Below are positions 1 through 64,000 of a stretch of 64,000 nt of DNA, one piece after another. Position 1 is the first letter of the stretch. Each line of letters opens with the position of its first letter. Both the position numbers and the translations under genes were made by a program. The stretch lies in assembly GCA_950295325.1 (NCBI GenBank), contig OX485806.1, forward strand, positions 13,332,001-13,396,000, given 5' to 3'. The notes under the pieces were generated by a model. It did no database searches. It was not told the DNA's origin and saw only the letters and a program-made list of their open reading frames with translations. Source of the stretch: Polytrichum commune. Its lineage: Eukaryota > Streptophyta > Polytrichopsida > Polytrichales > Polytrichaceae.

Positions 1-579
1 TAAGTAGGAGGAAATCTCAAGGGCTTATCGTGAGCCTTGAGGGTGCTCACCCCCTCAAGCTTACTATATAATCCCTCATTCTTCCCTCACTCATCCTCTC
101 TTTCCTTTGTGCTCCAAGGCACCCCACGAGTTATAAGTGTGGGTGTGGGAAGCCATATTGGAGCACATGTGTGTGCTTAGTTTTTAGTTTGAGAGCCAAG
201 GCTTGTTAGCCTTGAAGAGGGCTTGACCTCTTGGTAGAATTAGTGTTGACGTGAAGGATTTTAAAGTTAATTCATGATTCCAATTTGTGGTACTTAAAGT
301 TCATGTTTTGAATACACGTGGTTGCAAGTTCCATGTTTAAGAGTTGAGCACTTGATGTTGTGATGAGTGCAAAAATATACTTGTGTGGATTAGTTAGTCT
401 TAGTGAAGTTAGGAAATTCTCTCTCCCCCTCTCCTCTCTAGGATTTTAGGATTTTAGGATTAGAGAAGAATTGTGTGATTAGAAAGGGGTTGTTAGTAGA
501 ATTAGAGAAATTAGGTAGGAAGATTAGTTAAGGGCTTGAATAATTAGTGAGGTAGTTGGGGATTACAACTACAAAGTTG

Positions 580-830
580 TGGGTTTATGAAGGAGCTGGG
601 TTTATGAAGGAGCTGGGTTTGTTTAGTTAGAAAGTAAAGAGCTGGGTTTATGAAGGACCTGGGTTTGTTTAGTTAGAAGCTAAGAAGCTGGGTTTATGAA
701 GGAGCTGGGTTTATGAAGGAGCTAGGTTTATGTAATTAGAAAGTAAAGAGATGGGTTCATGAAGGAGCTAGGTTTATGTAATTAGAAAGTAAAGAGATGG
801 GTTCATGAAGGAGCTTAGTAGATAGCCTAC
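580..830 (+). repeat. Internal minisatellite of LTR copy 1
   Basis: Degenerate tandem units built from 'gggtttatgaaggagct' and 'gtttagttagaaagtaaagagct', repeated about six to eight times. The second solo LTR has a different tandem array at the matching position (19795-20045); both keep the word 'gaaggagctgg', suggesting independent expansion of one ancestral patch. Confidence 0.75.
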
Positions 831-1104
831 CTAATTAGCTCATAGACAAGTAGTTAGTTACATTATGCTAGTTAGTGTTATGTGTGGCTTTCACAAGTAA
901 ATGTATTTGAGATTGACTATAGAGAATAGTGTTTTTTTTAACACTTGCATCCTCTCTTTAAAAATAAACCACGTGCACAACTTAATGGAGAATGTGGAGC
1001 ACTCTCGCGATGGCAAGACAAAGGAAGCAAAGACCAAAGGTGCGAGGGAGAGATTGACATAAGTCACATAAGTATTTCTTAATACTTAAAGGCTTATGTA
1101 CGGT

Positions 1105-1307
1105 ATGGAGACACCAAGTGAGACCTCTTATAGTAGCGATACGGAATACACAAGTGATAGTTCAAGTGGTAGTATAGAGTCAACGGCACGGACTCATTTA
1201 GGAGAGGGATATCCTTAAGGGCTTGTGTAGCTAAAGCAGCCGGATGGACGTTAGAAGCAAACAAAGACAAAATAGCACCCGAGCATAAGGAGGTTAAAAT
1301 AACATAG
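1105..1307 (+). pseudogene. Frameshifted copy of the LTR-encoded short ORF
   Basis: An ATG at 1105 aligns with the ATG of the intact 59-residue ORF at 20191-20370 in the sister LTR. Here the frame from that ATG ends at 1216-1218 after 37 codons. In a shifted frame (1203-1307) the sequence reads RGISLRACVAKAAGWTLE and stops with TAG, matching RSVRAYVAKAAGRTLE of the intact copy. The simplest reading is a frameshift between about 1110 and 1200. Function unknown; no family recognised. Confidence 0.5.
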
Positions 1308-1510
1308 TTAACTTGTGCATTCTCCACATACGTATTGAAATCGTACATTGAGTTGTTAAAAGTGAAATTCCGGTTAAATCCAAGACCACTTGAAGGGTGA
1401 ACCTTGCACTATGGACTCATCCAAGTCCAAATCCAATACCGCGGAGGAATGTGAGCCCAAACCCACTACTCGGACTACGGACGCTTAAGGGTGGGGGGTT
1501 TGGCGTCACA

Positions 1511-2383
1511 CCAGACTGCCAAAAATCTACTCTGCCACCTAAATCATGTGTGCTCTGCCCTTTACCGCTCTTAATGCATCCTTCTCAAAATGCGACCTCT
1601 TCATGCTGGATTATGATGCCCATTCCCAACAAAGATTTTGGCATTTCTTTGAATCTTTCCCTGCTGATGCTGCAATCCTTCCCCTAACATTCTCGCATTC
1701 TCTTCTCTTTACTGAATTCTCTTAATCACCCCTTGGGATTGTAAAACGGCCCTCCAATCAATCCATGGTTCCTCAAAACAATCTCAAGGCAAACTAGCCA
1801 CCTATGCAATGTGCACCCGCATTCAATCCTCATCCATATTCAATCCTCAGCCGCCTTTCGATCTTTAGCTGCCCTCAATCCTCAACCGCATTTTGATTTC
1901 CAGCTGCATTTCCCGTTCTCGGTCGACAACTCTCACATCTCACCCCTCCCTGTGGGAATTCCTCTGCCCATCCTAGCAGCTTCTCCCCGCTGCCCTTGTC
2001 CCGCAGCCACACCGAGACGTTCAGAGAGAGAGAGAGAGAGGAGAGCGGACCAAGGTGTTCTCCCTGGAGCCGGGCCCGAAAAATTTTAGGGGTGCAGTGC
2101 ACCCCCCCCCCTTAATCAAACACTTGCCAAGCCTAAACCAAACTGGGTTGAATCCAACTCCCTAAACTCACTTCCTACCTCCCACCACAATTTAGCCTTT
2201 CCTTCCTAATTACTTTGCTATGTCTAATGAATAAACACCACCATCATAACTTAATGGTTTAAAACCACACACACGCACTCTCCACTCTTTTTATGTTTTA
2301 ATATGATCAATGCAAAGTCAAAACACAAGTCTTAATGAATCTTCAGGTTCAAGAACCTGTGTAGGCCCGTTTTTTGGCTCACA
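1511..2383. other. No gene seen
   Basis: Intergenic DNA between the first LTR and the PIF-like debris. It holds a short GA run (2026-2043) and a C-run (2101-2111). ORFs here have no recognisable features. Confidence 0.5.
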
Positions 2384-2728
2384 ATGGGGTTAGAGAATGT
2401 TTTGAATGTGAACTCTTTTGGTGCATTTCGGCCATATTCAGCACCTACTAGAGAAAAATAATGAAAGAGGTGGAAGTTGAGAGGGTTGAAAGAGTTGAAG
2501 AGAGAAGTGTTGAAGAAGAGAAGGATTGTGAGATAAAAGGGAGTTCAAATAAAAGAGCTACCCCAAGGAAGAAGGTTGCCCCAAAGAAGAAACCTACACA
2601 AGTTGAAGTGAAGGTTGAAGGAGAGGAAGGAAATCGGAATTGGCTAGATTCAGAGGTGTATCAACTCATTGCTTTGAAGGGGGAGATGAAGCCCAAGTTT
2701 GAAAGGAATGGCAAAAAACAAGGTGAAT
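2384..2728 (+). pseudogene. MYB/SANT-like (trihelix) protein fragment, probable PIF/Harbinger ORF1
   Basis: An ATG near 2384 opens a short reading frame (MGLENVLNVNSFGAFRPYSA...) that ends in an A-run at about 2456. One frame over, an 89-codon frame (2461-2730) continues with a Glu/Lys/Arg-rich stretch (KKVAPKKKPTQ basic patch) and then NWLDSEVYQLIALKGEM, which matches the first helix of the trihelix/MYB-SANT-like DNA-binding domain (pattern W..EE...LI..). An apparent one-base indel in the A-run joins the two. The domain is cut off after its first helix at a possible donor (CAAG|GTGAAT). PIF/Harbinger elements normally pair a MYB-like ORF with the transposase, and the transposase remnant lies 2.5 kb downstream on the other strand, so this is probably its ORF1. 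It looks dead. Confidence 0.5.
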
Positions 2729-2955
2729 AAACCCTAAACCTAACTACGTTTTTTTGCAAAGAAAATTTCAGATTTGGAGAAATTTTAAGGATTTGTGAGC
2801 CCTATTTGGAGGCCTAAAGGCCTTTCCCTTCGCCGCGCACCCGTGTCTCCGCCCCATGCCCCCCTTTTCCCCCATATGGATTCGTGCAAATGTCGCCATT
2901 GGGATTCGAGCCTTGTACTTTCCCCTTACGGAGGGGAGCCTTTCCGGCAAGGATG

Positions 2956-4633
2956 TGTGAGCCCAAATTGACGTGCCCACATGTGTTTAGGATTAGAAGT
3001 CTTTAAGAGTTAGGACCGGAATTGTAGTTGATATAACAAAAGCGTAAAAAGAGTGTAAGTTCTAGTTTGAGTGGGATTGAGCCTGACGATAGGTTAAGGC
3101 GTTAGTGTTGAAAAGGAAGAAGGAAATTGCTCAAGTATGATAGAGTAGTGGGGGGTGAATAGTTAAGGGTACGAGTTAAGCTTAAGGACCTTAAGCCTCG
3201 GTTGAGGTGATGTTATTAGCTTGCTTAGGCAAGGGGGGTGTTCAATTTAGGCCTTGAGAAGGTTTTATTATAGCATTAAGGTAGTTGCCAACGGATGAGG
3301 TGAGCTGGTTTCCCGGATCAGGGAGGGGGACCCGACTCTGTTCGGTGGGAGGCACTCCGTGCAAAACAGGGGATGGTTGCGGGAGTGCATGGAATGCAAC
3401 AGAAGGTGAATGGAGAGCTTGGGAATGGGAGGCTGCTAAAAAAGAAGAGGGTTGCGGCTGGGTGGCCGCCGAGGAAGGAGAAACCAGCGCAATGTGGGTA
3501 GTGGAATTGGCGAGAGGCTGCTGCAACAAAAGAGTTCGGATGGGCAGGTATGGAAATCCGGCAGTCTAGCAGCTCATCCGGCAGCGTGAATTCAATGCAC
3601 CGACTATCGGGAGGGGGGATCAGGAGGAACCCACACTGAAGGAACTTGGCGCACTTATTCCATCTAGAAAGGGGGGTGCATGAAAGATGACTCCTGGGCG
3701 CACAGTTTGCAATCCATTGCTGGATTACCCACCACTCACATGATAGAATTCAAGGGTGTATTCAAAATGTGGAATGTTGCGCTCGGAATGGATAATTTTT
3801 GAGGATTCGCAAGCAGGGAGGTAGTGACATAGACAAAGCGAATTGAGGTTGAGAGAGGAACAGGGGATTACGGCCAGGAAGGGTAGGATCTCGATGGCAG
3901 GGAAAGGCCTTCAGATTGATTCATCTAAGGTGGGAAGCAAGGCTGGTGAGGGTGGATGAATCGTTGGCTGCGAAGAGGTTGCATTCAAATTGATTGGGCA
4001 ATGAGTGTTGGATCAGCACGAAGTGGCCGACTGGAGAAGCGCGCAGCTTATTCTGTTGAATGGTAGCGGCCGAGGAGGTGGGTGCCAGGGGCCTCAAAAG
4101 CAGGCCGGGCTGAGGCTTCGAGGGTGGAAGGGATCGGGACCAGTTGGCCGACCCAGCTGGGTGACGGGCTTTGACGGGCCAGGACCCGGAGGTGAACAAC
4201 GCACTTTCACGGCGACCCAAGGGTGACTGAGTTTTGAAGCCGGGGCATCGAGGGTCTGTTTAATCAAGGGGTATTAGGTGAGGCTAATAGGTAAGGGTTT
4301 AGGCATGCTTAAGTAGGGGATTAGGGACATTGATTAGGAGAATGGAAGTGAAGGGCTAGTGCTTGGCCAAAGCCCCTCTCACTTGTGGTTAGATTTGAAT
4401 AGGTTAAGTGTGGATTGTTGAACCGAGAGGTGGATTGGTGACAAAAACAGACTAATGTAGAGAAAACATTATTTAATGCTTGTACTCGTGCTTTGAAATA
4501 AAAGTCGTGAGTTCACTAAGGCCTGGGATTAAACCCTACCCATACCAAGGGTAAGTACACACTTAGCGAGGATTGTGAGTCACCAATCCCCCCGGACTAC
4601 AGACGTAGAGGGGTGGGGATTTTGGGCGTCACA
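2956..4633 (+). mobile_element. Solo LTR, 1678 bp, GGATG target duplication
   Basis: The element starts TGTGAGCCCAAATTGACG and ends TTTGGGCGTCACA, so it has TG...CA ends and inverted termini (TGTGA-GCCCAAA against TGTGACGCCCAAA). It is flanked by identical GGATG (2951-2955 and 4634-4638). The first 130 bases align with the start of the LTR at 18996 (shared 'aaaaagagtg', 'gagcccaaa.tga'), and the last 45 bases align with the ends of the LTRs at 1510 and 20502, so all three belong to one diverged family. The middle (about 3290-4250) is unusually GC-rich and not shared. No coding capacity. A solo LTR arises by recombination between the two LTRs of a full element. It sits inside the PIF-like remnant, so it is younger than that. 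Confidence 0.9.
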
Positions 4634-4979
4634 GGATGCCTTCTTCCCACCAATCCACTTGGTGATCACATGGCCACCACCTCCCTTTACATACCTCCCA
4701 ATCCATTCATCTCCTCCTCTATATTTGCCCAAAAAAAAAATTTGATATAAAATTTGATTGTTTTTCTTATTGTTTCGCTGTTTTGAATGCATAATTTGAT
4801 ATATGGGTGCGGCTTCATGCAAGGATGGTGGTTATGCTCCCCTAGTTCAACCGAACAGCTTAAGCGTGCCATAAGAAATTTAATCAAATTTTTGCTTCTT
4901 ACAAAAAAAACAAACTTGCAAACAGTATTTCAAATAACAACCGGCAAGAGAGTAAATTTTACGACGCTCTAGATCAATG

Positions 4980-5253
4980 ATACCATCAAGCCAGCCAAGT
5001 TTTCAAGCACGTATCAGCTACAACAAATAATAGTGTAAATTTTCCAACCAATTTTTCTCCAAAAGTAGATAGTGCCCCAATATCCACCCCTACATCAATA
5101 TCAAAGACAAAGAATAATTTTCAGAAAATATCAATTAAATTTTTTGATAAAATGGTTGAAACTAGTATTGGATTGATGAAAATTTTTGAAAGAACAAATG
5201 AACTACTAGAGAGGGTAGATCATCAATTTGACCGCCTCATTGACAAACTCTAG
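4980..5253 (+). pseudogene. C-terminal end of MYB-like ORF1 of PIF/Harbinger element
   Basis: An open frame of about 90 codons without its own start ends at TAG 5251-5253. It reads QASQVFKHVSATTNN, a Ser/Thr/Pro-rich segment, then KMVETSIGLMKIFERTNELL and a Leu/Arg/Asp-rich helical end. A Ser/Thr-rich linker followed by an amphipathic helix is common at the C-terminus of MYB-like transposon proteins. It converges tail-to-tail with the transposase remnant, whose last codon lies 10 bases away on the minus strand. An in-frame TGA sits just upstream near 4977. Assignment rests on context more than on motif. Confidence 0.45.
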
Positions 5254-5262
5254 TTCAAATTA

Positions 5263-6593
5263 CTACTCTGATTTAGAACTAGAAGTATCATAGTTGCAGC
5301 CTTCAAATCGAAGAGTTGATTTTTGGGCTAAATAAGCCTTGTAAAAATTCTTTGCTAATAATAAATGCACACGGGTTGCTTCAGCCAACATTTGCTTCAT
5401 GGTTTTTTGACACTCCGCCTTTATTTCTTCGCCTTCATCATTACCACCTTCTATTTCTTCGTCTTCCTCCATTTCAATGAATGGTGTCTCCTCGGCTTCG
5501 GGATTTACCTTTTGTAATTCTCTCATTTTCCTCAAAGATGCTTCAAGGGCCTTAAACATGTCAATATTCTGTAAATTCTCTAAAAACCTATTAGCCTCAT
5601 CTTCCAAATCATTCTCTGCATCTACCGCCCATTTCATATTAAATTCATCCTTCTAAATTATATACAAGTTGTGTAGATAAAGGGTTGCGGTAACAATATC
5701 CGGTACATTCCGGAGCGGCATATTAATTATCTTCAGTAAAATCCGCCATCTTCCTTTGAGAATACCGAATGTCCTTTCCACGGCCATACGGGTGTTTGTT
5801 TGGATAAAATTCCAATGGGCTTTCCTTTTAGGTAAACCGTCATTTTCACCCTTAAAAGGTGAATAAAACCAAGGCCGCATTGGATAGGTTGTGTCTCCAA
5901 TAAACTTAAATGGTAAAAACAAGTCTCTCATAGTTCTTTTCCCAATTTCAAATTTCTAAAACAATACCTAATCATATATCCTCCCGGCCCATCCAAAATC
6001 ATAGTCCCGAAATTTACAATCCGCATCTACAACTCCTTGAAGCAAACACAAATAAAACCATTTTCTATTATAATATGTTACTGGATCATGGGAGGGTGCT
6101 AGAATGGGTATATGGCTGCCATCTATTGTCCCTAATATGAAATGAATGTCATGCAATGCCTCAAGTCCAGAAGCTATCTCTTTCATCCTCGCAAGTGTTG
6201 GTTTTGGAAAAACCAATGGTCATAGCTGAATTCTAATAGTCTCACAACATTCTCTCACAATTTTTGAAGTTGTACTCAACTCTATATTGTATACATCTCC
6301 AATCATTCTTAATGTATTCCCAGTTGCTAATTGAGACAAAGTTACCGCAACTCTATATTCAACACTAATATTCTCTTTAAGATGTGTATTTTTTTTCTTC
6401 AAAATAGGCCCCAAAAGGGTACATAAGTATTTGAATGTAAATTACTCACCCTCATTCGACGCTTAAATTCCTTCTCCGAAAATGATCCCATAAGTGTTTG
6501 CTCCAAAAACCCTCCATATCTCTCAAAACACCAACAAGACCTTCCAAAATCCACCCTCCGCCCTTGTGTAATAAATACCGCCATCATCATCAT
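5263..6593 (-). pseudogene. PIF/Harbinger transposase (DDE_Tnp_4, HARBI1-like), inactivated
   Basis: On the minus strand one reading frame runs from 6414 to 5263 and carries the family's landmarks in order: VEYRVAVTLSQLATGN (helical N-domain), ETIRIQL, TIDGSHIPI with the first catalytic Asp, YNRKWFY, FKFIGDTTYPMRPW around the second Asp, ERTFGILKGRWRIL with the catalytic Glu, and LYLHNLYII, followed by an acidic tail (EMEEDEEIEGG). The frame is broken by in-frame stops near 6220 (TGA), 5968 (TAG), about 5956 (TAG) and 5653 (TAG). Further upstream (6593 to about 6440) EKEFKRRMRVS belongs to the same protein one frame over, implying one indel. The DDE residues themselves are still readable. A PIF transposase cuts and pastes its element into TTA/TAA sites; this copy cannot encode one intact. 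I could not place the element's terminal repeats. Confidence 0.85.
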
Positions 6594-6719
6594 TTGGACA
6601 TTTTGCTAAGAAATTGCAAGATTTTGCAACGCCAAAATGCCCACAATAACATACTTCATAACCATAAAGACCGAAAGGAGAACAAGGATGTGTTCCCTTC
6701 TAGAATCCATGGTTAAAGA

Positions 6720-9700
6720 GTGAGAGAGGAAAATTTCAGAAAAATCCTCCATTCGTGTACCAACTTAGTTCTAGTTCATCCAAATGCCAATTATAAAGTA
6801 AAAGAAAGTTGATATATATTATGCATTCTTATTTTTATGTAATGAAATTGTTGTCATGGATCATTGAAATTTGAATGAAAAATCATTTAGTAAATGATAG
6901 TAATTGCAATATTGTAGATATAATGTCCAAATAATATTTAAATATGGGGGTGCACTATTCTAAACACGTATGGGTACACGTGAGTTCACAAAAGAAGCAC
7001 TAAAATTTGACGTTGTTGTACTACATATACATATGGTACAAAAATTACTCCTCATAGTTATGTACATGTTTGAAAGACATTCAAAAAATATAAAACATGT
7101 ATTTGTCTGGTATTGTCACTAGATTTTATAGAATGAGTATATACTATTAGATGAAACATAAGATGAATAATTTCCTCATTTCCTTGTCTCATTCATGCAA
7201 TGTATGGAAAAGGCTATGAGAGTTTCAAAAAGGGTTGTTGAGGTGAGCATGTCTTGCTCAGGGTTGCAAGAGGGAATGTCGCGCTTCTTTGTGAAGGTAG
7301 ATCAAAGGGAATGCATGTGATTGATGCATGAGTGAATGAGGGAGATTGGCAAAAAGGCATTGGAGGTTGTGTACATGAGCACTTGTGGGATGTGTGAGGC
7401 GTTGATAAGCCAATCTAGCACGTGTGTGTTGAGGTACTTACATTAGGTTGGGGTGCTTTCTAAGTCCCCCAAAGTTGAGGTTCTCGTTCTTTGAGGTTTA
7501 GATAACTTTGCAATCAATCTAGAGGTAGGGAAGTCAAAAACATTCCAAAGTACACTTGTTAGCCATTTGAATGGCAAACCAACTTTATTTAAAGATTAAT
7601 TGACTCGGATTAAGGTTGGCATATTATATAAGCAACCTAAACTCCTTACCACCACGAATCATGATACTATGCTAAATCTTGGTTGTGATTGTGGTGTGTG
7701 TTTTTGAACACACCTCAAGGCTTTAAAAAAATAAAAAACATGAAGACCAAAAAAACAACTTCAATTAGAAACTATAATTTCATTAGCTTTTGTGACATAT
7801 ATTACAACTTTTTATGCTTATGAATTACATCCAAGGAATGAAAAAGTCTTCACTAATTTTATTGGTGAATGCTAAGGTTATGCTATTATACATATGACAG
7901 GGGTTGATTATAATTCAAAATTATGTTTATATATTCATGTTAATGACTATATATGAATGTAAACCTCCACCCCCCCCCACACACACACACAATTTTACAA
8001 GGAGTGACAAAAAAATGTTAGGTTTGCATTTAGTGTTGGTAACACTACGCATGCGATTTATTGAGCAAGACAAATATAATTGGTGACACTAAATACAATA
8101 TGAACTACTCGTTCCATAAAGTATAAACTTGCGGTTGGTGCATGATACTTCAAAGGCAAGTTTTGGACAACCATAACCCATTCATTAGATGTCGGAATTT
8201 AGCAAAACTACCATCATTGGAGTTATACTTTCAATAGGGTTTTAATGGTATGTGATTTTACCTACAAATTTGAAAGTCAAAAGTAACATTCTCAAGAATT
8301 CGAGCACATGTACAATGTGGTTCAAGCAACTAGGGCAAACTAAATTGACGTGACTTGAGAGGGACTTGTAATCAATATCTTGGACTTCATCAAATATGAT
8401 TGGGGGTTTATTTGAAGTTTTGTATGATATTATATAATTTAATAGTAACTTGACATATATAGAGGGAAAATATACCAAGAAGGGAGTAGACATTTAAGTA
8501 TCACATAACGTCTATGTAGTCTCCCTTAGTAGGGAGTAGAGAAATGTGTTAACATATGGAATTTTTACACTTATAGAGGTAACAAATATAGAGGGCATGT
8601 TGTAATACGGTTCGATTTGTGCCCCTACTCTTCATTAGATATGGTCATTAGCATAACATTGTGGTTGTAAACATCTTATAATCTACAATTAGTTTACGTT
8701 ATTTATGTTGCTAAAAAAATAAAATAAAAGAAAATGGACTATTTACAAGATATCTTGGAAAGGTTGAACAACAAAAGTGCATGGGTAGTACTAAGGCCAT
8801 TGATGCTCAACCTTTTGAAAACAATCAACCATCAAATGCGACGGTGTGTTGAGCATACGTTGTAGGTTGGGCCATGACATCATCATATGCCCGGGTGCAA
8901 CAAGTCATGATGGTCAGTGCCCACACTACAATATAAATTTGATATAGTATGGGGCATATTATTCATCATCAATACACGACAATGAAAATCATGTTAATAT
9001 TAAGGATCAATTTGTTTATTGATAGCATGTTCTCTCACAAATGTTCACCATGGACCACAAGATTATTCATGAACATAGATTGTTGTGGGTCGGTATAATT
9101 ATACATACATTATTGCTATGACAAGAGGCTTCTACGATTTGTAACAAAACAACACATCAACTCTAGGAGTTTGAATATTAATGCAGGGCATGTTAGTTAT
9201 TATATGACACAAAATTAGATGTATAGTGTAGTCTATGATACATTTTGGAACTTTGAGACAACAAAGACACATGGTGTTGATGCAATTACATTTTTTGGGT
9301 TTTAGAAAAACAAATGTCGATGATGACATGTTGAACACATTTTGTGGGGATGATAAAAATACATCTATTCATATGCACAAGTGCAACAACTGAAGAATGA
9401 GCCCAAACATGTCTTGTACAATTGCAAAGCAATATCTCTCTTTAGCAGATTTACAAATACGACGCCTTTGAAGCGTGCCCAAAAAGTTCATTATGTTGGG
9501 CATGTTGTGTGATGTTTCAACCTATTTAAAACATGTCCACACAACGAGGGTACACCAAAGTAGACTTTCACGAATAAAGTTAGTCAAAGAGATTGGATGG
9601 ATACAATATTTTTTGTTTCAAATTTTCAAGAGAGGAGTGACAAAACCACATATGTTTAATTTTATTTCCATCCATATGTGTACACATCCATCCAAGTGTT

Positions 9701-11720
9701 GACATCTTCATCCAACTTGCATGATATTAGATGTTTATTTTGGTTGTGCATGACATTAAGTAGCAATGCTAGGAGGGTACCCATTGAGTACCCACAAATT
9801 TACCTCAACAAGAAGGGAAAAGCTTGCAAAGCAAGGGTGAATGAATGGATAGAAGCTTCAAAAATGTATCAAAGAGGTTTCCAATGCGGGTGTCAGGAGA
9901 CTTTTCCAAAAAGTATAAATACCTTTTTGACCTCACCAACTTTCCCGTTGCTTTATAGCTATTTAGATATGTTTAGATCATAATTTAGCCTAGATTAGAA
10001 CCTTTACTTGGCATCAATATTGTCCTGGAAACCAACATAATTAATTCTAAACATTGAGAGTAACTATCCAAATAGATTAAAAATAGCTTGAGTAAAACTC
10101 AAACTTAGTGCTACCTTTTGCTCTTGAAAGTGTATCAAATCGGCACGCGCCAGTTTGATGCTCTATTCAGAAGGTTAATATGAGCTTGCTACTTAATGTT
10201 ATGTGTCATCCACCAACAATCATGGAATAATCCCATATTTTAAATTTTGACTTCTCTATTTTAAGATCCACATATCGACAAGAGATAGCCAAATTAAAAA
10301 TCATTAGATTGACATCATATATGTGGGGATAATGCATAAGAGCTAAATTATGAAGTATACCAGACTTAGTATGAACAACTTCCCTCACCCTTGTTGGAAA
10401 ATCTTCCCTCCTTTGGCCACCAATTTTGTCAGCTCTCATCCGAGTCTTGTCCTGGGAAGTGAATGGAGTTGGAGGCCATGCTTTTGGTATTATTAATTTA
10501 CTTCAACTTTTTGCAAAAAAAGAAAGAAGAAAAAATTAGGGCTAGTTTAGACTACGGTGAAGAAGTCCACCGGGTAGTCAAGAGTTTTTGCCTAAGACAA
10601 GGCTATTTGAGGCAATGGTTGATATGGTGGTCAAGATGAGGGGAACTTTTTTAATGAGTTATCTTGACCTTTGGAGAACTCAATAATGTCACTAGCTCAA
10701 TAATGTCACTTACTATGTTATGAGGCATATGCCTAGGTTAGACTAATTGTTAACAAGTTAACCATCATGAAACACATGTCACTTCACAATACTCTACTCA
10801 TTGGTATCTTCCTCTTGCATACTAAGATGTAAGACTAACATCTCAAGTGCTCGATTGTGCTATGCTAAATGCCATACTATAAAATCATTATAAAAAGTAA
10901 ATTCACTTTAAATATCTACTTATGTTATAAATAGCCATCATGTGAACAACTAGTAGTAGATGTGACATTTCTAAGTCTCTAGGCAATTTGGTGTAGCCAT
11001 TTGCAAATAACGAACGTGACACTTGATACCATTAATAACGCAGTGCTCATGACTTGAGTTTCAATCACAAGTGGGAATGAGTATGAACGTGTTAAATATC
11101 ATGGAATATTATGTAGAATATTGTCAATCCCACAAAACATTGTTATAAATATGAATAGTGTTATGATAGGGGGCTTAAAAATCATGACTCCCCTCACACT
11201 TTTAATATTTATGTAAGTGGAGATTGATCAAGATCAGCCACTCAACACAATAAAATGATTCGACACTAGAAAAATGCTCAAAGCACCCCACGCAATGGTT
11301 CATCCGCCTTTAAATTGGTCCACAAAATGAGGTTCAATTTAGTGTTGGCCTAGTTTAATTTTTCTTATGCCATTCATATATTTCTAATGAGAATTTCACA
11401 TTTGTTGATACTAGTGAGGTATGGGGTATTTGAGAATATTCTAATTTCAATACCGTTTGGTTTTATACCATACAAGAATCTTCACACCAAAGCAAAATCA
11501 TCACGGTGTCGATATGATACAAAATGATAACCCCAATATATAACTTGGGTATATAAAGATTTTCTCACCTTGAGATGCCTATCAAACACCACTGTTCGAC
11601 TGATAAAATCATTTTGATACACACGGGTAGGTTCTTTGAGCTTGGGGTACGTGATGTCTATGTAAACTCATCCATCGTGGATGAACGGGCTCTAGTAAAT
11701 GACATGAAATGAAATTGATT
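6720..11720. other. About 5 kb of AT-rich DNA without a supportable gene
   Basis: ORFs here are short and lack family motifs. Local features: a poly-C/(CA)n tract at 7972-7991; 'gtgacactaaatacaat' at about 8083, resembling the termini of the CACTAAATA MITE family found at 31799 and 41991; and TTA followed by GGGCTAGTTTAGACT near 10537, which resembles a Tourist-like MITE end, with no partner found. No RNA gene recognised. Confidence 0.5.
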
Positions 11721-11724
11721 TTAA

Positions 11725-12165
11725 AGTTCGGGGAATCGAAAAGGCTAATGGGACAGAAGGTGCATTATGTTGGTTTCAAAACTAGCTAATTCTCTGGAGT
11801 GGTGGAGTGCAATAGCCTCCATGAGATAGAAGCCAATGTCAATTTGATGGCAAATTGAAAGAAAGACTAAGTCTAATTAACTACAAACTCCCCTACAAAG
11901 TTGAGAGCCGACTTATCCCAACTACACCTCACTAGACTAATTTGAGGTCTCTGATACCATTTCTGGAGTTAAATAATCCACATAATTTTGTTTTAAAACT
12001 ATAAAAGAGTTTGCTACGTTTTCACCTGGCTGACGAATGAGTTTACGTAGACACCATGAATCCTTGGTCAATTCCTTGCTAGGTACTCCCAACATTTTGG
12101 GATATTAAACTCCGGGGAATAGGACAATAATTTTGGGACAGAGGGAGTACATTATATTGGTCCCA
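11725..12165. repeat. Two direct copies of a Stowaway-like end
   Basis: The words 'cggggaat...gggacagaaggtgcattatgttgg' (about 11733-11773) and 'cggggaat...gggacagagggagtacattatattgg' (about 12113-12156) occur in the same orientation about 380 bases apart. GGGACAGAGGGAGTA is close to the classic right end of plant Stowaway MITEs (complement CTCCCTCYGTCCC, TA target). No matching left end was found, so these are fragments or a solo-end duplication. Confidence 0.45.
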
Positions 12166-12169
12166 GTTC

Positions 12170-14051
12170 CAACATTGGTTGAGATGCACGGTAGAAAAAC
12201 CTCATGTGTCCACAATTTGACTCATCATCCATCCCATGTACTTGAAAGGTGGATTATACAGCAATGCACGTGACTTTGGTGAGTGGGGAAGTCATTGCAA
12301 AGCCACCTTAAACTTAACTTATGTAAGCCATGATTGCAACGTGGGGGAGAAATGGCTCTCTTTGACCACCGCACCCACGCTCCTTTCACATTAAACTATG
12401 CTAGAATTGAAGTGCACATTCCTCACACCACACCCTCACAACCTACAATGATTGAAGTTCCTCGTTATTTTGAATATTCGTCACCACGATGACGAAATTC
12501 ACAAATTAGGTTTTTGGTGTGGTTTTTATACGGATGAATAAGAAAAGTTATATAAGTTACGGACCTCCCAACACTATGGGAGTGGTTATGGATTAGGCCA
12601 TATCATGATGACTCCTCGTTGGATATGCTAATGCGAGAGCTTGGCCTACATAATAATGTGATTAATCTACCTTAGTTAAGAGAGATTTTAAACATAAATG
12701 CCAACGGAACCATCGTCATCACTTGTGGAAGTACACTTACATGTATTGGGATACATTAACACATGTTGCCAATTGACTATGTTGCCACATCTTGATTCTC
12801 ACGTCGATAAATCTTGGATACCCATGTTAATGATCATGCCATGTTTTAGAATTCTATGACATTGTTCAAATTTGAAGTCCTTGTATGCATTTCAGATTGA
12901 AGTGCACCAAATAGAACATTACGTAGAGTGGGCCCCATGTTTTCTCCCTATAAATAGAAAGTCAAAATGGGACCTCTTTTGCACTCGGGATCGTGTTGAG
13001 CCAGGCCATGGTTGCTTCGGTCACTAGTTGATATTTGTGTGGTTTAAATTGATCTTTTTTAAAGTCCAATGTTTGCATTAATGGCGGTGTTGGGCGGTCA
13101 CATCTAGCTTTGGTAGTGGTATTTGTTGGCCTAAGGGTTGGTGAGTATGAGCATGGCCTAGCAACTCCCAACACCAAGTAGGTCGCAATAAAGTATATGC
13201 AACAAATTTTCAGATTATTTTTTAGTTGAAGCAAATGATTAAGTGAACCAACCTAAGTGTTGTCACATGTGGTTGCTCAAGTCCCTGATTCCGTGCATTG
13301 ACCAATTTTGTCAAGCATACAACCTACTTCTCTCATGAATGTTTCTCTTCGAATTTTGCATAATATGTTGGGCGTATGTAGAAATCAACAAGTGTGGATA
13401 TAAAGCAACCAGGGTAGATAAAAATCGGTGAGTCAATAGAATCACCAACCCAACATTAGGCACTCCTTCGCCCTTGAATATTATTGGCCTTGCTTGGATG
13501 CTTGGATGCTTGAATTAACGAGTGTGTTGGCAAATGTGATGTGTTGAAAACCTATAATTTGGAGCCATCATAGAACATTATTGATTTCCAATGAATAATG
13601 GATGGATGGACGATCTCGGTTTGAAGGTGAGGGTAAGAAACATGATCATGGTTGACCGAACCATATACCTTGGATCACATCCCAAAATTAACCTGGATAT
13701 ACACATTGTTTATGGCCAAATGCAGTGGTGTGGCTAGATATATATGTTGTTTTAATACTAAGTGGCACATGGTCATGCCAACGACATGTCAGGGCCTCCC
13801 TTGAAGGTTTGAGTGGAGGGCGGACTAGGGCCTACCTAGTACATGAAGCCCGTGCCGGCTAGCGGAAGTTGGTGGATGCTTCATTAAGGTGGCAAAGGTG
13901 GGCCAATTTCCGGTTTTAACTCAACTTGGGGTCTAGGGCGAGATTTGCATTCCATGGCATTGTGTTGTGGGCCTAGAGGATGGGTGCGGGTTTCTATGTA
14001 ATGTTATGAGACAATTGCACTTCACATGGACTTTTGGGATTTCTATAACCC

Positions 14052-14086
<35 letters not shown>

Positions 14087-17000
14087 CAAGTATAAAAATT
14101 CAAAATCAAAATCAATATTTGATTTTATAGTAACTTGTTAACATGCTCTTGAAGCTTTGAAAACAACAATATTGGTTACACAAATATGAAGAATGTGTAC
14201 GTCTACTCAAAATCCACTTCTAGAAACAATGTCATACATTTCTCGGTTGTTTCCAAGTCACCAAAATAATAGGCCAATCCAAACAACAAAATGTATCTTA
14301 TTTGATAATCATTTTCACATGTTGATCAAGTCTCTCTTCAAGTAAACTCAACCTAACCTCAACAACACCCAACATTATGAACATGTTGTTATTGTCACTC
14401 AATGAAGATTCATACTGAGAAAAGCAATACTAGTAGAGATCAAGTGGTCCAACATACGATATATCATGGTGGGCATCCACTTGTACCCCGGGGAGGGCAC
14501 TCATACATGTATTTAATAACCCATTTGCGACGGAAGGGTATTTATCATGGGGCTATTTATCTAAGAAATTGGAATTCTTTACACCCTATCAGTACATATA
14601 AATCTAAATTTTGTCATTTTAGATGACCCTATTTGTATTTATAAAGTCGCAACTGAACTAGTTTCTAGAACCCTATGTTCTTTATAATTTTTATATTTGA
14701 CCCCATGAATGACAACTCATAGGACTCTTGAAAGTTTGTAGTAAAAATTCAATAAACCATGTCTAGATTGAAGACATCAAACAATGTACCAAAACATAAA
14801 AACTTGAAGCATTATTAGGACCTCCTATTGTTCCAAAACATACATCAAACAATGTTCAAATCAAACAAACTTGAAGCAAGTAAACTTGAGAGAAGCACCA
14901 AAATAAAACGAATGAAGACAAGATTCTACTACTAGAACTCCGAAAACCGCACACAACCACAAAATGCACGTCAAGAACTTCAACACCAAATCATGCCTCA
15001 CAAGTAGCGTTGCATTGGCGCAAGCAACCCTAGGCAAAAATCAAAGATACAACGCACAAAGCAAAGAACACCAAAACCCTCGTCATCCAAATTTTTCATT
15101 CGGGACTTTGGATTGAAAATGGATAGTTTTTCATCCATTGACCACCATAAAATGCATTATATACCTCTGCCTCAATATTTTTTTCTCTACCTACTATTTC
15201 CAACCCTATTTTAGATTGAAAGAATTAGATAAATTGATGCATTATATGGTACCCTTATTTTTTTATACACACAACTTTGTAATTGAAGAGGTGCTTCATT
15301 ATATCGAAGAATTGTATAAATTTTATCACAAATGAATAAAAAATACCCTACATTCTTTCTCACATGGTTTAATAAATTTTCGCGAGTGCCCTCCCCGGGA
15401 CTTGTACTCAAATTTGTCATGCAATTGAATTTGGCTAGTGCATAACTTTGTGAGCCCCAACTCTCAAGCTAGAGATAAAACTTGAGGAGAAGTTTAATGA
15501 CAATATGTTTAAGTAAGGTTTAAACTTGAAATAGGAATGTGGCTCAAAGTTGATAAAATAAGTTAAATCCAATATTAAAGCTCGTTGTTGTGATCAAAGT
15601 TGGCATCGTCTCTCTTTCTCTCTCTCATGCACACACATGCACGTTGTCTCATATTACATTTAAAAAAATAATGATGTTGATAATTACTTCAAAGACCCCA
15701 AATTAGTTTAGTTGGACATATTTAGAATTATTTAACCACAAACATGTAGACCACATGTATTTTAACTTGAATGAGACGGTGAAGGGCATTTTTCCCATTA
15801 GTCTTCATAATGACGCTCGTATGGAAACAAGGGGGATTTTTTTTTAACTTTTAAAAATTAAATAAAACTTGCATAACTCTAGAAAGGGCTCCAACAAAAA
15901 GAGGTTTCTTTGAAGGCAAATTTTGCACTTGACAAGCCCTAAAAGCTTGGCGCAAAGTACAACACAGTGTGGGTGTTATGCATGTTATATTGATTTAACT
16001 AGTCTAAGGGCTTGCAACACCTCCCTCTAAGGTCGGCATGCTTAAATTGGGTATATGCCTTAATTGGAAACCAAAAGGGCATGTTCAGATTTTGTGACAC
16101 TCAATATCATATATTAAGTGTCATTTCTAAAATAATATTTGTATCATGAGAAGTTGTGGGTTAGGTGAGACTCTAAGAACAAACACCAAAAGACGATGTC
16201 TAAAGCATTTCCGAATTATGTCTTTCACACACATGTCTTTTTGGAAGGTAATCCATGAATCCTTATAGTTTTTACCTTATTGATCAACAAGGATTACATC
16301 TATTGAGGATGCTTTGGTGACTGTTATTACGCAAAGTGATCCTATCATATGCCAATTATCTCATTGGAGGAGCAAGTCAAAGTGGATTTGGAAGCCATGC
16401 AACTCAATACATTTGCATTATATCTTAATGTTTGAAGAAATTGCTAAGTGAAAAGTTATCATGACTTGTTATGGTCACATATGGGCTTCCATTTGTATTA
16501 CCAACTTGGTATGCCCCACATTTTTTTCTGCAAGGGATAAAAAGTGTATAATGTGCTTCTTGAATAACCTATTATGATATTGCCTAACACATCATGCCAA
16601 TTATGAAAAGTCAAGACCACAAGTTACATGCCGACCTTCCATATAGTTCATCGAAGTTGTAAAATTAAAACTTCCATGGGCTTGATTATGTTGGAGCATC
16701 CACTCTTTATTTACATCACGATGTGCTCCTTACATGGTGGACTTGTTTGTGTGTGCAAATAAGCAATAATATGCCTCCACTTGATTTTTGTTTTTTAGGG
16801 GATATTTCTTTGTGTCCACTTTAACCTTAATTTCAAGTGTCAACACACAGTAGGTGGCACTATTACAATTTTTGGCCAAAATTCACTAAACACCTACCTC
16901 AAAATTCATTGAAAAACCGGAACATTTGGGCTGGTTTTCTCAATATAAATATAAAAATAGGAATGGATATATTTCCCCATTATTAGCTGTCATTATTAAT

Positions 17001-17371
17001 ACATTTAAGGTTGAACGTAACATTACATCTGAGTATTTTTTTTTCACATGATAGGATTATTCCCATTATAGTGATTGCCAATATGGCTCCTACAACAAAA
17101 TTGAATATACTGGAACCGTGGTCCTAGTATATGACATTATAAGAAGAAAGAGAATCTTCACTTTGATAATGAATAAAATGGACAATGAAGATTTTGGATA
17201 TATTTCTATACAATATAAGGAATCCATCTTTACCGGGTCTTTATCACATTAATAAGCTTAAAATGCCGATGGTGGATGTTGCAACAATAAAGATCATGGT
17301 TCTTTTGTATATTTAGAATGAACACAATGGTTATTTGTGTTGTCCGGACCACGTTTATTTCGGACCCCCAT
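12170..17371. other. No gene seen; AT-rich intergenic DNA
   Basis: Nothing with a recognisable protein motif or splice structure. It contains a (CA)n microsatellite at about 14053-14085 and a 'tctctctttctctctctc' tract near 15610. The ORFs here have biased, low-complexity composition. Confidence 0.5.
14053..14085. repeat. (CA)n microsatellite
   Basis: About sixteen uninterrupted CA units. Likely length-polymorphic. Confidence 0.95.
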
Positions 17372-18152
17372 GGAGGACGATATCCTACCACCGACGAGCC
17401 TTTCGGGGGAGGTAGATTTGGGTAGGGGCAGCTACCCCACAAAGAAACCGGGATCTTCTTGACCTGCCCGAAAACTTATGCCCGCCCCACCCGACTTCCA
17501 AAAACACCATTACCCTTGCATTCTTGAAGGCCACTTCTCCACAAATCCCACATTGAGTGCATTTCATCTCCAAAGTCCAAAATCCAATATATATATGTTC
17601 ACTTCCATTGAGTAAATAAGCAATTGACTGAGATTTCATTTTTGAAGTGAAACCCACAATCAAGCATGTAATTAACTTGGAAGTTAAAAAATTACAAAAC
17701 CCTCATTAGCATTCAAGTTATAATTTTGTGATTTTACCATTGAAAGGGTCTTTGTCATTCTAAAGTGGAACTAAAATTAGGTTTATTTTTTAGTAAATTT
17801 TATAATATTTTAGTTGATACCTTCTACTTCCATAAAGTATTCATACACAATCAAACCAATTAAGTGTGATTATGTGTAATTAAGTCTTAAAAATCCTAAT
17901 TAATCCTAATTAAGCCCAATTAAATCAGAAAGTATGCTTATCAAATTAAATAAGTCCAATTGATTATAAAATGCACTTAATCATTATTTAATCCAGATAT
18001 GAGGAATGACGTGCTTATTTACACTTGTTTAGGCTTCATTATGCTTAATTGGACTGAATGTACTTACTTGCACTTAATCGGGCTCAATTAGTTCAAATGT
18101 GTATGAATACTTGTAGAAACCTAGGCCTTCCGGCCGGGGATTCGTGGCACTC
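17372..18152 (+). repeat. Dispersed repeat X, copy A
   Basis: A 0.78-kb noncoding unit from GGAGGACGATATCCTACC to GGGGATTCGTGGCACTC. It holds 'cctttcgggggaggtag', a patch 'gggcagctaccccac', the phrase 'attgagtgcatttcat', a TA run near 17588, and an AT-rich tail with repeated 'ccta/caattaag' words. Copies lie at 18430-18810 (+), 22133-22683 (-), 26765-27250 (-) and 58295-58800 (+). Copies A and C are almost identical over the first 400 bases and face each other. The unit has no inverted ends and no ORF; its class is unresolved. Confidence 0.75.
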
Positions 18153-18429
18153 ATGTGTTTTCATTAGTGAGAGTTCATTCATCTTTGCGGATGAGATGAA
18201 CCACTTTAGACACTACCTTACGTCGTCGGTTCCTTGTCTCAAGGGTTTCAATAATACCAAGTTTTAGTAGTTTTGAATAATCATAATCTAATCTAATACT
18301 TAAAGAAATAATACAAAGAAGGTTAGACATTTAAAAAATATTAAAAAAAGTGCCTCATATAGAAGCAAGTGGGTGCATCATGTGTTGCCAACCTAGTCCG
18401 GTTATTTTTAAGAAATTCATATTGGTGGA

Positions 18430-18810
18430 CGTTAAATATCTCCTCACGAACTTTCGGGGGTGTCACATCCAGGCTGGGACAACCCTCTAAAGATTTTTTT
18501 GAACCTGACTAAAAATTGTTGCCCATTCCGACCTACTTCGAAAAAAACACATGTGCTTGCATTCTTGAAGGCTGCTTTACTACAAATCCCATATTGAGTG
18601 CGCTTCACCTTCAAGGTCTAAAATCCAATATATATATTTTCACTTTCAATTAGTAAACAAGCAATTGATTGGGATTTCATTCCGGAAGTGAAACCATCAT
18701 TGAAGCATGTAATTAACTTGGAGGTCAAAAATATTACAAAATCCTCATTAACATTGACTTTATAATTTTATGACTTACCATTTAAAATTATCTTTGTCAT
18801 TCTAATGATA
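18430..18810 (+). repeat. Dispersed repeat X, copy B (diverged)
   Basis: Begins 'cacgaactttcgggggtg' and follows copy A in order: gggacaaccct, gcttgcattcttgaaggc, cccatattgagtgcgcttca, aagtgaaaccatcattgaag, ttggaggtcaaaaatatt, ttgtcattctaa. Clearly more diverged than A and C. Confidence 0.7.
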
Positions 18811-19794
18811 GATTAGTGCAAGTGTTCATAAGATGACCAAATTAAACAATGAAGATATAATATAAAACATCTAACAACAATATTATATAAAAATAAAATT
18901 TATTTTTTAGGTAATATAATATGAGGTATAAATAAATGGTATGTTATTTGAAATTAGACTTGTGGGACAACATTATGCATAAGTTTATTACTATATATGA
19001 GCCCAAAATGAGTGCTCATATTTGTTTTATGTTTAGAATTTAATTAGAATTGGAATTGGAATAATACTGAAACAATCAAAAGTATAAAAAGAGTGAGGCT
19101 TGGCGTGAAGTTATGTTTAGGCCTTAGGCTTATTTTTTGTAGTTGATTAGAAGCTTAGCGGCGTTAGGAAAGTGCTTTGGTTAGGTGAGTGTGGGGTGTG
19201 GTTAGCAAGAAGAGATCCTTGAGTTTAAATGTTTGAATTGGGATCCATATTGTTGGTTTAGGAGTTGAAGGCTTAGCGGATAGGATAAGAGCCTACGAAG
19301 AAGGAGAGGATCAAAAGGCTTATCTTGAGCTTCGGGTGTGCTCACCTCTTCCCTTCCCTCTCCCTATATATATATATATATTTTTGTGCTCTCTTGGCAT
19401 TCCATGAGGTGTGAGTGTGGGTGTGTATGGAGCAAGAGAGGGGCACGTGGGGGTGCAAGGTTCTAGGTGGAGAACCAAGGCCAACTAGTCTTTAAATTAG
19501 TTTTACATTGTTTAGATGTAGCATTTGACTTAAGGCATTTAGAAATAGTGTTTAGTTCATAGTGTTCAATTCATAGCATTTAGTTTATAGAGCTTAGTTT
19601 AAATTATTAAAATTGTTGCATTCATTATAGTGTTGGATTGGTAGAATTTAATTTTATTGGTTAGTATTTGGCCGAAGGCCGGAATAGTGCTAAAGAAGGT
19701 GCTCGAATCGGTTGAAGAAGGAGCTGGAATCGGTTGAAGGAGGAGTTGGGACGGTTGAAGAAGGTGTTGGAGTCGGGACTGCCGGAACCCAGCT

Positions 19795-20045
19795 GGGCCA
19801 CTTAGTAAAGGCTAGGGTTGACCAGCTGGCTACTTAGTTAACTGGGATTACTTAGTAAAGGCGGGGTAACCAGTTGGGTTACTTGGTTAACTGGGGTTAC
19901 TTAATAAAGGCGGGGTAACCAGCTGGGTTATTTGACTAACTGGGATTACTTAGTAAAGGCTGGGGTTGACCAGCTGGCTACTTAGTTAAATGGGGTTACT
20001 TAGTAAAGGTTGGGTAACTAGCTGGGTTACTCGGCTAGCTAGTTA
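19795..20045 (+). repeat. Internal tandem array of the solo LTR, unit about 51 bp
   Basis: Five units of the type 'actggg.ttacttagtaaaggc.ggg.taaccagctggcta' with anchor word 'cttagtaaagg' near 19802, 19850, 19903, 19957 and 20008. It occupies the same position within the LTR as the unrelated-looking array at 580-830 of copy 1. Confidence 0.8.
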
Positions 20046-20190
20046 GGACTAGTGGGTTAGGCTAGCCGGGTTAGGGGGTGCATTAAGGAGGAACTTGGGA
20101 ATAAGTTGTGAGGGCCTTGTGAAAGAGGAGGCGAGGATAAGTGATGTAAGTGTTTTTTTTTAACACTTGCATTAGAGACTTACGTGCCTC

Positions 20191-20370
20191 ATGGAGCCGA
20201 TGAGCCATGGCCTCAACGAGGTAACGAGCACTAGTGAGAAAACATCGGCCAAGGCCAAGGTTTCAAAAGGGAGATCCGTAAGGGCATATGTAGCCAAGGC
20301 TGCGGGGCGGACCCTTGAGAAGGCCAATGCTCTACCTATTCAAGAGGGTTGCATTAATAAAACATCATGA
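20191..20370 (+). CDS. 59-residue ORF inside the LTR, conserved with copy 1
   Basis: An uninterrupted frame from ATG 20191 to TGA 20368-20370 encodes a Ser/Thr/Lys-rich N-terminus and then RSVRAYVAKAAGRTLEKAN. The other LTR (1105-1307) has RGISLRACVAKAAGWTLE at the same place, with the initiator ATG also aligned, although the two LTRs differ widely elsewhere. Conservation of VAKAAG and TLE across diverged copies suggests past selection on a peptide. It lies downstream of the LTR TATA-like tract, where the retrotransposon transcript would begin. No membrane segment, signal peptide or known domain. It could be an upstream ORF, the leader of gag, or coincidence in a conserved RNA element. Function unknown. 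Confidence 0.4.
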   Translation: MEPMSHGLNEVTSTSEKTSAKAKVSKGRSVRAYVAKAAGRTLEKANALPIQEGCINKTS

Positions 20371-21108
20371 ATTGAAGTGAGTTGGGAGCTTATTGAGGTG
20401 GAACTTACATTCCATGTTACTACGAGTTGTGGTATGACACATGTGATTCTCAAAACCATCACCCGGACTAGGACGCTTAAGGGTGGTGGGTTTGGCCTCA
20501 CACTATAGCTTATATGAATTATTGTAATATTTTATCCTCATCACATATTGTATTATCTTTAAAATTACACGGTGTATATTAATTATTTTAAAATGAATTT
20601 TATATAATGATAATAATATTGAATTTATTTTTTGAGTTCACCAATTTATCATAAGGTGATATATATATATATATAATTTTGACATATTACAAATGCTTGA
20701 GCAATCACACCTGTGCAAAATAAATGAATTATGAAAAGAAAAGATGTTTATGACAACACGTCATAATTATATGTTGCACACGTTGATATGTTGCGATATT
20801 TATCAAAATAATCAAAGCCACATCATGGCCTTTGAAACAACTCATGAAAGGTTAGAAAATAGGCTTAGAGAATCCAAGGCCACATCATTGCTCCTTGCCA
20901 ACTAATTGATATTTACAAAATAACTAGTAGTTCACAATAGCTATGAGGGAGAAAATAGGTCTTACATGCCAACTTAGAGGCGTTTCATTAAAGTAAGTTT
21001 TATCCGAGCTTCTTGATGGACTCGTCCGATTTTTGTTACCGGATGACTTTACTTGAGTGCCACGAATCCCCGGCCAGCACCTTCCTTTGCATCCCCCAGT
21101 GTGGAATA

Positions 21109-22051
21109 CCGTACGTTAAGGGCAGCTTCGGCACAAAATAATTCTAAAAATAGACACCGAAAAATTTGGAATATTATTGGCATTTTTTGCCAAATATAAA
21201 ATTAATTATTTTTCAAAATTGCCGAAAAATAAGAATTTTTTACTTCTCACTAGAGTTTTACTTATAATGGAAGCATATGTGAATTTTGAAAGAGAGAAGG
21301 TGCTCCTTTTGTAATCAAGCTCACTTACATTAGTCCACAAAGAATATGGGTTAAGAAGTAGCAAGACTCTAGGTGAGGCTTTTCAAATGTGTTGTACACA
21401 AATTTTTGGAGTCCAATTGAGCATAGAAGATGAAGTTTTATAGAATTTTGTCCAACTAACAAAAGTTGAGAAATCAATCCTTCTTCCACCTCCAATAAGT
21501 TTTGTGTCAAAATAAGTCTTTATGCAAAAGATATGGACAAAACATTGCGGCCGTGTAAAGATCAAAAAATTAAAATGCGTTCATAACAGTTTTTCGGAGC
21601 TCATTTGTGCATAGAAGATCAACTTTTTTGGAATTTTGTTGGTCTAAGAAAAGTTTACAAATCAAGTAATCTTTCACCTCCAACAAATTTTATGTCATTT
21701 GAAGACTCTATGCAAATGTTATGCGAGTTATAAAAATGAAGTCTAACTCAATGCTTCACCTCAAAGTTTACATATCCCATATGCATTGTTGAACACAACT
21801 CCACTCTACTTGCATAAAGCACAGAGCATTCTCTACTCTTCACTCACATCTTACTTGTCATTCAATGCAAGAGACATGTACAAGATATAAGCTTAAATAG
21901 AAAATTAAAAACGAATTTAAGCTGAATTTTTAAAAATTAAAAGAGAAAATTCCCGAAAATATGAATATACTATTTCTAGGTGCCGAACACTATTTTTTTA
22001 CTTTTAATAATTATTCAGCAAGAGAGCGCCGAAGCTGCCCTTAACGTACGG
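21109..22051. mobile_element. 943-bp element with perfect 24-bp terminal inverted repeats, TA duplication
   Basis: The left end CCGTACGTTAAGGGCAGC continues into TTCGGC, and the right end is its exact reverse complement (22028-22051). TA flanks both sides (21107-21108, 22052-22053), as expected for a Tc1/mariner-like nonautonomous element. A piggyBac-like reading (TTAA next to GGGCAGC) is less likely, because the inverted match continues outward past the TTAA. Interior: AT-rich with several 'caccgaa/gccgaa' words and a direct repeat of about 190 bases (starting near 21400 and 21590, anchor 'gcatagaagat'). No transposase ORF. Perfect ends suggest recent movement. Confidence 0.85.
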
Positions 22052-22132
22052 TAGTTAACATCAATGTAGTTCATGTAACGGCTACTTCACACACAAGCCA
22101 AGAGTCGTGACCATGAAGTTTTGAGTGCCACG

Positions 22133-22683
22133 AATCCCCGGCCAGGCCTTCCGCAAAATTACCTTCTAATACGGTTATTTAGACTTAATTGCACATAATC
22201 ACACCTAATTAGCTTGAGTGTGTATGAATACTTTGTGAAAGTAGAAGGTATCAACTAAAATATTATAAAATTAACACACTAAAATTTGATTAAACCTAAT
22301 TTCAGTTCCACTTTAGAATGACAAAGACCATTTCAATGGTAAGTCACAAAATTAGAACCTCAGTGTTAATGAGGGTTTTGTAATATTTTTTACTTCCAAG
22401 TTAATTACATGCTTGATTGTCGGTTTCACTTCAAAAATGAAATCTTAGTCAATTGCTTATTTACTCAATGGAAGTAAACATATATATATATTGGATTTTG
22501 GACTTTGGAGATGAAATGCACTCAATGTGGGATTTGTGGAGAAGTGGCCTTCAAGAATCCAAGGGTAATGGTGTTTTTGGAAGTCGGGCAGGTCTAGAAG
22601 ATCCCGGTTTCTTTGTGGGGTAGCTGCCTCTACGTGAATCTACCTCCCCCGAAAGGCTCGTAGGGGGTAGGATATCGTCCTCC
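22133..22683 (-). repeat. Dispersed repeat X, copy C (inverted)
   Basis: Reverse complement of copy A, running from GAGTGCCACGAATCCCC to GGATATCGTCCTCC. It is about 230 bases shorter because part of the 'cctaattaag' tail is missing. Near identity with copy A (17372-18152) over the promoter-distal 400 bases implies recent duplication. With copy A it brackets 18.15-22.13 kb as a large inverted repeat. Confidence 0.75.
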
Positions 22684-24034
22684 CCGTAAAGTTTATGTTA
22701 TATTTTTGGCTACTTATTAGTAATTCTATGTCATAAATTCTATGCATATTTTTGAATGTACAATATAAAGAGACTTATATTCTCACTTGTTTAATTTAGA
22801 AAGCTTCTTATAGTTGTCTATATATGTCCCCTCCTCCAATTGTTATTTTTTTGCTACTCGTAAAAGTTTACACACTAGATTTCATGTTTATTATTGAATG
22901 TCCATGAGGAATGTTCTATCTTTGTTTTATTTAGAGATCTTGTAGATTTAGTCTAGATCTCGATGTAAGCCACCTTCCTAGGTAATTACCAATATGAGAG
23001 GAAAAAACTGGTATTACCGCATACAAATATTTTCATTGATCCGACAAAGAAGCCCCTGAAATAGTACACAAGCCATCGTTTACTATCTTAGACAATTAGA
23101 CTATGTGTCATATTTGGTTTTAAATGATTGTATTCATTTCCTAAAATTTACCACACTTTTTTTACTACATACCAAAAATTATCATGTCAAAAAATGAATT
23201 TGGTAATTATTAAAAATGATATTACCATTTGCATACAAGAATATATTTGTGTCAAGAGCCATAAGAGTTTATTTGTGTGAAACTTGGGGTGGACTTGGGA
23301 AATCTGACAAGGCCAACAATAGGAGGGGGTTTTGTGTCAAAGGGGGCATGACCTCTGGAACACGACCCGAACAACATTCTTTGGACCAAGTTTTAAACAC
23401 TAGTTAAAATGGCTCTTTTTTCATGTTCAAAAGAGCCAAATCTGTGCTAGTGTTGGTAACCAGTTGTGTTCTTCACACAATGATGGTTTCATGTAGTGAG
23501 CCTCAAGGAATCTCACATTGGTCCCACATTCTCCACAACGATGAGGTTTAAGACAAATCATTCATAGATTGTGCAAGAAGCAATTTATCTCACGCAAAAG
23601 GTGGGCACGCCATAGGCAAGTACATATGTAGCACACATGAAGGGTAATTAGCACCATGGTAAGCAGTGTTCAAGATTGAAGCCCTCATATGAGTTTCATT
23701 TTGAAGGGCTCTCAAATTTCAGCTCTTCAATTGAAGGGTTGGTTCAAATCCAAAACATGAATCCAAGAATATAAAAATGAAATACAAAACTCATATTAAA
23801 CTTGTGCATGAAATATATGATACATGTTTCTAGTACAATGTGAAGAATTAAGAATCAACCATCTAACTCCACTTTTTTGTAATGACAATGCCCTACGCTT
23901 GTTGGTTCTTGAGACATGCATATCATGTCGAGGACTTCAAGTGACATCTGCATTTTCAATTTGGGGTTGCATTTGGAAGGGTTGTTTTGAGAGAGGTATA
24001 TTTTGAAGGGTCGCGTTTGAAGGGCAATGAAGAC
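22684..24034. other. No gene seen
   Basis: AT-rich intergenic DNA. The ORFs at 23216-23407 and 23824-24006 show no recognisable motif. Confidence 0.5.
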
Positions 24035-24037
24035 TTA

Positions 24038-24565
24038 GGGCAGGTTTAGACTTGGAGTCAAGGCTCAAAAATGGGTTGGGGTGAAAGAAATCCACTCCTC
24101 TCATTGGTAGAGAGGCTGGGACTCGCATCTTCAAGTTTACACCATGAATTGGGGCCAATTAACAAATAATTTATTTTATTCATCATGACAATGGCCTCAA
24201 GCCTTGGAAAAGAGAGCTCCCAACCTTGTGGACTTTTTCCCTCTAGTCGAGGCCATTGTTAGAGCTTTTATTTGCTTGTAGTAGTTTATTCTTTGAGTAT
24301 TGAATAGGAGGGGAGAAATTCTAAATTTATTATACTTTAATCATTATCCATAGAATAGTTCATGAGTACGTTGGAACCTCTCATAACCCTCTCATAATTG
24401 CAGCCTCCAAATGGCCCCAACCCCACCTAAATAGGTTTACACATGAAAGCAATGAATGAAGTTATGTTACTTTCTTATTAATGGCCTTGGGGGCCGATTT
24501 GCATGCCACATGGGACATATTGGCCTTCGTTCACAATGGCCTTGGCCCCAAGTCTAAACAGGCCC
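24038..24565. mobile_element. Tourist-like MITE, 528 bp, TTA duplication
   Basis: Left end GGGCAGGTTTAGACTTGG and right end (reverse complement) GGGCCTGTTTAGACTTGG, with the similarity running on into GxCAAGGC. TTA flanks both sides (24035-24037 and 24566-24568). GGGCCTGTTTxG termini with a TWA duplication are diagnostic of PIF/Harbinger MITEs. No ORF. It could have been mobilised by a PIF transposase such as the relic at 5263-6593, but the ends of that element are not visible for comparison. Confidence 0.85.
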
Positions 24566-24569
24566 TTAC

Positions 24570-26290
24570 TTTTGAACACTGATGGTAAGCACCAAGCATG
24601 GGTGACAAAGGGTCTCGATTATCTACATATTAGAAGTGTTTTGCCAAGGAAAGTTAGGTAAGATTTCTCAAAGGGATTCCTGCCTACATTATTTAATTCT
24701 ATCTAGTGTGGGCTTCACTATTTCGAAGCTTTTGCAATAATCTAGTTATGTCAACTTAATGTGGTACACACTATAATAAATTGCCACATTATAATGCAAC
24801 ATTCACAAATTAATGTAGTGTGCAAAACATTACATTTGAAAATTTAATGTGGGTTGGAGCTTGCAAGCATACACTTAAACTCTAAAAAAGTTTAAAATAC
24901 ACTATTCATGCTAAGCATTGGCAGCCTCAAGGCATGACAAATCATCTGTAAACAAATTGTTTATTTTGAGACCACATTGATTTTCACTAATGAGTTCATT
25001 GAGTTCACATTCGTTGAGTCACATTCATGAGTTCAATTTTTACTAACAAAAATTCAATAGGTTGTTTGGACATTATAGAACATAAATAACCTTGCTTGGT
25101 AAAATATTACATTCTTGTTGAATAATTATAGCATTGCGTAACTCCAAACAATATTGCGCAATAATTGGGATGATTAGTGATGACCATTTGCTAAGGGTGA
25201 TGACCATGTGCAAGGAGTGGTGGTCAAACAATGGGGCAAAAGCCCACTCAATGACTCATTGACAACAATTATTTTATGAAACCACTTCATTTCACAAAAA
25301 AACTCCCATTAAGTGGACTACCCTAATATGAAGGCACATTATTTAGGAGCCCCACACGAGGTAGAAGAACAAACGTAGCTAGGACGAGACACCCGCCTCT
25401 TGGAATTGGACCTTGTCACTACTACCAAGGTAAAGGTATCCAATAAAAACCTCACCGTTTGTAGCATTATGATTGATTAATCTCAAGTGGGTCCCATTTA
25501 CACTATTTGGAGCTTTTGGTGTTGATTTTGGGGTCCCGTTGTCTTGAAAAAACAACTCTACAAGCTATAGTATAATGTATTGTGTTTTCGCTTGGGTAAT
25601 AGGGGTGTGTGTCTAGCCTTGGTTGTCCTTACTCCCACCATCCTAGTATGGTTTCGAACATTTTACATGTATTCTACCAAAAAATTTACCTACTATTGCG
25701 CACACTATGCAAGGCATGTATTGAAGAATTATTTCCATGAGACTCGTAGTGAGTATGGGCAAGCATAAGGGCCACTTCACATGCAAGCCATGAGCCGTGA
25801 CCATGAAATTATGAGAGCCCAAAAGAAGTGTCCAAAGGGTGTCCAAAGACGCTTCCAAAATCATGTAGTGTGGTCAAGAGCCCTCAAGTGTAGTGTGAAG
25901 TCATATGTGATTGGACCCTCAGCCAAATGCTATTTCAATCAAATTTCTATTCATGCAGGGTCCTCATACATGATGAAGTATAATATATCAATGGTTCTGA
26001 GATTTCAGAGTGATGTGGCCTCCTGGGTTTGTGTCAGGCCAACCTCCAAGAGGTGGTTTTTGAATACAATCAAAGTAACCATGAAACATGATCCATTTGA
26101 TGCCATGTAAGAATCCATGTAGACTTTACATTCATCTTGCATTCACGTACTCCATTGGTCCCTCAAGCGTAGTGTGAAGCGAACTTGGACCGGCTCCACC
26201 TTTTCCACCAAAGCGAGTGCTCAAAGTGTATTGGTTACGGGCCTTCAGTCTCGTGTGTGAAATCACCCTAAGGGCATTGTTTGTATGTAT
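24570..26290. other. Intergenic DNA with dispersed-repeat fragments
   Basis: No convincing gene. It includes a short copy of repeat W at 25766-25812 ('gggccacttcacatgcaag...gtgaccatgaaatt') and two copies of 'ccctcaagYgtagtgtgaag' (about 25889 and 26160). The 109-codon ORF at 25781-26110 overlaps these repeats and has no family features. Confidence 0.5.
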
Positions 26291-26764
26291 AATCTATCAT
26301 TTAACTTAAGACACATTTGTGATGCCACTCAAAAGCAACCACTTTCATGCGGGCTCCATACATATGGTAGATGGGACGCCTTAAACGGTTACTTTCTCTA
26401 GCTAGCCAACTTCTCCTAGGATATGAAGCATTCAACATAGTTGAATCACCCATTCATGATTGGGATCCTATCATGAATTTATAGGTGCCATAATTTCGAT
26501 AAGATTGGGACTGCTTTTGGTAATTTCTTTTCATGGGTGGTTAAAATAAAGTTTTGTTTATCACAATTTCTAAGGGTTAGTTTTCATATAGGATACTCAC
26601 CCGTTAGATTATGGATAATAATGGCTAGGAGGTGTTCACATGTATATAAGCACAAACCGCCAATCAATTGCATTATTAATTTTCTAGAGCCCATCCTAAT
26701 TTTCATAATGAGAATTAATGTGGCTCACAATAATTTTCATCCCACATTAATTTAGACCTAATTA

Positions 26765-27048
26765 CATTCAATCCACTTTTATTAGTTTGAATGTGTATAA
26801 ATACTTGTGGAAATAGAAGGAATCAACTAAAATATTATAAAATAAGCATACTCAAATTAAAAACACTAAATTTTGTTCCATTTTAGAATGACAAAGTCCC
26901 TCATAATGGTAAGTCACAAAAATCATAACCTCAGTGCTAATGAGGGTTTTGTAATATTTTTGACTTCCAAGTTAATTACATGCTTTATTGACGGTTTCAC
27001 TTCAAAAGTGGAATCCCAATCAATTGCTTATTTTCTCAATGAAAGTGA

Positions 27049-27085
<37 letters not shown>

Positions 27086-27250
27086 AAAGATTTTGGACCT
27101 TGAAGATAAAGTGCACTCAATATGGGTTATATGGACAAGCAACCTTCAAGAATACAAGGGCATTTTTAAAAAAAAAAAATTTCTTTATTAACCCGTAGTC
27201 GGGCGGAGTGGGCAATAGTTCTCGGTCAGGATTCGACACTTTTGAATTTT
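26765..27250 (-). repeat. Dispersed repeat X, copy D (inverted)
   Basis: Reverse-oriented copy sharing 'gaatgtgtataaatacttgtgg', 'atcaactaaaatattataaaat', 'agaatgacaaagtc', 'ttccaagttaattacatgct' and 'gcactcaatatggg' with copy C. The TA run of the family is expanded here to (AC)n(AT)n at 27049-27083. The GC-rich end is diverged. Confidence 0.7.
27049..27083. repeat. (AC)n(AT)n microsatellite within repeat X
   Basis: About twelve AC units followed by about five AT units, at the site where other copies of repeat X have a short TA run. Confidence 0.9.
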
Positions 27251-27381
27251 TTTTTTGGCGGGGGGTGCCCGGAGACGCCAGATTGTGGATTCGTAGGGCT
27301 AGCGTCCACCGTTTCAAGACTGGCTTACCTTTAACTTAATTTGGGACATATCTGTGATGCCACTCCAAACTAATTAAAGCA

Positions 27382-27912
27382 TACCCTCTGGACTATTTGG
27401 ATTGAACGCAACGACAAGGTCTTCAACAATGAGCAGTGGCATGAAACTAAGGTTAAACACCGCATTTGGGATGAACTTATTGTCTACGCCAAAGTGGCTT
27501 GGAACCGGGTGATCAAGCAAATCAAAATTAGTAGTTTTTCCGCGGTGGTGATGCTTAAAGGCTTTGATAGGACTTGGGGTGCTAGGAATATTTTGTGTAG
27601 AAGACGTAATTTTTTACATATTGAGTGGAATTGGAAAGGTAAAGGAGGTGGGTAGGTAGTAGTTCCCTTTTGGTGGTTTGGGGGTTGTCCTTGGCCGGTG
27701 GGGTGGGGGTGGTCCTTGGCTTGGTGGCTCCGGGGGTTGTCCTTGGTGGGGTTGCTTGTGTCTTCTCTTTACTTGGCGGTGTTTTGCGTCCGAGGGGCCC
27801 CGCCTCCCCTCTTGATGGGCGCGTTTTTTCCTTTGGTTTCAATTCACTTGGCGTTGGCCCGGTTGGCCTTCTGTCTCACCAAAAATAAAATAAAATAAAA
27901 TAAAAATAAAAA
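27382..27912 (+). mobile_element. 5'-truncated LINE (plant L1-type) with A-rich tail
   Basis: A short 3' piece of a non-LTR retrotransposon. It holds the last 90 codons of ORF2 (27383-27655), a G/T-rich 3' untranslated region, and the tail (AAAAT)n/(AAAAAT)n at about 27881-27915. It is bounded by TAAAGCA on both sides (27375-27381 and about 27913-27919). A paralogous site at 26310-26360 carries the same flanks without the insertion ('gatgccactcaaaagcaaccactttcatgc'), which is a natural empty site. Target-primed reverse transcription explains the truncation and the tail. Confidence 0.85.
27383..27655 (+). pseudogene. C-terminal fragment of LINE reverse-transcriptase polyprotein (ORF2)
   Basis: The frame reads TLWTIWIERNDKVFNNE, then a Trp/Lys-rich stretch (HRIWDELIVYAKVAW) and ends WNWKGKGGG before TAG at 27653-27655. 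'LW.IW.ERN...F' followed by repeated W/K residues is the well-known C-terminal signature of plant L1-type ORF2 proteins, downstream of the reverse transcriptase and the zinc-binding region. Endonuclease, reverse transcriptase and RNase H parts are missing by 5' truncation, so it is inert. Confidence 0.8.
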
Positions 27913-27919
27913 TAAAGCA

Positions 27920-30828
27920 GCCACTTTCATGCCAGCTCCGTATATAGTAACTTAAAGACCACATGGGTTCGCAAAGAACTGAATTTGTTAAGTTTAGAGT
28001 CAGGCCCATCACCCTATTTTGTCCCTACCTATTTCTTGTGTTGGTTTCGTTATATAAGTTACCATTTAAGAAATAATCATGACGACCATGATCTCACATA
28101 ACATTATTAAGCCATGTGGCTCAGTTCCAAGACCATGGAATATATATGTCAAGAATATTCCGTGGGCCATTCAAACAAACTATGAATATTCTTTTACTAT
28201 TTATATATTCATGTTCAACTTGGAACTTTGGGTGGAATTGTACGTACTCCCCCACTATGTGCATGAATTATTGTGAATCCCAATGTTGTTCCTTGAAATC
28301 ATTATTCATAGCAACATCATCATTGAAAACACTGAAATTATTTATAATATTCTTACTATTCAAACTGGCTCTATTCATTATTTGCACCGGCGTTAATATC
28401 TTCTTATTTTAAAGTTTTCTTCCTATGAAGGTAAGATAATGGAGGTCCATGTCGGATGCTAAATATAGAATGGAACACAACCATACAACTGAATAATACT
28501 ATGCAAGTCATCAGTCACATGTATCATGACGATATTATGTATACGGACTTTTGAGATTTAATGATTTGTATATTACGGGAGCCATCCATATAACAACTGC
28601 CAAGTACCTAGAAGTAAAAAAAAGTGACAGTTCGTACAAGCGTTTCTACATCAACAAAAATTCTACTCAATTTATATATATATTCTTCCGGGGGGGTTCG
28701 CCTGCAATTTTTTACTATCTACAGTGCCACCTTTAGATAACAAGCACATTGAAATGATGCTATGTTTTATTTTTATTTTTTAAATTGTTCTTTAATTATG
28801 GTGAACCTTGCAGTGGTTGGCAATTTTGATTTTTTGTTTTGTTAAAAATGTTATCATATTAAGAGAGTGATTAGACTGTTGAGTATGAGTTTTTTTCTTT
28901 TTCCCCAACAAACTGTGTCAACATCCCATATCACAACATTGTTCAACGTTCAACTTTCATTTTGTGGGCCTTTAAGCATATAAATGTGAGATGCTTAAAA
29001 AGCTACACATAGAGACTCAATTTCAGACTAAGGTCCCAACATCCCACCGTTATATTTAGAAGACCCATGTCGCTAAGTAATGTTATGATTCTAGCCAAAT
29101 GGCAAGTGGCAAAACTTAATTGAATCGATTTATTTTGGAAACCATATTATTTTTATGGAGTAAGTTTCTTCTAAATATGTTTGGTTAGGATGGCAATGCT
29201 CTATATGCTACCCATATACAAGAACAATAACTTTTATACAACTCTATTTCTCAAAATATCAACCCCGAACAAGGTCTCCAATACTTATTTTATAATTCAT
29301 GTATGATTTGAGCTACCTTTCACATATAATGTTGGTGGTAGTGGGCTCAAATTGCCCTCAAGCATTAGGAATGGATCATTCATATTATTTGTTGCCGTTG
29401 GTCCCAAGAACTATCTCTAATATAGACATGGAAGGTGCACCAATCTTATGGCTCCCACGATGTTCCCTTGGGGAGGTCACTCCCTCTTTAATTAATGCAT
29501 ACACGTGCGCTCATGATTTAATTATCGGGGGGTTATTTACCTTGCTGGAAAATATTATAAGGTATAATGTTTTTCAAAATAAAGGTGAATATTTTTATTT
29601 TAATGCGCCCTATCAATAATTATTATTTAGGGGGGGGGGGGAATCATTTTAAAATACCCTATTTTACTTCTACTGCATTTTTTTCCTTCCCGGCACGTGG
29701 GTAGAGACCATTAACTTCACATTGTATACGATGGTTCAGTAATGTTCAAGCCAGCCAACCTGCGAAGTCATCCATCCAAGTTTTTCTACAAAAAATTACC
29801 TCTTTTCATCCACTAGCACAGACCCTATTGTAACGTACTTCATTAAACTGTTCGTTAACAATAAACAAACATTTTTTGACAAAAGGCTCACCTTCCAACT
29901 TGGAGACACACACAAAACATAACACGTGTTCTCTTTTCCCTGAGCCTTGTCTGTACATAGTATCCATAAGATACTTCTAGAAGATTCAAGTCTTTCTATA
30001 CGTAGATTGAAGTCTCCTTAACTATTTGTGTATGTCACTTTCACTTTGCTTTACATGAATAAGAGTCATCCAACTCCTCGCCCCTCGACTTCCCATCCAT
30101 CCACGCTTCTTAGTCTTGGACATTCATCCTTGCAGTTTATTTCCATCCTCAACAATACATTTCCAAATTAGTCCATTACACCTACCCTAGACATGCTACC
30201 CCTAGTAAAAATTTCCACGTTATTTTACATGTAATGACTAGATAAAAGAGACCATTATATGTGATGGTATTTTACATGTAAGCATGTTTCATTATTTAAA
30301 ACCCCTATATTATATGTACGTTTTTGGGCAAAATTTATCTACAATGAATATATTAGACCTTATTTTTAATTGCATGTTGTTTCTTTGATTTTCTCCAGTG
30401 ATCTCCCCGAGGATGTTCCTCAAAGGAAACGATCAAACTTGGGAACAAAATCTAGTGAGACTAGAAAAAGAGAAAGAACTCTTTGTACATGTGTTATTTC
30501 ACATGACCTAACACATGAGAAGTAGACTATTATAGATAATTAAACTATAATAGATGATGAAACTTCCTCCAAAACTCACGATTTTTCCTTGTTCTTCACG
30601 AGAGGCTCTACCTGACCTCTCAAGGATAACTCTATTACTGTGATTATTCATTATTGCCAACTTTACAATCTTTGTCACTATTTTGGTTTTAATTTTTTGT
30701 AATATCATATCAATGAAGTTATATTATCCTAGTTCAATTTACTTTTGAAAAACTGTATCATAAAAATTGATTGCACAAAAACAATTTTGTAAGTTGGACA
30801 ACATCAATGGATATAATAAGTAGCACGT
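27920..30828. other. No gene seen; AT-rich intergenic DNA
   Basis: ORFs of 60-106 codons occur (for example 28116-28412 and 29299-29619) but none has a motif, a splice context or a conserved repeat. A G-run lies at 29630-29641. Confidence 0.5.
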
Positions 30829-31078
30829 AAGCTTACACTTCACACACAAGACGAATGGCCCATGTCTATTGCATTTTTAAATTCCTCATTGGTCGAAAAG
30901 GCCAAGATTGTTCAAGGTCCCTTCACACTAGAAGTGAAGACGATAGGCTCCCAAAAAACATATCATGGATGGAAGTCTTTGTGGATTTCTACATGGCACA
31001 CTCTAAACAATGTTTCATGGTCTGCTAGAATTTGCGTCACAACCACCTCCAAGAGATAGGCATGACGCAAATTCCAAC
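30829..31078 (+). repeat. Dispersed repeat W, copy 1
   Basis: Begins 'cacttcacacacaag' and ends near 'gcatgacgcaaattcc'. It aligns in order with 42893-43105 (cattgcaat..., 'ggtcgaaaaggc', 'tgcacactag', 'atgaatgg/atggatgg', 'tgacgcaaatt'). Shorter copies of the leading edge occur at 22079-22131, 25766-25812 and, reversed, 45075-45117. Noncoding, class unresolved. Confidence 0.65.
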
Positions 31079-31798
31079 AAGAAAATGGTAGAACCACGAG
31101 GCTCTATCCTTTCTTATGGAAGATTATAATTATAGGTGTACATTATATTTTTTGCCAGGTCAAATCGCGAACAACTATAGTTACAAAAGGCAACTAGTTA
31201 ACTAGTAGTTGAATCGGTTGGTGAGTCGTCCAAGATATGCAAGCTTTCACCATCCACGTTAAATGTATTGAACCAACAAAAATAGCAAGATCATGTAATG
31301 TCCAAGTGTGAACGCAAAGTGATTAGGAAATTTGCTCTTGAAACATAGAAGTTGATGCATAGTCTTTGTCCTACAAACAAAGCCAACAAACTAGATCAAC
31401 AATATGACCTTTGGACGAGAATAACCAAATGGAAAACCGCCAAGTGCAAACGGTTTGTTTATTTATTTTTTGATTGATGCGGCCTAGCATAGCCACCTTC
31501 ATAAATTGCACTTTTGTGGCCTTTAATTTGTTGGCTTGCCTCACGCCAAGCCGTTTTTCTGTCTCTTGGTGCCTCAAAGTCCGCATGGACCTTGACCTTG
31601 AATATCTAGGACACTGGTAGATGTTCCACTTTCACCACTGCTCCATCTTTCTTCCTGGTCCACAGGCTTTTGGCTTATCAAGTCTTTGACATTCTAGAAG
31701 TCCCTCTCGCCCAAGTTCAAAATACTTTTAGTGTATGGGCCCCACATCGGCCTCGAAGTGGCCAATGAATGGGGAGGACCGATCACTACACTAAATAG

Positions 31799-32109
31799 GA
31801 TATGTAGTGTTTGATACACTAAATACGAACGCATACACTAAATAGCTATAACCCTATGAATGTAAGTAACATTGTATGTAGACTCAAACACTAAATATCA
31901 ACTATGGTTATATGTGGAAGTTACATGTTTGAATTTAGTGTTAGTAAGGATATGGGATTAAAAAAAAACGATGATAAAAAGAGAATTACAACATATCTTC
32001 TAGCAAATCTTCTAACATTAATTATCAAAAGAATTAAAAGTTGATGTTGACATAAGGTAAGGTGGTAAAAACATTACATATAATCAAACACTAAATATTC
32101 TATTTAGTG
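31799..32109. mobile_element. TA-flanked MITE, 311 bp, CACTAAATA family
   Basis: The left end CACTAAATAGGATATGTAG and the right end (reverse complement) CACTAAATAGAATATTTAG match with few differences and continue into TGTTTGAT. Both sides carry TA (31797-31798, 32110-32111), so a mariner/Stowaway-type origin is likely. The word CACTAAATA is also repeated inside, near each end. A second member of the family is at 41991-42230. Confidence 0.75.
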
Positions 32110-32149
32110 TAGTTACAGATGAACCAATGGAGTTTGAGGAAAAATCGGT

Positions 32150-32327
32150 TGTCGTTAAAGACAATAAGTAAATTTACCAATCATTTTAGAGGATGTACCT
32201 TGAATCAATAAGAAAAATCGAAGGATGTCAACATGTGAGTGGTTGGATCTCGGCCAATTATGTCCCAAAATGTCCCCGGACACTAGAAGTGCATACATGT
32301 CCATAGGCTTGGTACCAAACATCTACT
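32150..32327 (+). repeat. Dispersed repeat Z, copy 1
   Basis: Contains 'aaatttaccaatcattttagagg', 'gaaggatgtcaacatgtgagtgg', 'tctcggccaattatg' and 'ccccggacac...taccaaacat'. It matches 52750-52915, 57098-57287 and, within a hAT element, 57658-57748. Noncoding. Confidence 0.7.
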
Positions 32328-33159
32328 AAGCACATTGGTAACTGTACCACTTTCACCAATCACAGCACTACAAGTATCACGTCACGCGGCCACTGAAATT
32401 TGCTCCACATTTGCAGTGGGTGGACACCATGGCCACTGGGGTGATCTACACAACACTGGAGTGGGTTGGACCCAGTCGCAATGGACCGTCCAAATTCCTA
32501 AACAAATTCGGAGCACACAACAAAAATGTTGAAACATTTGTCCAATAATCAAACTAATGTACTTACGGCACATAAGTTATCGCAAACTTGTATACTTTGT
32601 TGAACATGGTCTGGGCTGAAAACTGGGCAAAAAATTTGTGTGAATGGAAGTCTCTATTGTCGTAGTGAATATAAATTTGTCTGCATACATCCATAATATA
32701 CAGCTATTGAACTTTGTGAATATGGACATTACTTAAAAAATGTAACTGCCTTTGCAAGTGTATATTGCAAGGATCATCGTTCGACACCTTTACTGTTTTG
32801 CCAGTATGAGATAGAGTTCAGCTATCCAAAATCATGAGTGGTCTGCGATTGGAAAAAAATTCACATGAGTTCTGATACAGCCAATTCAGTGGCAACTCGA
32901 AACAAGGATGCATAAGACGAGATTAAATCCATGCCCATGTTCGCAAATTCAGTGATCTTAAAATCCAAGTATGGCAAAATTGCTCCTGAGAGGAGTTTCT
33001 TCCATTAGATGAACTCAAGTAGATGAATATCATTGCCGTAAATCATGGCATAATTACAAAAATTCTACTCCTGCTCTCAAAATGTGCAATGCCCTCTTCC
33101 TAACTTGATATTCGCGTTGCTACACCTTCATGAAAACGTCTAATTGTGAACCGCCATGT

Positions 33160-36100
33160 CTATGCTGTGTGGGGAGCATGTGCCACTAAATATTGGATTG
33201 GCCAGTACACTTTCCAGCTCACACTCTCTGCAAGTGTCTCCACCGATGTGTACCTCCCAACAGTGTCTGGGTGCAGCAACGGTGCATTTGGATGTACTAC
33301 ATAGGTAATGGTCACCACTTGGGCACCAAAAGGGACGCTCAATGCGTGTTGGGAGTTCGAGCGGCCATGGATGCCTGCCCTACCGGATCCAACCACAGCG
33401 TTGCCATACTCGGGATGTAATAGATCAACCAACGACCCATACGCCATGGGCACCTGCACAACCACCCAACAATCTCATGGTAAGGGTTCCTCTCATTGAT
33501 AACAGTTTTCATGTCCGTGCTACCATCTTAAAAATGAAATAGACACCCACCGGCATCAGAATGTGGGCACCGACGCCTCGTACTCCGACCCGCTTTTTTG
33601 GTCCAGGGGTTCATGTTCCACCAGGTCCGCGAAGAAAGCGACGCCAAGCTTCGTCTCCCTTCTGCACAACGACAGGATAACATTCCGTCAAATCCTTTTC
33701 ATATGCCCAGGAACACACAATGGCTAATGATGTAGGGCGTCTACTTATCTTCCTAAGCTAAGTAAGTTAACACACCTCTTGTGCTCGTGAGACATTGCCA
33801 TCCTGTCGCGACGTGCTGCCTCCTGCTACCAGTGATGGAGGCCGATCTGCAGGTACGTGGAACACACCCGAGGGTCTCATCCGTTTGGGATTACCCTGGT
33901 CTTTCACTACGGGGGATTTTGCTATGTGCGGGACCTGTGTCCCCAAACACACAACATCTATGTCATCGGTGGCCGCGTCAAAATCCAGGCCAGGCTCCAT
34001 GCTACAAGTCATGCCTTGCAAATCCCCACAACGCGACCCAGGCGCTCGTGTGTCCACACCTTGCGAATTAAACAACTGCACACCCAACCTGCCTTTCAAC
34101 TTCCCCTTGTTTAGAACCTCAAGACTAGATGGACGTGGGGTTTGGGCGCCACTTGGCCCCCCTGCACTTGAAAAAAGCCTCTCCAGCCTCGTGGGAGTTA
34201 TCTTTCGCAACGCCGGAATCCGTGCCATTGCACACTCAGCCAGGAAAGACGTCTTCGGGGGTGTGATCTCTATTGGTGGAGTTGCCTCAGCGCTCCTTAC
34301 GTTTTTTACCTCCAGAGAGGATATTTGTTCTTCCAGTTCAGTAATCTTATTCCAGATCTTTGTGTTCTCGTCAACGAGTTCTTGTCTCCAAAAGGAGAAC
34401 AACCCTTGCGGGGTGCAATTCAAGCATGATTTGTCACATATCATCGGCTCCTGCACCCACATTTCATTTGAACGAGATGGATCAGACCACATACCGCCTC
34501 CCTCTAGATGAGCACAATTAAAGGGGAAAACATACATTGTAAATTGACAAAGGTAGCTTACACAACAACCACTGGAGATACTCACAACATACTCCTTCTG
34601 TCGATGATCCCAAGGTTGACCCGTTTTTGTGTTGACGTCAGGGAGTTGTGAGTCAGGGACAACATTTTTTGATGGCTCCCCATCGCCAAAATCCTCCTTC
34701 TCGGGGTTTTTTTGGATATCCTCTCCCTGCATCAGGCATCAATCAAGACCACCACATCAATCACTATAATTCTGTGCATATCGTTTTTTACTGTGCATCG
34801 ACTTGTTCACAAGGCGAGGACTCAAAATATTACCAGCTCATGCATGCGGGACATGTTTGACACTGTCCCGTTGCTGGAAACAGATTGCACACACGACCGC
34901 GCATATGACATCCTTGCTGAAACCTCCATGCCCTCTGCCGACTTCCAAAACCGGACACATGATTTCCATACATGGTCAGGACAAGATCTTGGTTTTGACC
35001 CGTCCTTGTAACCACTTTGTCTCCAAGTTCGGCACCACCTTGACTGTGTCTCAACTATATGGGTTTGCAGGTATTTTCTCACAACTCCATCTTGAAGAGG
35101 GAATGGCTCATATCTAAAGGCCTTGTTTGCTATCCTATTTTCGATCGCCTCTATTATTTTCTGGCTATGCAATCCGAACTCGCGTTGGCTATAATCCAGG
35201 TACGAGTAAGCGTAAGATCTAATGGCTGCATGCCATTTCTCGCGTAACTCAATCACAAGCCCAGAGGCGTTCGTTTTCAATGTCACTACGAGCGGGACTC
35301 CACTGGCCACACTGTCCCTGACTTGCCGACGGTAATTGGCATTTGCCCTTCGATTGTCCGCGCGACGTTGTGATGCAGGGCGAGATAGTTCGATAACATG
35401 TGAATCAACTAGGAGGTCATTGGACTGTACCTGCGGAGATGGATCACGGCCGTCTACCTCATCCTTTCTAGGCGCGGCATCCACCAAGCTTCGACGAGGG
35501 TGTGTAATCTTTGCAGGAATACTTCGATGCGGAGATCTGCTGCCATGAACAGCCAAGGCGTGCGGGGATGACTTCGATGAGCCCCCATAACCAGCACTCT
35601 TTGTGGTCGGCCGCTGAGAAGGATGTACCAACTTTGCATACACTCCCTAGACACACAATGAAGAGTATTGACAATGAGGCAACGTTCCAATGACAAAAAT
35701 TCAAGAGCTGCGAAGTTACTCATTGACGCAATGACAAAATACTCACTGTCCGTGGTTTCGGCACATTTGCATTGGTCTCTGGGCGGCTAACAGGCGCTGT
35801 GGTTGCTGATGCTACATCAGCTCTCCGTGTAGCGCGGCTACGCTGCGGTGATGGTTCAACACATTGCCGAGTTAGAGTCGGCGAAACATGGTGACTGTTT
35901 GGTGAGTGGTCTGGGGACTCCTCCGTTGTTGTGTCGTTCACATCAGGTCTGTATTCATCGCTGTCATCGAAACGATCTCTAGCATCATCGTAATTTTCTT
36001 CAATATACAGTTGTGGGGCCATGTGTGCTAATCTGGCACTTCGCCTACGCGGCACCTGGCTTCTGGAGGACAAGCTGGGAACTCTGATCTCAAACTCTCC

Positions 36101-36774
36101 AACTGCAACCTGACACATGACTCTGCTGGCACTGCAAATTTGGACTCATGCATGCAATTTTCCCCTTTAACCTCATGTGCGCGGCAGTAAGAAGAGGAGT
36201 TACTTGCATGATTTTGACATACGCATTATTAACCGGCGCATTATTAACATAAGAATTATTAACCTAAGCTTCATTAACATAGTAAAACACAGGCTAATGG
36301 TAGGTTCTTCTCATGAAGACATGCAATGTGAACTAACATGGATGCATTAAGGGCTAGTAATTACACTGATTAACATCCGCCTCCCACTAGATGAGCACAA
36401 TTAAAGGATAAAACTCCTTGGATGTAACTTCTCATAATGTTCCTTCCAACATTAACCATGGTATGTATCCACAGTAAGACACGTGGACATCTATTAGGCA
36501 TAGGCATTCCACAAACCCATGCCATGTAGGATGAGCACATGGGTTCGTGCCCACATGTCACTATGACTGGACACATAGGTGGACGTTCTGCAGAGTGCGT
36601 TGGACTAGCAGAGTGCCTTGCATCGTTAGGGTTCGCAACGTAGCATGTTACAAAGTTGAAAGTTGCATACCTGGGGATACCGAGGGAGGCAAGAACTCTT
36701 TGGTTTTCAGCTATGCGCCGATTCCTAGCCTCCTCGTACTCATTTGGTGTACATGCGCATTGCTCCTCGGCCAT
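33160..36774 (-). CDS. CACTA accessory protein (TNPA-like, plant transposase Ptta/En/Spm type), spliced
   Basis: Minus-strand exons (approximate): 36774-36671 (start MAEEQ, then YEEARNRRIAENQ...SLGI, a motif typical of these proteins); 36118-35747 (Ser/Pro/Arg-rich, RRRSARLAHMAPQLY); 35649-about 34825 (helical DNA-binding region with HVWKSCVRFWKSAEGMEVSA, matching the 'W..lv.yw.s..f...s..nk' signature of Transposase_24); 34733-34586 and 34503 to about 33768 (coiled coil VDENTKIWNKITELEEQI, then Pro-rich); at least one more exon near 33670-33560; and a last exon ending at 33160 with TSVETLAESVSWKVYWPIQY, like the 'T.g.av...v.WP..l' end module of plant transposon proteins. Donors such as GTATGC (36670), GTGAGT (35746) and GTGAGT (34585) support the model. 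TNPA-type proteins bind subterminal repeats and assist excision. No disabling change was found in the large exons, but exon joins between 33.77 and 33.47 kb are uncertain. Confidence 0.7.
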
Positions 36775-36966
36775 GGCCGCTTATGGAAGTCGACTGCACA
36801 ATGTGGGCGGTCCCTCCGATGAAGAGTTTGTAGAGGGTGACCTTCAAAGTGTGTTGAACATATATGGGCGAGCAAATTCACAACACAACATGATTGCTGA
36901 GCCCTTTTGACGTCCTGTACATTCTAATTTACTCATATACGATTCTTATCCACTTCAACTGTGCAG

Positions 36967-39900
36967 TGCCCACCTGAAGACTCTTCGGATGAAGAATGGG
37001 GGTCAGCAGAGCAGAGATACTGTGATGGTCTTCAAGAATTCATTGGGGATGCTCCCAGGGCTAAGGATCGCCCACTGGACGCAGATATCCGATTGGATGG
37101 TGTTATCAGAGACATGTTTGGCCAAGTGGACGCCACTATGCAAGGTAACGAGTTGGGTTCATCGGATCCAGATGAGGAATGCCCAGGGGCAGATGATGCA
37201 GATGCCTGGGACTATGCTGCGTTTGAGGGTGCGGATGAAGGTGCAGACCGCTTGCAAGAGGATCTAGAGGACCAATTGAGAGTTCCCCTATTTCGTGAAG
37301 GTCGTGCAAGTCGTTTGGGTGCAACTGTTGCATTGTTGAATGCCTTCAAGACACACAAAACCCCTGGTGTGCTAATAGATGAGGTATTCAAGTTGCTGAG
37401 CCAGTGGATATTGCCGAGTCCAAATTCCCTTCCCGAGAACGAGAAAGCAGCAACTAGGTTTCTCCGCAAAATGGGGCTAACATATGATTTGATACACGCA
37501 TGCCCTCGTTCATGTTGCCTATTTAGAGGGGATTTGGTGCACAAAGAGCATTGCCCCCATTGCGGGAGTCCCAGATTCATTAGAGGTAACATTCCGGCGA
37601 AAGTACTCCGACATTTTCCTCTGATCCTGAGGTTGAGGCGAATGTTTGGGATCCAGAAGATTTCAGAGTTGTTGGTATGGCATCACCACAATAAATCCAC
37701 GGACGGACTCATGCGTGGGCCTGCTGATTCTCCGCAGTGGGCTTTCATTGATAGTAAATATGCAGAATTTGCAACTGATCCAAGGCGATTGCGATTCATT
37801 CTTACAGCCGATGGCGTGAATCCTTTCGGGAACAAAAATTGTTCCTGGTCTACATGGCCAGTTATTGCGACCATTGCCAACTTGCCACCTTGGCTGATGA
37901 CAAAGAATTTCTTTCTCTTACTATGTTTGTTAATACCTGGTAGGGAACAACCATCTGGGGAGCAGTTCGATATCTTCCTACAGCCTTTATTGGAGGAGCT
38001 AAAGACTCTATGGGTTGTGGGGGTCGATATGAGGGATGCAGCAACCTTCATGGGTCAGCCTGTATTCAAATGCTTTGGAATCCTGATGTTCACAGCACAC
38101 GATTTGCCAGGGTATGGCATAGTAGCAGGCTTGGCTACAAAGGGGTACATGGGTTGTGTCCACTGTGGTCCTCAAACTGTTGCACGTTATTCGCATAGCC
38201 TGCGTAAGGTTGTGTATAATTCTCAATATCGAAGATGGCTGAATGCCGAGCACGAATTTCGAAGGCACGTAGAATTGTTTGGTGGCAATCCAGAATTGCG
38301 TCCACCACTTGCTTCTTCAACGGCAGCGCTGTTAATTGAGTGGGGGAGGATAAGGAAGTCATTCATACTTGGAGGTGGCCGACCAAAACGCAATGACCCA
38401 TGTCGTCAGAACGGAGTAAAACGAGTTCCAGCCCTATACGAGCTTCCGTACTTCAAGGTCAGTTTTCTGAAATTCCCATGCAGTATCCTCCCAACTTTGC
38501 CCGAATTTGCCCTTATTATACCTTAAAGCATGTAATGTACGTGGATGGCGCTTGAAAGGTTTGGTTGTGGAGTGCATGTGGCAGGAACTCCCTATGAGGC
38601 ACACATTAGACATCATGCACATAGAAAAAAATGTTTGTGACAACTTGTTGAGGACAATAGTGGGGGAGAAAGATAGCCCAACTGTTCGTCATGACATGAA
38701 AGAGATTAATGTCCACCCGGAACTATGGATGAGGCGGGTCCGCACCAGAACTGGGCGCCTAAAGTGGGTAAAACCTCATGCCCCATATGTCTTAAGCAAG
38801 GCCGAGTCGCAAATATTTATGGACACGATTTCCAAGTTAAAGGTCCCCACAGGGTATTCAAGTTCGTTCAAGAAGCACGTTGTCAGTGGGAATTTTGGTA
38901 GCTTGAAGTCACATGACTTCCACATCTTGTTGCAGACAGTGATCCCACTAGCTGTACGTGGATTGCTACATCCAGCAGTGCGTGCGGCAATTATGAGGTT
39001 GGGAACATTGTTCAGGTATTTGACTGCAAAGGTAGTGAACCCAGGAAACATACAGTGGCTAAGGGAGTTCACAACAGAAACCCTGTGCATAATGGAGGTG
39101 TGGTTGCCTCCCGCATTCTGGGATATAATGTCGCATGTTTTAGTACATCTTGTGGATGAATTGCAGTGGTGTGGACCAGTGGCTTGCAGGTGGATGTACC
39201 CGTTGGAGAGGTACATGGTTGTTTTGAAAGGCTTTGTGCATAATAGGGCACGACCAGAGGGTAGCATGGCTGCAGGGTACTCTTGCTAGGAAGCATTGGG
39301 TTTTATCACTAGTCACATGAAGGATTTTAGTCATCACACCACACGCGTATGGGATGACGAGGAAGAGTCATTTATGACATCTGAAGAGCTAGAAGGAATC
39401 GGAACCCGCAAGATACTCACACCCATGGAGCAAAAGCTTGCACACAATTTTGTGATCACGAACAGTGTTGCCACAGCCGAATACTTGGGGTAAGGGTGAT
39501 TGGAAGCCCCCATTTCGATATGGCATGGATATTTGTTTGTACAGAACATGTTGATGTATATGTATGCCAAGATGCCTCCTGAATTTGTAGACTCAAAAAA
39601 CCATTTCAGCTGAGAAGGCGTTGGATCTGTGGTTAGGCGGTACAACGATCTACGACGTAGGCACACCGAAGAGCAGAAAGCACTTAGGCGGACGTGGCCT
39701 CCCTCGGATTACAGAGCTCACAGGAAGGCGAGCACTGCCGGACTTTGTGGAATGGTTGTCTGACGTTGTGAAGGAAGAAATGGGAAATGGAGTGGATGTG
39801 GGAGACCATGTCATGGCGATAGGATTCCCTCCAAGCAAAGAGGCATACACTTACAGAGCCCTTAGAGCATATGGAAACCACTTTCGCATTTGCGATGTGG

Positions 39901-40583
39901 ATGGAGGTTGTAGGCACATCACATTCGATTGCGGAGTTGCAAACTTGTTCTGGCAGGGGTCGCGGAGCAGTGTTCGTGACAAGAACATCGTGGATGGCCA
40001 GTTGAGTTACGTGGGAACACTCACAGAAATATTGCAGCTAAGTTACAAGGACATACACATCTTGTTGTTGAAGGCACGTTGGGTGCAACCCAATAGTGTT
40101 GGCCGCGAGACACTAAGGCATGACGAATATGGGTACTTAATGGCCAACTTTGAACGATTGCAGCCGGTAAATCGTGAGCCTTATGTCTTTCCCGCAACAG
40201 TGAAACAAGTGTTTTTCAGTGATGATGCAACTCATAGAGGTTGGAAAATTGTTCTTGACAAAGAACCGCGAGGAGTGAGGTGCATGGCAGATGAGGAGGA
40301 ACCACAGTTGGGTCCAAATGCTTTTGCGGCAGGAGTCCAAGCAGAATCTCACATTAACATACAGTATACGTACACACAAGCTATGGCTAATGGCATTATG
40401 GTAGCAGATGAACTTGTTCCCACATTTCACGGAGGAGGCCTAGATCATGGTCCTTCTGCCCCAACACAAGCTCATGGATGGGCGGAGGAATCAAGTGACG
40501 AATCAGACAGTGCCTCTGACCATTCATGCAATGGAGAGGACTTAAGTAGGGATTTAGATTTTGTAGATCTCGATAGGCTATAG
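36967..40583 (+). pseudogene. CACTA transposase (Transposase_21/TNP2, DUF4218, DUF4216), broken
   Basis: The first clear exon follows acceptor TGTGCAG at 36966 and runs to 38457. It holds an acidic N-terminus, a Cys/His cluster (CPRSCCLFRGDLVHKEHCPHC) and the Transposase_21 core (ADGVNPFGNKNCSWSTWPV, NLPPWLMTKNFFLL, FDIFLQPLLEELKTLW, HDLPGYG, ELPYFK). Intron 38458-38584 joins ELPYFK in phase to ELPMRHTLDIMHIEKN, the family's canonical continuation. The next exon (38585-39489) covers the DUF4218 region and contains an in-frame TAG at 39287-39289 (GYSC-stop-EALGFITSHM). After donor GGGTAAGG, reading resumes about 39637 (RYNDLRRRHTEEQKAL), but a one-base shift near 39728 moves it to LPDFVEWLSDVVKEE, followed by DUF4216 (VGTLTEILQLSYKDIHILLL; DEYGYLMANF; GWKIVLDKEPRG) and an acidic tail ending at 40583. 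The start is uncertain: an ATG at 36773 may lie in an upstream exon (possible donor after DEEF, phase 0). Confidence 0.88.
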
Positions 40584-41190
40584 GAAAGTTTGTGTAATCT
40601 ATATCCCACTGGGGCATGATAATTGATATGACATTTCGTGTGCACATCTATTTGTGAAATGCAACCTTTGTGACGATCAATTGTTCATGATGTCTCTTTC
40701 TTGTATTTCATGTTACGAGTATGCACTTGTTAATGTATTGAACCAACTTGTTGTCTTGGTGTATCCCAAAATCCTCATGGTCAAAACATTTCTACGAACA
40801 ATTTAAGTTTGACACTATGATCTAAGTTTATGCCGGTGGAAGTTGGGAACTCATGAATCTGGAGTTTTGTTTCCTTGATATGCATCATCCGAAGTGGTCA
40901 TTGCAAACTTATGGGTTATCCCCAGTGAATATGACCCGTGTATCAGTGTTTTGTAGATGTTATTGACAATCTTGACATTATTAAGCGAACAATATGGAAT
41001 TTTTCAGGGTGTAGATTAAATTCTAAGAATGCTTGGTGACTCTCCACAGATTTTTTGTAAATATTGTACTTTTAAACATGGAAGACTGGGAACTTCAGTG
41101 AAATACTAGTCCCCAGTGGTTGAGGACAGTGGTCGTGCGACGTGATACTTGTAGTGCAGGATCGTCAACATATATTCTAGATATTCATCA

Positions 41191-41985
41191 AATGTTGATG
41201 AACTTCAAGGCCTTTGTGCCGTGAAGTTCAGTCTTTGTCCCTTATCTAGCATAATGGTAGATACATCACTTTCAATGTCTAAGGCGCAAACCATATAGTC
41301 AAAAGTTTTCCAAAGGGTGAACACTCGTTCAACATGGGGCAATAGCTATCACGCGAAAGGAAGGTTATGTTACGGTCAAGTTGATGACTCACCAATATTA
41401 ATTTTCAGTGGGTTTTAGGTTGAATTATGTCATGTGACAAAAAAATAACACCAATATGGCAAAATAGTGGTACTGTAAAACATTTAAGCAATGCACTAAA
41501 CATATGATTTAGTGTGACATTTTGTGGCATATTAATGAGTATTGTCATCTAGCACTCTCTCTAATTGTTGCCTAGTGATTACAAGACAATCCAAGTAGGT
41601 TGATGATGAGTAGTGTAGGCCAATAGATCATTTATATATAGAGAGAGAGAGAGAGGAGAGAGAGGAGAGAGAGGAGAGGACAATTTACTTTGTGACGCCC
41701 ACAAGGTTGTCAGCTGAGGCGAACCCAAATCCAAGGTTGCCACCCTAGTGAAAGAAGGTTGGGGCGAAACCATCCGTACACTTGTTCTTTGGAGGCAAGG
41801 GTTTACGCATCCAACAAGGAACGAGTGTATGGGTTGGTTCACCCAAATCAATGGAAAAATATGTGCATCCCATGTTTATAGCTTAGCATGGTAACTACAA
41901 TACCTACTTTAAAGATAGTGGTAAATACAAACCATTGTGAATGTCTCAATAGGATCATGGTAGATGTGCCACTTTCACTGGGTGG
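41191..41985. other. Intergenic DNA right of the CACTA element
   Basis: Contains 'tggtagatacatcactttca' (41266) and 'tggtagatgtgccactttca' (41959), echoing 'tggtagatgttccactttca' at 31616 and 'ggtaactgtaccactttcac' just left of the CACTA. These are likely fragments of one older repeat into which the CACTA inserted. A (GA)n tract lies at 41638-41679, and TGTGACGCCC at 41694 resembles the reversed terminus of LTR family 1, with no partner found. Confidence 0.5.
41638..41679. repeat. (GA)n-rich microsatellite
   Basis: Interrupted GAGAGAGAGG units. Confidence 0.9.
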
Positions 41986-41990
41986 TGCTA

Positions 41991-42230
41991 CACTAAATAT
42001 GATATTTCGTGTCACCGATTCTAATTCTCTTGCTCAATATTAATTGTAAACCGTGGTATAGTGTCACCAACAAGCTGTTGACAAGAGAAGGTAGGGTTTT
42101 GGCCAATGGATGAAATCATCCATCATCCATCATCCATGACAATATTTGTAAACTTATTGATAAGAAGCGTCATCCGAAAGTTACCATAATGACATTAAAT
42201 ACCATATGACACTAATTATTGTATTCAGTG
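41991..42230. mobile_element. TA-flanked MITE, 240 bp, CACTAAATA family member 2
   Basis: Left end CACTAAATATGATATTTCG and right end (reverse complement) CACTGAATACAATAATTAG, continuing into TGTCA, with TA on both sides (41989-41990 and 42231-42232). It shares its first nine bases and the ATATTTAGTGT block with the element at 31799-32109, but the interior differs. Confidence 0.65.
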
Positions 42231-42892
42231 TAGCTACACTAATAAGTCCTATTACCATGGGTTGCAATAAATTTCTAGAGCCCATGTTAATTCTCATAAC
42301 GAGAATTAATGTGGTTTGGACATTGATTTTTAACCCAAGCTAAATTTGTTGTAGCAAATTAGCGTGAAGCACATTAATTGTTTTCCTAGAAGATTAATGT
42401 GGGTGATTAATTGGTTTTGTGCTACTTTTGTTCTAAAAGTAATACTCAATGTGTCACTTGTCGGAAGTTCATGAAGACTTGAGGGAAGACCCGAGGTCTT
42501 CAAGGACCTACGTTAATTCAAACCTTACTAGAAAATTAATGTGGCCTATGCTAATTATTTCCAAGCTAAAATTTCCACCCACATTAATAGGACTATCTAC
42601 CATCTACATAGTAGTACCTTGTATTCTTCTTTCCCGGTTCGAGGGTTAATATGGTGTTTGACATTCTAGTGTTGCAGCTATTGTGGGGCTAATCACAGCT
42701 GCCCCTACTGGCACAATTTGTTGGTATCTATGGCTATAATAATGTGAAAAATGATTGACCCACATCTATTCCTCAACATAATCTCCATAATTTCATGCCT
42801 GGATCTAGACGGAAACACTAGCGTGACCAGGGTATGGACATTGCGGGGGTTGAAGGAGAGTAGTGGCGCCGATGGTACTACTTATATATTGA

Positions 42893-43105
42893 GGCCGCCA
42901 CTTCACACACAAGATTAAAAGCCCATGACAATTGCAATGTAAGAACTCTCAATGGTCGAAAAGGCGGAGACTGTCCAAGTTCACTGCACACTAGGAGGGG
43001 AAAGCCTAAAGGCCTAAATAAAAGTTTATGAATGGAAAATCTAAATGGAGTCCTACATGACAAGTTGTGGATAAGGGGTAGGCCTGACGCAAATTTTGGA
43101 AGACC
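42893..43105 (+). repeat. Dispersed repeat W, copy 2
   Basis: Starts 'gccgccacttcacacacaag' and ends 'cctgacgcaaattttgg'. Collinear with 30829-31078. Noncoding. Confidence 0.65.
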
Positions 43106-43109
43106 ATGG

Positions 43110-44250
43110 CAGTGAAACAACTATTAATGGCTGCCATAGTTATTATAATTTTGTTTTCAAAATGATTTTCTTAGGAAAGATTAGTTAATTTTTTTTGCAG
43201 AGGGTCATTTCTCCCAACTACCTTTAAGTTGAACTATTTAGAGCTTGCTAGTATGTGTGATTGTAGTAAACAATTTTTTTCATGAATTTTGGGGATAATT
43301 TTGGTTTGTTAATTGCATGTTTATCACAAGATGGAAATGGTTCCAAAATGCACCAATGAAGCCAATTTCTTCTTGGATGTCCTAGAGTCAACCATAATTT
43401 AGGTTGCATGAACACTCATTGGAGAAAAAAAACTTCAAAAATTTCTAGTTGTTTAATGATGTAGATGTAGAAGTGATTAGATCACAAATACCGCAACATG
43501 TAAAAGGTAGTATATATACTACCATAAGAGAAGAGGCAATAAAAACCATCATGAAAGAAGACAATATCGATAAGAAGAAGGGAGGTATGGCATCATTTTC
43601 AAATTCAAAAGGACCACTATAGAAGAAAACAAAAATTGATGAAATAGAGTTGGGAGGTTTGGAATGTGAAAATGATGCCCCTATTAAATGGCAAAATTAT
43701 GAGATTGGAATTCTCATAGCCATTCACGGTGAGGTCGAAGAAGAATTTGTAAAATTGACAAGATACAAGGTATGAAACAATTTGATAGAGTATTTGGTGT
43801 TAAAAACATAAAAAATAAGAAATTAGATTCAGATTGGGCCAATTGGGCTTTATTCAAATGCCTTGGTCTTTACCTTTTGCCCTAGGCCCCTTTTTACCTT
43901 TATTAAAGATTTAGCAGTTTTATTATACATCGAAAATCAAACTCTACATCTTGTGATTATGATAACTTTAGTACAAAATTATAATTAGTCATTCATATTA
44001 GATTCAATGTTCATATGTTAGAATTTTAGATTTAAATATCTTTGAGCTTCATCTGCCACAATGATTTGGCTATTGCTTCATGTTATTTACACATTTTAGT
44101 AATAAATATTAATATTTTTTAAATTAAAAAATTAATATCTTTGTCAACATCTTTTATTCTTATTGGAACATTTTTGTACTACTGATAGTTCTTACTTCAT
44201 TTATAGTTGCTATGTTAGTATTCATTTCTTCTCCTTCTTTTAACAATCTA
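43110..44250. other. No intact gene; possible transposon debris
   Basis: On + an open stretch around 43625-43775 reads KKTKIDEIELGGLE...WQNYEIGILIAIHGEVEEE with no start and no recognisable family. It may belong to the PIF-like remnant immediately to the right. The remainder is AT-rich. Confidence 0.35.
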
Positions 44251-44620
44251 TTATCTATTGGCCTTTTCAATTCTCTTTCTATTTTTTTCTATCCATTTTA
44301 TATCAAATTTGTCTTTGCAAATTGTATACATATTGTGTAGGACAATACATATAGCTACTATATGAGTCACATACCATAATGGTATATCAAACCTCATAAA
44401 AATTCTATATCTTTCCTTCAGAATCCCGAAAGTATGTTTTACACACATACAAGTAGAAGTTCGAATAAAATTCTAATTAGCTTTATAAACTTCGAAGTCC
44501 TATGTACAACCTTTGAATGGGCTGTAAATCCATGGCCGCCCTGAATACGTACAATCCCCGATCAGTTTATGAGGTAAAATTTTACTTTAATATAATCTCT
44601 CCTAACTTTTGTTAGTTGGA
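44251..44620 (-). pseudogene. Second PIF/Harbinger transposase relic (C-terminal part)
   Basis: On the minus strand, ILPHKLIGDCTYSGRPWIYS (around 44570-44515) matches the 'y.iGD.gYp.rPwl..Pf.' block with the second catalytic Asp. KHTFGILKERYRIF and ICIVLHNMYTI (44448-44251) match the ERtFG.LK.RwRiL...c.iLHN block. A stop and changes such as E-to-K at the catalytic Glu position (VKHTFGIL for VERtFGiL) show that it is dead. It differs from the relic at 5263-6593, so it is an independent copy. Confidence 0.75.
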
Positions 44621-44624
44621 TCAA

Positions 44625-45440
44625 TGTCCAATTGTGCATACTTTCTACCCATCCAAAAGTATAATCTCAAAATATATATTTTGTATGAACTACACCTTAT
44701 GATAAAGACGAATGAAAGCAAATGCTCAAAATCAGGGCATTTTCCCATCTTCCATTGAGTGCCAATGCTTGCATATCAAGCACACGTTGCATAATCATGT
44801 GCAAACACCAATATAAAGTCAATGCAACAAGACTCCTCCCTCTCCTCTCAGGATGATCCATCATGCATTGTCTTTTTTCCTTCCTTATCAATGTAAACTA
44901 AAAAAAAAAGTGAAAAGAAAAAAAACGAAGATGTACAACTAATGAGAAAATATGCAATGGTCCCTCAACATAGTCCATTCTCAATTCACACTATATTTGA
45001 AGGCCCGTCACCACACAAAATGGCTTTCCCAACACCCAGGGTACAGCCTTTGGATGATAATCAAAGGGCCCTCACCATTTCATGGTCATGGCCCTTGGCT
45101 CGTGTGTGAAGTGGCCCTGACTTGACAAGGCGTAGCCGATGAGACGTGACCCGATGTGGGTGCTCAGAATCTTCCTAATAGCTGAGCACCTTTCCGCCAT
45201 TTCGTGACTGGGGCCGGTTTCATCATCAACAAACAAAACTTAGTCCTGCTGCCTCCCTTGTTGAAGAAAATCTGCACTAGCTAGGTTCAACAACAAAGAT
45301 TAGCTGCCATATACATGACGAGACCGGCAGGCTTGAATCGCTCTCGATTCATCAGTTGCAGCGTCTTCGAAACTCTGACCAAAGATCAGGAGCGGCTTTG
45401 GCGAATGAATCATAGTGCTCACAAGCTCCTGGCGGGTGGC
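44625..45440. other. Intergenic DNA left of the tandem array
   Basis: No gene. A reversed edge of repeat W lies at 45075-45117 ('catggtcatggcccttggctc'). From about 45120 the base composition becomes more GC-rich ('gacgagaccggcaggcttgaatcgctctcg'); this could be 5' flank or an untranslated exon of the gene starting at 47559, but no signal proves it. Confidence 0.4.
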
Positions 45441-47400
45441 TTAATATAGCTGCTGTTGAGGTTTATGTATAAATTTAGATCGGGATAATGCTTTCCCAAG
45501 TACGGCAGGCTTTATTAGGTATTTGCAAGGTACCGAGGTGATCTGCTCGCTTTTGGCTGGGGTTAGGTGGAGCGAGATTACGGTGATCAGAATTTGGCGA
45601 TGATGTGGGTTTTTTATAGAATTAACATCAGCATACTATTCATCCAAGTATATTTAAAGTTGCAGGGTGGTTTGAGGGTCCTGCTTTTTTTGGGGGCTCG
45701 CTGTTGAGATTCATGGATGATATCCGTCAGGATTAGATCTTCCCAAGAAAGAAAGTTGGGTGGTTGCAAGGTCCTGCTTGCTTTTGACTGGGATCTGGTG
45801 CGAGATTACGATGATGATCTCTAAGTTTCGCGAAGTTGCTGTTTATTGAACTCCATCAGGACAATGTTCTGACATGTATGATTTTTCAGGGGGGCTAGCT
45901 GTTGAGGTTTATGAAGATCCATCAGGATTATAGATTTCCAAGTTCGAATGTTGGATGGTTGCAACGTCCTGCTTGCTGTTTGGGTGGGATTCTGGTGCGA
46001 GATTATGATGATGATCTTTAAGTTTGGCGAAGTTGATTATTATGGAATTCCATCGGGAAGATATTCGAACAAGTGTGATTTGTCAGGGTGGTTTGAAGGT
46101 CCTCCTTTTTTGGGGGGCTTAGCTCTCGAGGTTTATGAAGATCCATCAGGATGATATATTTTCAAGTTCGAATGTTGGATGGTTGCAAGGTCCTGCTTGC
46201 TGTTTGGGTGGGATTCTGGTGCGAGATTACGATGGTGATCTTTAAGTTTGGCGAAGTTGATGATTATGGAATCCCATCGGGACAATATTCTAACAAGTAC
46301 GATTTTTCAGGGTGGTTTGAAGGTCCTGCTTGTTTTGAGAGGCTAGCTGTTAATGTTTATGCAGATCCATCAGGATGATGCATTTCCGAGTAAGGAAGTA
46401 GGGTGGTTGCAAGGTCCTGCTTGCTGTTTGGGTGGGATTCTGGTGCGAGATTACGATGGTGATCTTTAAGTTTGGCGAAGTTGATGTTTATGGAATCCCA
46501 TCGGGACAATATTCTAACAAGTATGATTTTTCAGGGTGGTTTGAAGGTCCTGCTTGTTTTGAGGGGCTAGCTGTTAATGTTTATGGAGATCCATCAGGAT
46601 GATGCATTTCTGAGTAAGGAAGTAGGGTGGTTGCAAAGTCCTGCTTGCTTTTAGGTTGGGTTTTGGTACGAGAGTATGATGGGGATATAGAGTTTGGTTT
46701 TGATGTTCATGTAATTCGCCATGAGCATATTATATTCTTTCAAGTATGAAGTTTGGGTGGCACTGGGGTGGTTTGAAGGTTGTCCTGGTTTCTGGGTGGG
46801 ACATTGGTATGAGAGGAGGAGGATCTTAAGTTTGTCTGACTGCAAGGGGCTAGCTGTTGATGTTTGTGGTAATTCAAACAGCATAATATTCTGCCAAATA
46901 TAGAAGAAGGTTGTGGTTTGAAGGTCCAGCTTTTAGGTGGTCAGGTAGGAGCACCTTAAACCAAGACAGCACCCAAAACCAGCACCCTCGAGATCTTGCA
47001 TGATAATTACATGTTGATTTGAGAATGCTCAGCATGTGAACAACAAGGCCCGTAATGGTTTTGAGTGCCAACACGGTTCAAAAATTTCACTTCAATAAAG
47101 TTTTCACTTCAAAAATTTGTATTTCTTTCAATAAATAGGAGGGGAAAAAATCGCAATACACTTGGTCTCTTTTTTCTACCTGGGAATATTTTGTTTGGTT
47201 CATGCGGCTGCCACATGTATGCCAAGTACCTTTACTTCTTAATTTAAGATGCTCCTACCTCATATGGGTATGCGATTACCGTGATCTTAAGGTTTGGCTG
47301 ACAAGGGCGAGCTGTTGATGTTTGTGTGATTCGGCCATCAACATAATATTTTCCCAAGTATAAACTTTGGGGGTCCTTGGATGGTTTGAAGGTGCTGCTT
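45440..47400 (+). repeat. Tandem array of about 224-bp units upstream of the fucosyltransferase gene
   Basis: The anchor 'gtcctgcttgc' recurs at 45771, 45966, 46190, 46414 and 46638, giving periods of 195, 224, 224 and 224. Weaker, older copies extend left to about 45440 and right to about 47400. Each unit contains 'tgggtgggattctggtgcga', 'agtttggcgaagttgatg', 'atcgggacaatattc', 'ttttcagggtggtttgaagg' and 'gctagctgttgatgtttatg'. Since 224 is not a multiple of three, the reading frame changes between units, so the 68-75 codon ORFs in it are not protein repeats. The central units are most alike, the usual sign of unequal exchange. The array ends about 20 bases before the candidate TATA box. Confidence 0.85.
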
Positions 47401-47412
47401 TTTGGGTTGAAT

Positions 47413-47422
47413 GTATATATAT
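47413..47422 (+). promoter_or_regulatory. Candidate TATA box of the fucosyltransferase-like gene
   Basis: Sequence gtatatatat lies about 140 bases before the ATG at 47559. A start site 25-35 bases downstream would give a leader of roughly 105-115 nt. A second AT run at 47425-47437 is an alternative. Confidence 0.4.
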
Positions 47423-47558
47423 TGATATATGTATATTTTGGTACGGAATTATGACGCGCTCCGAGTGATGCGGCTAGCTAGTTGTGTAGAGAGGGTTCTG
47501 ATGCTGTCTGGTTCCAACAGGTCGGAGTCTCACTGGGTGGCCTGAAGTTTCGGTAAAA

Positions 47559-50500
47559 ATGGCGGACATCAAAGGTGAGTACAGTCTCCACTGTAGAAAC
47601 CCAATAGAAATGTCAGGTGTATGGTAGCAACAATATCCCATTTGGGGTTGGAGGGGGCCAATGTGAGATACTTTTGCTGTGCACTTGTGTGCATTTGTTG
47701 TAAGTCCAACTCCACCAAGAGAGAAAAGACTTTAGGGTCAAAGTGGTTTAAGGGTTGTGTCACACGGCTTCTAGGCAAAGTCGCTGCAAGGCACACCGTT
47801 CTATGGCAAAATAGTATAATAATATACACGTGGAGCCCCAGTATATAATGCATTTGAATGAACTATCTTGTGTAAAACTTGTAATTGGTTAAACATAGTT
47901 TTAATCCACGAATGTTAACACCACATTACGTACTCAGGCATGTTGATGATTTGCTTCAACTCGTGAGATTTCACCACTTCAGAAAAGTTTCTGGTGCATT
48001 GGAATTTGGACCATGGTGCAGGCGCAAGATCTTTAATGATATGTTCCTCACAGACTATTATATATGGTCTACTTGCAGGTTGGAAGTTGAAACTAGTGAG
48101 GTCTGCTTTGTTCTGTGGAGCTGCTTTGCTGCTCAGCTTCTTTCTGCTGGAATTGTTTCACCGGTAAGCTTTACATCCAAAGCTCAAAATCACATGGTAT
48201 GGGTTTCTGTAAAACAATAATTAGGTCTGGAAATGTCTAGACGGTGTGATCTGTGATCGTTTCTTGAAAGAAATGGAGATAGATGATGTCAATCATGCGA
48301 TCAACCAAGGCGACTCTTAACCTACACCCCAACCTCAAACCTCAGTATTGGGTGATAAAATAGGTTAAGGAAAGGGCACTCAACCGACCTATTATAGTAT
48401 CATCCAGATTGAGGATTTTTGAATTTGGGCTTGAGGTTAGGGTCGTGCTAATTTATAAGTTTCAAAGCTGTGGTTGAGGTTAGGGGTGGTCAAAGTTTGA
48501 ATAGGGTGGCTTGAACCCAAAGCCTTAACCTGTATCCCATGGAAACGTTGACTTTAAGCTACCTAAGGCCGGAATAAGGTAAGTTATCCTATTACTGAGA
48601 TGGTGCCCTTTTGTCGAGCTTTAGGGAATAAATTCTAAAAATTAACTTATGGTCCTAGGGTTCACAAAGTTTCCGATGCAATGAACTAATGAATCAAGTG
48701 AGGTGTTGGAGTTCGGTGGAGCCCATCTTCATAAAGGAAATTTAAAAGCACTTACATGGGAGAGGTATGTACCAAAAATGAGAACACAATCTCTCTCTAA
48801 TTGTGACTAGGTAAGCATGGTTGTCATGATTAGATAATTCCTTTCTATTCCTTTACTAGGATAGGTTACTAAGGCATTGGATTGAAGACACATTATGAGG
48901 GTACTCATAACCAAATTAGCATGTGTAACCAAATTAGACACTTGATGATTGTGTAAAGATAAACTTAGAGGTGGAATATTATCGTATACTTAAAGATAAC
49001 AATGGCATCCGTGATTCTTAAGAATGTTTATACTTGAGATTTCATATGAGGTGTCACTAGGTCATCACACCAAAATTCATAACTATTTCATACTATGTCC
49101 AAAAAATATGAAATAAAAATTGGAGATAGCGTTTGTTTTCTTGAATTAAAATAACCTTTTTTTGGGGAGAAGAAATGTATAATTCTCTAAATGTTAAAAT
49201 TGCTTAAGATTTGGTCCTTTATGATAGGGAAACATACCTTCGAACTCAGATGAATGACCTTCCTAGGACTTGATTTTTGGTGCACCCTACCACCTATAAT
49301 CAACCCAATCACTGAGGGGGATATATGGATGAACTGGATATTTCAACCAACCATGTGGGAACCTAGTGGCGTGCCCTTGGGGGAGATTTTCTACGCTTGT
49401 TCAAGGTGTTCACCTTCAAAAGGGGCCCTCTAATTCTTTGTGGCGCTCATTTTGGGATTACATATAGACTTTGACCAACTCAAAAATGAAGCAACACCAT
49501 AAGTTGGAAGTTTGTTTGTTTTCTTTTCTTTTCTTTTTCTGGCCAAAGTTTGGTTTGGTTTGGTTTCATGATTTTATATGTGATGAATGCTGACAGGCAA
49601 CCCAACTGGCCCATCGGCAATCGTCCATTATGCGAGAATCCACCTCAGAATTCATCTCAGAATCCACCTCAGAATCCACCTCAGAATTCATCTGATTCAA
49701 CTGTTGATGCCGAAGAAGTAAAGGCGCGAGATCCACTTGAGGAGTACCTATCACAGTTTCCGACGACGGAATGCAAGACGCACTGGTACCCGGCAGGGAG
49801 TTGGACGAGGCGGGCGACGGAGGTCGCGGTGAGCGATCGGCCCGTAGGGCAGCAGATGTTCGGGAGCATCCCGGCTCAACACGCGATCTGGCGGCACCAA
49901 CACCCGAGCACGTGCTACGACAAGAAGTTTTTGGTCGCGCGGGCGACCGGGCACGGACACGGCATTGGGTCGGTCCTGCACGTCGCCACAACATTCCTAC
50001 AAGCGGCGCTTGACCTTGACCGCATCCTCGTCTTGTGGCCGCAGCCGGGGCAGGATTGGTTGAGCGGATCGTATTGCGACGGCGCAGACACCCTGGACGA
50101 CTGCTACTTCGAGCCCCTATCGTCGTGCACCATCTACGACGTGTTCGGCAACGTCACCTTCTCCGATGCGCTCTTCGACACGCTCCCCTGGCTAGACGGG
50201 GCGACATACGCCAATAACTCGTACCCGATCCTGCGCGACGCCGTCTTCGGCGGCAAGTTCTTGTTCCACGACACGCCCAAGATGTTCCACGAGCTCCTGC
50301 GCTCGGGCAACATCTCCCCGCAGTTTTACTACTGGTGGCGTGCGCAGGGCGCTGCGTACATCGTGCGCCCGAATCGCAGGACGCTGCGCGAGCTCGAGCG
50401 CCGGCGCATCGCCATTTTCGCCGGCGGCGCGGAGATCGAGCCGGGCACGATCTCTGTGCATGTGCGCCATGGCGACAAGTGGAAGGAGAGCAAGCTTGCA

Positions 50501-50896
50501 AGTGATGAGACGTTTCTGCAGAAAACTGAGGAGCTCCTGCTCCGGCAACCCGACGTACTCAGGCGCAAGATCTTCTTGAGCACCGAGGACCCCAACACTG
50601 TGAAGTTCTTCGCCAACCTCTCTGATTGGAGCGTGCAGTACACGAATGTGACTCGCGACGGGAGTGACCCAAACATGAGCCCCGAGCAGTTTGCCAGCCG
50701 GATTGGGTGGACCGAGGAGTTCCTCAACAGCCTGCTTAGCCTGCAGCTCGCGCTTGAGTGTGATGGATTCGTCGGCATGATCGGCTCCAACTGGAACCGG
50801 CTCATCGACGAGCTCCGATCCACCATCCGCTGCAACTACCACCGTTTCTACAACGACGTCGACCAGGGATTTCAAGTCACCGACTATTACTGGTGA
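47559..50896 (+). CDS. GT23/FUT8-like fucosyltransferase homologue, three exons, Golgi type II membrane protein
   Basis: Model: exons 47559-47574, 48079-48163 and 49597-50896, 1401 nt, 466 residues. Splice sites: AAAG|GTGAGT, TTGCAG|GTTGG, CACCG|GTAAGC, GACAG|GCAACC after a pyrimidine tract. Phases (1, then 2) join with no slack. Exons 1-2 give MADIKGWKLK, a basic tail, then a hydrophobic anchor at about 11-32. Exon 3 gives an Asn/Pro/Gln/Ser linker (46-68) and the catalytic domain: GHGHGIG (152-158), VHVRHGDK (321-328; the FUT8-type VHVRR.DK donor-binding motif), IFLSTEDP (359-366) and DGFVGMIGSNWNRLI (423-437; the third FUT8 motif). Several N-x-S/T sites fit a secretory-pathway enzyme. At 466 residues it is shorter than animal FUT8 and ends after the GT-B core, lacking the SH3 module. 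Animal FUT8 adds core alpha-1,6-fucose; the acceptor here is unknown. Exon 3 is strikingly GC-rich against AT-rich introns. Taking exon 3 alone would start at an intronic ATG (49568 or 49583) and lose the anchor. ATG context AAAATGGCGG is strong for plants. Confidence 0.9.
49245..49318 (+). repeat. Direct repeat flanking exon 3, left copy
   Basis: The block 'atgaatgaccttcctaggac..gatttttggtgcacc..accacctataatcaacccaatca' in intron 2 recurs at 51227-51297 with roughly 80 per cent identity by eye, about 280 bases before and 330 bases after exon 3. Confidence 0.6.
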
Positions 50897-52749
50897 TTCG
50901 TCGATTGATTGATCCATCCACAACTTCTAATTTAACCATCACACGAGCCCAGCTCAAGTTCATCATCACCTCTGTCGAGATTAATTATCTAAATGGTACC
51001 AGTGGTGAAATCAGTGGGACATCTATCATTGTCCTGGATACTGGGGGAAGTGGCGATGACCTGGGCGAAGTGGCGACTGAAATTCGATCTACACTCCGAC
51101 CAAGGGCAGAGTTTTTATCTCATGAATTCATATGCCGATCGTTATTATTATATTAACTCGCAACCGGATCCCATTCAAGGTCAAGCCGTTCCAGTCAAAC
51201 CCACCAAAGGTAGGAATAGTATTCGGATGGATGACTTTCCTAGCACTGGATTTCTGGTGCACCACCTATTATCCACCCAATCATAGTGGTGGGATTTAGT
51301 CCTTTTTATTAACCTGCATCAGGCCCTTGGATTTGACATCCAACTCTTCCAAATTTAACAACATGATTCAGCCACTGCCTGAGCAGCACTTGAACCTCCT
51401 GCGCATGCCCATCCACACAAGAAATTTTGTAAGTAGATCATCCGGTACCCGAAACTGGTTAGGGTTAGGGGTTCGTCATTTGATGGAAGACCGAAACCAG
51501 GCTAGGTTTGATTTACTGTCATGAGTGTCAAGGAGATAGGCAGACGGTCCGAGATGAAAGAATTCCTTCAGGTTGTGATGAATGCTCTACTAGGGGATTG
51601 ATCATTGATAATCTACCTAGTAAGCATTTTGATGAGTCTCAAGTTTTCACCACTGATATTATCCTGCGATTTGATGTCACATGTGCTTGATGGTGAATGT
51701 CATATTGTAAAGAAACCGTGAGAGCCCATGGACTGTTTATAAAAAATTATAACTTCCATGGACCATCAGTGTGTGGGCCAGCAAGTTATTCCATTTGGGG
51801 TCATTAGTTTGGGGAGCCCCACAATTTTTTTATAGATATTGCGTACATCCAATGGGAGCACGGGGCAATGAGTGGGTATGGGACTCGGGATGTGGGGATG
51901 AGGATAGGGCTAATAGAATTGGAATAGGGACCTTTCAGGTTATCAACCTAATAATTGTGAATACTTTGGACAATCATTGCACAATGGGATTCTCAAGGAC
52001 ACCAATATTGCATTTTTTTTTGTAGTAGATAGTAATTATTGCAATACATGTGTGTTATGGTTTTTGGTAATTTCATCACTTCTTGTATACCTCTGCTTTA
52101 CCTTGCAACAGAAAGTTTTAGAAAAGGTAAATTCACATGAGATGTGTTTCCTTCATCAATCGTGAGAAACAATAAAGGCACATGAGTCTTCCTTTTAAGC
52201 AAGGAGAGCCTGAGATTTTGAAACTTCTAAGAACAACAATAAACAAAAGTGGGCATGTGACAAAGAAATATCCAAGAAATGCATAAAACTAAGTAAAAAG
52301 GAAGAGAAAAGATATGAGAATTACAAGGAAAGAGGACGAATGGAAGGATGCCAAACATTATTCAACTAAGTTTGTAAGTTGGGTGGAGCCTGGAATAAGC
52401 CGGATTCTATTTGGAATTATACTTTGTTTACTCTCACAATAAAGCACTACACTGGTGGATTCAAGTTGAAAAACTTGAGAGAGATAATGTATTGATATTA
52501 TTAGAATGGAGCAGTTGATAGCAACTGAATAATGTTATGTAGAAAGAAGGGAGGTATGAAAAATAGGTGTATCCAGTTGTCTTACCAATGATTAGGCAAC
52601 TCTATAGTATTTTTCTGCCTCTAAATATTTATGGGATATTATTAGCCTTGGAGGCCCACTATATAGATTGGAAACAATGAACGGGGAGAACTGACCACTA
52701 GTTATACTAGGTGAATTGTTGAGTTTGAGAAACAACTATTTGAAGTTCA
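50897..52749. other. 3' flank of the fucosyltransferase-like gene; no further gene
   Basis: The first 250 bases are presumably the 3' untranslated region; no unambiguous AATAAA was found close by. The small ORFs to 52165 have no recognisable features. Confidence 0.45.
51227..51297 (+). repeat. Direct repeat flanking exon 3, right copy
   Basis: The block 'atggatgactttcctagcac..gatttctggtgcaccacctattatccacccaatca', same orientation as 49245-49318. Confidence 0.6.
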
Positions 52750-52915
52750 AGACTTTAAGAAATTTACCCATTATTTTAGATGAATCTATGGAATATACTT
52801 CAAACTAATAAAGAAAAAACCAAAAGATCACAACATGTAACCAGTTGGACTTGGAAACACTAGGACTTTGACCAATCATCCCCAAGAATCTCCCTGGACA
52901 CTGATTGGAAATAAA
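52750..52915 (+). repeat. Dispersed repeat Z, copy 2
   Basis: 'aagaaatttacccattattttag', 'aaaccaaaagatcacaacatg', 'agttggacttggaaacacta', 'ctttgaccaatcatcccc', 'ctccctggacactga'. Collinear with copies at 32150 and 57098. Confidence 0.7.
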
Positions 52916-54170
52916 GGTGAGGTTGAAATAAATTACATCCTAGAATCCTGGATACTTATTCTGGTTCAATTGTTGTTATTCTCATGTTGCCGGCAGCAGC
53001 TGAGTTTGACAAGACCAGATTCAACCACAGTGTTAATGGTCAAGTATTCAGAGGCCACTTGGTAGGTACAGCACTTGATTACACTCTAACCTCCCTAATA
53101 TCACAAAATTGCCAACCAAAGTGCACGTGATATTAAGGACGTATGCAGTGTTAATATGGATGCATGATAATAGAGAATTAGTTTATCATGTGACATTATA
53201 GAATAATGCAAAGTCAACATTGCAATAATGACAAATGATGACAATGTGATGTATGCAAGTGTGTGTTTTGAATTATTTGGTGAATTGATTTTAATGTCAA
53301 AATCCATGTCATACGAGAGGGAAATGTGACAACAAGGAGGGAGATTTAAATCAAGCACATCTATTTCTTGGGGTTTCGGAATATGAGACAGGAAATGACA
53401 TTACAAAGGGTGGCATTACGGAAGTTAGGGTGCACTTATATAGTAAAGTTTCAGCCACAAATGTCTACTCTGAAGGATGTTCATTGTTGAGACCGCTCCA
53501 ATACATAAAACATGGATGTTATTTTATTTAGGGTTTAGGAATGTTTTTACATAACATGGATTATTGTGGGTTGAATATATAACATTAGTATAATACTACA
53601 ACATTTGTGTAATTAAAATTCCCATTTTATATTTTAATTTGAATAACCTAGTAATTTATAAGCCATTCAAATTCCAAGCCACACACAAAACATTGTGGGC
53701 CACAATAATTTTCATCTAATTTAATTTTTAGCTCACAATAGTAGATGTGAAAGGTGTACATTGTTTATGGTATTTAGTGTCACGTACAATATTTGCGAAG
53801 GACTAAAGTAGATGCCTAGAGGTCTCAAGTGTCATGTTTGCTAATTGTCAATGGGATATTATTTATCAACATAAGTAACTTCTACAAGTGAAAACTTCTT
53901 ACGTTATGACATTTAGCATATCATTGGGATACTTGAGATCGTAGTTTTCAATTTAGTATGCAAAGGGAAGATATTATTGAGCATACTAATGGTAAAGTGT
54001 CCCATTATACATGTAAACATGGGACTGTCTACAACAATGTTGTTTTCTTCTATGTGTGTGTAGGCAAGAGGCTTGTTGCATTGCGTGAGGAGGCTCTACG
54101 GACATTGGCTTAGGGTTGGCTAGAACTAAGCTTTGACGCATGGCTCGTTTGGCAGCCGTCCAGCGTTGCC
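52916..54170. other. No gene seen
   Basis: AT-rich intergenic DNA. Includes 'gtatttagtgtcacgtacaa' (about 53770), similar to ends of the CACTAAATA MITE family, without a partner. Confidence 0.5.
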
Positions 54171-54174
54171 ATTA

Positions 54175-55190
54175 CAGTCTAACCTTGATAATGTCACCCT
54201 TGTTAATAGAACACCTTGATATTGTCACCTAAAAGTTTGAAACCGATTTTCATAGTGTAAAACTCCCTCGTTATTATCCCTATCACCCTTGATAATGTCA
54301 CTATTTTTTTTCAAAATCCGTAGTGTAAATGTGATAATATCAAGTATGGATGGATTGTATGGGTGGGCATGGGTTCGATATTATTGTTCATGGGTGAGCA
54401 TGGGCTAAAGCAAAGCATATTGGGGGTCATTGAATGAGCTCTCATTCAATGCTTTCGGCATAGTGGGATGCCTTGTGTAATTTCAAATTTGGTACGTGTT
54501 TCGGAGTCCAAATGCTCAATTCTACATACTCACAGTTGTCTGTAAGTTGAGGCCAAAGGTGGAAGTTCACAAACACACAGATACACTTCCTGCTGATTTT
54601 TCCTGCTGATTGTTCGACTCACAGCAACTTGGTGGTGGTGGTGGGTTTCTTCCCCTTATAACTTGCATTCCACAAATTTGAATGTTTGGTTCTAAGTTCT
54701 GTCCTTGCTCTTGCTTGTAAATATGTTGATATCAGTAATTTTCCTGAAGTCTTGACCTTCACCTGTTCATCTGTAACTACCAGCTGGTTCTACCTGGTTC
54801 TACTGAGGAGCTTGTGCAATTAGTGCAAGATGGCGAACAGGTTCTTGATTCCATGGAAGTGGACCCATTGATTGTTGATAGCAGTGATGATGAGTCTAAA
54901 GTAGTGAAGCTAAGCGATGCACAAAAATATGCTAAAGATGTTTTGAATTCAATGACACATTATGATGTGCTCTTGTTGTTATTCACAATTTTGAATTAGA
55001 TTTTACATTCAAAAACATTGAAGTCTCGTATTTGTTATTTAAAAAAAAATTGTAATTATATTTTGATTTTCTACATATTTTTGATAATATCACATTATGC
55101 ACAAAATGTGACATTATCAACTATGTCACACCTTGTTTATATCACACTTTTTGGTGAAACGGAGGGTGTGACATTATCAAGGTTAGGGTG
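54175..55190 (+). mobile_element. pogo/Tigger-like element, 1016 bp, TA duplication
   Basis: The left end CAGTCTAACCTTGATAATG and the right end (reverse complement) CACCCTAACCTTGATAATG continue together into TCAC. TA lies on both sides (54173-54174 and 55191-55192). The word TTGATAATGTCAC or its reverse recurs at several places near both ends (for example 54184, 54287, 55098, 55164), as subterminal binding repeats. The only coding remnant is the C-terminal exon of a Tigger-type transposase, so this is a deletion derivative. Tc1/mariner-superfamily elements insert at TA. Confidence 0.85.
54781..54999 (+). pseudogene. C-terminal remnant of pogo/Tigger-type (CENP-B-related, DDE_1) transposase
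   Basis: Following a possible acceptor (CTGTAACTACCAG), the frame reads an acidic segment (VDPLIVDSSDDES) and KLSDAQKYAKDVLNSMTHYD, then stops at 54997-54999. Tigger/Jerky-type transposases end with an acidic stretch and a short helix of the form 'kls.Ale.l..l..y'. The helix-turn-helix and catalytic domains are absent. Identification depends on the element's ends and TA target as much as on this segment. Confidence 0.5.
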
Positions 55191-55194
55191 TATG

Positions 55195-55415
55195 TTGAGG
55201 AATGTGGAGAAGGAATGTTGGAAGCTGTAGAGGACCATGACTTTGATCCAATAGTAGAGGAAAGTGTTTTTTTACCTCCCCGATGCTTCGAAACACACAT
55301 GGGCAAGGTGGAAATGGCTAATGCGGACGGGGGCAAGGGCAATCTCTTGTTGTGCGTGGGTACTAGGTTGATGGCCAAGTTGCCACTGTTTTGTAGTGAA
55401 GGAGCCATCAAGTAA
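55195..55415 (+). CDS. Unrecognised ORF, about 73 codons
   Basis: Begins at the right edge of the Tigger-like element. The frame EECGEGMLEAVEDHDFDPIV, then PPRCFETHMGKVEMANADGG and LLLCVGTRLMAKLPLFC ends at TAA 55413-55415. Composition is more protein-like than its surroundings (acidic N-terminus, few low-complexity runs), but there is no proper ATG and I recognise no family. It may be an exon of an old transposon. Confidence 0.2.
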
Positions 55416-55419
55416 GTGC

Positions 55420-57095
55420 ATGGTTTCCATATCATAGCAAACAACTCATGTGATTTGGTCAAAGTCTAGTACTTGAAGATTGGCTTGCGATTTTCTTTGA
55501 CATTCTTTCATTTTGTAGATGTGTGCCTTGGGGGGGGAGGGGGTCATGGACAAGGTCCTCAGAAGGGTAGTAGAGGAAACTACTGTGGTACAATAGCATT
55601 GGACTCAACAATGGGTTTCATGTGCAACGCCTTCTTGCAGGTTGTAGGTGGTGGACAAGTAGCCATGAAATGTTGTGGTGTTGTATTTTTGTTTTTCCTT
55701 GCTCAAATAAGAATTAAGTGAGAATAAGCCAGGATATGAACCCATAATTATTAAATCAGTAGGAATAAACATACTATGGCCTTGAGATTTCAAAAAGCAG
55801 TGATTGGAAGGACCATAGTTCGATTGAAAGAGGTGTGTGTTGAATTTGACATGTGCTCAAAAAAAAAACCTAGAAATCCTAGAGAACTCTCTCTTTTGGT
55901 GAGCCTTTTTTTTCTTAGCGTTCCAATAGCTGTGAATATATTATTGATTTTATGAAGCCTTAGTCTTGTGAAAAACAAATGAGTATGATTGCTTGAAGTC
56001 TAAATTGATCAAGGAGGGATTCTTGATACGCATTTGTACTTCATGTTGTGGGTGCAATTTGTGATTAGCTTAAGACTTAGACTATAGTCATGTTGAATTT
56101 GGATTGTTTGTGGACCAAGTGTTGCCAAGACTATGGACTGAGATGTTGAAATAATTATTTTCAATCATCTTTCAAAGAGAGAGATTTTATCTTATGTATT
56201 GAGCTTATAAATAGTGGGAGGAAGAGGAATGGTTCCTCAATCCTAAGTTGATTATATTGTTGTGCATTTGGTCTTTTAAAGAAATTTAATATAGTAAGAC
56301 GGATGCAATTATGGGATTGTGCATCCTGGTAAAAGGTTATGAGGGAACTAGGACCTTGGTGCTTAAGTTGAATTTAATTCATGAGACCATAATGCCTAGA
56401 TTTGAAAACATTGTTGGAGTGATTGAATATAGGCAATATTCTCATTTTCTAAGTGATCTTGATGTTAGATTTGCTCAAGGAGATAACTATTGGAATTTTA
56501 GAAAACCACGTGAGATAAAAAAAGAAAGTAGGGTCAATTTAATTCGTTTAGGGTAAATTTTATAATTTTGTTAGATCTACCATAGCATTGGAAATATGTC
56601 CCCTACATGATTATATGTAAAATAAGCTACTAGATAATTCTTTCGTTTTAGTAATCAATAAAAAAAAAGGTCAAAGGACATAGGATCCCCCTTAAAGTAT
56701 GTAGTAGGATTTGTAGAATAATTATGAGTTTGATTACTTGAATGAAGAAGTGTGTAGTTTTTGTTCAAATTTGAATCAAGTGTGTTAGTATGAAGGGAAA
56801 TGTCGTGGGCTTTTTTTTGGGGGAAAGAATGTATTGGCGCTCCTTCACAGCCGTTGGGTTTTGCAACGGCGCTAAACATGTGGGACCTCTCCGGATGCTT
56901 AGAACCTGGCAACCTCCACCATCACCCTCAATCGCAATATTCTATTTTGGTTTTGTCACAACTTCAGTCCTCAATCGTCAAACTCACATTTTTTTTGAGC
57001 ATTTTCTAAGGTTTCTTTCATGCAAATTGATGATGCAGAGTGGCCGAGCCCAAAAGAAGAGGCCGTTTAAATACACTTCTATTGGCCATAACCCT
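55420..57095. other. No supportable gene
   Basis: ORFs at 56311-56556 and 56790-57134 have no motif. A G-run lies at 55531-55541. Otherwise AT-rich. Confidence 0.45.
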
Positions 57096-57097
57096 AC

Positions 57098-57287
57098 AAG
57101 TTCAAGACTCCAAAAAATTTACCGAATATTATAGAGGAATTTAGATAACTTACTTTGAATTAGAAAAGAAAACCCGAAGGATGTGAACATGTGACTAGTT
57201 GAACTTGGAAACTCTAGGATCTCGACTGATTATGCCCAAAAATCTTCCCGCACAATGCTTGGGAGTCGTTACCAAACATATGGCAAC
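57098..57287 (+). repeat. Dispersed repeat Z, copy 3
   Basis: 'aaaaatttaccgaatattatag', 'acccgaaggatgtgaacatg', 'gactagttgaacttggaaac', 'ctcgactgattatgcccaa', 'cgttaccaaacatatgg'. Collinear with copies 1 and 2. Confidence 0.7.
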
Positions 57288-57445
57288 ATTTATGAGTTGA
57301 GTTTTCACCTGGTTTTAGGGTGATTGTTGAAGTTGGACTCAAATGTGGGTGCATGGGGCATCTGCCCTTAACCCAAATTGAACTCCAATGAGCATCTGTT
57401 TCGTGTTTAATGTTTTTTAGTTCAGGTGTCCCAATGGGTGGTGAT

Positions 57446-58117
57446 CAGGGCTGATTTTTCACAAAGTTTTTGCCCGTCCATGTCCAAAAACCTTGAATTG
57501 AAAGGCAAAAAAATTGCAACCCGTCCCAAAATCGGTAATTTCTAAACCAACCCGTCCATGCAAAGGTTAAAGAAAAAACAACCTGTCCCAAAATCGGTTT
57601 AAAAATGAAAGTACCTGTCCCGCAAGAGGTATAAATAAGTCTCTTACTATGTTGGTAAAAAAATTTAGAAAAAACAAAAAAACCGAAAGATGTCAACATG
57701 TGACTAGTTGCACTTGGAAACAATAGGATCTTGACAAATTATGCCTTCAATGTTCGTTAGTTATCTGTCTTTTGCTGTCGATTCTCATCTTTCCAGTACA
57801 CCCATTCTAAATTTTGTGGTTGATGAATTAATGTATGCAAGTGAATCAAGCACTTCAAGATTGATATATTGATTGGGTATTAGTGGTTTGATTGCATTAT
57901 GCTTATATTCACATGTCATATATGACATAATGTAACTGATATTTGTACCATTTTTAAAAAAACAATTATCAAACAAATTGTTATTTTTAGAACTCATCCA
58001 AAGTGAATTTGACACGTCCAAAAACGAGTTCATTTACTAAGAACATGTCCACTGGAAATTGTTTTTATATGAACATGTCCCTGGACATGTTAGGGACCTT
58101 GTGAAAAATCACCACTG
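57446..58117. mobile_element. hAT-type nonautonomous element, 672 bp, perfect 8-bp duplication
   Basis: Left end CAGGGCTGATTTTTCAC; right end (reverse complement) CAGTGGTGATTTTTCAC, then AAG. The 8-bp target duplication GTGGTGAT is identical at 57438-57445 and 58118-58125. CAGxG termini plus an 8-bp duplication define hAT elements. Both ends carry repeated CCCGTCC/CCTGTCC/CATGTCC words (for example 57470, 57521, 57548, 57582, 58048, 58076), likely transposase-binding repeats. A fragment of repeat Z (57658-57748) lies inside. No transposase ORF. Confidence 0.92.
57658..57748 (+). repeat. Dispersed repeat Z, copy 4, inside the hAT element
   Basis: 'aaaccgaaagatgtcaacatg', 'tgactagttgcacttggaaac', 'aataggatcttgacaaattatg'. 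The hAT element either captured it or was struck by it before copying. Confidence 0.65.
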
Positions 58118-58294
58118 GTGGTGATACTCTTAGTGTGCAGTTTGGCACAGTAACTCAACTTTTGGTGTAGCCCGTATCACCAGTTTTGCTTACCAAAAAT
58201 GGCCGACTTAGAGCTCTCATACTATGCCAAGGTTCAACCAAGCAACCCTGTCAGCTTGCCTATTTAAATTTTGAGAATAGGTCGAGGAGGACGT

Positions 58295-58800
58295 TACGAA
58301 CTTTTCGGGGGAGGAATATTCGGTCAGGGGCAGCCACCTAACCAAAAAATCAAGGTTTTATGGACCCGACCAAAAACTGTTGGCCGCCCGCCCGACTTCG
58401 AAAAAACCATTGCCCTTGCAAACTTGAAGGTCACTTATCCACGAATCCCATATTAAGTGCACTTAATCTTCAAGGTCCCAAATCCAATATATATGTTCAC
58501 TTCTATTAAGTAGGTAAACAATTGACTAGGATTTCATTTTCAAAGTGAAACTGCCAATAAAGCAAGTAATCAACTTGGAAGTCAAAAATATTACAAAATC
58601 CTCATTAGCACTGAGGTTATAATTTTTTGTGACTTATCATTGAAAAGGTCTTTGTCATTCTAAAATGGATCTAAAATTAGTGATTTTTTTTAATATGTTA
58701 AATAATATAATCTAGTTAATACAACTAAATTTAATATAAATTCTTTTTAATCCTAATTAAGTCCAATTAAAACAAAAAATATGCTTACCAAATGCATTAA
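58295..58800 (+). repeat. Dispersed repeat X, copy E
   Basis: Starts 'gaacttttcgggggagg', then 'ggggcagccacc', 'gcccgcccgacttcg', 'cccttgcaaacttgaagg', 'gtgcacttaatcttcaagg', 'ttggaagtcaaaaatatt', 'tcctaattaagtccaatt'. Collinear with copies A and B. Confidence 0.7.
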
Positions 58801-59511
58801 GTCTAATTGACTACAAATTGGCAAAGAACGTAGAAACTTATCTTGCACTTCACCCATACTTGCTTGCTAACTTGAAACACATCCGAGGCAAACAAAAAAG
58901 AACTCATTGCGCCGTCATGTTGTGGCGTTTTCATATTGCATATTACACCCACCACATCATCGTTCTTAGAGAGAGGCGGTAAGAAGTTTCCTAATCGTCA
59001 TCGAACATTCCTCAAATATCTGCATTTTAATAAATAAATAAATAACCATTTATGTCATTTGCATATGTATGTTCGTACATTGTAACTTGTATGGAAGGTC
59101 TATATTGAATCCACCTATATATTCATATTAGCAACACAATTTATATTTAATCATAGAGTCTTCCAACTTACCTTGTACCTGTAATAACCACTGCGTCTTT
59201 TATGTTGTTATTCATATACTCACATGAAAATAATATTTTGATTGTTGTTGTTTTTTTTTCTCCTAGGAGTAAAGACTATTTAACACTCTTTTGCACATGA
59301 TGACAACATCGTTGTGTACATGTATATATGATATCTATATGGATATTCTTCAACACCAACCACGTCCAAAGACTATTATAAGAGACTATTGGATTTATAA
59401 TTGATAAAATGCATGGCTATATAGTTGACTAACTATAGTATAAGACCGAATGACTAAGTACCTAAATGATTAAATGATTATAGTGCTAATTCTTAAATGA
59501 CATGGGATTAA

Positions 59512-60060
59512 CATGACCACAATCATGAATTATTAAAATAATATTATAATTTATGACTATATATTTGAACATTTAATGGATATCATGACTAAATGATACT
59601 ATGTTATAATTATATTATGACTAAAACATAATAGAAATAAAGATTGCATGACTGTAAAATTGAATGAATAGATTGAATGACTAAATGATTTATAAACTTA
59701 GTTAACCATAATGTAAATTAATAAATGATTCGGAGTTAGTATAACCACAATCATAAATGATTAAAATAATATCACCATGTATGACTAAATAATGTAACAT
59801 TTGAATGACAAGATGATATAATTACAAAACAACTTAAAGACAATAGAAATGAAGACTACATGACTAAGAGATTAAATAAATAGACTAATGACTAAACAAT
59901 TTATAGACCTATTTGATTATAGTATAAATTCCGGGGTTAGCATGATCATAATTATAAACGACTAAAGCAGTCCTACCATATATGCCTAAAAAATTGAGAA
60001 TCTCAATGACAAGATGATATAATTACAACACGACTAAAGGATAATACAAATGAAGACTAC
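59512..60060. repeat. AT-rich tandem repeat, about 200-228 bp units
   Basis: Three degenerate units anchored on 'catgaccacaatcatgaatt' (59512), 'tataaccacaatcataaatg' (59740) and 'catgatcataattataaacg' (59941). Shared inner words include 'atgactaaatgat', 'atgacaagatgatataattac' and 'aaatgaagactac'. No coding capacity. Confidence 0.7.
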
Positions 60061-62935
60061 ATAACCATATTATTACTTGAATAGATGACATAATAGCTAA
60101 AATTCAGGAGGTTGAGAGAATTGAAAACAATACCATGTATTCGAGCATGTATTAAGTAAAATGTTACACTATACAAGTCATTGGATTGCAATAAATGATT
60201 GAGATAAATATATATTGACAAAAATATTAGCATAATATATTCCACTACAAACCAAATTGTACTCCAATAAATGATGTTATATCACTTTTTATCACGTTTT
60301 ATAAAGATATAGCTCTATTAACTGGCATATTATTCTACACTTACATTATGATTTTTTCTTCCATGTGTTGACAACCTTTAGTATCTAATTTAAGTTGTTG
60401 TGCATTTCAACCTTTATGACATCAATAATAACATTATTTATGATGTAATGTTGTCGGATATTATCAACATCTTATATTCAAATATACAACCTTGAAAATA
60501 AAGAACACCATACAAAAGTCAGTTGTGAGGTAAAATAGACACTCATTAGGTTTCCAGACAAAGGGTTTGATTTGTAGTTACCTTTAATTCGTAACTAAAC
60601 TAATTTAAGGGTCGGAAGTCTTACAAGTGAAAATGTCATAGTTAGCCTTCCTAAGTATCTAATTAGTCCCATACAACTTTAGTTGTCATAGAATATGTAA
60701 TTTATTTATTTATTAATATAATTATTCTATAAAAATTTAAAATTGCTAATATGACATTTTAAAATTCCAAACTATTTTAAAATTAAATAAAGAGGAAATA
60801 TTATTTTATGAGTTGCCTCACGGAAATGCTCATAACTTCTATTAAATTTTTTAAAATAATACAAAACTAATTAGATTAGAAAGATAACCTCAATATCTAT
60901 CTAAAAATATAAAATGCATAGAAAATGGACACACTAGTAACTTGAGTGAAGCTACAAAGTCAGTAATACCAAAACATTGTTTGTCTTACGGAAATGTCTA
61001 TAACTTCTTGACAAAGTTGTGAATGTTTATAAAACTAATTATATTGGAAATAATATTTTAATATATATCTATTTATATTAAATATATTGAATATTGAATT
61101 TGGATCAAGATGTAATTTTTTAATTTTGTCATTATTTTTAATCTAAAATTACTATCTATGTGATATTCTATATAAATTTATTATACTTAATCAGCAAAAA
61201 AAATAGAGTACAACTTCAACATGAGGAACAAAAATTTAATAAACTATAAGAGAATATTTTTATCAAATAGAGAAAACAACATCATTCTCTCTTAAGAACT
61301 ACGAACACTCGAATAATACTAAGTACCTAGCTACGAGACTTTTAATTAATGATGGGGTTGATCAAGGTCGGAAGTGGTTGAGGTTGAAGACAAAGGGTTG
61401 AAATGAATGATTAAAATAAACATAACGAATTGAATAAATGAACATCCATTAAATACAAACAACATTGAACTTGAAAACCATACAAAAATGAACTTGAAAC
61501 CCAAACAATAAATTTGAAAACCAAATAAGACATGGAGAAAAAAAAAAACAAGAGAACTTACCTCATGTTACCAACCACTAGTGTCATAGATCTTCAACTC
61601 AACAAACTTATCTTTACCCAACTATAAGATCGTGCATCTACTAGATCCTCCAAGACATGCAATTATGTAAACATAGCATATATAACAATAATGATTGTTG
61701 TCCAATAAAGCGAGACTTTGGGTGTTGATTCTATGGTTGAGCCTTCAGGGTGTGTTGTAGTATGGTCATTAGGTGTTGCCATGAACATTAAACATTATAT
61801 TGTGATTACTTAATACATATCATCAATATAATGGTTTTTTACAATTAATAAATACACAATAGTTGAATTAAAACCCTAAACATTAAAGACGCAAAGAAAA
61901 ATCCCAAAATATAACATCAATCATGCCACATGTGAAGAATCGCTCAAGGAATTGGAATCCTCGCTTCAAAATTATCACATCCAAAAGGTTGTGGTCATTA
62001 TGAACACCAATAATACAAGGGTTTGCTTTAAAGTAGCATTTAAGTCACAAGTGTTTGATCATTTCAAGCATTGAAAAAGATGGAGGATTCAAGGAGGGTT
62101 TCTTTAAACTAGTAGTGAAGATGATGAAAACGGAGGGAGGGTTTTTTTAAACCGGGACTCGGAGAGGTGAAGATGGAGATTTTTTCAAAGCGATGATTCA
62201 AAGGGTTGAAGGTAGAGGTTTTTATGAACTAGGGATAAAGAAGGCGAAGATGAAGAGTTTCTTTAAATTGAATGGAATTTTTCCTTACAACACTCAAGAA
62301 AATGAAGATAGAGGTTTTTTTTAAAAGAACATTCAACTCACAAGAACATTCAGCTCACAGAAACCCTAAACTTACACGAGCATCCAACTTACAAGAATTT
62401 GAAATGAATACATTAAGGGACACACAGTAGACGCCATGAATCTTTGAAATGATTTTGGAAGCACTCCGCATTCATGTTTGGCTCAAACACTATGACATGC
62501 ATTAGACTCCACATATATGGCTAAGACACTAGCATTAACTCCGTCATCTACATATCCTCTAGCCAAAAAACCGTGATGATGAGAGACGCTAATAACTCTC
62601 GTGTTAGGTCTAGTGTTAATCACTCTCTAGCAAATTGTGCAATGATGATACCCTAAATCCTAAAGGTGATTAGCACCTTTACACATCTAATTAGGCCTCA
62701 CTCGAAACCCTAGGCATATTTTCAATCGATCGTACACGTTAATCCCTAGTCATCAACATCAAATAGCCATCATCATCAAATCAAATCGCAGCAAGCATGA
62801 CAACCAAAAAGGAGAGACGATGTGGTGAAAGAGTGTGAAACTTTGTTGTGGATACAACATTGCTAAACATCTATGCAAGACATCAAAGTAGGAGCGAATG
62901 CGCCAAAGAGAGATATCTACCTCAGGGGCACTTCA
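60061..62935. other. Long AT-rich stretch without a gene
   Basis: Very AT-rich from 60.1 to 61.3 kb. At 62080-62330 there are loose repeats of 'agatgaagag/gaagatggag...tttttt..aa' about 55-70 bases apart. No motif-bearing ORF. Confidence 0.5.
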
Positions 62936-62939
62936 TATT

Positions 62940-63520
62940 AGGGCCCATTTCTAGGGCCCATTTCCAAACCCTAGGCATCAACCAATGAGAGTGCTTAGAT
63001 TGCCCAAATGGGCCCTAATATGGGCCCAAGGGCTTTATATTGAGAGTCGGTCCACTTCTCCTAAAGCTTGCATGGCGGGTGACATGGCGGCATTTTGGAG
63101 GGAAAAAAGTGGGCCGAAGGCAAAAAAATGGGTCGAGGGTTTATGGAGACCCACTTCGCACCTACGGCCCACTTCACCCAACTTCCGTCATATAGTCATT
63201 TATGACTTTATGACTTTATGGTTTTATGACTTTATGACTTTAGTTCAAGCAAGGACATAATTCATTTAAGACAAAGTGGGCCGTGGATTGGGCCTTACAA
63301 TGTAAAGTCCCTAGGCCCATTTGAAAGGCCCACTTTAAAGTAGAATTTCCAATTTGGGCCCTACAAGTGGGCCTATGGACTTTATATTGCAAGGCCCACT
63401 CAACGGCCCACTTTGTAAAGTAGGGCTAAAGTTAAGGCCCACTTCAAGTCCAAGTGGGCTCAACTCCAAATGGGCCGGCCGCCAAATGGGCCCTAATATA
63501 AAGTGGCCCTTAGAAAGAAC
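62940..63520. repeat. GGCCCA/TGGGCC-dense segment with a degenerate direct repeat
   Basis: About twenty GGCCCA or TGGGCC words fall within 580 bases. Two similar phrases, 'tgggccctaatatgggccc..gggctttatattg' (about 62999) and 'tgggccctacaagtgggcc..ggactttatattg' (about 63355), indicate a duplicated unit. TGGGCY is the plant site II promoter element, and AAACCCTA (telo-box-like) occurs at 62976, so either a degenerate repeat or a promoter-like cluster is possible. Confidence 0.55.
63198..63242. repeat. Minisatellite of 'atgacttt' units
   Basis: Five to six units of 'atgacttt' or 'tatgacttt' with one variant ('atggtttt'). Confidence 0.85.
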
Positions 63521-63949
63521 ACCCAACCTCCAAAGAGCCAAACCAAGCCTTCAAAGAATTGGGCTGCACCCTCGCAAATTCATCGTCACCCTCCATGCCT
63601 CGAGGGGTACATCCATTGGCATCGACCAGTAACCTATAGCACCGGTCACCGTCCTTCTTCCGGGCAGGGAACGAATGTTTTAGCTGCCCTGTCAGCCCTG
63701 TGAAAGTTCGTATGGGGGGCAATTAGTGTCCGCCGTGCAAAAGGCAATACTGGTTTGGAAACCCACCCACACGACGACACATAGAAATGTACAAGGGAGG
63801 AGCATGTGAAACCAATTTCTTGTATTGGCAGTGAGAAAAGTGTGTTCGGCTCTCACTCCTAACTTATCATTCTTCATGTTGTATGCCCTCATCGCATCTT
63901 CCTCTTCTTCTGGATGCCATACGCGGCGTACCCAATTGGTAGGTTGCAT
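63510..63949 (-). CDS. Possible minus-strand exons at the right edge, family unknown
   Basis: Two minus-strand frames look more protein-like than their surroundings: 63949 to about 63800 (MQPTNWVRRVWHPEEEEDAM, then AYNMKNDKLGVRAEHTFL) and 63722-63510 (TGLTGQLKHSFPARKKDGD, then RCYRLLVDANGCTPRGMEG). Between them 'CTTTCACAG' on the minus strand could be a 3' splice site. I recognise no domain. It could be the end of a gene or transposon ORF that begins beyond the window. Confidence 0.25.
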
Positions 63950-64000
63950 TCCTCAGCGCATGATGTGCCGAACTAAAACCTTGACGATTTGATCTGCCTG

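Follow-up and report, generated by a model that had tools for sequence, protein, structure and literature searches.

We propose that the moss Polytrichum commune encodes a predicted fucosyltransferase whose sequence most likely places it in a GT23-like, FUT8-related family. With moderate confidence, we favor the hypothesis that this protein would act as a type II enzyme of the Golgi, transferring L-fucose with inversion from GDP-fucose to an acceptor other than that of FUT8. The gene lies in a window of 64,000 nucleotides, corresponding to positions 13332001-13396000 of contig C4 in the genome that was searched (407.8 Mb, 64 contigs). Its three exons join without a stop into one open frame of 466 amino acids, which upholds the original prediction of three exons in exact phase. 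The gene model, in coordinates of the window, is as follows.

Exon 1, 47559..47574, plus strand: 16 nt encoding MADIK, with A at -3 and G at +4 of the start codon and the donor GTGAGT.
Intron 1, 47575..48078, plus strand: phase 1.
Exon 2, 48079..48163, plus strand: 85 nt, after TTGCAG and before GTAAGC, encoding the basic tail and hydrophobic anchor.
Intron 2, 48164..49596, plus strand: phase 2, a junction phase common to three other open copies.
Exon 3, 49597..50896, plus strand: 1300 nt encoding the stem and catalytic domain, including the stop codon.

Residues 1-34 of the predicted protein consist of a basic tail followed by a hydrophobic stretch, and the earlier claim that the two small upstream exons provide a membrane anchor is borne out in this respect. 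By the hydropathy of the translated sequence, the stretch would qualify as a type II signal anchor. The exon 3 product contains eight N-glycosylation sequons, which would suit a protein of the secretory pathway, and we presume that the gene is expressed and that its product resides in the Golgi. Separately, units spaced about 224 bases apart form a tandem array at 45719-46652, 0.9 kb upstream of exon 1, with up to five copies that are 79-88% identical to reference copies. Elsewhere in the window, positions 36928-40583 hold the remains of a transposon, which we take to be of the CACTA type; Transposase_21 (tnp2) and DUF4218 exceed their cut-offs there, and DUF4216 falls slightly short of its own. 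Two reverse-strand open frames near these remains (33770-34735 and 34825-35643) have no Pfam match at E ≤0.01.

The gene is not alone in its genome. A protein search yielded 13 scored candidates, with at least 10 matches at E ≤0.001, and these represent at least five gene loci, four of them open and one decayed.

Window copy, contig C4, exons at 47559-50896 of the window, plus strand: open.
C6 copy, C6:39.295 Mb: open, 60% identical to the window copy.
C1 tandem pair, C1:42.624 and 42.639 Mb: both open.
C3 copy, C3:58.917 Mb (locus C3:58910500-58920400): decayed.

When inspected by eye, the C6 copy and both C1 copies each have a small anchor exon with its own ATG, followed by a phase-2 donor; the frame of the C6 anchor exon was computed and the luminal exons of the relatives were translated. 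The luminal exon begins with QPNW in the window copy; at this place the C1 copies have QPKW and the C6 copy has LPYW. In the C3 copy, two of the four matched pieces contain a stop, and HVRHGDK appears by eye to read HIHHGDK, with the catalytic arginine replaced by histidine; judging from its sequence, we accept this copy as a decayed pseudogene. A similar fate for the window copy is rejected on account of its open frame and retained residues. Contamination is likewise rejected, because the copies are spread over contigs C1, C3, C4, and C6, each of which is tens of megabases long. In one C1 copy, the start of the luminal exon appears by eye in three tandem partial copies (about 3560-3933 of the locus extract, minus strand), the first two of which end in a possible donor site and could represent either additional mini exons or remnants.

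Estimates by the NG86 method for the tandem C1 pair give dN 0.276 and dS 1.243 in the first luminal exon and dN 0.131 and dS 0.571 in the second, that is, a dN/dS of 0.22-0.23 across the two. Between the window and C6 copies, 409 codons show 130, 106, and 245 differences at first, second, and third positions, respectively, and dS is saturated and yields no NG86 value; for the window copy, constraint is thus demonstrated only indirectly. These figures fit an old family that would have evolved under constraint.

The presence of an anchor exon and a phase-2 junction in the C6 copy and both C1 copies supports exon 2 and intron 2. Furthermore, the interval 47575-49560 offers 244 candidates for exon 2, each an AG..GT segment with a length of 45-150 nt and the required phase. 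Of these, 39 have an open frame, and six also contain an 18-residue stretch with a mean hydropathy of at least 1.9; all six overlap exon 2. For exon 1, we considered the 83 ATGs from 46079 onward that are open for at most 300 nt and have an in-phase GT before 48040, and scored their donors with weights that are our own approximation of the donor site. The exon 1 donor scored 7.53, the best of the 83, and the runner-up 2.82; among the 313 GTs in 46001-51000, the exon 1 and exon 2 donors rank second and fourth. Thus scored, exon 1 leads the 83 candidates, without a counterpart seen in the relatives. It is conceivable that part of the gene model is mistaken, with exon 1 unused and translation starting elsewhere, for example from the in-frame ATG at 48036 within an unspliced leader. 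The relatives point in this direction, given that their anchor exons contain an ATG and that an exon-1-like pattern has no match in the C6 locus. Nevertheless, we regard an alternative start as unlikely: exon 2 of the window copy contains no ATG of its own, and the donor of exon 1 is far ahead of those of the other 82 candidates and is accompanied by a good start context.

The assignment to a FUT8-related family is based on profile comparisons. In the Pfam scan, FUT8_N_cat (PF19745) is the sole match of the window protein at E <0.05, with 26.4-26.7 bits and E 3-4e-6; the match falls below the Pfam cut-off of 27.6. All four open copies match FUT8_N_cat at E ≤1 (best 2.1e-9), and a single C1 exon, at 29 bits, exceeds the cut-off, being the sole match to this family in the Pfam search of the genome. 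When a profile of the four copies was compared with the PDB, all eight sequences matched at E ≤10 bore the name alpha-(1,6)-fucosyltransferase (best E 3.2e-9). An hhalign comparison with a checked fragment of FUT8 gave a probability of 96.3 and E 1.7e-9, with 27% identity over 283 columns. The earlier description of a FUT8-type domain is therefore right as to kinship and must be tempered as to distance: the relationship is remote, and the window protein stays under the family cut-off. PF03254 (GT37) and PF00852 (GT10) are absent from the Pfam scans of the window protein at E ≤1, and the NCBIfam scan returned weak unrelated matches alone (E 0.13 and 0.24). Viral contigs contained no relative when searched with the single protein; with the four-copy alignment, 178 stretches in viral contigs and 100 in prokaryote genomes fit a pattern, and none was a relative. 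AlphaFold2 run on exon 3 as a single sequence gave a pLDDT of 34.6 and no usable model.

The catalytic motifs can be aligned with those of FUT8, and the two that had been named at the outset, VHVRHGDK and SNWNRLI, are both present in the joined protein.

Glycine loop HGHGIGSVLH, 49952..49981, plus strand: aligned to KGCGYGCQLH, residues 216-225 of FUT8.
VHVRHGDKWKE, 50456..50488, plus strand: equivalents of FUT8 His363, Arg365, Asp368, Lys369, and Glu373.
SNWNRLIDELR, 50786..50818, plus strand: equivalent of FUT8 Ser469.

Arg365, Lys369, and Glu373 are said to be essential in FUT8 (passages of PMC7033129), and all four open copies have their equivalents, that of Glu373 being aligned across a one-residue gap. 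The equivalents of His363, Asp368, Tyr250, and Ser469 are likewise found in all four. The GDP side-chain contacts of FUT8 are not all retained, given that Tyr250, His363, Arg365, Lys369, and Ser469 are kept and Asp453, which contacts guanosine, is not: it corresponds to Ser381 in the window protein and to serine in each open copy. Additionally, Asp409 is replaced by glutamate and Gln470 by asparagine in all four, and Lys216 corresponds to histidine, glycine, alanine, and glycine across the four copies.

The loss of Asp453, together with an identity to FUT8 of only 27%, could mean that these proteins are GT-B enzymes of the FUT8 superfamily that use a donor other than GDP-fucose. We consider this quite improbable, as most of the other side-chain contacts of GDP or fucose are retained and, according to the sections consulted of a 2012 paper (PMC3522684), the characterized functions in GT11, GT23, GT37, GT65, and GT68 are all those of fucosyltransferases. 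We favor instead a mechanism in which GDP-fucose is the donor and L-fucose would be transferred with inversion through an SN2 step, as in FUT8. The arginine and lysine of HVRHGDK would grip the pyrophosphate and the glutamate that follows the motif would serve as the base, again as in FUT8.

The acceptor is another matter. FUT8 carries a C-terminal SH3 module, which includes His535. The original prediction held that no animal-type SH3 module is present, and indeed the window protein has no Pfam match to one at E ≤1 and extends for 35 residues beyond the Ser469 equivalent, compared with 106 in a FUT8 taken to be 575 residues long. Animal FUT8, the GT23 core alpha-1,6-fucosyltransferase, and the moss protein share an N-terminal anchor, an alignable catalytic domain, the glycine loop, the HxR..DK..E pattern, and the Ser469 region, whereas they differ in the SH3 match, in the changes of Asp453 to serine and Gln470 to asparagine, and in overall sequence (27% identity). 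The window protein probably functions in the manner of a FUT8-type fucosyltransferase, but because neither the SH3 module nor Asp453 was found, we do not file it as FUT8. Since the module for the N-glycan arms is missing, the acceptor is most likely other than that of FUT8; it would be another secreted glycan, candidates being a polysaccharide of the wall, an arabinogalactan protein, and an outer site on an N-glycan.

It could be argued that the protein is a true core alpha-1,6-fucosyltransferase acting on N-glycans despite the missing SH3 module, in which case it would be the moss counterpart of an activity in green algae. Core alpha-1,6-fucose has been measured in the green alga Scenedesmus, as related in passages of PMC12507850, where core alpha-6-FucT genes (GT23) are also predicted in microalgae, including green algae, by BLASTp with human FUT8; the moss gene is likened to these by description only. 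FUT8 is, moreover, the sole family among the PDB matches, and the catalytic arginine, lysine, and glutamate are retained. By eye, an LPWLD motif could correspond to Asp295 of FUT8, a contact of the innermost GlcNAc; the aspartate of this motif occurs in three of the four open copies, and hhalign does not place Asp295 there. Against this stand the short C-terminus without an SH3 match and the loss of Lys216 and Gln470, the contacts of the two core GlcNAcs. The SH3 module is said to matter for the dimerization and location of FUT8 and, to some extent, for acceptor binding (passages of PMC11468063), and a survey of moss N-glycans reports, in the sections consulted, the usual core alpha-1,3-fucose glycans (PMC8773788). 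On balance, core alpha-1,6-fucosylation by this protein seems rather unlikely, and we retain the hypothesis of a different acceptor.

A parallel may be found in brown algae. According to passages of PMC11468063, GT23 homologs are very rare in bacteria, fungi, and Chlorophyta, and GT23 is usually metazoan; brown-algal genomes nonetheless have seven GT23 genes on average, which are about 22% identical to FUT8 and lack SH3. Their donor site is kept, as are His363, Arg365, Asp368, Lys369, and Ser469, and their proposed acceptor differs from that of mammalian GT23, perhaps being fucan precursors (same passages of PMC11468063). Like them, and compared by description only, the moss family has several genes per genome, no SH3 match, and conserved donor residues, although brown algae are a lineage distant from mosses. 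It is possible, if doubtful, that mosses have their own SH3-less GT23-like family making a fucose linkage new to land plants, in parallel with brown-algal GT23. The linkage could be, for example, that of the extra fucoses of large moss N-glycans or of a side chain of a wall polysaccharide. In six moss species, large N-glycans have been tentatively assigned extra fucose and methyl groups, one composition being Hex5 HexNAc4 Fuc5 Pent1 (section 13 and other parts of PMC8773788). Plant GT37 and GT10 enzymes, with 37 matches and matches at three places in this genome, respectively, are presumed to use GDP-fucose as well, whereas they belong to other Pfam families, neither of which the window protein matches.

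The moss source bears on how the gene is to be viewed, for the original prediction had set it against a flowering-plant background. Plastid PsaB (contig C8) scores 1704.6, 1702.4, and 1700.6 bits against moss 8htu, 6l35, and 7ksq, then 1667.2 against 9lut, followed by a group at 1616-1630 bits that includes pea 5l8r (1616.2); pea 4xk8 scores 1595.6 and Chlamydomonas 6ijo 1539.2, all among the best 60 of 175 matches. Passages of PMC7884438 identify 6L35 as Physcomitrella, 4XK8 and 5L8R as pea, and 6IJO as Chlamydomonas, and 7KSQ and 8HTU are labeled PpPSI in the portion consulted of PMC10005731. A nuclear Lhcb (contig C5) scores 482.0 and 480.1 bits against chains of 8htu and 7xqp, the PsaB sequence of the latter being identical to that of 6l35, and the next single-chain match is 8c29 at 447.4; the top row, 9vfj at 547.9 bits, is a longer chain in which no single stretch is over threshold. 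Of the chains checked, those of mosses give the highest scores for both proteins. Together with the look of matK by eye, this leads us to reject a flowering-plant origin, so that the contrast with flowering plants falls away. Contigs C1 to C7 are the large ones of the genome, a number that might, tentatively, suit the seven chromosomes of a Polytrichum-like moss. On the same contig as the Lhcb, C5:1751760-1846160 holds 14 light-harvesting protein matches of equal score over about 95 kb, which by score alone resemble a tandem array.

A 2025 review of plants states, in the part consulted, that FUT8 is 'absent or missing in plants' (PMC12711721), and with FUT8 so counted there, the question of the acceptor stands. 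Our literature search on GT23 in plants and bryophytes found no moss GT23 named in the titles or the starts of abstracts among the papers listed, most subscription papers being outside its scope. The terms 'GT23' and 'Physcomitrella' both occur in PMC3522684, and the places examined in it contain no passage on a moss GT23. With four open members, the moss family would extend a GT23-like activity to a lineage of land plants. Mosses serve, according to excerpts of the literature, for making glycoproteins with engineered fucosylation; if the enzyme acts on secreted glycoproteins, its activity would be relevant to moss glycoengineering, and if it acts on wall polysaccharides, there would be a new linkage to look for.
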